Virus record (IMG/VR): IMGVR_UViG_3300037485_000015 | Location: 1 to 31,840 of that record | Source of the DNA: a virus | Reading direction: 5' to 3' (one strand) | Length of the DNA: 31,840 nucleotides | In this document: one piece after another, positions 1 through 31,840 of the stretch | Numbering within the stretch: the first letter of the stretch is position 1 | How the letters are laid out: the number at the start of each line of letters is the position of its first letter | Translations under genes and position numbers: made by a program | The notes under the pieces: generated by a model | Databases searched by the model: none | What the model was told of the DNA's origin: nothing | Seen by the model: only the letters and a program-made list of their open reading frames with translations

Positions 1-556
1 TATCTGCACCTTGCAGCAAAACGCCTTGCTGGGTGATAGAAAAAACCTGTTGAGCCAATTCTTCAGCATCATCAAAATCCTTCACTCTTAGCTCGGCTTT
101 CGCCTTGCCGTAACCATCCAACTTAGCTTGCCATGCTTTCTGCTGGTTCATAACTTCAGCTTCTTGCTTGGCGTTGACTTCATCGGCCTGTCGCTTGCGC
201 TCAAACCAGTTTGTCAATGCTTCCTCGTACTTATCAGCGTCATAGTCGTGGTCTTCCAGCTTTGGCTTATTGCCTATCACCACTGGCTTGGTCTCAGGTG
301 GTGCGGCTTGTAGCTTGCCTTGCAGTTCACGGTTCTGCCGTTGCAGTTCTCGATTCGTCTTACGCAACTCTTTTACCCATTCAGGTGCGGGAGTATGCTC
401 TTCGGGAGGTGGCGCTTCCTCACCAATGCTGACAACGACTTCTTCGGTATCTTCCGGTTCTTCCTCATCAACGATTTCGCTGACTTCGGTTTCCTCTTCC
501 ATTACCTCGATTTCATCGTCCTCAATTACTGCCTTTTTGTTCATCTTTGACCCCAT
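1..556 (-). CDS. scaffold protein, N-terminal part (cut by the window edge)
   Basis: Partial gene of about 185 codons that runs off the left edge. The first 45 residues are very acidic (runs of D and E), followed by a proline-rich stretch and a predicted coiled coil (motif WVKELRKTNRELQRQNRELQ, about residues 61-80). Acidic N-terminus plus coiled coil, directly after the portal gene, is typical of phage internal scaffold proteins, which nucleate procapsid assembly around the portal and leave before DNA entry. The matching C-terminal part, with a stop codon, lies at the other end of the window just before the coat gene, the P22 order portal-scaffold-coat. Two in-frame ATGs are possible, at 556 and at 544; the upstream one has a GGTGAG-like ribosome site. 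Function is inferred from position and composition, not from a recognised motif. Confidence 0.75.
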   Translation of the reverse strand, partial: MGSKMNKKAVIEDDEIEVMEEETEVSEIVDEEEPEDTEEVVVSIGEEAPPPEEHTPAPEWVKELRKTNRELQRQNRELQGKLQAAPPETKPVVIGNKPKLEDHDYDADKYEEALTNWFERKRQADEVNAKQEAEVMNQQKAWQAKLDGYGKAKAELRVKDFDDAEELAQQVFSITQQGVLLQGAD

Positions 557-618
557 CAAACTCACCCACTTTAAACGGCTGGGTGGTAACCGTTATTTTG
601 ATTGTCGTACTTTTTAAG

Positions 619-2679
619 TTACCTGACAACTGGCTGAACAATCTGCCCTTGCAGAATTTGCTGTACAGCCTCAGTGTTCGTTAATGCCATATTTTGGGCA
701 GTTTCTTCAACTTTGCCCAAAGTTTCAAGAGTTTGGGCACGTTTCAGTTCTGCGCTGGCTACGGTTTCAACAGTATCTGCCCTGGCTTTGGCTGCTTTAG
801 CAGTGGCTTCTTCGGCTGCAGCTTGCAGATACATGGCATTCGGGTCTTGCGGCTGGCCTTGCATCTCTTCCATGAGCTGCTGGGCTTCGTCATCCGTAGG
901 CTTGACCACGCCCATCCGCAAAAGCTTCTTGCGGAAGTAAGCATTGGCATCGCCCACGCCCTCACCCTCCATGTTCATCATTGCCATTGCGGTCAGAACT
1001 TGCTGGGTCTCAGGGTCTTGGGTAATCTGGAGCATGCCAGTCAATGCCCTGACAGTGGCTGCACGCTTGCTGCTGGACGATGGTCCGACCTCTGCAACAA
1101 CGTCAAAAGTGGCATCGCTTAAATCGTTTGCCATTTTTACTGCGCCAGTCTCTTGGTCAATCATTGGCTGCATCAGCTCAACCATGCCAGCCTCACCAGT
1201 AGGCGCAATGGTCTTCATCTTGCGCTTGTCCTCGGTGTAGATTTCCTTTGCCATGCTCAACCAGATTTCACCGCAGCGCTTCATGCCCTTAGCAAAGTTG
1301 CTCATGTAGATAAAGGTCTGCATGTCAACACGGGTTTGAATCAGCTCAACCGCCTTGCCTGACACGCCAGAAACCATCTTGTCTGCCCCTTGCGGGTTGC
1401 CCAAAATGTCTTGCATATCCTGCTCAGTAATCTGCAACAGTGCCGCCATTGCGGGTGGAATTGCTGCCGATCTTGTATAGGCTACAGGCCCAGATATTTG
1501 AGTGTTGCCATCTGGCCCAGTCACAGGGTTAATCAACAAGTACGGGTAATCACGTAGATTATCTTCAGCCCACATCACCTGATGTCCTGCTACCTGCTCA
1601 GGGGTCATGATGGGTTTTTCGATGCTGGACAGTGCGCTAATCTCGCCCAGCTTGGAAAGCTGCATATTCTTCAGGCGCTGGGCATCTTTGGCAAGACGCA
1701 CCGCACCCATGCAGCGCTCGATGTTGTCCACAAACCAGCGCTTGCCGTAGACAACCACAATCGGGATGCACTTGCCAGCAATGTAGCCAGCGTCTTCTAG
1801 AACCTTGCCGCCCGACATGATGTATTTGCGAACACGCATGCGCTTGACCCGCTTCGACCGGACTTCCCTTGTGCCGATTGCCATCAGGGTTTCTTCTAGG
1901 GTCTCATCGTTTGCAAAGTCGGTCTGGGTGTAACGTTCTTCAGTTCCATCAATCGCTTGGAATATGCGGATGGTCTCGGTCTTTTCCTCAAGTTTGTAGT
2001 ATTCAGCCACAAACACAACATCAGGCGTTGCCCAGTCGAACTCGTACTGGTGGATGATCTTAGGCCAATCTGTCGGGTCATCGTTGTAAGTTTCTTTGTA
2101 GCTTTCGCGGGTCATGCTTGTGACCACAAAGCAATACTTAGCGTCTGACTTATCCTGTCGCTTGGCGTTCAGGTCAAAGAATACGGAGCTGTCTGCATCG
2201 TAGATCGGCTCAAAGCGAATTCGCTGCCTGTCATCCTCGTCATTCTCTTCGTCTTCGTAAACTGTCCGCAGCCGCCATGCGCCAATGCCGCCACCCACCG
2301 CCTCTTCAAAGGCGTTGTCGTAGGCTTCATCAGCCACCGATGCCTGTTCGTCAGCACGGTAAAGACCATCGCAGACTTCAGCCAGCTTGTCGTTCTCTGT
2401 GCCGTCCTTACTCACATAGTCAACAGTTATGCGGTTATTCCGGTATTCGTTGACAATGCGAATGACTGCCAACATGATCTTGTTGACTTCGAACTTAGGC
2501 TTGTTTTCGTATTGGTCCCACAATGGGCCTTCCCACTGAGCACCGCACAGGGAATAGAAACGCCGGTCTTGCAGGCATTGCAGGCGCTCATCCCGTAGCG
2601 CAGTCTGGATGTCATTGAATTGCTGCAGCGCTTCAGAGTGCAGATTCGCAAGACGTTGGTCGTTGGGTATTCGTGCCAT
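619..2679 (-). CDS. portal protein, P22 gp1-like
   Basis: 686 residues, close to the 725 of P22 gp1. The portal is a dodecameric ring at one capsid vertex through which DNA enters and leaves and on which the tail assembles. The N-terminal third has the P22-type portal signature with conserved aromatic and basic residues (WDQYENKPKFEVNKI, about residues 54-68, then a VNEYRNNR segment). The C-terminal 100 residues are helical, rich in A, Q and E, and fit the barrel or crown helix. The gene lies just downstream of the large terminase gene (24 bases between coding regions) and upstream of scaffold. A good ribosome site, AAGGAC, precedes the ATG at 2679. Length, neighbours and composition all point the same way. 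Confidence 0.92.
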   Translation of the reverse strand: MARIPNDQRLANLHSEALQQFNDIQTALRDERLQCLQDRRFYSLCGAQWEGPLWDQYENKPKFEVNKIMLAVIRIVNEYRNNRITVDYVSKDGTENDKLAEVCDGLYRADEQASVADEAYDNAFEEAVGGGIGAWRLRTVYEDEENDEDDRQRIRFEPIYDADSSVFFDLNAKRQDKSDAKYCFVVTSMTRESYKETYNDDPTDWPKIIHQYEFDWATPDVVFVAEYYKLEEKTETIRIFQAIDGTEERYTQTDFANDETLEETLMAIGTREVRSKRVKRMRVRKYIMSGGKVLEDAGYIAGKCIPIVVVYGKRWFVDNIERCMGAVRLAKDAQRLKNMQLSKLGEISALSSIEKPIMTPEQVAGHQVMWAEDNLRDYPYLLINPVTGPDGNTQISGPVAYTRSAAIPPAMAALLQITEQDMQDILGNPQGADKMVSGVSGKAVELIQTRVDMQTFIYMSNFAKGMKRCGEIWLSMAKEIYTEDKRKMKTIAPTGEAGMVELMQPMIDQETGAVKMANDLSDATFDVVAEVGPSSSSKRAATVRALTGMLQITQDPETQQVLTAMAMMNMEGEGVGDANAYFRKKLLRMGVVKPTDDEAQQLMEEMQGQPQDPNAMYLQAAAEEATAKAAKARADTVETVASAELKRAQTLETLGKVEETAQNMALTNTEAVQQILQGQIVQPVVR

Positions 2680-2702
2680 GTTTGTCCTTTTGGGGCGATT
2701 AT

Positions 2703-3929
2703 CTACCAGCGCTTAACATTGGGCAATGGCGTAAATATAGCCTGTTTTGTCACTGCTGCCCGTCTGATGCCCTCGCAGGCATACCGCAAAGCGTCAATAA
2801 CGTGGTTCTTTTTGTCCTCAAGCTGGGGCAGGATTCGCCCAGTCAACGGGTCAGATTTATAGCTGTATAGGCTCAGTTCGTCTATCGTATGGGTGCAGCG
2901 AGGGTGAACCACGATGTCGTAGTTCTTCAGGAACTCGATGCCTTCCTCAACCGATTTTGGCCCTTTAACCGCTGTCATTATTTTGGGGAAGCCGTTGCGC
3001 TTCATGTGGCTGATGGTCTCTGGCCTAGCACTGTCGGCAACGATAGGCCACTTTTCAGCCTCCGGAACTTGCATGAACAGCTCAGGCGTATTGACGATCT
3101 CGCAGCCCACCATGTACGCTTCATAGTCAATGTAGAGTGTGCGCCCGATTATGTGGCAGCGCACCAATACTGTCGGGTCAACTGCAAAGCCCCAGTCAGC
3201 ACCAAGCCTGTGGATAACTTCTGGCGGGGCTTCAAACTCGTCTATTTTCCAGTTCCTGAATACCCTGCTGCTGCTGTTCCGTAGGTACTGACCCATCCAA
3301 ACATGCTGGTATTTGTCAGGGTCACGCCGCTTGTCGTACTCCATTTCGTCCTTCAGGACTTGTGGAAACCAAGGGTTGTCGGTGAAGTTGACCTTAATCA
3401 CTGCGACATCGGGTGGCGGCTCTGGCCCACGCAGCAGAAAATCTACGGGATCGCTGTTCTGCCTTGGGTTCCATGTAAACCACAACTCAGAGCCAGGCTT
3501 GCGGATGGTTGGCCTCAACAGGTCAAGGCTGGTCTGGCTCAGGCTTTGGGCTTCCTCAACCCAAGCGCAGTCGTAACCCTCCAGCGACTTAATGCTGTCG
3601 GCTGTGTGGTTCTGCATGCCTTGGAAAATAATCGCCCCATCGCCCTTGCGTGACTTGATGACAGCATCCTGTACTTCAAAGTAAGCACCAGCGTTCATAT
3701 CCTCGATCTTGGTCTCTAGCAGCCGCTTGACGGACTGATTTAGCGACTTCTGTATCTCACGGACGCAAACGCTGCGCCGCTTCTGGTCAATTATGTGGCC
3801 TTCTATCATCATTTCGGCAAACATGTGGGACTTTCCTGAGCCTCGCCCACCCCATGCACCTTTGTATCGGGCAGGTTCTAACAGGGGCAGCGCCCACGCT
3901 GGGGTTGCCAATTCCAGCACATCAGTCAT
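2703..3929 (-). CDS. terminase large subunit (ATPase and nuclease)
   Basis: 408 residues, PBSX/Terminase_3-type large terminase that pumps DNA into the procapsid and cuts the concatemer. The ATPase half has Walker A GGRGSGKS (27-34), Walker B hydrophobics plus EE (CAWVEEAQ, 121-128) and a coupling motif FTWNPR (151-156). The RNase-H-fold nuclease half shows its three acidic positions: D245 in GADWGFAVDPT, D299 in VADSARPE and D379 in KNHVIDALRYA. Its ATG at 3929 lies inside the end of the small-subunit gene (8-base overlap), so the two are translationally coupled. P22 packages by headful, and the P22-type portal suggests the same here, but cleavage behaviour cannot be read from the sequence. 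Confidence 0.96.
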   Translation of the reverse strand: MTDVLELATPAWALPLLEPARYKGAWGGRGSGKSHMFAEMMIEGHIIDQKRRSVCVREIQKSLNQSVKRLLETKIEDMNAGAYFEVQDAVIKSRKGDGAIIFQGMQNHTADSIKSLEGYDCAWVEEAQSLSQTSLDLLRPTIRKPGSELWFTWNPRQNSDPVDFLLRGPEPPPDVAVIKVNFTDNPWFPQVLKDEMEYDKRRDPDKYQHVWMGQYLRNSSSRVFRNWKIDEFEAPPEVIHRLGADWGFAVDPTVLVRCHIIGRTLYIDYEAYMVGCEIVNTPELFMQVPEAEKWPIVADSARPETISHMKRNGFPKIMTAVKGPKSVEEGIEFLKNYDIVVHPRCTHTIDELSLYSYKSDPLTGRILPQLEDKKNHVIDALRYACEGIRRAAVTKQAIFTPLPNVKRW

Positions 3930-4371
3930 GCTTGACTATGGTTCGCCTTATTTCGCGGAACTCTAGGGGCGCACCGTCTGCCCCTGTCACCTCGTGCTTT
4001 TGAGTTTCTGCCCATCGCATCTGGGTCTTGCTCCACCAGATTGCCGCGGTGGTGTCTCCAGCCATAACTTTGCTAAACAGGGTCTTGCCTACTTGGGCGT
4101 TGGCTTTGGCCTTGCCTGATTGCAGCTCTGCGCTGAAGTGTGCTCGTAGCGTATCAACGCTGATGCCATCCCGCACCAGTGCGCCTATCTGGTCAATCGG
4201 CAGTCCGTAGCCTGACAGGGCTTCTACCTGTTTGCGCTCGGCTGGTGAAGGTTCGAAGGCTGGTCTGCCTGCCCCTTCACGAGCACCGCCATAGTTTGGG
4301 TCGTGCGCTTTTTCTGGCACGATTTTTGTATTCTTGCTTTTAAGAATGGGTTTTTCAAGTTTAGCTGCCAT
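3922..4371 (-). CDS. terminase small subunit
   Basis: 149 residues. The small terminase recognises the packaging site and regulates the large subunit. The N-terminus is basic with a GGAREGAGRP motif (about 28-37) that is frequent in this family. A helix-turn-helix region follows (YGLPIDQIGALV, then GISVDTLRAHF, about 54-79). The C-terminal half has the family feature of repeated alanines and tryptophans (KVMAGDTTAAIWWSKTQMRW). It overlaps the start of the large subunit by 8 bases and the end of the methyltransferase gene by 11 bases. The pac sequence it would bind is not recognisable; in P22 pac lies within the small terminase gene. Confidence 0.9.
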   Translation of the reverse strand: MAAKLEKPILKSKNTKIVPEKAHDPNYGGAREGAGRPAFEPSPAERKQVEALSGYGLPIDQIGALVRDGISVDTLRAHFSAELQSGKAKANAQVGKTLFSKVMAGDTTAAIWWSKTQMRWAETQKHEVTGADGAPLEFREIRRTIVKHD

Positions 4372-5593
4372 TTGTAACCTCCGCGAAAGGTTGTCCGGTT
4401 TCTGCGTGTGTTGCTATTTTGCCTGTAAAGTCTTGCCAGCGCTTGATGATGACATCGCAATATTTAGGGTCTAATTCCATCAAATACCCGTGCCTACCGT
4501 GCTTTTCTGCCGCCAACATAGTTGTCCCGCTGCCTCCAAACAAGTCCAAAACAATATCCCCGCCCTTAGTGTTATTCAGCATTTGATACTCAAACAACGC
4601 CACTGGCTTCATGGTGGGGTGCTCTCCATTACGTGATGGCTTGTCAAACTCCAATATTGTGGTTTGTTTGCGGTCTGTGGCCCACAGGTGGCCTGCTCCG
4701 TCCTTCCATCCATAAAGGCATGGTTCGTGCTTCCAATGATAGTCTTGCCGCCCCATCACCAAGCTGGACTTCTTCCAGATCAAGCATTGACGCACCTGCC
4801 AGCCAGCGTCTTGGCAAGCCCCACGGAAGTTATAGCCCTCTGAGTCGGCGTGCCAGATGTAAAACACTGCGCCCTTTTTCATCACTGTGTCGGCAGTCAC
4901 AAATGCATCACGCAAGAACTGCCTGAACTGATCGTTGCCCATGCTGTCGTTCTGAATTGTTAGTTTTTCCTTAGTCCCACCCTCATAGGCCACGTTATAA
5001 GGCGGGTCGGTCAACAACATGTCAACCCCCCCCCCATTTGTAAGTTTGGAGACAGCATCCACGTTTGTTGAGTCCCCGCACATCAGCCTATGCTTGCCAA
5101 GCAGCCAAACATCACCAAGCACCGTGACTGGCTGCTCTGGCACTTCAGGCACGGCATCTTCATCTGTCAGGCCAGGCTCTATCTGCTCAGGCGTCAAGGC
5201 TTCTATCTCTTCTGCCGTAAAACCCGTCATGTCCAAGTCAAAGCCCAGTTCGCCAATCTCGCCCAGCTCCAGCGCCAGCATTTCATTGTCCCAGCCTGCA
5301 TTCATCGCTAATTTGTTGTCTGCCAGCACATAAGCCCGTTTCTTGGCATCGCTCCAGCCTTTTGCCACCATTACAGGCACTTCTGCCATTTTTAGCTTTT
5401 GGGCTGCCAATGTGCGCCCATGTCCTGCAATGATGCCGCCCTGTTCATCCACCAGCACCGGAGTTGTCCAGCCCCACTCTTTGATGCTTGCCGCAAGCTG
5501 ACTAACTTGTTCATCAGAGTGAGTCCTAGCATTTCGGGCGTAGGGAATGAGTTTATCAATGGCCCATTTTTCGACTTTATCTGCTGGGTTCAT
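4361..5593 (-). CDS. ParB-domain fused beta-class N6-adenine DNA methyltransferase
   Basis: 410 residues from the ATG at 5593; a longer reading to 5635 runs through a terminator hairpin, and AAGGAA sits just before 5593. Residues 1-135 form a ParB/sulfiredoxin-type domain (GGIIAGHGR, 52-60). The rest is a methyltransferase with catalytic motif IV TDPPYN (195-200), a TRD-like middle, HPTMKP (325-330) and the SAM-binding LDLFGGSGTT (349-358). The order IV before I indicates the beta class. It probably methylates adenines in phage DNA; protection from host restriction is the usual role. It is the first gene of the terminase-portal block. A run of ten G on the coding strand (5026-5035) lies just before motif IV, so a one-base slip would remove the catalytic half. 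Confidence 0.95.
   Translation of the reverse strand: MNPADKVEKWAIDKLIPYARNARTHSDEQVSQLAASIKEWGWTTPVLVDEQGGIIAGHGRTLAAQKLKMAEVPVMVAKGWSDAKKRAYVLADNKLAMNAGWDNEMLALELGEIGELGFDLDMTGFTAEEIEALTPEQIEPGLTDEDAVPEVPEQPVTVLGDVWLLGKHRLMCGDSTNVDAVSKLTNGGGVDMLLTDPPYNVAYEGGTKEKLTIQNDSMGNDQFRQFLRDAFVTADTVMKKGAVFYIWHADSEGYNFRGACQDAGWQVRQCLIWKKSSLVMGRQDYHWKHEPCLYGWKDGAGHLWATDRKQTTILEFDKPSRNGEHPTMKPVALFEYQMLNNTKGGDIVLDLFGGSGTTMLAAEKHGRHGYLMELDPKYCDVIIKRWQDFTGKIATHAETGQPFAEVTNGS
5026..5035. repeat. ten-base G/C homopolymer inside the methyltransferase gene
   Basis: Ten C on the plus strand, ten G on the coding strand. It encodes three glycines and the first base of a valine codon, a few residues before catalytic motif DPPY. 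It is long enough to slip during replication. Confidence 0.95.
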
Positions 5594-5602
5594 GGTTTCC
5601 TT

Positions 5603-5624
5603 AAAAAAAAGGGGCCGAAGCCCC
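5603..5624 (-). terminator. intrinsic terminator with UUCG loop between early-left operon and late block
   Basis: On the minus strand a perfect 5-bp stem GGGGC/GCCCC closes a TTCG tetraloop with a C-G closing pair, followed at once by eight T. It lies 27 bases past the stop of the HNH/Ref-like gene and 10 bases before the methyltransferase ATG. It should therefore stop early-left transcription and insulate the methyltransferase-terminase genes unless read through or antiterminated. Confidence 0.9.
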
Positions 5625-5651
5625 AAGGCTGGCAACTGCTTGTCAGCGCCC

Positions 5652-5978
5652 CTATTCTGCTATTAAAGGTATAGGTATGTCAACAGGCCATCGCCCACTT
5701 TCGGTCAGCGCCCGAACAGTTTTATGGTGCGCTGCTTTCCAAGTTAGCTGCCTCTCCTCTTTTGACAATTTCGCCCCTGCGTCAATTTCGTAATGGCATC
5801 TAAGGCACAGTGCAGCGACCAAGTTGTCATCCGCCTTTATGCCCCTGCCTTTGCCACCGCCCCAGTTTGTATGGGCAGCTTGGACCATCTCACCAGACCC
5901 ACAGCATTGACAGTCAAGGCTTGCCACCAGCTTTAAGAGTTTTTTGCTTCTGACATAGGGGTGCTTTAGGTAATTCAC
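5652..5978 (-). CDS. HNH-type zinc-binding nuclease, Ref/DUF968-like
   Basis: 108 residues starting with GTG, which overlaps the stop of the preceding gene as GTGA. The zinc/HNH framework is visible: CQCCG (Cys23, Cys26), AAH (His36), a glycine-rich loop GGGKGRGIK, DDN (Asn52) and CLRCH (Cys58, Cys61, His62). This arrangement resembles the phage Ref/DUF968 family, in which P1 Ref is a RecA-dependent nuclease; such genes commonly sit among recombination genes, as here next to rusA. It is the last gene before a strong terminator. A general HNH protein without Ref activity is possible. Confidence 0.72.
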   Translation of the reverse strand: MNYLKHPYVRSKKLLKLVASLDCQCCGSGEMVQAAHTNWGGGKGRGIKADDNLVAALCLRCHYEIDAGAKLSKEERQLTWKAAHHKTVRALTESGRWPVDIPIPLIAE

Positions 5979-6307
5979 CGCATTGCCCTATCGGTTCTGT
6001 TGCCAGCATAAATGTTGGCTTTCTCAGCTTCTATTCTTGCCTGAGCTGCAACCATAAGCCATCTGGTGCGCTCTCTTTGCTCTACAGCCGCCTGTAAAGC
6101 TAAAAGGTGTTGCACATATTTTGGGTCTGCGTAGGCTTCCCGTTCTTGGGCTGCTGTAGTCTTATAACCTTGCAGTTCAAAATCTTTCATCAACTGCGCT
6201 TTTACGGTTTTCCTGAGTTCCGTCATGTAAACAAGCTGTGCCTCAGCTACGGCATAGTCTCCCGCATGGTTCTTCAAATAGTCAACAGCTTTGTCAAGTA
6301 AATTCAT
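5975..6307 (-). CDS. small helical phage protein of unknown function
   Basis: 110 residues, charged and almost entirely predicted alpha-helix, no membrane segment, no cysteines. I do not recognise a function; similar short helical proteins are frequent near RusA and Ref-type genes in phages. The start at 6307 lies 14 bases inside the end of the HNH endonuclease gene, and the stop overlaps the GTG of the next gene, so it is translationally coupled on both sides. Its N-terminal 35 residues (NHAGDYAVAEAQLVYMTELR region) resemble the whole of the 38-aa product encoded at 6799-6915 on the far side of the endonuclease gene, which suggests a duplication or insertion event. Confidence 0.75.
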   Translation of the reverse strand: MNLLDKAVDYLKNHAGDYAVAEAQLVYMTELRKTVKAQLMKDFELQGYKTTAAQEREAYADPKYVQHLLALQAAVEQRERTRWLMVAAQARIEAEKANIYAGNRTDRAMR

Positions 6308-6806
6308 TTAGCCAACCCCACGTAGCGCCACTTTTAATTCCGTAAAGTGTTGGTTTTGGAATGCCTGTTTCATTGTGCAAAGAACTTACAGAAACACCCT
6401 GAGACATTTTTATTTTTAAATTCTTTACAAAGTTAGCGGTATATTTGTTTGACCCACATTTTTCTCCTCTTGGTGTTTTGTCCATCCTAATTTGATCCGC
6501 CATATTTCCTTTGCGCGTATCAATTCGCAAATTTTCTAAAGTGTTGTTAAGTTTGTTTCCATCAAAATGGCAAACATCAAACCCGACAGCGTCACCAATA
6601 TAAGTTATGGCTACAAGACGATGAACAAGGTATTCCTTGCGGCATGAATCCCTGCACAAAGAAACTTTTGCGTAACCATTTTTTAAAATACTCCACTTTA
6701 ATTTTTTACCAACAACAGCGCCACAAGCACCTTCAACCCTACGAACATCACCATCTTTGCTAATCGTGTATTCGGGCCAACCTGGAATTTGGAAATCTTT
6801 AATCAT
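6294..6806 (-). CDS. NUMOD4/HNH endonuclease (homing type)
   Basis: 170 residues. Order of domains: NUMOD4 (IPGWPEYTISKDGDVRRV, 7-24), HNH nuclease (His62 in VHRLVAITYI, CHFDGNKLNN 79-88, ENLRIDT 91-97) and a C-terminal helix-turn-helix DNA-binding segment (about 124-163, ending IKSGATW). This is the common free-standing phage homing endonuclease, which cuts DNA at sites lacking it and spreads by recombination. The gene is visibly richer in A and T than its neighbours, in line with recent arrival. It overlaps the genes on both sides (8 and 14 bases). No intron boundary is evident. It may be a selfish element and not a replication factor. Confidence 0.93.
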   Translation of the reverse strand: MIKDFQIPGWPEYTISKDGDVRRVEGACGAVVGKKLKWSILKNGYAKVSLCRDSCRKEYLVHRLVAITYIGDAVGFDVCHFDGNKLNNTLENLRIDTRKGNMADQIRMDKTPRGEKCGSNKYTANFVKNLKIKMSQGVSVSSLHNETGIPKPTLYGIKSGATWGWLNEFT

Positions 6807-6915
6807 GGCTTATTGTATCTGACTTTTCCAATTCAAGATAAACCCGCTGCGCTTTGGCCTCACCGTAGGCTGGGGCTTTGTCCCTGATGGTTTGAGCCGC
6901 TTGTTCTGGTTTCAT
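6799..6915 (-). CDS. 38-aa small protein, probable truncated relative of the 110-aa helical protein
   Basis: Short reading frame starting with ATG at 6915 that overlaps the rusA stop as ATGA and ends 8 bases inside the HNH endonuclease gene. The product is 38 residues, charged and helical (QAAQTIRDKAPAYGEAKAQR, residues 5-24). It aligns by eye with the N-terminus of the 110-aa protein encoded just beyond the endonuclease (shared pattern: helix, A/G-x-Y-x-x-A-x-A-x-x-V-Y). The GGAGGT immediately before the ATG is a very good ribosome site. It could be a real microprotein or the stump of a gene interrupted by the endonuclease. Confidence 0.65.
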   Translation of the reverse strand: MKPEQAAQTIRDKAPAYGEAKAQRVYLELEKSDTISHD

Positions 6916-7334
6916 TTAACCTCCATCACCATCACATCAACACCCGCCTTAGACGCATAAACCTTGGTTACATGGGCATCCACTACCTGTGCGTCATCCA
7001 CGTAAACAATCCCGTTCATGGCATCACAGATTGTTTTCGACACATTGTCCCAGTCAGGCTTCTTTGTTGGGCGCTCTAAGCCGCTTAAACAGGCCTCAGT
7101 GCGCTTTTTTGAGTACGACTTGGGAATTGGGTGTCTGATGTATAAAAAGACGCTTACAGGCGTTTCTAGTGGGTCTGTGCTGCCCATTGCTTCCATCGCA
7201 AAGGATTTAATCAAGGATTCATAGTCTAAGGTCTGTTTATCGGTGTAAACCCTAGTGAATTTTCCGGCTTGGGTGAACCGAGGTCTACCTTTGCCCTTTG
7301 GGTCGCCCTCAACTTGAAAGTGAATTTGCATCAT
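6912..7334 (-). CDS. rusA: RusA-type Holliday junction resolvase
   Basis: 140 residues. RusA dimers cut four-way DNA junctions with metal ions. The family signature is clear: the N-terminal GDPKGKGRPRF (10-20), the acidic pair in KKPDWDNVSK (Asp94, Asp96) and VDDAQV (Asp113, Asp114) before the beta-hairpin HVTKVY. It would resolve junctions made by the Erf/Exo recombination system encoded on the other arm and clear branches before packaging. The start is coupled as ATGA to the preceding frame ending at 7331; two adjacent Met codons are possible starts. It overlaps the start of the 38-aa gene. Confidence 0.95.
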   Translation of the reverse strand: MMQIHFQVEGDPKGKGRPRFTQAGKFTRVYTDKQTLDYESLIKSFAMEAMGSTDPLETPVSVFLYIRHPIPKSYSKKRTEACLSGLERPTKKPDWDNVSKTICDAMNGIVYVDDAQVVDAHVTKVYASKAGVDVMVMEVK

Positions 7335-7503
7335 GTTGCTGCCTGTTCATTTCTGCAATCAAGGTATCGACTCCAGCCTGGCCACGAATCCGGAGAATGT
7401 CGGCTTTCACTTGCAGCCACCAGCTCTGCGCTTTCACCTTGCCCAGCTGCTCTACCTTGACCTTGTGCCGCCTCTTCCATTCTCTCGCCTCGCATTGGGT
7501 CAT
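7309..7503 (-). CDS. small basic protein, possible second half of a frameshifted gene
   Basis: Reads from an ATG at 7503 (or further upstream in the same frame) to a stop at 7309, 64 residues (TQCEAREWKRRHKVKVEQL, then a helical segment ending TLIAEMNRQQHD). Its composition looks like real protein and resembles the C-terminal part of short phage proteins containing a CEAR motif. It lies wholly inside, and one frame off, the C-terminal half of the frame at 7331-7606, whose own sequence there is rich in G, A and S and looks like a shadow. A GGTGAT ribosome-like site precedes the ATG. Either two overlapping genes or one gene split by a +1 shift. Confidence 0.5.
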   Translation of the reverse strand: MTQCEAREWKRRHKVKVEQLGKVKAQSWWLQVKADILRIRGQAGVDTLIAEMNRQQHDANSLSS

Positions 7504-7606
7504 GTAGATCACCAGTGGCGTAGAGGGCGGCGCTGATTTGCTCAAAGGTGTATCGCTGTCCTTCACGGGCGCTGTCCAAAAGTTTGTTTGCTAATTCACG
7601 ATTCAT
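7331..7606 (-). CDS. small helical protein, N-terminal half credible, C-terminal half may be out of frame
   Basis: 91 residues starting at 7606. The first 35 residues (ELANKLLDSAREGQRYTFEQ, from residue 4) look like a typical short helical phage protein ending in a TGDL motif. From about residue 37 the frame becomes G/A/S-rich, while the +1 frame (7309-7503) becomes protein-like. Its stop overlaps the rusA ATG as ATGA, which argues that the frame as written can be translated. The start overlaps the end of the P-like gene by 11 bases. Function unknown. Confidence 0.55.
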   Translation of the reverse strand: MNRELANKLLDSAREGQRYTFEQISAALYATGDLHDPMRGERMEEAAQGQGRAAGQGESAELVAASESRHSPDSWPGWSRYLDCRNEQAAT

Positions 7607-8015
7607 TGCTTTTTACCTTTCCAGCAAAAGACTGGCGCAACTCAGCCAACTTTGCAAGTGCTTGGTTTTTGATAGCTTCAGCTTGGTCTATCTCTGCCTG
7701 AGTGAATTGTTTTGTAATCATGGTGTGTTGCTTTTCAGGAATCCTCGGGCCATTGTTGCAAGTCAATCGGAAAGCAACTGCCGAAGGAATGAAGGTTGGC
7801 GGCAAGTGCTCCAAAGCGTAATCCAAGCTAGGCTTGTAGGTCAAAAACCGACTTAGCTCTTTTGCCCAAACATTCCGCACCAACTCGGGGTCGATGTTTT
7901 CCCAATGACGGGAGAACGATGCACCGTAGACAGCGCCCATATACCCAAAGATGTAGTCCAGACCTTCATCTATTGAACAAAAATCAGTTTCCAAGTAAGT
8001 TGACATTTTTGCCAC
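7596..8015 (-). CDS. replication P-like protein (probable helicase-loading partner)
   Basis: 139 residues. The middle shows the pattern of phage replication proteins found just after a DUF1376 or O-type initiator: a YGASFSRHW segment (about 30-38), VRNVWAKELSRF (about 46-57), YALEHLPPTFIPSAVAFR (about 66-83) and a cysteine (LTC). Lambda P and related proteins bring the host DnaB helicase to the origin. It overlaps the initiator gene by 32 bases and the next gene by 11, so the group is one operon. The last 40 residues form a charged helix. Assignment rests on this pattern and on synteny, not on a catalytic motif. Confidence 0.68.
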   Translation of the reverse strand: MAKMSTYLETDFCSIDEGLDYIFGYMGAVYGASFSRHWENIDPELVRNVWAKELSRFLTYKPSLDYALEHLPPTFIPSAVAFRLTCNNGPRIPEKQHTMITKQFTQAEIDQAEAIKNQALAKLAELRQSFAGKVKSNES

Positions 8016-8712
8016 CTCCTACTAATCCACGGGTTAAACCTGACATCACGGTTTGATTTGTTTGGCCTGTCTTACTCAGGCTTTTGTCTTTCACCCAATC
8101 GGCCTTAAAACCCGTCCATCCGCGCTCACAGCAGGTTTCCAAGGCAGTCTGCAGGCTGACCCCTGCTTTACGGGCTTCGCGTTCAATGCCGTCAATGGCG
8201 GTCTGGGTGACTGCGGCACGTTTTTCTTTTCGCAACCTTACAAAATCTTGCCAAACAGAATCCGTCACGCCTTCAGGCGGGGCGACTGTATTCTTCTTTA
8301 TGGTTATTGGTTTATGGTTCTTGGTTATTGGTTCTTGGTTGCCTTTTGTTTCGCTTTCGTTTGGGTTCCCAAAAATAACCGACTGGGTTTTCTTTGGCCT
8401 TCCACCTAGCTTGCCGTTGACCTTGTTAACCTCTGCTTTTTCGTGATAGCGGTCTATTTGGTCGTCACAACGTAACTGATGATGACCGTCATCCTGCAAA
8501 ACAAAGAAGTCATCAAGCACGTTTTGCAATGCACGAATATCCGACTCGGAACCCAAGCGTAACCGCCGGATAACCGTTTGGGTTTCTTTTGGTATCGGAA
8601 CTTCTTCTAAGTAGTACCAGTCAAGCAACTGGCGATAAATACCATGTTCGAGCGTTGATAGATGGCCCGTGTCCTTGCGGTAATCCGCAATATTGAAAGT
8701 GTAATAGTGCAT
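7984..8712 (-). CDS. DUF1376 replication initiator-like protein
   Basis: 242 residues from the ATG at 8712 (a TTG at 8727 is a weaker alternative). Residues 1-105 are a DUF1376 (YdaU-like) domain, starting HYYTFNIADYRKDTGHLS and ending in the basic GGRPKK. A low-complexity linker of about 35 residues, rich in N, K, E, P and T, follows. The C-terminal domain (from about 147) contains VWQDFVRLRKEKRAAVT and GWTGFKADWVK, as in other phage initiators. The linker is encoded by six tandem 7-base repeats, so by analogy with lambda O the origin may lie within the gene. It follows the Cro-like gene in the same direction, the lambda cro-O-P arrangement. Confidence 0.85.
   Translation of the reverse strand: MHYYTFNIADYRKDTGHLSTLEHGIYRQLLDWYYLEEVPIPKETQTVIRRLRLGSESDIRALQNVLDDFFVLQDDGHHQLRCDDQIDRYHEKAEVNKVNGKLGGRPKKTQSVIFGNPNESETKGNQEPITKNHKPITIKKNTVAPPEGVTDSVWQDFVRLRKEKRAAVTQTAIDGIEREARKAGVSLQTALETCCERGWTGFKADWVKDKSLSKTGQTNQTVMSGLTRGLVGGGKNVNLLGN
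8300..8341. repeat. six tandem 7-bp repeats (iteron-like), candidate replication origin
   Basis: Six copies of WTGGTTN on the plus strand start exactly 7 bases apart, at 8300, 8307, 8314, 8321, 8328 and 8335; the core is ATGGTT or TTGGTT. The period is not a multiple of three, so it is not simply a codon repeat. It lies in the linker-coding part of the DUF1376 initiator gene, the place where lambda-type phages keep their origin iterons. Confidence 0.8.
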
Positions 8713-8731
8713 TGAAGCGCCCAGCAAAACC

Positions 8732-8776
8732 CACTGAAAAAGAAACGTCAGCAGGTGGTGGGTTCACTTTTCAGTG
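8732..8776 (-). other. inverted repeat in the leader between cro-like and initiator genes
   Basis: Nine-base arms CACTGAAAA (8732-8740) and TTTTCAGTG (8768-8776) can pair in the early-left transcript just upstream of the initiator ATG. A second, overlapping 6-bp hairpin GTGCGG/CCGCAC lies at 8774-8793, so the two stems are partly exclusive. There is no T-run for a classical terminator. The position matches the lambda tR1/nut region, but no boxA or boxB consensus is recognisable. Confidence 0.45.
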
Positions 8777-8815
8777 CGGAGATCAAGCCGCACCTAGCTG
8801 GGTTTCAAAAAAAAA

Positions 8816-8974
8816 TTATAGCCTGTCAAACCACTCCGGCCTGATGACCATGAGTTGAAAGAGCCTGCCTTGAGGCAGCGTTTTCCACTGCCACACAGCG
8901 CCCCTAGTCACGCCCAGCAGCCTTGCCAGCTTGGACTGTGAACCCGCCCGTTCAATCGCTTCTTGCTTTGTCAT
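8816..8974 (-). CDS. Cro-like helix-turn-helix repressor
   Basis: 52 residues, start ATG at 8974. Size and pattern fit the small Cro/YdaS class: QSKLARLLGV (13-22) then TRGAVWQWK (23-31) is the helix-turn-helix, followed by a short C-terminal tail (LPQGRLFQLMVIRPEWF). It heads the early-left operon, with the replication genes downstream, as cro does in lambdoid phages, and it faces a divergent promoter at 9048-9076. It probably represses one or both early promoters. No partner CI gene is present. TTTTTTTTT follows the stop without a clear stem. Confidence 0.85.
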   Translation of the reverse strand: MTKQEAIERAGSQSKLARLLGVTRGAVWQWKTLPQGRLFQLMVIRPEWFDRL

Positions 8975-9047
8975 CCGTACATTCTACTACACAAAACAGG
9001 AGTGTTGCTTATTAGGGAAAGTACCTAGATTTATTTTAAAAAAAGTC

Positions 9048-9076
9048 TTGATGAGGTGTAGAAACCTCTACATAAT
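9048..9076 (+). promoter_or_regulatory. sigma70-type promoter of the early-right operon
   Basis: TTGATG (9048-9053), a 17-base spacer and CATAAT (9071-9076) make a good sigma70 promoter, with the start of transcription expected near 9083 and the first ATG at 9123. The operator-like palindrome at 9057-9072 fills most of the spacer. Confidence 0.75.
9057..9072. promoter_or_regulatory. operator-like palindrome inside the early-right promoter
   Basis: TGTAGA-AACC-TCTACA, a perfect dyad of 6-base arms around 4 bases, lying between the -35 and -10 boxes. A related imperfect sequence, TGTAGTAGAATGTAC on the minus strand, lies at 8978-8992 just before the Cro-like ATG. Likely repressor binding site, most simply for the Cro-like protein. 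Confidence 0.6.
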
Positions 9077-9096
9077 AGCGCCATGCCCAGGCAATT

Positions 9097-9117
9097 CCGC
9101 AGGGGTCTTTTTAGGAG
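9097..9117 (+). repeat. leader repeat copy 1 with ribosome site
   Basis: A 21-base element ending in TCTTTTTAGGAG sits directly before the first plus-strand gene; AGGAGGT is 5 bases from the ATG. It matches the copy at 9283-9303 in 20 of 21 positions. Confidence 0.8.
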
Positions 9118-9122
9118 GTCTT

Positions 9123-9254
9123 ATGACCGATTCACAAGTTATCGCTTCTGTAATTCGCTACTTGCAAAAAGAACAGAAAGCAGTCTCTGCCAACGTGCAT
9201 TTGCCAAGCGGCAAAAACGTAATCGTTTACGTAAACGGCACAGTTCAATATTAA
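9123..9254 (+). CDS. 43-aa protein of unknown function, first gene of the early-right operon
   Basis: Starts at ATG 9123 behind a near-perfect AGGAGGT. A longer upstream reading of the same frame passes through the promoter and is not credible. The product is a short alternating helix-strand protein (VIASVIRYLQKEQKA, then VIVYVNGTVQY) without cysteines or membrane segment. I do not recognise it. Its position right after the early promoter suggests early, strong expression, as for phage host-takeover peptides, but that is inference. Confidence 0.7.
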   Translation: MTDSQVIASVIRYLQKEQKAVSANVHLPSGKNVIVYVNGTVQY

Positions 9255-9261
9255 ACACAAC

Positions 9262-9275
9262 GGGGCTTCGGCCCC
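9262..9275 (+). other. UUCG-loop hairpin between the first two early genes
   Basis: GGGGC-TTCG-GCCCC, the same perfect hairpin as in the terminator at 5611-5624, here on the plus strand and without an adjacent T-run (TTTTT comes 17 bases later, inside the leader repeat). It could be a weak terminator, an RNA-stability element or a remnant. Confidence 0.7.
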
Positions 9276-9282
9276 ATCACTC

Positions 9283-9303
9283 CCGCAAGGGTCTTTTTAG
9301 GAG
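9283..9303 (+). repeat. leader repeat copy 2 with ribosome site
   Basis: Second copy of the 21-base leader, one mismatch to 9097-9117. It supplies the AGGAG site of the 71-aa gene at 9309. Confidence 0.8.
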
Positions 9304-9308
9304 ATAGC

Positions 9309-9524
9309 ATGAACATTCATTTTGACAAAACCATCGAAGGCTTTACCTTCACCGGCATGGCTGAGGTAGAGCCTGCTGAACCAGCCACCGACATCGACCC
9401 AGCTTGGCCTGCCCTCGTAACGGTCTACGCACTGCACCTTGAGGGGTCGCACAAAGACTGCCTTGAGATCATCGACCCTGCCATTGTCCAGCGCATCGAA
9501 CAGATGATTTTGGAGGCTCTATGA
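9309..9524 (+). CDS. 71-aa acidic protein of unknown function
   Basis: 71 residues, acidic, with a central stretch rich in P, A, E and D (EVEPAEPATDIDPAWPA) and a C-terminal helix (PAIVQRIEQMILEAL). No known motif. It has its own copy of the duplicated leader and ribosome site; its stop overlaps the next ATG as ATGA. The DIDPAW segment resembles other short phage proteins, but I cannot name a family. Probably an early accessory protein. Confidence 0.72.
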   Translation: MNIHFDKTIEGFTFTGMAEVEPAEPATDIDPAWPALVTVYALHLEGSHKDCLEIIDPAIVQRIEQMILEAL

Positions 9525-9700
9525 ACGATACAGCCCTGCTCAAAGACCTGGCCTTTAAAAGCCGCGACAACCCGCAAGACCGTTTAGCTTTATATGTTGA
9601 GCTGCTTGAGGCACACATCCAAAGCCAAGATGAATTGCTGGAGACATTCAAGCAAGAACTTGACCAAATTCTTATCGAACTTACACAGGAGCAATCATGA
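9521..9700 (+). CDS. 59-aa helical protein of unknown function
   Basis: 59 residues, acidic, almost all predicted helix with coiled-coil character (ELLEAHIQSQDELLETFKQE region). It overlaps the gene before it (ATGA at 9521) and the erf gene after it (ATGA at 9697), so it belongs to the recombination operon and is coupled to Erf translation. No recognisable function. Confidence 0.7.
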   Translation: MNDTALLKDLAFKSRDNPQDRLALYVELLEAHIQSQDELLETFKQELDQILIELTQEQS

Positions 9701-10260
9701 AACAAATCGCCACCGCATTAGTCAAGGCTCAAAAAGCCTTTGGCCCTGCCCTCAAGACCAGCACCAACCCGCACTTTCGCAGCCGTTACGCAGACCTCTC
9801 GGCTTGCGTTGAGGCAGTCATTGAAGGCCTAAACGGGGCAGGTATTGCCCTGATTCAGCGCACCAGTGAAGACCTCACCGGAGTGACTGTTGAGACAGTG
9901 TTTATCCACGAATCAGGCGAGATGCTGGAATGTGGTAAGTTGCATGTCCCTGCCAGCAAGCAAGACCCGCAAGGGTACGGCAGCGCCCTGACATACGCTC
10001 GGCGCTATTCCCTGATGGCAGCTTGCGGAATTGCACCCGAGGACGATGACGGCAATGCTGGTAGCCGCCGCCCTGAGATCAAGACACCAGACATCACTGA
10101 CCACTTGCTGGCTATTGAAGGTAGCGGCAATGCAGATCAACTAAAAGAAACTTACAAAGACGCATTCGATGCCTGTCAAGGCAATCAGGCGCTTCAGGCC
10201 AAAGTCATTGAGGCAAAGAAGGCGCGAATTGAGCGTGCAAAACAGGAGACAAGAGCATGA
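9697..10260 (+). CDS. erf: Erf-family single-strand annealing protein
   Basis: 187 residues, near the 204 of P22 Erf. Erf anneals complementary single strands and circularises or recombines phage DNA. Family features: the N-terminal LVKAQKAFGPALKTSTNPHF (about 9-28), RYADLSACVEAVIEGLNGAGIA, and the hallmark QGYGSALTYARRYSLMAACGI (about 91-111). An acidic tract, DDDGN, and a charged C-terminal helix follow. It lies two genes upstream of a YqaJ/Exo nuclease, so the pair should form an Exo/annealing system like lambda Red. Start and stop both overlap neighbours by 4 bases. Confidence 0.95.
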   Translation: MKQIATALVKAQKAFGPALKTSTNPHFRSRYADLSACVEAVIEGLNGAGIALIQRTSEDLTGVTVETVFIHESGEMLECGKLHVPASKQDPQGYGSALTYARRYSLMAACGIAPEDDDGNAGSRRPEIKTPDITDHLLAIEGSGNADQLKETYKDAFDACQGNQALQAKVIEAKKARIERAKQETRA

Positions 10261-10601
10261 GCTACACCCCTGAACGCTGGCACTTCCAAGACAACACGCG
10301 CTACCAATCGCCTTGGACAACCAATCCATACAGCATTACCACAAGGAAAACTGGGGTTCACGGCACAACGATTGCCAACATCCCAAACCGCAAAACAGTG
10401 CCCGATGCAGAGCAACGAGCCAATGCCATGCTTATGGCTCATGCCCCTGAGATGCTGGAACTCTTACGCACATTTGTTGGCTGGTATTCAAATAAAGAAA
10501 AGGACAATTTCCATAAGGTTATGCCATTTAAAAATCAGCCTCCTGAAATTCAAGCCGCAATGAAGTTGATAGAGAAAACAACAGGGGAATCGTATGTCTG
10601 A
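10257..10601 (+). CDS. conserved small phage protein of unknown function
   Basis: 114 residues, mixed and basic, with an AEQRANAMLMAHAPEMLELL segment (about 51-70). That motif (E-x-x-A-N-A-x-L-x-A-x-A-P-x-x-L) recurs in many small phage proteins of unknown role. The N-terminal half is polar with several W and Y (RWHFQDNTRYQSPWTTNPY). It sits between erf and the exonuclease, with ATGA and 8-base overlaps, so it is co-translated with the recombination genes; direct involvement is only guessed. Confidence 0.75.
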   Translation: MSYTPERWHFQDNTRYQSPWTTNPYSITTRKTGVHGTTIANIPNRKTVPDAEQRANAMLMAHAPEMLELLRTFVGWYSNKEKDNFHKVMPFKNQPPEIQAAMKLIEKTTGESYV

Positions 10602-11229
10602 AGAACAAGGCACAGAATCTTGGTTTGCCGACAGACTAGGCAAAGTCACCGCCAGCCGTATTGCTGATGTCCTTGCCAAGACCAAAACGGGGTACAGCGC
10701 CAGCCGCACCAATTACATGACCCAGCTGGTGCTGGAGCGCATCACCCAGACCCGCGCTGAGTCTTACTCCAATGCGGCAATGGCCTGGGGTACTGAGCAA
10801 GAACCTTTTGCCAGAGCTTCATACGAGGCGCATACGGGACAGATGGTTGAAGAGGTGGGGTTTATACCTCACCCCGACATTGAGGCCGCTGGAGCCTCAC
10901 CTGATGGCTTGGTGGGTGATGATGGAATGGTGGAGATCAAATGCCCAGCATCCAGCACTGCCCTTGAAGTTTGGCTTTCTTACTCCCAAGGCGCAAACCC
11001 TGTTGATGCCAAATATTACGCTCAGATGCAATGGCAAATGCGATGCGCTGATCGGTCATGGTGTGATTACGTGGTCTTTGACCCACGGATGCCAGCCAAG
11101 GCGCAGTTGTTTGTTTACCGAGTTGAGCGCAATGCCGAATGGCTCAAGATCACGGAAGAAGAAGTCCTGAAGTTTTTGGCAGAAGTAGATGCCAAAGTAG
11201 TCGCCCTTAAATCAATCATTGGAGAGTAA
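10594..11229 (+). CDS. YqaJ/lambda-exonuclease-type recombination nuclease
   Basis: 211 residues, like lambda Exo (226). It degrades one strand of duplex ends to give a 3' tail for Erf. The active site is visible: ASPDGLVG with Asp104, then VEIKCP with Glu114 and Lys116. The spacing of 10 and 2 residues is the same as in lambda Exo (D119, E129, K131). The N-terminal GKVTASRIADVLAK (16-29) and the YYAQMQWQMRC (141-151) motif are also family-typical. Erf upstream and the SSB-tip protein downstream complete a recombination module. Confidence 0.95.
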   Translation: MSEEQGTESWFADRLGKVTASRIADVLAKTKTGYSASRTNYMTQLVLERITQTRAESYSNAAMAWGTEQEPFARASYEAHTGQMVEEVGFIPHPDIEAAGASPDGLVGDDGMVEIKCPASSTALEVWLSYSQGANPVDAKYYAQMQWQMRCADRSWCDYVVFDPRMPAKAQLFVYRVERNAEWLKITEEEVLKFLAEVDAKVVALKSIIGE

Positions 11230-11231
11230 AA

Positions 11232-11495
11232 ATGTCAAAAGTAAGCAAAGAAATCAGCTGCATCGTTGGTGAATACCGCAACAGCGAAGGCCAAACAAAG
11301 AAGCGTTATCAGCGAATCGGCTCTGTGATTGAGACAAAGAACGGTCCAATGCTCAAGCTGGATGTCATTCCGTTGCGTGAAGGCGGATGGGATGGCTGGG
11401 CATACATGAATGACCCAAAGCCGCAAGAGGGGCGAGAGCAACCACGCCGCCAAGGTTCTGGGTTTGACGATATGTCGGACGATGTGCCATTTTAA
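11232..11495 (+). CDS. small protein with SSB-like acidic tip, possible single-strand DNA-binding protein
   Basis: 87 residues. A small beta-rich domain (about 5-60, KLDVIPLREGGWDGWAYM) is followed by a P/Q/R-rich linker and the C-terminal tip FDDMSDDVPF, which copies the DDxxPF end of bacterial SSB proteins that docks repair enzymes. It directly follows the exonuclease (GGAGAG ribosome site over the exo stop). It may bind single strands or mimic SSB to recruit partners. The family is a common unannotated neighbour of phage exonucleases; binding is not proven by the sequence. Confidence 0.65.
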   Translation: MSKVSKEISCIVGEYRNSEGQTKKRYQRIGSVIETKNGPMLKLDVIPLREGGWDGWAYMNDPKPQEGREQPRRQGSGFDDMSDDVPF

Positions 11496-11504
11496 GGAGC
11501 CAAC

Positions 11505-11714
11505 ATGAACGCAGCCAGCATTGAAAGTAGCGACCGCCTGAATCGTGTGCTTGATCTGCTGTCTCAGGGTGGTGAATTCACTACCTTGGACATCATCAAA
11601 AGCGCAAATGTCTGTGCGGTGAATAGCATCATTGCCGAACTCAGGCAGAACGGCCTAGATATTAACTGCCAGCGAAGAGGCGATAAGTGGTTTTATAAAT
11701 TGGAGACAAAATGA
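11505..11714 (+). CDS. small winged-helix-type DNA-binding protein
   Basis: 69 residues. The order helix, helix-turn-helix (GGEFTTLDIIKSANVCAVNS, about 22-41), helix (IIAELRQNGLDI) and a final two-strand wing (CQRRGDKWFYKL) matches small HTH proteins used as phage regulators. The ribosome site AAGGAG precedes the ATG. Its stop overlaps the next gene as ATGA. It could regulate the middle of the early-right operon or late genes; the target is not visible. Confidence 0.65.
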   Translation: MNAASIESSDRLNRVLDLLSQGGEFTTLDIIKSANVCAVNSIIAELRQNGLDINCQRRGDKWFYKLETK

Positions 11715-11839
11715 AAAACTTTACACAGCAAAACCTAGACCAAGCTCGCAGCTTGCTCTTAGCTCTTTGTGGCGCTGTTTTTTTAGTCGGCACAGGGGTA
11801 ATCTTTTTGTTGGCCTTCTTTGATGTGCTGGTGAAATAA
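11711..11839 (+). CDS. 42-aa single-span membrane protein
   Basis: 42 residues: a polar N-terminus (KNFTQQNLDQARS) then one long hydrophobic segment (about 14-39, rich in L, V, F, A, G), ending VLVK. It would be a small inner-membrane protein; the function is unknown, with superinfection exclusion or membrane anchoring as common roles of such early phage peptides. The start overlaps the previous stop (ATGA) and the stop overlaps the next ATG (TAATG). Confidence 0.7.
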   Translation: MKNFTQQNLDQARSLLLALCGAVFLVGTGVIFLLAFFDVLVK

Positions 11840-12042
11840 TGTTCAAATATATGTGGACTGAATTTAGGTCAACGCTCAGGATGCTGCCGCCACTACAAAC
11901 TGCCGCGCATGAATTGCTTCACGCAGAACATGACCTGCTGAGGGCAGAAGCTGGGGTGGAATATGCACAAGCAATGGTCACTTGCCATAAGCAGCGTATC
12001 AAGCGCCTCAAGGCGTACTTGGCGACTGAGGAGGCGGCATGA
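11839..12042 (+). CDS. 67-aa coiled-coil protein of unknown function
   Basis: 67 residues, predicted as one long amphipathic helix (AAHELLHAEHDLLRAEAGVE, from about residue 22) after a short aromatic N-terminus (FKYMWTEF). Proteins of this layout (a short head followed by A/E/R-rich coiled coil with HELLxAE and EYA) recur in early regions of phages of Betaproteobacteria, without assigned role. It is coupled to both neighbours. Confidence 0.7.
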   Translation: MFKYMWTEFRSTLRMLPPLQTAAHELLHAEHDLLRAEAGVEYAQAMVTCHKQRIKRLKAYLATEEAA

Positions 12043-12287
12043 CTAAAGACACAGGTGGGCCAGCGTTTCCAGTGAGACTGCCAGTAGTAGGCGCTATTCA
12101 CGCATGTGACGAACCCGTACCAACCGAAATACATGCAGGAATGACTATGCGCGATTACTTTGCAGCCAAGGCGATGCAGGGGATGAACGCGAGAGACGGG
12201 TTTGATGCAGGTCAGGCAAGCCCAGAACAACGAGCAAAGCTAGCGTATATCGAAGCAGACGCCATGCTGAAAGCGAGGCAAGCATGA
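12039..12287 (+). CDS. conserved phage protein with MTMRDYFAAKAMQ motif
   Basis: 82 residues. The motif GMTMRDYFAAKAMQG (about 34-48) followed by a C-terminal AYIEADAMLKAR (about 70-81) defines a small family seen in many temperate and lytic phages; function unknown. The N-terminus (TGGPAFPVRLP) also matches that family, which often begins GGPAFP. A GGAGG ribosome site and an ATGA overlap are at the start. Confidence 0.8.
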   Translation: MTKDTGGPAFPVRLPVVGAIHACDEPVPTEIHAGMTMRDYFAAKAMQGMNARDGFDAGQASPEQRAKLAYIEADAMLKARQA

Positions 12288-12463
12288 ACGAAGAAGTGCG
12301 TAAAGTCAAACCGTATCCAATCGTGCCTGACGACATTGAACCCGTGTCAGACACTTGGCAGGTAATCGGCAGCGTCATGGTCGGCGCTGCGTTGGTGGTG
12401 CTGATGGTGATCTGCTTGGGGCTGTTCTTTACGGGCCTTTGGGTTTGGAGCTTACTGATATGA
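12284..12463 (+). CDS. 59-aa membrane protein of unknown function
   Basis: 59 residues: a cytoplasmic-type polar first half with several P, D and E (PYPIVPDDIEPVSDTW) and one strongly hydrophobic segment (about 26-57, L/V/M/F/W). It starts by ATGA overlap and its TGA overlaps the next ATG. No known motif; second small membrane protein in this operon. Confidence 0.7.
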   Translation: MNEEVRKVKPYPIVPDDIEPVSDTWQVIGSVMVGAALVVLMVICLGLFFTGLWVWSLLI

Positions 12464-12852
12464 CACAAGACGAAGCACTGAAGCTGGCGCTTGAGGCGCT
12501 AGAAGGGGTTTTGGATAATTCTCCAAAAGTATTGGAGGCGTCTATTTCGGGCGGTTTGTATGAGGTGGTTCAATGCCGCGATGCCATCACCGCCATCAAA
12601 GAAGCCTTGGCACAGCCTGTAGATGACATCGCATCCATCATTGCATGCCGAGATGCGTTAGACGCACAACCAGTGCCAGAAATTTCGCCAGAAAGTTTAT
12701 ACAACATTATGGAAGCTATGGGTTTTGCACCGCATCCTTGGGTAGGGCTGACGGATGATGAAGTTTACAAAATAGCGTTTGCTTTAGAAGGTGAGCATTG
12801 GAAGAAGGTTGCCGATGCAATCGAAGCAAAGCTAAAAGAGAAGAACGGATGA
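12460..12852 (+). CDS. 130-aa protein of unknown function
   Basis: 130 residues from the ATG at 12460, chosen because it overlaps the previous stop as ATGA; a longer frame starts at 12355 inside the membrane-protein gene and is unlikely. Acidic and helical: TQDEALKLALEALEGVL at the N-terminus, RDAITAIKEALAQP (about 40-53, a repeat-like motif seen in many phage proteins), and a C-terminal part with WVGLTDDEVYKIA resembling another short phage domain. Looks like a mosaic of common phage helical segments; function unknown. Confidence 0.72.
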   Translation: MTQDEALKLALEALEGVLDNSPKVLEASISGGLYEVVQCRDAITAIKEALAQPVDDIASIIACRDALDAQPVPEISPESLYNIMEAMGFAPHPWVGLTDDEVYKIAFALEGEHWKKVADAIEAKLKEKNG

Positions 12853-12962
12853 CAATACAAGTTGCAGCCGACCCGACGGATTTTTACGGATTACCGAGTG
12901 GGTTGGCAAGTGCGTCCAAAGTCGGCGGCAATGACTTGACTGCTGGAGAGACAGCACCTTGA
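12849..12962 (+). CDS. 37-aa peptide of unknown function
   Basis: Short frame joined by ATGA overlap to the gene before it and by TTGA overlap to the gene after it. The product is low in charge and rich in G, A, S and T. The main evidence is its perfect fit in the overlapping operon; it could also be a translated linker with no function. Confidence 0.5.
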   Translation: MTIQVAADPTDFYGLPSGLASASKVGGNDLTAGETAP

Positions 12963-13177
12963 ATTGCCCAGTCTGTAATGTATGGACAACTGTCACTGAC
13001 ACGCGAAACAAAGGCTCTTTTACGCTACGCCGCCGAGAGTGCGGTAATGGGCATAAATTCGCAACTGAAGAGCGTGCTTCAGTTCAAACAGTGACCAGAA
13101 AGCCTCGCGCCGTTAAGCAAAAGGCCGCACGCCTTGCTTGTCAATTATTAGTGCCTGACGGCGAGGGGATGGGCTGA
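12959..13177 (+). CDS. small zinc-finger protein, NrdR N-domain-like
   Basis: 72 residues starting with TTG, overlapping the previous stop as TTGA. Potential zinc ligands are Cys3, Cys6, Cys28 and His32 (CPVC and RRRECGNGHKF). The arrangement CPxC, about 20 residues, RRRECxxxHxF copies the zinc ribbon of NrdR, with His replacing the last Cys. The rest is basic. Likely a nucleic-acid-binding regulator; the NrdR ATP-cone domain is absent. The last 65 bases overlap the convergent endolysin gene. Confidence 0.72.
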   Translation: MNCPVCNVWTTVTDTRNKGSFTLRRRECGNGHKFATEERASVQTVTRKPRAVKQKAARLACQLLVPDGEGMG

Positions 13178-13529
13178 TGCTGACATGCGTCCATGCGTCA
13201 AACTCACGGATAACCTGATCGTAGGGCAGATCAGAAGCCACCAAAGCCCTTACAACAGCGTCAGGGGTCATGCCTGGTACTCGGATGTCAGCCGCGTAAC
13301 CCAGTCTGTGCTGGCTGGTGTCTTTGCTGCCCACGGAGTCATTGACCTGTTTAGACCGGAAGGCACTGTTCACCATAATTGGCTTTCCGTCCAGCAACGT
13401 CTTGACCTTTTCCAAAAACTCAGCCAACAGTACTAAGTTTGCCATTTCAGCATCGTTAGGAGTGTTGTCAAATTGGCGGTGGCTGGTGGTGGTCAGTTCT
13501 TCCAGCGTAAAGTGTTCGGTGAGGTTCAT
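13113..13529 (-). CDS. endolysin, M15 peptidase family
   Basis: 138 residues. Zinc peptidase of the VanY/M15A type that cuts cell-wall peptides at the end of infection. Metal ligands are seen in SQHRLGYAAD (His74, Asp81) and WTHVS (His115); AFRS (56-59) and VNDSVG (62-67) are the usual substrate-side motifs. There is no signal peptide, so it needs the holin coded directly upstream (13526, 4-base overlap). The gene ends the late transcript and runs into the opposite early operon, with a 65-base overlap of coding regions. Confidence 0.95.
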   Translation of the reverse strand: MNLTEHFTLEELTTTSHRQFDNTPNDAEMANLVLLAEFLEKVKTLLDGKPIMVNSAFRSKQVNDSVGSKDTSQHRLGYAADIRVPGMTPDAVVRALVASDLPYDQVIREFDAWTHVSISPSPRRQALIIDKQGVRPFA

Positions 13530-14023
13530 TTCACTGGCCCTGCTTTAGAAAGTAAATCGGTCTTGGCTTGTGAGCCAGCGCTGCTTCCAAAATAATACGC
13601 AATTATGCCTGTCCAAGCTGTGCCAAGGCTGCCCAGCATCATCAAAATAGCAGGATTGGCACTGTCAACTTTGCCAATGAACATCATCACCATAATGCCA
13701 AAAAACCCCACTGTAACCGTACCCGCAAGGATAGGCGGCATCAGGCTGCGGGTAGTGGCCTGCATCTCCCGCGCCGATTTCCTATCCTCGACCTCCAGCT
13801 TTTCAAAGTTGAGGCCAAGCTCTTGTGCTTGTTTTTGCAACTCAAGCTCAGCAATTTTCACTTGAGCAATCTGCTCTGCTGACAGCTTGTTGTTGGAGAT
13901 CAGGTCGCCCACCTTGTCGGGGTCAACACCAATTGCTTTGCTGATAGCCGACACCGCCATGCCAGCCAGTGGGCCACCCATCGCCGTGGCAATCGTAGGT
14001 GCAATTTGTTTTAACCAATCCAT
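13526..14023 (-). CDS. holin, 3TM/gene-transfer-agent type
   Basis: 165 residues. Layout: amphipathic or hydrophobic N-terminus (PTIATAMGGPLAGMAVSAIS), a charged coiled-coil middle (AQVKIAELELQKQAQELGL, about 53-71), then two clear transmembrane segments (about 94-115 and 125-147). This matches the GTA_holin_3TM-type family. It would form the membrane lesion that releases the M15 endolysin encoded next. It is joined to the gene before it by a one-base overlap at 14023. Confidence 0.82.
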   Translation of the reverse strand: MDWLKQIAPTIATAMGGPLAGMAVSAISKAIGVDPDKVGDLISNNKLSAEQIAQVKIAELELQKQAQELGLNFEKLEVEDRKSAREMQATTRSLMPPILAGTVTVGFFGIMVMMFIGKVDSANPAILMMLGSLGTAWTGIIAYYFGSSAGSQAKTDLLSKAGPVK

Positions 14024-14631
14024 TACTGTTTACTCCTTGAAAGCATAGTTGCGGCAATCTGCAACATGGCGCGAGTGCTGTCCATGTCCTCAGGCTGGGT
14101 TGCCCATCCAACCGTGATCTGTCCGACAAACCTTCCAGGTTCTGGCGGCACTGAAATGCGGCATGTGTAGGCCACGCCCTTGGCGATGTACCACAAGCCC
14201 ATCTCCGACTGTGCCGATTTGTATTCGCTGCATGGAATTTCGCTTGCCATCAGCTTGACTACATCGGCGTTGTTGGCAGCGTTCTGGGTGAACAGCCCGA
14301 CATCCAGCCCGTCATTCGTCTTGTCTCTGCCGTTCTTTCCGTATGCTCTATACAGAACCCGAGTGCCAAACATGCTATTGACTTTAAAAACTGCCACCAC
14401 TAGCGCACCAGACTGCTTGAACAGGTGGGCCGCCGCGTCCTCTACGCGGTCTTCAGCGATGGAAGGGATCTTCTTGGACTCTTTGTAGGCGCCAATTAGA
14501 AGTTCTTGGTTTGTGTATACAAAATAACCGGAAAAGGTCAGGACAGCCATCAAGACCATAGCGAACAGGCGAAACGGGCTGCTGACATACGCCAGCACCT
14601 TGTCAAGCAGATTGAGACGCTCGTCACTCAT
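14023..14631 (-). CDS. membrane-anchored protein in the lysis region, function unknown
   Basis: 202 residues: a short cytoplasmic head, one transmembrane segment (about 21-40, FAMVLMAVLTFSGYFVY) and a soluble domain of about 160 residues with two cysteines (in IPCSEY and YTCRIS). The C-terminal domain has alternating strands and helices and could be a sensor-like fold. It lies between holin and another membrane protein, each joined by overlap. Possible roles are a lysis regulator or spanin-like factor; nothing in the sequence decides this. Confidence 0.7.
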   Translation of the reverse strand: MSDERLNLLDKVLAYVSSPFRLFAMVLMAVLTFSGYFVYTNQELLIGAYKESKKIPSIAEDRVEDAAAHLFKQSGALVVAVFKVNSMFGTRVLYRAYGKNGRDKTNDGLDVGLFTQNAANNADVVKLMASEIPCSEYKSAQSEMGLWYIAKGVAYTCRISVPPEPGRFVGQITVGWATQPEDMDSTRAMLQIAATMLSRSKQ

Positions 14632-15098
14632 CTTTGCTGCTCAAGGATGCCAATGGTGAAATAAAGGATAACGCCAATTAAGCCGAAGAAGACAAGCGCC
14701 AGCAGCGTAAGTTCAATTGCTTCATCCATTTCTGCTTTGCGCTTGTTCGCAGCTTCACGCTCCCGTCGCGCATCATGGGCAGACTCCACATCCATTGCCG
14801 CTGCTCGAGACCGAATGCGATTCCACACGTCTATTTTCCCCGCCTGCATAAACAGGAGTTGTAGCTCGTCTTCAAACCGTTTGGCTTGGTCGAGCGCCAT
14901 TTCAATCTGGATGGCAGTGCCCATGCTGGACTTGGACTTTTTGGCCTGAACGACAGCTTTTGTCGCAGTGGACTTGGCATCAAAGTACTTGCCAAGCACA
15001 GGCCCAAGGCTGGATACGTCATCAACGGTCTTGCTAACCTTCTTGATTAGCGCAACCGCCGCTTGTATGCCTGCTAGAGCTGTTAATGGGTCAATCAC
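14628..15098 (-). CDS. helical protein with C-terminal membrane segment, lysis region
   Basis: 156 residues, start GTG at 15098. The N-terminus MIDPLTALAGIQAAVALIKK and a long coiled-coil middle with basic residues (about 50-125) are like small proteins found next to lysis genes in aquatic phages. One transmembrane segment is near the end (about 130-150). A spanin-like or holin-accessory role is possible because of position and topology, but not supported by a motif. The start overlaps the preceding small gene by 8 bases and the stop the next by 4. Confidence 0.68.
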   Translation of the reverse strand: MIDPLTALAGIQAAVALIKKVSKTVDDVSSLGPVLGKYFDAKSTATKAVVQAKKSKSSMGTAIQIEMALDQAKRFEDELQLLFMQAGKIDVWNRIRSRAAAMDVESAHDARREREAANKRKAEMDEAIELTLLALVFFGLIGVILYFTIGILEQQR

Positions 15099-15243
15099 TT
15101 TCGGCTACCTTCTCTGGCTTACCTTTTTCTCGCCACTTCAAGCACCAAACATCTAGCCGATCAGATGACCATGACCACCTTACGCACTCAAAGACTGGCG
15201 CAGGCGCTTGTGCCACTGGCTGTGGTGGCGGCAGCGCGTCCAT
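15091..15243 (-). CDS. 50-aa protein of unknown function, lysis region
   Basis: Short gene, ATG at 15243, 50 residues: a proline/alanine-rich N-terminus (LPPPQPVAQAPAPVF) and a basic, tryptophan-rich C-terminal half with two cysteines. It lies between two lysis-region genes with an 8-base overlap downstream and 2 bases upstream. A proline-rich start is seen in some outer spanins, but there is no lipobox or signal peptide. Function unknown. Confidence 0.62.
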   Translation of the reverse strand: MDALPPPQPVAQAPAPVFECVRWSWSSDRLDVWCLKWREKGKPEKVAESD

Positions 15244-15245
15244 GA

Positions 15246-15446
15246 CTACATCAGAATTTTCTTGAGCATTTCGGCAGCAAAGCCTGGACCAAGCAGAGTG
15301 ACAGCAATCAGCGCATAAAGAATGTACTCAATGCGGCTCATGCGCTTGCTGCCCTGCTCAAACGACTTTTGAATGGCTTCGTACCGCAACGCACAGATTT
15401 CCTCGTGCGTCTGAAGTCGTGCATCAGTTGCATCGACCTGATTCAT
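15246..15446 (-). CDS. XhlA-like small membrane protein
   Basis: 66 residues. Polar helix with HEEICALRYEAI (about 14-25), then GSKRMSRIEYILYALIAVTL leading into a C-terminal transmembrane segment. The pattern (coiled coil, KRM, then one hydrophobic helix) resembles XhlA-type membrane proteins that work with holins and endolysins. Only 2 bases separate its stop from the next gene, and its ATG overlaps the previous stop by one base. Confidence 0.7.
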   Translation of the reverse strand: MNQVDATDARLQTHEEICALRYEAIQKSFEQGSKRMSRIEYILYALIAVTLLGPGFAAEMLKKILM

Positions 15447-15802
15447 TAGATGCCTTCGCCCTGCACAATGTACACAGTGGATGCTGCAGCTGCCAAACCG
15501 CTAAAAAACGTGTTTGTGTTGAAGCGCAAGATCTCCACACTGCCCGGAAGCAGAACAATCGCAGGTGATGGATTACCGGCAACTGGGGCAACAGCGTTTG
15601 TTTGCGCTAGGGCAGCAGTCGAGCCAAAGCCGATAAATACAGTGTTAACTGAACTGGCGTTGATGACCCGATATTGACCAACAGCCTGCCCATCCAGCCG
15701 TGTATGAACTGGGGCTTGCACACCCGTGGGTGCTGAGGCATCGGCAGCGATGACAACTGTTTCGCCCAATGGCGCAAATGCAATTTGTGAATTTGTAGAC
15801 AT
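15446..15802 (-). CDS. 118-aa beta-rich protein, probable minor structural component
   Basis: 118 residues, almost all predicted beta, low in charge, rich in A, V, S and T and without cysteines. No membrane segment or signal. Such proteins are often small virion or fibre-associated parts; the sequence shows no motif that decides. Located between lysis-type membrane genes. An AAGGGG ribosome site precedes the ATG. Confidence 0.65.
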   Translation of the reverse strand: MSTNSQIAFAPLGETVVIAADASAPTGVQAPVHTRLDGQAVGQYRVINASSVNTVFIGFGSTAALAQTNAVAPVAGNPSPAIVLLPGSVEILRFNTNTFFSGLAAAASTVYIVQGEGI

Positions 15803-15804
15803 GA

Positions 15805-16092
15805 TTACCCCTTAATAAAAACAAAGCCAAATGCTACACCGATTGGTGCAAGCAAGTTCCAGAACCATGAGTGCGTATCCCACACCCGTTTGTCAAAAGC
15901 ATTCCACCATTTCATGTTGGCTCTTTTGCCACCACCAAAATGCTCAATCCATTTGTATTCAGCTTGGGCATGTTCACGCCCAGCAAAAAAAGACGATACG
16001 ATTGCAGCCCCTATTAACCCATAACCAAACTGGTCAAAGACCAGAACAATGACTAAAGCCATTGCTGGATGAATTAAATCTAGCAATTTCAT
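15805..16092 (-). CDS. two-span membrane protein, lysis region
   Basis: 95 residues with hydrophobic segments at about 10-37 and 77-93 and a central soluble part containing GREHAQAEYKWIEHFGGGKR and WWNAFDKRVWD. Similar small two-span proteins accompany holins in many phages; it could be a holin, antiholin or unrelated membrane protein. ATGA overlap with the fibre-like gene before it. Confidence 0.7.
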   Translation of the reverse strand: MKLLDLIHPAMALVIVLVFDQFGYGLIGAAIVSSFFAGREHAQAEYKWIEHFGGGKRANMKWWNAFDKRVWDTHSWFWNLLAPIGVAFGFVFIKG

Positions 16093-17222
16093 ATCAGTAC
16101 TCGCTTTTCTTTGCGTCTTGTAAAAATTGTTTTACCAAGTTGAGCAAAGAAATCCCAGCCTAGATTGTTACCCGCATTGACATTGCTGTTCACCGTGTAG
16201 GCATTGAATGTTGCACCACCTGTGGCATTTATGTCTTTGATCGTTAAATAACCTGTGCTGACTATCCCCGTGACTTGAGAAAGCGTAGCTTGTGTGCCTG
16301 GAGTTGTTGATTGCAAAAACTTTTGAGTTGTGCTACTTGTAACCAAAGATCCGATTGTGCTTGTCACGCCAGATTTAAGTTTTACTGTGCCGTTGGTGAT
16401 CGTAAACGTCCGTGTAGAACCTTGTGTTAAAGCGTCTTGGAAAGCAAACGTACCGCCAACACCACTAAAATTAAGTCGATAATCTAAAGTTACTCCGTTT
16501 AATGTAATGTTTTGAGTTCCTGTTGATATAAATGCAGTCACAGCGTTTCCAGACGCAAAAGTCATATTAGGGGCTAAAGTTAAATCGCCATAAAATGATC
16601 TTGTTGCATTATTGACAGCTGATGTTCCTGTGTAGCCTGTAAAATTTAACGAACCCAACACACTACTGGTGGTGATAGAAATAGTATCTGACCCCGCAGA
16701 AATGTTGAAATTTACCGCATGAGCCTCACCAGATGTAGCTGTAGTAACAATGCCTCTAGTTCCAGTTGAACCAGCGTAAACGCAATTTACTTTTGACGTT
16801 CCTGAAATAGTAAAATTGGTGGAATTGGAGTTAGTCCAAACTGTAGCGCTATTTCCAGTAAGATTTATTGAACCAGAGCCAAAAGTAATATTTCTAGTAT
16901 TGCCGTTTGAAGAACTAAAAATATTACAAGTTAAAATAAAGTTTCCTATTGTTAACGTGCCTGATGTCAAGGTAAATGTACCTGACATAGTGTGATTAGC
17001 GCCTAAAGTTAACCCAAGTGTTGCGCTGTTTAGCGATGCGGTAGCGCAAACCGAACCAGCCGCAGTTGTACAAGTCCCAGTTCCAGATGCAGAGTCAAAT
17101 ATTACTGTGTCTGCGCTGTTGGGTGCGGCTACGCCAGGCAAGCCGCCAGAAGTTAAAGACCAGTTAGCAGTAGAGCTTGCATTCCAAGTTCCATTCCCGC
17201 CTACCCAATAATATGTTGCCAT
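16089..17222 (-). CDS. beta-rich adhesin/fibre-like protein
   Basis: 377 residues, very rich in S, T, N and G, starting ATYYWVGGNGTWNASSTANW, a start typical of phage and autotransporter-like beta-solenoid proteins. Repeated short strands with N and T at turns run to about residue 360, followed by a basic C-terminus (FTRRKEKRVLI). It probably forms a receptor-binding or fibre-tip structure together with the tailspike encoded just before it. The DNA is visibly AT-rich against its neighbours, like the body of the tailspike gene. A host-range role is inferred. Confidence 0.7.
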   Translation of the reverse strand: MATYYWVGGNGTWNASSTANWSLTSGGLPGVAAPNSADTVIFDSASGTGTCTTAAGSVCATASLNSATLGLTLGANHTMSGTFTLTSGTLTIGNFILTCNIFSSSNGNTRNITFGSGSINLTGNSATVWTNSNSTNFTISGTSKVNCVYAGSTGTRGIVTTATSGEAHAVNFNISAGSDTISITTSSVLGSLNFTGYTGTSAVNNATRSFYGDLTLAPNMTFASGNAVTAFISTGTQNITLNGVTLDYRLNFSGVGGTFAFQDALTQGSTRTFTITNGTVKLKSGVTSTIGSLVTSSTTQKFLQSTTPGTQATLSQVTGIVSTGYLTIKDINATGGATFNAYTVNSNVNAGNNLGWDFFAQLGKTIFTRRKEKRVLI

Positions 17223-17246
17223 TTGTAGTTTTCCTTTTTACAAACG

Positions 17247-19127
17247 TCAATCTACTTGGTACGTACCAGAAATGTACAGCGTTGCAGCCGCATCAATCGG
17301 TACACCTGAAAATGCAGCCGCTGCCGATACTTGATAAAGCAACATAGATTTAGTATTCGACTCCGTACCTGCCACAAGGTAATTGCCTGCTGTATACGCC
17401 AAATTACTTGCTATGACGTTCAACCCCACAAGCCTGTTACTTGCGTTTAAAACCGTAAATGGTAAACCTGTAATACGAATATCCCCTGTTCCAGTATGCG
17501 CCGTCCAAGTAATTGTCAGTTGCACAAATACCAAACGCCCTATTCGGGTGTAGGTTCCAGTAGCCACGCTGTAGGTTCCGGTGCCCGCAGAAGTTGTACC
17601 TTCAATCGTTACAGTGCCAGCGGCTAAGTTACCATATTCATATACTGATAATTGCGAGAAAGCAACAACTCTAGGGTCTGTTATTGAATCAGAAGTTAAT
17701 GAAAAATTTAGCGTAGCATTTTTACGCAAACGAAAATCATCTGCTCGCCATGCAACACCATTAGTGTCATATACCGTCATGGTTGCATCTATAGAACCGC
17801 CTGCTGCGGTTTCATAATAGGGTGCATCAGCACCATCGCTACGAGAATACCCAAAAACCACATTGTTTTGTGATGACGCGCCGCCTGTTTGTCCTGACCT
17901 AGCCCAAAGACCACCAACAGCTATTAGCCCGTGAACTTGATTGAATCTAGCGTAAGAATTAAGAGGCCCTGAATCTTGGTCACTTGACCCAAATACAAAA
18001 GCACCCGTTGTAATAGGTACTTCAATACCACCACCATTAGCTCTAATCCAACTAAAATAGTTGTTGTCTGTATCTTCTAATAGTACGCAATCACGTGTAG
18101 CAGGACCGCGCAAATGTAAATTCATAAAGTAATTACAACTTGTATTACCTTGTCCTGCACCACCATTACCTTGACCACCCGTTAATCGTAAAGAATGCGC
18201 ATTTGCAGTACTTAAGTTAGAAAAAGTTGTGGAAATGTTTTGAAACAAGTTGTGTTGGGTATCGTACCCGTAGCCTGAAGCTAAAGTACCAGAAAAACAA
18301 TCTGTAAGAATTTGATCGTTTACTGAATCAAAAATAAACAAATTTTGAAACAGGCCGCCACGAAGCGAAGTAATACGCAAACCAACAGTTGCAATATTAT
18401 TTGAATCAATAGCAATATCAGAGATACCGCCACGAACTATAGGAATTTGCCCCGCAACACTTGTAAAATGTATAGCTTCACTTGCATTAGTAAAAACAAA
18501 CCTTGTAGTTGGTACAGCTTTATTGGCTGCTTGTGTAACCGCAAACCATCCACTGCCAGAACCTCGTATGACAATATCTGAGCTATTAATGGTAATAGTA
18601 TCGTTAAAAAGAAACACTCCTGGTGGAACATTAATAACGCCGCCATTTACCGATTCTAAGTACGCAATAGCATTTGCAAAAGCTGTATCGTTTGGTGTAA
18701 CGCCGTCTCCTACTGCACCAAAATCCATAGCGCTAACGGTCTGTGCAAGTTTTTCACAGACTGGATAAGTCACACCACCTGGAAATGGTGGGTCGTAAGG
18801 AACATCACACGCATTAAGGCTTGGGCTTATACCTGTGCCGTCTGGAAAGTTATAGACCATCGAGCCTTTGCTGTCCTGAACCAAGATGCTGAAGTTCACC
18901 GCATCGACAAAGACCTGAGCTGGTGTCCCTGCATTAGAGATGTAGCCATTGATCGTCCGCAGTGGCTGTGCTGCAATGATCGTCAGGGCTTCATCAAAGT
19001 AAGCGACAAGCGGGTTCGTCTGTGGCTGCAGATTTGCCACGCCAAGCCAGACATAACCATTGTCTAAGGGCTGTCCATCACGGTCTTGAAAAACTGGAAA
19101 CGGGACTTGTATCGAGAGTGCGGACAT
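17247..19127 (-). CDS. tailspike with P22-type head-binding domain and pectate-lyase-like helix
   Basis: 626 residues (P22 gp9: 667). Residues 1-107 are a head-binding domain like that of P22 tailspike (PVFQDRDGQPLDNGYVWLGV, then RTINGYISNAG, QVFVDAVNFSILVQDSKGSM and VYNFPDG). Residues 135-155 (DFGAVGDGVTPNDTAFANAI) open a Pectate_lyase_3 parallel beta-helix, followed by about 330 residues of helix with N/G turns and a C-terminal beta-rich tip. Such spikes bind and usually cleave surface polysaccharide. The N-terminal domain is near-neutral in GC, the rest AT-rich, a sign of domain exchange. The RBS AGGAG lies 9 bases upstream. Confidence 0.9.
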   Translation of the reverse strand: MSALSIQVPFPVFQDRDGQPLDNGYVWLGVANLQPQTNPLVAYFDEALTIIAAQPLRTINGYISNAGTPAQVFVDAVNFSILVQDSKGSMVYNFPDGTGISPSLNACDVPYDPPFPGGVTYPVCEKLAQTVSAMDFGAVGDGVTPNDTAFANAIAYLESVNGGVINVPPGVFLFNDTITINSSDIVIRGSGSGWFAVTQAANKAVPTTRFVFTNASEAIHFTSVAGQIPIVRGGISDIAIDSNNIATVGLRITSLRGGLFQNLFIFDSVNDQILTDCFSGTLASGYGYDTQHNLFQNISTTFSNLSTANAHSLRLTGGQGNGGAGQGNTSCNYFMNLHLRGPATRDCVLLEDTDNNYFSWIRANGGGIEVPITTGAFVFGSSDQDSGPLNSYARFNQVHGLIAVGGLWARSGQTGGASSQNNVVFGYSRSDGADAPYYETAAGGSIDATMTVYDTNGVAWRADDFRLRKNATLNFSLTSDSITDPRVVAFSQLSVYEYGNLAAGTVTIEGTTSAGTGTYSVATGTYTRIGRLVFVQLTITWTAHTGTGDIRITGLPFTVLNASNRLVGLNVIASNLAYTAGNYLVAGTESNTKSMLLYQVSAAAAFSGVPIDAAATLYISGTYQVD

Positions 19128-19131
19128 TTAT

Positions 19132-21051
19132 TTATTCTCCTAAAGGTTGCAAAGCCTGTCGAACCCTGTTTCTGACTTCACGATTTTTGACATATTTTGA
19201 TGCTTCACGCAAGGCTGTAACCGCTGGTGCAGGGATGCCAGTGAGACCAAACGTCATTACAGAGTCTAGTGCAACTTGCAATGCTGATGCTGTATTGGAA
19301 AAATTTATTGCGCCAGGTGGTGCGGTGTAGATGTCAATCGCTATTTCACCAAGGTCTCTAATTTGCTGGGCTTGTTTTTTGCCATACAAACTTTCGAGTT
19401 TGCCTTCTTTATCTAAAGACCGAATCACTCCATTTAGCTTGTCTGGAGAAATCAAAGGCTGACCACGCTCATCTCTTTGTGCCGTAGACAATGATTTGTT
19501 AATTATGAATCGAATGGTGTTTGATTTAAGTTCATTCCATGCTTGCTTGCCATCTGGTCCAGCAGTAAGCAAAGTTTTTCTAACCTTATTCATTTCTTCA
19601 AGTGGAGCGTTAATGATGATTTTGTCAAAGACGTCATCAAAAGCAATAGTGCGTTCGTCCGTGCCTCGCTTAGTTGATAGCAGTTTTGCTGTCAGACCAA
19701 CGTTTTGAAATTCGTTAGAAAAATCTTCTCTTAATTTCCGAGCTACTTTATAAGATTCTCCACCCTTACCCTCGGTTCCTTTATCAATAGCATTGTTTAT
19801 TTTCCCAGCCATAAGAGCTTGGCGTTTATCAGTCCAATCAGTTGCCTGATTAACAAACTGCCGCAAAAGTTCCGTATCGTCAATCGGTCGGGCTTGAGGA
19901 AATAAGTTTCCATCAGCATCTTCTGCCAAAACCCCAAGCCTGATAGCTTCTTTGCGGATAGGCGCAACGTTTGCTGCAACGCCTTCAAAACGCTGCACAT
20001 CAGCTGCCGCCGTAGCCAAAGCATCCAATGTGACTGGCTCACGCATTGACCCATCTTCCCGAGCTTTTGTATAAGCGTCACCGACCCTTCGTCTTTGTAC
20101 TTCGGCTTTGTTAACTACAGCTTGGCTTACGCCTTTTCCAATATCTCTTACATCTACCAACAATGGCTCAGTACGGTCAACCATTGCATCAAATTGCTGG
20201 ATTAAGTTTGCCGTTTGATTGCTTACCCGTTCCCGCAAAGGTGCGCCTACATCACCTATTTTTGCGGTTTCTTTTTCAAATTGAAGGTCTGCAAAATTCC
20301 TTGTTCTTTGCCCCGCAGTTAAACCAGCGGGGCCAACAAAACCAAGTTGTTCAGCAGTCGTTACCCTTTGCAAGTCGGCAGGTGTTGCTGCAGCACCGAC
20401 AGAGACTCTACCCGCTGCTGGGGTTGCTGTTGGAGTCTGCATGCCCAAAGTTTCACGTACGGCTGTGGTAGCTGCTTGCACTGGCCTTGCAATGGCTTGC
20501 CCTGTTGCAGTTGCCGCTTGCTGTGCCGCAGCGACCCCACGCTGGGCTGTGGCTTGTGCGATGGGTGCTACCTGCCTTGTAGCTTGTAAAAGCTGGCCTG
20601 GAGCTGTAATCGTAGGCAAAACGGGCGGCAAAATCTCAGCCGCAAGTCTGCCTACGGCTTGCACTTGCTCTTGACCGGCTTCAGTGCGGGGCTGATAAGT
20701 CAAAGCCTGTGCGCCTTCGGCTGCGGATTTTTCTACAGCTCGGACGGCCTCAGGAGTTCCAAACTCACCAGACAGAATCTGCTGGGCAATACCCTTGCCT
20801 GCACCATAAATAGTGCCAACTGTGCCGCCTGTGAGTGCCGTGCCCAATGTTAGGGCAGTCTCACCAGCGCCAACGATCTGATCTAGCATACTTGGAGCTT
20901 GAGCTACAGGTGCTATCTGCTGCTGAGTTACCGCTGTGGTTTCACGGCCTTTCGCAGCCTCATAAGCCTTAGCAACCGTTTCAAAATCAGGTGTGCCACG
21001 CTTATCAGCGTTTTGGACTATCCATGCAGCGTATTCTTGTGCTGTAGCCAT
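19132..21051 (-). CDS. ejection/internal virion protein, P22 gp16 position
   Basis: 639 residues (P22 gp16: 609). The N-terminus AQEYAAWIVQNADKRGTPDF (about 4-23) is followed by a glycine-rich hydrophobic stretch (MLDQIVGAGETALTLGTALT, about 55-74) that could enter a membrane, then alanine/glutamine-rich coiled coil and long charged helices. It is the third of three consecutive genes whose sizes match the gp7-gp20-gp16 set, which are injected with the DNA and form a channel across the envelope. No lytic transglycosylase motif was seen. Role inferred from order and composition. Confidence 0.78.
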   Translation of the reverse strand: MATAQEYAAWIVQNADKRGTPDFETVAKAYEAAKGRETTAVTQQQIAPVAQAPSMLDQIVGAGETALTLGTALTGGTVGTIYGAGKGIAQQILSGEFGTPEAVRAVEKSAAEGAQALTYQPRTEAGQEQVQAVGRLAAEILPPVLPTITAPGQLLQATRQVAPIAQATAQRGVAAAQQAATATGQAIARPVQAATTAVRETLGMQTPTATPAAGRVSVGAAATPADLQRVTTAEQLGFVGPAGLTAGQRTRNFADLQFEKETAKIGDVGAPLRERVSNQTANLIQQFDAMVDRTEPLLVDVRDIGKGVSQAVVNKAEVQRRRVGDAYTKAREDGSMREPVTLDALATAAADVQRFEGVAANVAPIRKEAIRLGVLAEDADGNLFPQARPIDDTELLRQFVNQATDWTDKRQALMAGKINNAIDKGTEGKGGESYKVARKLREDFSNEFQNVGLTAKLLSTKRGTDERTIAFDDVFDKIIINAPLEEMNKVRKTLLTAGPDGKQAWNELKSNTIRFIINKSLSTAQRDERGQPLISPDKLNGVIRSLDKEGKLESLYGKKQAQQIRDLGEIAIDIYTAPPGAINFSNTASALQVALDSVMTFGLTGIPAPAVTALREASKYVKNREVRNRVRQALQPLGE

Positions 21052-22608
21052 TTATGGTTTCCTGCTCAAAATTGCATCGGCTTGAGCTTCAATACTTGAT
21101 TTTGGCGGTGCAGCCGCTGGAGGCTGGTTAGTTGGGATTTGTTGAATTAGTTGCTGCCTTTGGTCATCAGCAACTTGCGCCGCTGGACGATATTTTGCAG
21201 AAACATCACCAACAATCCTCTGGGCAAAATCATTGAAAGTTTCACCAGGCTTTGCAGAATAGTCGCCAGCGATAAAAGTCCCTTTTGCGCGAGTCAGCAA
21301 GCCATTGTTTTGAGACAGCCAGTCCGTTTTAGCATTGTTGATTGCCGAATCAATGTCTTGGAGCTTTGCCGTGCCACGCAAAAAGGATGCGAGTGTTGCA
21401 GCATTTGCAGTCTCAGGGGGTATGCCTTTAAGCGCAAGTTCAATGTCTTTGTCCGTTGCAACACCAGGCGGCAAAGCCTTAATCGCCACTGAGTTCCTGA
21501 CTCGGGTATATTCATTACGGATTTGAGTCCACGCATCTTGATTACCAACTTGCGTTGCAAACCATTCTGTCGCTGAGGTGAGTCGACCCTTACCGCCCTG
21601 TGCGGCTTCAATACGGCTAGCGAGGTCGTTGTATTGCGTTGCAGCCTGTTTAGATGTTGCAGATTGCGTTGCCGATTCATTGATAAGTTTTCTTGCACCC
21701 TCTGGAATGTCAGTGAGTCGCTGCTGAATTGCGGATAATTTTTCTGCTACGGTAGCTTGAGTTATTTGCTTATCAAGATTCAGTTTTGCGGAACGATCAT
21801 TAATTTGACTCTGTAAGTTTTTGATGTCCCAGTTTGTTTTATCAAGGCCTTTAATTTGCACTTGCTCTGCATACTTAGCTTCAATACCAGCCTTGTCTGC
21901 CTGTGCGCGAGCCAGTAGCGATTCAGCAGCCGCTTTTTCTGGTGCGTTGGTGGCAGTCGCCAGCGCTGTCGTTGCATCTGCAATAGCCTTGTCTGCTACT
22001 GCAATGGCTTGACTCAATACAAATGGTTCTTTGGCTGCCGTTCTGCGTTCATTCCTTACAGTCGTAATGCCCTTGTACCATTCCTCACCGAACATGCCAG
22101 CTCCTAGCGCCTCGGCTCTATTAGCTGCTTGAGCAGGGTCAACTTCAGCAATCTTCAGGATGGTTTCTAATGCACGTTTTTGGTTAGGGTCTTGCTCTGC
22201 ACCAATGCGTTCTTGCAGCATCGTTTTTGCTACTTCTGGGGCAGCTTCTAGTGAAAGCAATAATTCGCTGGTAAATCGTTGAGCACCTTGCTTTTGCGCT
22301 GCACCCATGTTTTCGCCAATCAGCTTAAGTGCATCAAACTGCTGCTTGTTTGCGCCTATCAGCAAAGGTTGCAATTCATCAATTCTGCGCTCGGCAGGTG
22401 GTTTCCTAAAAAAAGAATTTAGCCCAGACTGAAACTGTTGCTGCTGTGCTAGTGCGGTCTGTCTTGCTTGGGCTTCTACATCACGCTGGGTTCGTGCAGC
22501 CTCGAGAGTTTCACGGCCTGCAGCGAACTGCAAGCCTTGCACCGCCGCTTGAAACGGGGTTTGCACATCTATTGCGTAATCAACTGTTGGGGGTTGTCCG
22601 ATTGCCAT
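21052..22608 (-). CDS. ejection protein, P22 gp20 position
   Basis: 518 residues from the ATG at 22608 (AAGGA 8 bases upstream; an in-frame TTG at 22614 is not needed). P22 gp20 has 471. Long alanine/glutamine-rich helices and coiled coils dominate (for example REAARTQRDVEAQARQ-type segments and KAIADATTALATAT), no membrane segment. It sits between the gp7-like and gp16-like genes, one base from the latter. In P22, gp20 is an injected protein needed for DNA delivery. Confidence 0.78.
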   Translation of the reverse strand: MAIGQPPTVDYAIDVQTPFQAAVQGLQFAAGRETLEAARTQRDVEAQARQTALAQQQQFQSGLNSFFRKPPAERRIDELQPLLIGANKQQFDALKLIGENMGAAQKQGAQRFTSELLLSLEAAPEVAKTMLQERIGAEQDPNQKRALETILKIAEVDPAQAANRAEALGAGMFGEEWYKGITTVRNERRTAAKEPFVLSQAIAVADKAIADATTALATATNAPEKAAAESLLARAQADKAGIEAKYAEQVQIKGLDKTNWDIKNLQSQINDRSAKLNLDKQITQATVAEKLSAIQQRLTDIPEGARKLINESATQSATSKQAATQYNDLASRIEAAQGGKGRLTSATEWFATQVGNQDAWTQIRNEYTRVRNSVAIKALPPGVATDKDIELALKGIPPETANAATLASFLRGTAKLQDIDSAINNAKTDWLSQNNGLLTRAKGTFIAGDYSAKPGETFNDFAQRIVGDVSAKYRPAAQVADDQRQQLIQQIPTNQPPAAAPPKSSIEAQADAILSRKP

Positions 22609-22617
22609 AATCAATCC

Positions 22618-23316
22618 TTAAAAGCCGCCGCCAGGTTGCATTGGAATCATTGTGGGGTCGCTATACATTCCGCTTTGACCGCCACCATAACTACTACCGA
22701 AACCACCGCGAGAACCGCCCATAAACTGTCCGGGCAAGTTGAATATAGGAGCATAGGCTTTAGCTTGTGCAATGTCACCACGGGCCATCGCTGCACCTTC
22801 TTGACCCATCAATGTAGCTACGTTCTCGCCTGTCTTAAATCCAATATCACCGACACCAGCCGCAGAGCGTTGGCCTAATGTGGTCATGCCACCTAAGCGC
22901 CCGTACTGTTCTTCAATGAGCTGATTCAGCACCTGTGGCCTGAACTGAGCAAGTGCTGCTTGCACATTGCCTCCACGAAGACCACCCGTGGCTGATGCAC
23001 GCTGCAACAAGGCTTCCTCGCCCTGACGGGTTAACTCTTGGAAACGCTGACCACCGCTGATGCGCTCAATGGCTGCACGCTCTTCTTCTGGCCCTCTCAA
23101 ACCAAGAAACGCTTGTTGCGCTTGAAGTGCTGGAACACCGGCCTCTGTGTATGGCTTCAGCAGGTTTTGAATAAAGTCAAACTGTCGGCGCTGCTCATCA
23201 ATGCCTGCTCGCGCAGAACCTGCCTGTGCTTCTGCCGCGCTTTCAGCTGCATCGGCCTGCATTGAACCGCCAATGATTGTTGCGGCTGCGGTAACTCCCG
23301 TAACTGGATCAGGCAT
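22618..23316 (-). CDS. DNA transfer protein, p32/gp7-like ejection protein
   Basis: 232 residues (P22 gp7: 229). The family pattern is clear: small-residue N-terminus (AAATIIGGSMQADAAESAAE), IDEQRRQFDFIQNLLKPY (about 39-56), then RFQELTRQGEEALLQ, ASATGGLRGGNVQAALAQFR, LIEEQYGRLGG, and a glycine-rich tail (GSRGGFGSSYGGGQSG). These proteins leave the virion with the genome. The start overlaps the end of the preceding gene by 8 bases. High confidence for family, lower for exact mechanism. Confidence 0.9.
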   Translation of the reverse strand: MPDPVTGVTAAATIIGGSMQADAAESAAEAQAGSARAGIDEQRRQFDFIQNLLKPYTEAGVPALQAQQAFLGLRGPEEERAAIERISGGQRFQELTRQGEEALLQRASATGGLRGGNVQAALAQFRPQVLNQLIEEQYGRLGGMTTLGQRSAAGVGDIGFKTGENVATLMGQEGAAMARGDIAQAKAYAPIFNLPGQFMGGSRGGFGSSYGGGQSGMYSDPTMIPMQPGGGF

Positions 23317-23752
23317 TGCCGAACTCCTTCATGTAGTCTTCAAATTTCTCGCCGTACAAAGCCATCACATGATGACCGTGCTTAGTGGCGTATCCAGCCC
23401 CATGCACCAGCGATAGGGTCATTAAAATCAAGTCGTAATATCCAGCTCGCCAAACAAATGATTTTGCATCTGCCCGACCATCGCGCTCTGTTGCGTCAGA
23501 TGCTTGCCACTTGAGAATGGAAGTAGCCAGCAAAGGCACTAGATGGTGGCTATTAGCAATGAAAAAAGCGTTCTGGTGCATACCCACTAAGGTGTTCCAG
23601 ATGGTCGCATTGAGGGCTTGTCGCTCCACTGGGTCGCCATCAGCAACATCATCAAAGACTTGGATAGCGTCAAAGACCATGAGTAGCCACTCTACGGCAG
23701 GAGTAGGTAGCATAAAAACCTTTGTCAGGTTCTCTCGCAGTCCATCGGTCAT
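23309..23752 (-). CDS. conserved virion-region protein in the gp14 position
   Basis: 147 residues, helical, with a polar motif VFDDVADGDPVER (about 32-44), a histidine-rich centre (ANSHHLVPLL) and a C-terminal block with RAGYYDLILMTLSLVHGAGY and KHGHHVMALYGEKFEDY. I know this as a recurring unnamed protein upstream of p32-type ejection genes. It corresponds by order to P22 gp14 (172 aa), needed for particle assembly. The DDxxD-like motif recalls terpenoid synthases, but length and context do not support that. Confidence 0.7.
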   Translation of the reverse strand: MTDGLRENLTKVFMLPTPAVEWLLMVFDAIQVFDDVADGDPVERQALNATIWNTLVGMHQNAFFIANSHHLVPLLATSILKWQASDATERDGRADAKSFVWRAGYYDLILMTLSLVHGAGYATKHGHHVMALYGEKFEDYMKEFGNA

Positions 23753-23774
23753 CCAAAACTCCTTTACAGGACAG

Positions 23775-23800
23775 GCCGCTGGATGCCAGAACTCAGCGGC
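23775..23800 (-). other. hairpin between two virion-region genes
   Basis: GCCGCTG (on the minus strand, at 23800-23794) pairs with CAGCGGC (23781-23775), a 7-bp stem with a 12-base loop, in the 75-base gap between the 131-aa and 147-aa genes. No T-run follows, so it is more likely a processing or stability structure than a terminator. Confidence 0.5.
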
Positions 23801-23827
23801 TTGATTTTCTCACAAATTAACGAAAGG

Positions 23828-24223
23828 TCAATCTTCTTCTTCTTCATCTTCCCAAGCCTGACAAACCCGCATGTCATTACAGATAAAGTTCAGCTTCTCG
23901 CAGTGACCCCTGAATCCAGCACCCTTGTCATAAGCCGCCATAGGGATACGCTCAATTCTGACTTGGGTCATCAGGTTGTTATCGTAATATTCGCAATTTG
24001 AGCAATGCTTGCGCCTTGCGTCCTTCTCATCGCACTGCATGGCCTCTGCCAGCCCAGCGTAGAACTCCTTATTTGCACCAGCCTCATTCGTGGGCATTTC
24101 AGGGCCATAGTTCCAGTCAGCAACTGCGACTGCGTAGTTTTTTTTGTTCTCTGCTGTGGTAACAAAACCCTCATCCATCGGCAGGCCATTAAAGCCCCGT
24201 GGAATAACCATAAATTCCTTCAT
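23828..24223 (-). CDS. cysteine-containing acidic protein of unknown function
   Basis: 131 residues. The N-terminus (EFMVIPRGFNGLPMDEGFV) is followed by a cysteine cluster: CSNC, then HCEKLNFIC and RVCQAW, five cysteines in the last 60 residues, and an acidic end (WEDEEEED). The spacing suggests a metal site, zinc or an iron-sulfur cluster of the HiPIP type. Located within virion genes, between the needle-side 111-aa gene and the gp14-position gene, so it may be a structural or assembly factor. I do not recognise a named family. Confidence 0.72.
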   Translation of the reverse strand: MKEFMVIPRGFNGLPMDEGFVTTAENKKNYAVAVADWNYGPEMPTNEAGANKEFYAGLAEAMQCDEKDARRKHCSNCEYYDNNLMTQVRIERIPMAAYDKGAGFRGHCEKLNFICNDMRVCQAWEDEEEED

Positions 24224-24233
24224 GCTGTGCTCC

Positions 24234-24569
24234 TTATGAAATTTCTCGGCCTGATGCTCGGATGGTTAGGGATGTTGCCGTCCCTGCCAGCGTAGATATA
24301 AAACCACCAACGTCCAATGCCTGACCCACCAACTCGGGGCAGGTGTAAGTCTCATCTGGCACGATGGTTCTTGCATCAATAATCAGATTTGATGCTCCTG
24401 CTGCCCCAGAGACAGTAACCAAGTTGCAACTGAAAGTCACATTGTTGGCGCTGGTGTTGGTCACCGTGAATTTGTCAATGATCGCCTTGACATTGGTGGC
24501 GGTGTATTGGGTGGTCTGTGCGTTTTCTGCCTGTTTTGCAGGGATTAGCACTTTTACTGTTACTGTCAT
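24234..24569 (-). CDS. small beta-sandwich virion-type protein
   Basis: 111 residues, beta-rich, no charge clusters. FTVTNTSANNVTFSCNLVTV (about 34-53) and LIIDARTIVPDETYTCPELV (about 62-81) look like an immunoglobulin-like or tail accessory domain. It overlaps the needle-like gene by ATGA, so it is co-made with tail-tip parts. A minor virion role is inferred. Confidence 0.68.
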   Translation of the reverse strand: MTVTVKVLIPAKQAENAQTTQYTATNVKAIIDKFTVTNTSANNVTFSCNLVTVSGAAGASNLIIDARTIVPDETYTCPELVGQALDVGGFISTLAGTATSLTIRASGREIS

Positions 24570-25360
24570 TGAACACCTCCGATGTTGTTGTTGACTGTGA
24601 GAATTATGGACGGAATGCCTGGGTGTGGGGCAGAAGCAGCAAAAGCAGTAACCTCAACACTGAGGTCATCAACCGAGAACATCAGTTCAACATAGTCATT
24701 CGCCTTGAGATCAAAAAAATAATTTAGTGATGAAAAAATCTCAGCGTTGTTACCCTGAATTCTAATTCGGCTGCAACTGTCTGGCACATCTACACCGTTA
24801 AGTCGAAACCAAAAATCAAATATCGCAGTACCTCCTGCGGTCTTATCCAGCTGAAAGGAAGTATCAAAGTTGTAGATGCCTTCAGTGTCAACTACGATTC
24901 TTGATGTAGGGGTTCCAATAAATACCCCGTTGCTCAGGTCTGTCGTGTTAAATGTAATTGCTTTGGCTGTATTGATGACTGTAGCTGTATGCGTTGTGGT
25001 GTCGTAAAACGACCCATATCGACTGCGCTTGAACTCCCTTGGCGGTGGGGTCATCTGCAAGCCCTCAACGGCTTTATTCAACTTGTCCACCAACGCCAGC
25101 GCCTGATTTGCCCTGTTTTCTGCCAAAGCTGCGTTCAATGCTGATTGTTGCGCTAATGCAGAAATCTGTGCTAGCGCCTCGTTTGCAGTCGCTGCAGCAT
25201 TGTCAGCTTGAAACTCAAAATCTGTGCCCGTAATGACCTGTAACTGGTCAACCGTGGAAAATAAAAGCTCAAACTGCCTGATCTGTTGTTGGTCAGTCAG
25301 GAACTCCGCAAGCTGGTCTCGCGTTAAATTTAACTTGCGGGAAATGGGTGCGGTTGCCAT
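24566..25360 (-). CDS. tail needle-like protein with C1q/TNF-type tip
   Basis: 264 residues (P22 gp26: 233). An N-terminal anchor (LTRDQLAEFLTDQQQIRQFE, about 12-31) is followed by an alanine-rich coiled coil (about 53-100) and a C-terminal jelly-roll of the C1q/TNF type (about 115-260: SRIVVDTEGIYNFDTSFQ, AIFDFWFRLNGVDV, YFFDLKANDYVELMFS). It lies immediately after the gp10-like gene, exactly where P22-group phages encode the trimeric needle that plugs the tail; some relatives end the needle with a knob of this kind. Order plus layout supports the call; direct similarity to gp26 is not visible. Confidence 0.7.
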   Translation of the reverse strand: MATAPISRKLNLTRDQLAEFLTDQQQIRQFELLFSTVDQLQVITGTDFEFQADNAAATANEALAQISALAQQSALNAALAENRANQALALVDKLNKAVEGLQMTPPPREFKRSRYGSFYDTTTHTATVINTAKAITFNTTDLSNGVFIGTPTSRIVVDTEGIYNFDTSFQLDKTAGGTAIFDFWFRLNGVDVPDSCSRIRIQGNNAEIFSSLNYFFDLKANDYVELMFSVDDLSVEVTAFAASAPHPGIPSIILTVNNNIGGVQ

Positions 25361-26766
25361 TAGTACGCCAGTGGTTCAATTTGAGCCTCAAGACGCACAT
25401 AGGACACATGGGCATCGCTATCGCCACGGAAACGCTGGATGCGCCAGTTCCTCATGTGTCCCTGTTGGAACCATGCAAGCCGCTTTTTGGTGTTGCCAAT
25501 CGTGCCAACTGAGATAAACTTTTCTTGGCTGAATGACTTGCCATCTAGCGAATAACTGGTGCTGATTTGCGGGTTCTTGCCAAGGGCAATGCTACCCGTC
25601 AGGCTGACCAGCTCCAGCTCATTAAATATCGCCCCATTGCTTTCGTTGTAGACAATCAACGTGCCGAACTCCCAGCGGACTTGCTGCCCCCAGTGATGGC
25701 CTGTATCCTGTACCAGATAGCCGATGTTGCTTGATTGCGGGTCGCCCACAAGCCATTTGTCGTAGGCGTAAACCATGTTTCTGGCTCGGTATTGAGCCAA
25801 CCCTGACAGGGTGCTGACCAAGATAAACCAGACTGGTGTTTGCAGAGCCTCGGATGCGGCAGCGTCGTAAACAAGGGTCTGGTCAGGCAGATGCACATAA
25901 AGGTGCTGGTGGCTCTTGTCGTTTCTGGCTTCTAGTTTGACCAATGCCAGCTGCGCCTCGGTGTACTGAAGCAGGATATTGTCAACTTCTTGGGTGCTTA
26001 CTTTTTGGGTGGTCGCTGCTGCACCGATGTAAATGCTTGGGGCTTCATTCCTGCCACTGCCTAAAAACGCAATGCGCTCAATAAATACACAGCAGGCTTG
26101 AGTGCCGACAACGCCCTTTTGTATCTGTGCTCCATCAATTCGTGCAAACGGAAACAGCTCACCGCCCACGTTGTCGAACACCTCAATCGTGTTGCGGTTC
26201 AAAGCATAAATTTCATTCCGCAGCTTGAGCAAAGCCACCACTGGGTCAGGGTCAACCTCTGAACTGCCGTATTTCAGCGGGTTAACTTGGGTGGGGTCTG
26301 ACAGTTCAGTGACCACCAAGAACTCGCCATCCGTGGTCATGAAGTACCCATCTACCCAAACCACATCCAGCACCAGCCCAAGGTCAGGATCTGTGACCAG
26401 CGTTAAGGTTGTGCCATTCCAGTAGTAAAGCCGACCATCTGAGGCAATCGCCAATAGATCAAAGCTGTAATCAAAGGTCACAAGTTGATTTGTTAACCCA
26501 CCCACATCGCCCAATATGGTCACAGTTCCAGTGCTGGAGACCTCAACCAGCTTCGTGCCCATCACCCGATAGCAACTGCCCTGCCAGTTAATGCCGCCAC
26601 GGTCAACGCCTGGCCCAGTTCCGTTGGCAACAATGCCATCGCCTGGCCTCAGAAACCCATTGCTGATGCCTGACTGTTTTGGCACAGGCACAAGATTGAC
26701 CGGATACGATGTCCGCAGCTCTGGAGTGTTGTCGGTGTAAATACCGTTGACGATAGGTATTTGCAT
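25360..26766 (-). CDS. tail hub / packaged-DNA stabilisation protein, P22 gp10-like
   Basis: 468 residues, against 472 for P22 gp10. It follows the gp10 pattern: PVNLVPVPK near residue 22-30 (P22: PVNMLATPK), GFLRPGDGI, YRVMGTKL, GRLYYWNGTTL, a QKGVVGTQACCVF block (P22: QKGIAGTYCKTPF), GRNEAPSIYIG (P22: TGAPSVYIIG) and DQTLVYDAAAS. It builds the beta-propeller ring that closes the portal channel and carries tailspikes and needle. The stop overlaps the needle ATG by one base. Confidence 0.93.
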   Translation of the reverse strand: MQIPIVNGIYTDNTPELRTSYPVNLVPVPKQSGISNGFLRPGDGIVANGTGPGVDRGGINWQGSCYRVMGTKLVEVSSTGTVTILGDVGGLTNQLVTFDYSFDLLAIASDGRLYYWNGTTLTLVTDPDLGLVLDVVWVDGYFMTTDGEFLVVTELSDPTQVNPLKYGSSEVDPDPVVALLKLRNEIYALNRNTIEVFDNVGGELFPFARIDGAQIQKGVVGTQACCVFIERIAFLGSGRNEAPSIYIGAAATTQKVSTQEVDNILLQYTEAQLALVKLEARNDKSHQHLYVHLPDQTLVYDAAASEALQTPVWFILVSTLSGLAQYRARNMVYAYDKWLVGDPQSSNIGYLVQDTGHHWGQQVRWEFGTLIVYNESNGAIFNELELVSLTGSIALGKNPQISTSYSLDGKSFSQEKFISVGTIGNTKKRLAWFQQGHMRNWRIQRFRGDSDAHVSYVRLEAQIEPLAY

Positions 26767-27062
26767 TATTTTTTAGCCTTGTTTCGGGCTGATATTTTCT
26801 TTGCCTTGGCTTGTGCATCAGCCTTAGACGATGCGCCCCAAGCCTTCAGGCTCAACAGCAATCGAGTAGGTTCACCATCTTTGTACTCAGGGCCAGGATT
26901 GCCACCCATGCGAGCCAGAAACGATGCTCTACGAGGGTTGTCGCCAGTCTTGACCGGAGGCTTGAGGTTCATGCCTTCAGCCTTTGCCGCAGCCCTGCCC
27001 TTGGCGTTCAAACCGCCCTTTGGGTTCTGTCCTTCTTTGCGAGCATAGGCTGGAGTTTTCAT
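26766..27062 (-). CDS. small basic DUF6321-type protein
   Basis: 98 residues, strongly basic. The order AYARKEGQNPKGGLNAKGRA (5-24), NPRRASFLARMGG (42-54), GPEYKDGEPTRLLLSLKAWG and a K/A-rich tail is the DUF6321 pattern, found in phages and also in some large eukaryotic DNA viruses. A role in binding packaged or condensed DNA is an inference from charge. It is the last of three tandem basic genes, joined by ATGA to the next upstream gene and by one base to gp10. Confidence 0.8.
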   Translation of the reverse strand: MKTPAYARKEGQNPKGGLNAKGRAAAKAEGMNLKPPVKTGDNPRRASFLARMGGNPGPEYKDGEPTRLLLSLKAWGASSKADAQAKAKKISARNKAKK

Positions 27063-27292
27063 CTAAAGCCTTTGATCTTTTCAGCAACCTTTTTAGGCTG
27101 CTTGGCAAACTGCTTACCTGCCTTGGTAGCCTCACGCTTTGCCCGTGTGGTTGCCGCATACTCAGCCGCAGTCAGGGCTTTAATGGCCTTTGCAGGTAGA
27201 TAGCGCTCGCCTGTCTCAGAAGATGGCTTACCGCTTTTTGTGGACCATTTTTGAGCGCCCCAATCTTTGAGGCTTTTCTGTGGGGCTTTCAT
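27059..27292 (-). CDS. small basic DUF5872-type protein
   Basis: 77 residues from the ATG at 27292, chosen because it overlaps the stop of the upstream gene as ATGA. Pattern: SLKDWGAQKWSTKSGKPS (7-24), TGERYLPAKAIKAL (27-40), TAAEYAATTRAKRE, and KQFAKQPKKVAEKIKGFR at the end. The W-x-x-x-K-W-x-T-K-S-G-K and QP-K motifs define DUF5872, of unknown function, shared by phages and large viruses. Very basic, so perhaps DNA-associated. Confidence 0.82.
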   Translation of the reverse strand: MKAPQKSLKDWGAQKWSTKSGKPSSETGERYLPAKAIKALTAAEYAATTRAKREATKAGKQFAKQPKKVAEKIKGFR

Positions 27293-27471
27293 CGGTAGCC
27301 TCCGCCTTTTTTCTTGTACTCCACCGCCAATAATTGTGCTTTTCTCGCGCTCCACTCGTTCGGGTCGCCGCCCTTTGTCCCTGCCTTGATTTTCTCAAAT
27401 AAGGCTTTTCGCATGGTTGGCTTCGTGTAGTTACCAGCCGCATTAACCGAGGACTTGGGCTTGGTTGCCAT
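27289..27471 (-). CDS. small basic DUF5872/DUF6321-related protein
   Basis: 60 residues from the ATG at 27471. Contains AAGNYTKPTMRKALFEKIKA and ends EWSARKAQLLAVEYKKKGGGYR-like, with the WSARKAQLL and GGGY motifs typical of this group. First of the three basic genes. A perfect palindrome (27493-27508) lies 22 bases upstream, so the cassette may have its own control site. Confidence 0.75.
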   Translation of the reverse strand: MATKPKSSVNAAGNYTKPTMRKALFEKIKAGTKGGDPNEWSARKAQLLAVEYKKKGGGYR

Positions 27472-27492
27472 TACGACACCATGTAAATAATC

Positions 27493-27508
27493 GCAGTATT
27501 GATACTGC
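27493..27508. promoter_or_regulatory. perfect palindrome upstream of the basic-protein cassette
   Basis: GCAGTAT-TG-ATACTGC, 7-base arms around 2 bases, in the AT-rich 69-base gap between the fibre-like gene and the three basic genes. A TATATT box-like sequence lies just upstream on the minus strand, but no good -35 is present. Could be an operator or, in RNA, a 6-bp hairpin. Confidence 0.5.
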
Positions 27509-27540
27509 AAACAATATAGGCTGACCTAATTTTTTTCATG

Positions 27541-28644
27541 TTAGACATAGCTTGGATACCACTTGGTTGTCGTAGCATCGTAGGTCATTGTGAGTGCCCG
27601 ACTCACGACTGCTGTACCAGCTACAGCGATATTCCCCGCAGTTGTCCAAGTAAACGCGCCAGTGGGGATTAATGTAATCGTGCCGCCGCCGGTAGAAATT
27701 GGAGCTGCCGCAGTAATGGTCACAACAGCCGTTGTTCCAGAAACAAAAGCAATCGGGGTTGTTGGGGCAATAGTGGTTGCGCTTGCAATCGTAGGCGCAG
27801 CAGCACTCACTGCACTAAAGCTACTAAGTGAAAGACTTGTGCCCGTAGCTGCACCAATAACTGGGGTTACTAGAGTTGGCGTTGTTGCAAATACAGCAGC
27901 GCCAGTGCCGGTTTCGTCAGTCAGGGCGGCTCGCAAATTGGCGCTGCTTGGTGTTGTCAAGAAAGTAGCAACACCAGTGCCTAAGTTGCTTACGCCAGTG
28001 GCAATAGGCAAGCCCGTGCAGTTTGTCAATGTTCCAGAAGTCGGCGTTCCAAGAATGGGTGAAAGCAAAGTCGGGGTGTTATTGAACACCAATACCCCTG
28101 TGCCTGTTTCATCGGTCATTGCTGCCAGTAAGTTGGCACTTGATGGAGTTGCCAAGAAAGTCTGAATGCCAGCAGCGTAAACAGTCTCGGCATTGATTTG
28201 ATACCAAGAATTTGTAGGCTGATAGAACCGAATTGCTGTTGCAGTCCCTGCCGCCAATGTTGTCACACCGCCATAAATAGCAGATGCACCATTCAGAGCA
28301 ATCGTCAGTGAGGTAATCTCTTGCGTTGTTGTAATCAGAACCGTAGTGCCATCAGGCACACCAGTGTTCAAAGGCAGGGTAATCGTGCCCGTTGCCAGCG
28401 TTCCAGCAGGCTGCAGCAGCATCCATTGGTCATTGCTGACAGGGGTTGGCACTGTAATGTTGAAGCCGGAGCCAGGCACATACAGATTCACCGACAGCGT
28501 TGGCGATGCAAAACTCTGCTGGAAAAACGTTAGCAAAGAACCAATCGAGGTGCGTCTTGCATCCCCGTTGTTTGGTGAATAAACTGGAAGCTGGTCGCCG
28601 CTTGAAATCGTGTTCAGGACTGGCAGTTGATTGATCGTTGGCAT
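27541..28644 (-). CDS. fibre-like structural protein with internal repeats
   Basis: 367 residues, rich in T, A, S and G. The N-terminus PTINQLPVLNTISSGDQLPV (2-21) and the GDARRTSIGSLLTFFQ segment form a common phage fibre/baseplate attachment start. A beta-rich middle follows, then a long repeat: residues 162-204 and 227-269 share T-F-L-x-T-P-S-S-A-N-L, DETGTG and TPTL motifs. Such repeats are typical of tail or head fibres. Inserted between the gp4-like and gp10-like genes, a place without a fibre gene in P22. Confidence 0.78.
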   Translation of the reverse strand: MPTINQLPVLNTISSGDQLPVYSPNNGDARRTSIGSLLTFFQQSFASPTLSVNLYVPGSGFNITVPTPVSNDQWMLLQPAGTLATGTITLPLNTGVPDGTTVLITTTQEITSLTIALNGASAIYGGVTTLAAGTATAIRFYQPTNSWYQINAETVYAAGIQTFLATPSSANLLAAMTDETGTGVLVFNNTPTLLSPILGTPTSGTLTNCTGLPIATGVSNLGTGVATFLTTPSSANLRAALTDETGTGAAVFATTPTLVTPVIGAATGTSLSLSSFSAVSAAAPTIASATTIAPTTPIAFVSGTTAVVTITAAAPISTGGGTITLIPTGAFTWTTAGNIAVAGTAVVSRALTMTYDATTTKWYPSYV

Positions 28645-28652
28645 GATTGTCC

Positions 28653-29135
28653 TTAGTAATATTCAATAGGCCCATCAGGGCCAGCAGTGACTGGGTTGGC
28701 TGGTGGCCTGATAAACGGATTATCGTAGACTCGCCAAGGCTTGTTGCCAGCACCAGCAGGCATTGTCGCAGGCAGTTGCTGTTCCAGCGGGAAGGTGGCT
28801 CTTTGCAGCAGGATGTCGTAACCCTGCTTGGCAGTTGTCTTGGTCTCGATCATCACTTGTTTGCCGTAGCTTGGAGCAAGCCTGATGCCTAGACTGCAAA
28901 TGATGGCCTCATAAGCAGAATCAGGCACATTGGTTTCTTCATCAAGATCGCTATCCTGTGGGCTGGATGGCAAAGGGTAGCCAAGACGGATGCCCTTGGC
29001 GTTCCAATCTGCCATCATTGCGTCAAGGCGGCGCAGCGCAGATTGCAACTGTTCGGGCTGCAAGTCAAAAACATAAGACGCAAGCCCGATTTCCTCAAAG
29101 GCGGCGCTTATGAATTGTCGTTTTGTGTAGCCCAT
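28653..29135 (-). CDS. tail adaptor / head completion protein, P22 gp4-like
   Basis: 160 residues against 166 in P22. Pattern as in gp4: AAFEEIGLASYVFDLQPEQL (11-30), RRLDAMMADWNAKGIRLGYP (35-54; P22: DLEAMMAEWYQDGIITGY), a region with SAYEAIICSLGIRLAPSYGK (P22: AVFHNLACRIAPDYA) and TTAKQGYDILLQ. gp4 binds beneath the portal and receives gp10. A GGAG ribosome site precedes the ATG, and the start lies within the end of the preceding gene (28-base overlap). Confidence 0.9.
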   Translation of the reverse strand: MGYTKRQFISAAFEEIGLASYVFDLQPEQLQSALRRLDAMMADWNAKGIRLGYPLPSSPQDSDLDEETNVPDSAYEAIICSLGIRLAPSYGKQVMIETKTTAKQGYDILLQRATFPLEQQLPATMPAGAGNKPWRVYDNPFIRPPANPVTAGPDGPIEYY

Positions 29136-29458
29136 TCCAGCTCCTCGATATGTTTGAGCAGTGTCGCATCTGACCAGCGTTTGTCAACCTTCAAACCAAT
29201 CGCGTCAGCCTGTTGCAGCATTTCCTCGCGTGTCGGTGGGGTGTCCTCAACTTCAGGAATCTCAACAACTTCAAACGTCTTAATCGCGTCAACGACTTCA
29301 GGCACTTCAACAACCCGCCTACCCATTGGCGATGGGCGCACTTGCTTGGTTGCTTTGCGCTCTATTGCTTGCGCCTTTTTCAGCTTGCGCTTTTGCAGCC
29401 GCAACTCTTTCCACGGGGCAAGAGCCTTGGTCTTAATAATTGCGGCTGACTTAATCAT
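29108..29458 (-). CDS. HeH/LEM-like domain protein, virion region
   Basis: 116 residues. A basic N-terminal half (KELRLQKRKLKKAQAIERKA) and a valine/glutamate repeat (EVVDAIKTFEVVEIPEVEDT) precede a C-terminal TREEMLQQADAIGLKVDKRW-SDATLLKHIEE domain (about 76-108), which looks like the small HeH/LEM-like helix-extended-loop-helix fold seen at ends of phage proteins. Function not known; the place between coat and gp4 suggests a head-associated part. ATGA overlap with the preceding gene. Confidence 0.7.
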   Translation of the reverse strand: MIKSAAIIKTKALAPWKELRLQKRKLKKAQAIERKATKQVRPSPMGRRVVEVPEVVDAIKTFEVVEIPEVEDTPPTREEMLQQADAIGLKVDKRWSDATLLKHIEELEWATQNDNS

Positions 29459-29619
29459 TTTTTCATTGGTGCTTTGCTTGGCTTGCCAGCAGCTTTTGCC
29501 GACTTGCTTGCCATGCCTAGAGCCATTGCAACGGCTTGCTTTTGGGGCTTGCCTGATTTCATTTCCATCGAAATATTCTTTCCAATGGTCTTGTCTGAGT
29601 AACCTTTTTTCATTGGCAT
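29455..29619 (-). CDS. 54-aa basic protein, DUF6496-like
   Basis: 54 residues from the ATG at 29619, preceded by GGAGATTGAA. Sequence PMKKGYSDKTIGKNISMEMK then GKPQKQAVAMALGMA and a K/A/P-rich tail matches the short PMKKGYS family (DUF6496-like) of phages and some bacteria. Basic and methionine-rich. A longer frame to 29766 would run through the hairpin at 29637-29662 and is not credible. Function unknown. Confidence 0.78.
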   Translation of the reverse strand: MPMKKGYSDKTIGKNISMEMKSGKPQKQAVAMALGMASKSAKAAGKPSKAPMKK

Positions 29620-29636
29620 TTCAATCTCCATGTGAA

Positions 29637-29662
29637 ACAGGCCAACATCTCTGCTGGCCTGT
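29637..29662 (-). terminator. hairpin after the decoration-like gene, possible weak terminator
   Basis: ACAGGCCA and TGGCCTGT, perfect 8-bp arms around a 10-base loop, followed by TTTCAC on the minus strand. It lies just after the stop of the 204-aa gene (29669). The short T-run suggests partial termination, which would make coat and decoration messages more abundant than those downstream. Confidence 0.6.
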
Positions 29663-29668
29663 CTGGGT

Positions 29669-30283
29669 TTAACCGCCGATACGATAAACAACAAAAACGC
29701 CAGCCGCAGTCTTGCGGCAACGGAATCGTGCAGATGCACCAGCCGTTGCAGCAGTTGCCGCAGCACCCACGATGGTCACATCTGTATTGACCGTGAGGGT
29801 CAAAGCATATGCAGCCAAAGTGATAACGCTGAAGTCAAACGAATCACCAATCGCCCATTCAGTTGCCAAGTCAAGGTTTGCACCTGTTGGCAGTTGAATG
29901 TCGCGTGATGCGGTTGGGGTTGCCGTAATGATGCCAGTCAGCACATTGGCTGCTGTGGCAATCATCGTGCCGCCATCAGCTATGTTAGCTGGCGCACCCT
30001 GAGGTTGCCAGTTGCCATTGTTGCTGATGTCAGGAGCCACACCCACGGAGTAGTACGCACCCGATGCACCAGCTTGAATGGTCACGCTGGTGGCATTGGT
30101 AAATGCGCCCGACACATAAGTGGTGTTCTCGACTACGGTCAACAAGTCCTGTGATTCAGGGAAATTGGGATAACCGACTTCTTGAAACACACTTGCTGGC
30201 GAGTAGGCTTGAACGGCGATTTTCTCGCCTGCTGGCACGGTGACGGTAGCTGTGCCTTGTGCAAAAATAACTTGATAAGTCAT
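29669..30283 (-). CDS. 204-aa beta-rich protein, possible capsid decoration protein
   Basis: 204 residues, neutral, rich in A, T, V and G, with ATVTVPAGEKIAVQAYSPAS near the start, and the sequence TVNTDVTIVGAAATAATAGA then RFRCRKTAAGVFVVYRIGG at the end. The C-terminal strand-rich domain resembles structural phage proteins. It directly follows the coat gene with a good ribosome site (AAGGAG) and precedes a hairpin, so it should be made in large amounts. A decoration or head-stabilising role is inferred from that. Confidence 0.62.
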   Translation of the reverse strand: MTYQVIFAQGTATVTVPAGEKIAVQAYSPASVFQEVGYPNFPESQDLLTVVENTTYVSGAFTNATSVTIQAGASGAYYSVGVAPDISNNGNWQPQGAPANIADGGTMIATAANVLTGIITATPTASRDIQLPTGANLDLATEWAIGDSFDFSVITLAAYALTLTVNTDVTIVGAAATAATAGASARFRCRKTAAGVFVVYRIGG

Positions 30284-30292
30284 GATGACTCC

Positions 30293-31582
30293 TTAAGGTG
30301 TTTGGTTAAACAACAGGATGCCGGACATCTCTGGCTGCTTATTGACAACGCCAAACAAGGTATCGAGACGATACTTAGTTTTCATGGTGTTGACATCGTA
30401 TTGCTTCTGCATGACCAGCTCGATGCCCTGATCGGTGGAGGCACGCATCACTGCGACACCAGCATCAGACGGGACAGCGTAACGGCCTGGCAGAATCTCC
30501 AGCGCATCTTTCTGCCAGAAGCAGTTGATAGGCGCAGCATCCACGTTTAAGCGGTTGATAGAACGACCAGAAGCAGCAGTCACGATACAGTTTTGATACT
30601 GCAACTCGGCATCAGTTCCACCTTGTGCGGAAATGATTGGAGGCGTGATAACGCAAGTGGTTGCATTGGTCACGCTCACAACACGGAAGGTCTTGGAGAA
30701 TCCAGTACCTTGCTTAGTGATGTGATGCACGGCCTCAACGCCTTCGATCTCGATGGCAGTTCCTGCTGGCAAGTCGGTGGTGCTGGACACGGTAATCGTT
30801 TGGAAACGATTGTCCACGTTGGCAGTTTCACCAGTGGAAGCAGTAGAGGTGGCAACAGGCACATAGTAGTTATTTGCTGCAGCCAAAGTGCTCATCGTTG
30901 GGTCAGAACCAGTTGCCGCTGCAATACGGTTTGCGTAGTCCAGTTTGTAGGTCTCAAAGCCTGCGACCATACCAACATAAGAACGCTCAAACGCATTGTT
31001 TGACTTGTTGCCAGCAAAGCTACGTGACACAGAAGCGCTACCGCCGCCACCAGCAATGTTGCCAGCGATGCCGTTGTAGTCGCGTGAGGACAGAGCCAAG
31101 TAACGATCAAAGGCTTGTACGCCCTGCTCGTTCATGATGCTGTCGCACAGTGCCACATCGTCATAATCACCAGCAGCAGTGCTGACAGTGACCACCAGCG
31201 AACCGAGGTTTGCGGCAGAGTTCATGATAGCAATGTTGATGTCAGATGCCAGTTTCTGCTTTGCAGCGTCACCAAGGCGACCTTCTTGCAGGGCATCACG
31301 CAACTCCAGCGCATCCAGAATGAACGGCACAGACTTTTGAAAGCCAAGTGTCGCTGGGACTGAAAGCTGGGTGTACGAGCCAAAGTTACCAGTCTGGTCC
31401 ATGCCATCGAACGATTGTGCGATGTAAGGTTGTGGACGATAGATAACGTTGTTGGTGCGCTCCATCATTGAACTATCTGTGTTGTAGATAGAAACATTGC
31501 GGGACAAAACTAGAGCATCGTTAAAGCCTTCGAGGATGTCCTCAAACGCTACGCGCTCTTCCTTACTGAATGAATTGCTCAT
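30293..31582 (-). CDS. major capsid (coat) protein, P22 gp5-like
   Basis: 429 residues against 430 in P22. HK97-fold coat with a P22-type insertion domain: NVDNRFQTITVSSTTDLPAG (255-274) and TFRVVSVTNATTCVITPPII (298-317) follow the P22 pattern VDNRFATVTLSATTG and TFSVVRVVDGTHVEITP; NVDAAPINCFWQKDALEI corresponds to the P22 NVKDARTNVFWADDAIRI. A very strong ribosome site, AGGAGC, precedes the ATG. It follows the scaffold C-terminus and starts the structural run, as in P22. Confidence 0.95.
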   Translation of the reverse strand: MSNSFSKEERVAFEDILEGFNDALVLSRNVSIYNTDSSMMERTNNVIYRPQPYIAQSFDGMDQTGNFGSYTQLSVPATLGFQKSVPFILDALELRDALQEGRLGDAAKQKLASDINIAIMNSAANLGSLVVTVSTAAGDYDDVALCDSIMNEQGVQAFDRYLALSSRDYNGIAGNIAGGGGSASVSRSFAGNKSNNAFERSYVGMVAGFETYKLDYANRIAAATGSDPTMSTLAAANNYYVPVATSTASTGETANVDNRFQTITVSSTTDLPAGTAIEIEGVEAVHHITKQGTGFSKTFRVVSVTNATTCVITPPIISAQGGTDAELQYQNCIVTAASGRSINRLNVDAAPINCFWQKDALEILPGRYAVPSDAGVAVMRASTDQGIELVMQKQYDVNTMKTKYRLDTLFGVVNKQPEMSGILLFNQTP

Positions 31583-31599
31583 AATAAGCTCCTAATAAA

Positions 31600-31840
31600 T
31601 TATTTGGATGCTGTTCGTTTTTGCGCCTTGTACTGGATGACCTTGGTCATGTTTCCAGTACGAGCCGCATCTTCTCGCAGCCGTTCAAGTGTTGAGTCCA
31701 CCGCACCAGAGGAACGTCCAGTTCCTGTAACGACTCTCTCAGGTGCGGGTGCTTGCCTACGGTTTGTAACTTTCAAGTCTTTCTCCAGTTTTGCTACCGC
31801 AAAGGCAAACTTTACGGGGTCTTTGATTTCAGCCAACTCT
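31600..31840 (-). CDS. scaffold protein, C-terminal part (cut by the window edge)
   Basis: The last 79 residues of a gene that enters from the right edge and ends with a stop at 31600. AEIKDPVKFAFAVAKLEKDL is a helical scaffold-like segment, followed by a basic linker (TNRRQAPAPERVV) and a C-terminal helix with RLREDAARTGNMTKVIQYKA, the sort of basic helix-turn-helix end with which P22 scaffold binds coat. There is no local start; it is the continuation of the frame at 1-556. Joining the edges directly puts them out of frame by one base, so a few bases to some dozens are missing between. Confidence 0.8.
   Translation of the reverse strand, partial: ELAEIKDPVKFAFAVAKLEKDLKVTNRRQAPAPERVVTGTGRSSGAVDSTLERLREDAARTGNMTKVIQYKAQKRTASK

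Follow-up and report, generated by a model that had tools for sequence, protein, structure and literature searches.

The phage sequence analysed here (positions 1 to 31,840 of IMG/VR record IMGVR_UViG_3300037485_000015; the whole stretch of 31,840 nucleotides is called the window) contains a tandem array of six heptamers that is probably part of a replication origin, located in the linker, predicted to be disordered, of the DUF1376 initiator gene that the phage itself carries. Judged from sequence comparison, it is nearly certain that the array has a function at the level of the DNA. Its recurrence at the corresponding position of hundreds of related phage genes, together with DNA that is kept beyond the needs of the protein, makes a replication start site the probable function, and the best reading is a lambda O-like design with a different repeat grammar that is general for the DUF1376 family. 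The features concerned are the following:

7984 to 8712, minus strand: DUF1376 replication-initiator-like gene of 242 amino acids (MHYYTFNI...), assigned by Pfam and PHROGs matches

8452 to 8709, minus strand: N-terminal DUF1376 domain, predicted to be winged-helix-like (Pfam, AlphaFold2 model, weak fold matches)

8357 to 8389, minus strand: degenerate block of three 11-nt units, AACCCAGTCGG, TTATTTTTGGG and AACCCAAACGA, weak in the window and strong in relatives

8299 to 8340, minus strand: six heptamers AACCANN (TGGTT on the plus strand), the proposed origin element (pattern match, family-wide constraint)

8092 to 8262, minus strand: C-terminal helical domain with a GWTGFKADW motif, common to O-like replication initiators (PHROGs match, model helices)

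Read on the coding strand from 8340 down to 8299, the units are AACCAAG, AACCAAT, AACCAAG, AACCATA, AACCAAT and AACCATA. The TGGTT cores start at 8301, 8308, 8315, 8322, 8329 and 8336, exactly 7 nt apart, in agreement with an earlier reading made from the sequence only, which had claimed six WTGGTTN units at strict 7-base spacing. The pattern (AACCANN)3AACCA matches this single array in the whole 31.8-kb record, and the reversed control pattern has no match in it; ACCAANN was unusable as a control pattern because it overlaps AACCAAN arrays. Within the window no other stretch is as good a period-7 repeat and, when periods 5 to 24 are compared, no other chain of identical 5-mers is as long.

The location of the repeats within the linker of a DUF1376 protein, as claimed by the sequence-only reading, was likewise borne out. 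The gene product matches Pfam family DUF1376/YdaU (PF07120) with an E-value of 4e-26 (91.7 bits, curated cut-off 30.1), and its PHROGs matches are to primosomal protein and O-like replication initiation families, with phrog_678 covering residues 105-223 (E 2e-20). Both the N-domain and the C-terminal helical domain are modelled with confidence by AlphaFold2 on the basis of 69 relatives (pLDDT >95 over most of the DUF1376 domain, C-terminal helices at residues 151-207); the linker, about residues 102-150, which contains the heptamer array, is of low confidence and predicted to be disordered. VIA-align found weak winged-helix matches for the N-domain (Z up to 5.9, including ORC2; the DnaD N-domain lower, Z about 4), but these are generic and were not accepted as identifying a fold relative. 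For the DUF1376 protein, a Foldseek search against the PDB returned nothing below E 0.8, and a sequence search of solved structures nothing relevant. Among relatives, the PHROGs families matched comprise O-like, DnaD-like helicase loader and other replication initiation families.

Arrays of this kind were collected from viral contigs with a DNA-only pattern scan (loci from two scans, arrays counted if they had at least four cores). Among the matches listed, 151 of 165 AACCA arrays lie in sense within genes with a DUF1376-like N-domain, a proportion that describes a sample of arrays; six others begin within about 150 nt of the locus end, where the gene is possibly cut, and another eight comprise seven microsatellites outside DUF1376 genes and one array in an initiator of another family (locus L159). 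These microsatellites, found in L039, L052, L063, L106, L121 (two) and L160 (strand coordinates, for example, 4313 in L160, 4864 and 8944 in L121, and 1865 in L039), are perfect or near-perfect AACCANN repeats and differ from the DUF1376 arrays, which have two free columns. That AACCA heptamer microsatellites exist elsewhere, such as the ten AACCACC copies in L160, could suggest that the DUF1376 arrays too are functionless products of slippage spread by duplication. However, the microsatellites show little or no variation in any of the seven columns, whereas the DUF1376 arrays keep five and vary two over deep divergence and are confined, among the matches listed, to one gene family, so that this explanation is already contradicted and hardly credible.

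The recurrence of the array was also surveyed from the protein side; here the N-domain alone served as query and complete genes were taken from bacterial genomes and viral contigs. Four or more exact units, repeated every 6 or 7 nt, are present in 53 of the 78 genes from bacterial genomes and in 54 of the 66 from viral contigs. Over all 375 DUF1376 genes, a set that includes 167 fetched by the heptamer pattern itself, the count with at least four exact units is 334, compared to none of the 375 after codon shuffling; the earlier suggestion that the linker style recurs in this family was right. The usual core is AACCA, with block-wise variants CACCA (mainly in Polynucleobacter), ACACA, AAACA, AATCA, AACCG and AACTA, and some genes, for example from Massilia, Duganella, Janthinobacterium, Achromobacter and Comamonas, use a period of 6. 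Where core or period switches, the encoded linker peptide is altered completely. The further suggestion of a general design holds for hundreds of genes but not for every member: ydaU of E. coli K-12 has no heptamer array, and was for this reason rejected as a model, and of 208 relatives selected by protein, 24 show neither a heptamer nor an 11-mer array at the thresholds used.

A disordered linker that is read, nearly always, in an A/C-rich and polar sense might owe its repeats to selection on the peptide (NQEPITN/NHKPIT), with the DNA repeat as a by-product. The choice of codons contradicts this. For 189 genes selected on their protein alone, the codons of the motif N[QHR][EKQRT]P.T in the linker are almost exclusively those that spell AACCA, the background being the same amino acids elsewhere in the same genes: Asn is encoded by AAC in 142 of 143 cases (background 0.50), Pro by CCA in 138 of 143 (0.33), Thr by ACC in 135 of 143 (0.35), Ile by ATA in 60 of 60 (0.18), Arg by AGA in 16 of 16 (0.12) and Leu by TTA or CTA in 48 of 48 (0.25), while Lys is AAA in 79 of 79 and Glu GAA in 60 of 60. 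In arrays detected by period alone, with no core assumed, five columns agree at 0.98-1.00 and the other two at 0.75 and 0.62, the column rotation having been picked for the best five, which somewhat favours such a five-conserved, two-free result. Between the members of 25 related pairs, of which one member per pair had to carry the core, 10 of 700 core sites differ (1.4%), compared with 25 of 230 sites in the free columns (11%) and a fraction of 0.24 at third codon positions within the DUF1376 domain. Substitutions that alter the amino acid are therefore better tolerated than synonymous ones in the core. The codon phase of the first unit was uninformative. The peptide may even be wholly different (TQDTLHK, INQESLI, NQNQNQ) with the DNA period kept or nearly so, which leaves selection on the linker peptide as a very improbable source of the repeat.

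The same composition might also point to a role at the level of RNA or of DNA structure, since the coding strand is A/C-rich and G-poor and the opposite strand has GG every 7 nt, as might be expected of a Rho utilisation site, an unstructured mRNA segment or an other-strand G-quadruplex. Neither a Rho site nor a quadruplex needs strict spacing, however, and the 7-nt period is kept in ACACA arrays, whose cores are without YC or GG, as well as in AAACA and AATCA arrays without GG. We give this explanation very little weight. Easy opening of the DNA would suit the preferred origin: in 74 of 158 genes (15.6 expected), the 40-bp segment with the lowest duplex stability coincides with the array. As to an AT-rich tract beside the array, there is an AT excess of about 10 nt after it and no separate longer tract.

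In many relatives, a second array of about three clade-specific 11-bp units is found just upstream of the heptamers, and this second array in DUF1376 genes is new here. With a threshold of at least 17 of 22 self-matches, 138 of 375 genes have a period-11 repeat between the DUF1376 domain and the heptamers, where codon shuffles would give 0.1; for period 12, which comes next, the number is 22. Some relatives (for example L384, L377 and L298) have clearer 11-mer arrays than the window, where the 11-mers are degenerate, so that the heptamers may bear most of the function there. In 44 of the 88 protein-selected genes with both arrays, the gap from the third 11-mer to the first heptamer is 4-5 nt, a value that depends on the chosen unit start. 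The types of 11-mer differ by clade (TGCGAACGCAa, AACGNNCGTTc, AACCCAGTCGG and others), and palindromy was rejected as their common property, the excess being modest (3.15 versus 2.71 pairs). With types assigned by hand-made motifs in 83 non-redundant genes, a tree of the N-domain requires 14 changes of 11-mer type, where shuffling gives a mean of 38.7 and a minimum of 31; a tree of the C-terminus requires 36, with a mean of 39.0 after shuffling. This is compatible with recognition of the 11-mers by the N-domain; the 11-mers adjoin the N-domain, though, so that linkage alone could make their type follow its tree, and a noisy tree of mixed C-termini could also produce the contrast between the two trees.

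A similar layout was observed in initiators outside the family. The array-bearing gene of L159 (2094-3125; also L469) encodes a phrog_2447 initiator without a Pfam match. In it, five AACCAAN heptamers come after three GCGTTAGTAAC-like 11-mers, so that the layout is that of DUF1376 genes although the N-domain is different. Loci L470, L471 and L472 are relatives of L159 by their C-terminus, L471 and L472 having different N-domains; they carry other 11-mer arrays (GGATTCCGCGC, CACACTCATGA, GACACTCGCGA), followed by AACCAA hexamers in L470 and by a GTAGGA hexamer run in L472. The layout of 11-mers plus ladder may also occur in initiators whose N-domains are unrelated (L159, L470).

In several relatives the genomic neighbourhood includes further replication genes. 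A DnaB-like helicase or primase-helicase is encoded by the next gene in AbP2, Vibrio 1.137.O, ValSw3-3, Seahorse and a P. aeruginosa phage-like plasmid; in pSWBY1 the DUF1376 gene directly precedes a DnaC/IstB-like ATPase gene, and in Rac ydaU is followed by ydaV, annotated as ATP-binding. Plasmid pSWBY1 was rejected as a clean, minimal DUF1376-only replicon, as repM is also present. No helicase or loader was recognised by Pfam or PHROGs adjoining the DUF1376 gene of the window, where a 139-aa open frame without Pfam or PHROGs match (7596-8015, minus strand) stands right after it, at the place of the helicase or loader of relatives. Genes for an Erf-like annealing protein and a YqaJ-like exonuclease (9697-11229, plus strand) are divergent from the DUF1376 gene, and an open frame at 4361-5635 (minus strand) fuses a ParB-like N-terminal part with a DNA methyltransferase. 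Nine phage records, the window among them, were searched for their best period-7 repeat; in eight it is the linker array, the exception being zth2-2. The GC-skew change that the sequence-only reading would have looked for is absent at the array in the window; across phage records there is no consistent switch at the array, and the skew mostly tracks gene direction, for which reason it was discarded as origin evidence.

Constraint on the DNA reveals a DNA role, not its kind. The array might accordingly be a binding site for autoregulation of the initiator gene, or a partition or centromere-like site or a copy-control site, to which the initiator or some other protein of the phage binds, rather than the place where replication starts; the omega protein of pSM19035, which acts in segregation and regulation, binds tandem 7-bp sites, and the window encodes the ParB-like domain protein at 4361-5635. 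Yet the array is situated mid-gene and not at a promoter, goes with the initiator gene in the phages and prophages of many groups of bacteria, and occurs in the company of genes for helicases and loaders. We therefore consider such another role unlikely, though deserving of some weight, and retain the in-gene origin. As proposed by the sequence-only reading, the origin has survived the tests of recurrence, synonymous constraint, core conservation, context, architecture and low stability; what has changed is that the heptamers are often half of the structure.

Initiation at such an origin might proceed in three steps. Winged-helix-like N-domains would bind the 11-bp units as double-stranded iterons, one helical turn apart and on the same face of the helix. 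The A/C-rich heptamer ladder would then open, with one strand held by the initiator or a host factor; a single-strand role of the heptamers is favoured since a 7-bp spacing is crowded for a winged helix that binds double strands. Finally, as family matches and neighbouring genes suggest, the C-terminal domain would recruit the replicative helicase or its loader. DUF1376 initiators could in that case define a class of origins that is widespread among phages and has a two-part in-gene code, clade-specific double-strand 11-bp iterons followed by a near-universal, A/C-rich single-strand 6-/7-nt ladder, a proposal that we rate somewhat short of even. The titles and abstracts of the open-access literature on DUF1376, YdaU and in-gene repeats hold no report of this element. 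With a function in initiation, the DUF1376/YdaU family, which occurs in many bacteria in their phages and prophages and has had no known function, would gain a concrete job, its origin would be predicted to the base pair across hundreds of genomes, and the natural variants in core, spacing and 11-mer type would be material for the study of initiator-origin co-evolution inside one gene.

Among known systems, omega of pSM19035 is a ribbon-helix-helix protein that binds tandem heptads WATCACW at promoter or centromere sites. Contiguous 7-bp units with a conserved core are common to both systems, but the omega sites lie outside any initiator gene and the type of binder differs. Another is phage lambda, whose origin has 4-6 iterons of about 18-20 bp and an AT-rich tract. 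In lambda-type in-gene origins (ori-lambda in gene O, also in Stx phages), direct repeats lie in the middle of the initiator gene (PMC7466680). As in these, the DUF1376 repeats are in the linker that separates the N-domain, the presumed DNA-binding part, from a C-domain that would bind a partner, and the C-terminal part of the protein matches the O-like family of PHROGs. The differences are that the units are 7 bp long (6 in some relatives), often with 11-bp units upstream, that a long AT-rich tract is missing and that the N-domain is DUF1376. None of 39 O-like initiator candidates without DUF1376, each identified as the longest open frame close to the match in its locus, a choice that may be wrong for a few, has a period-7 array; several carry in-gene repeats of 15-24 bp, as expected for lambda-type iterons, and in Pseudomonadota candidates (L479, L482, L499, L500, L513 and others) these are tandem and resemble such iterons. 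Besides lambda O, DnaA-trios and the single-strand motifs of plasmid Rep proteins (PMC10797057) and the DnaD recognition element (PMC10201434) are precedents for the proposed mechanism; the fold of DnaD resembles DUF1376 weakly (Z about 4). Unlike oriC, the DUF1376 system has no ATPase initiator, and single-strand binding is a proposal in its case. A likeness may exist in the order of the elements, as in oriC specific double-strand sites (DnaA boxes) are followed by short strand-specific repeats where the DNA opens (DnaA-trios, with the DnaD recognition element), and the two-part code of DUF1376 genes could, as a tentative analogy, be the phage counterpart of DnaA boxes plus DnaA-trios.
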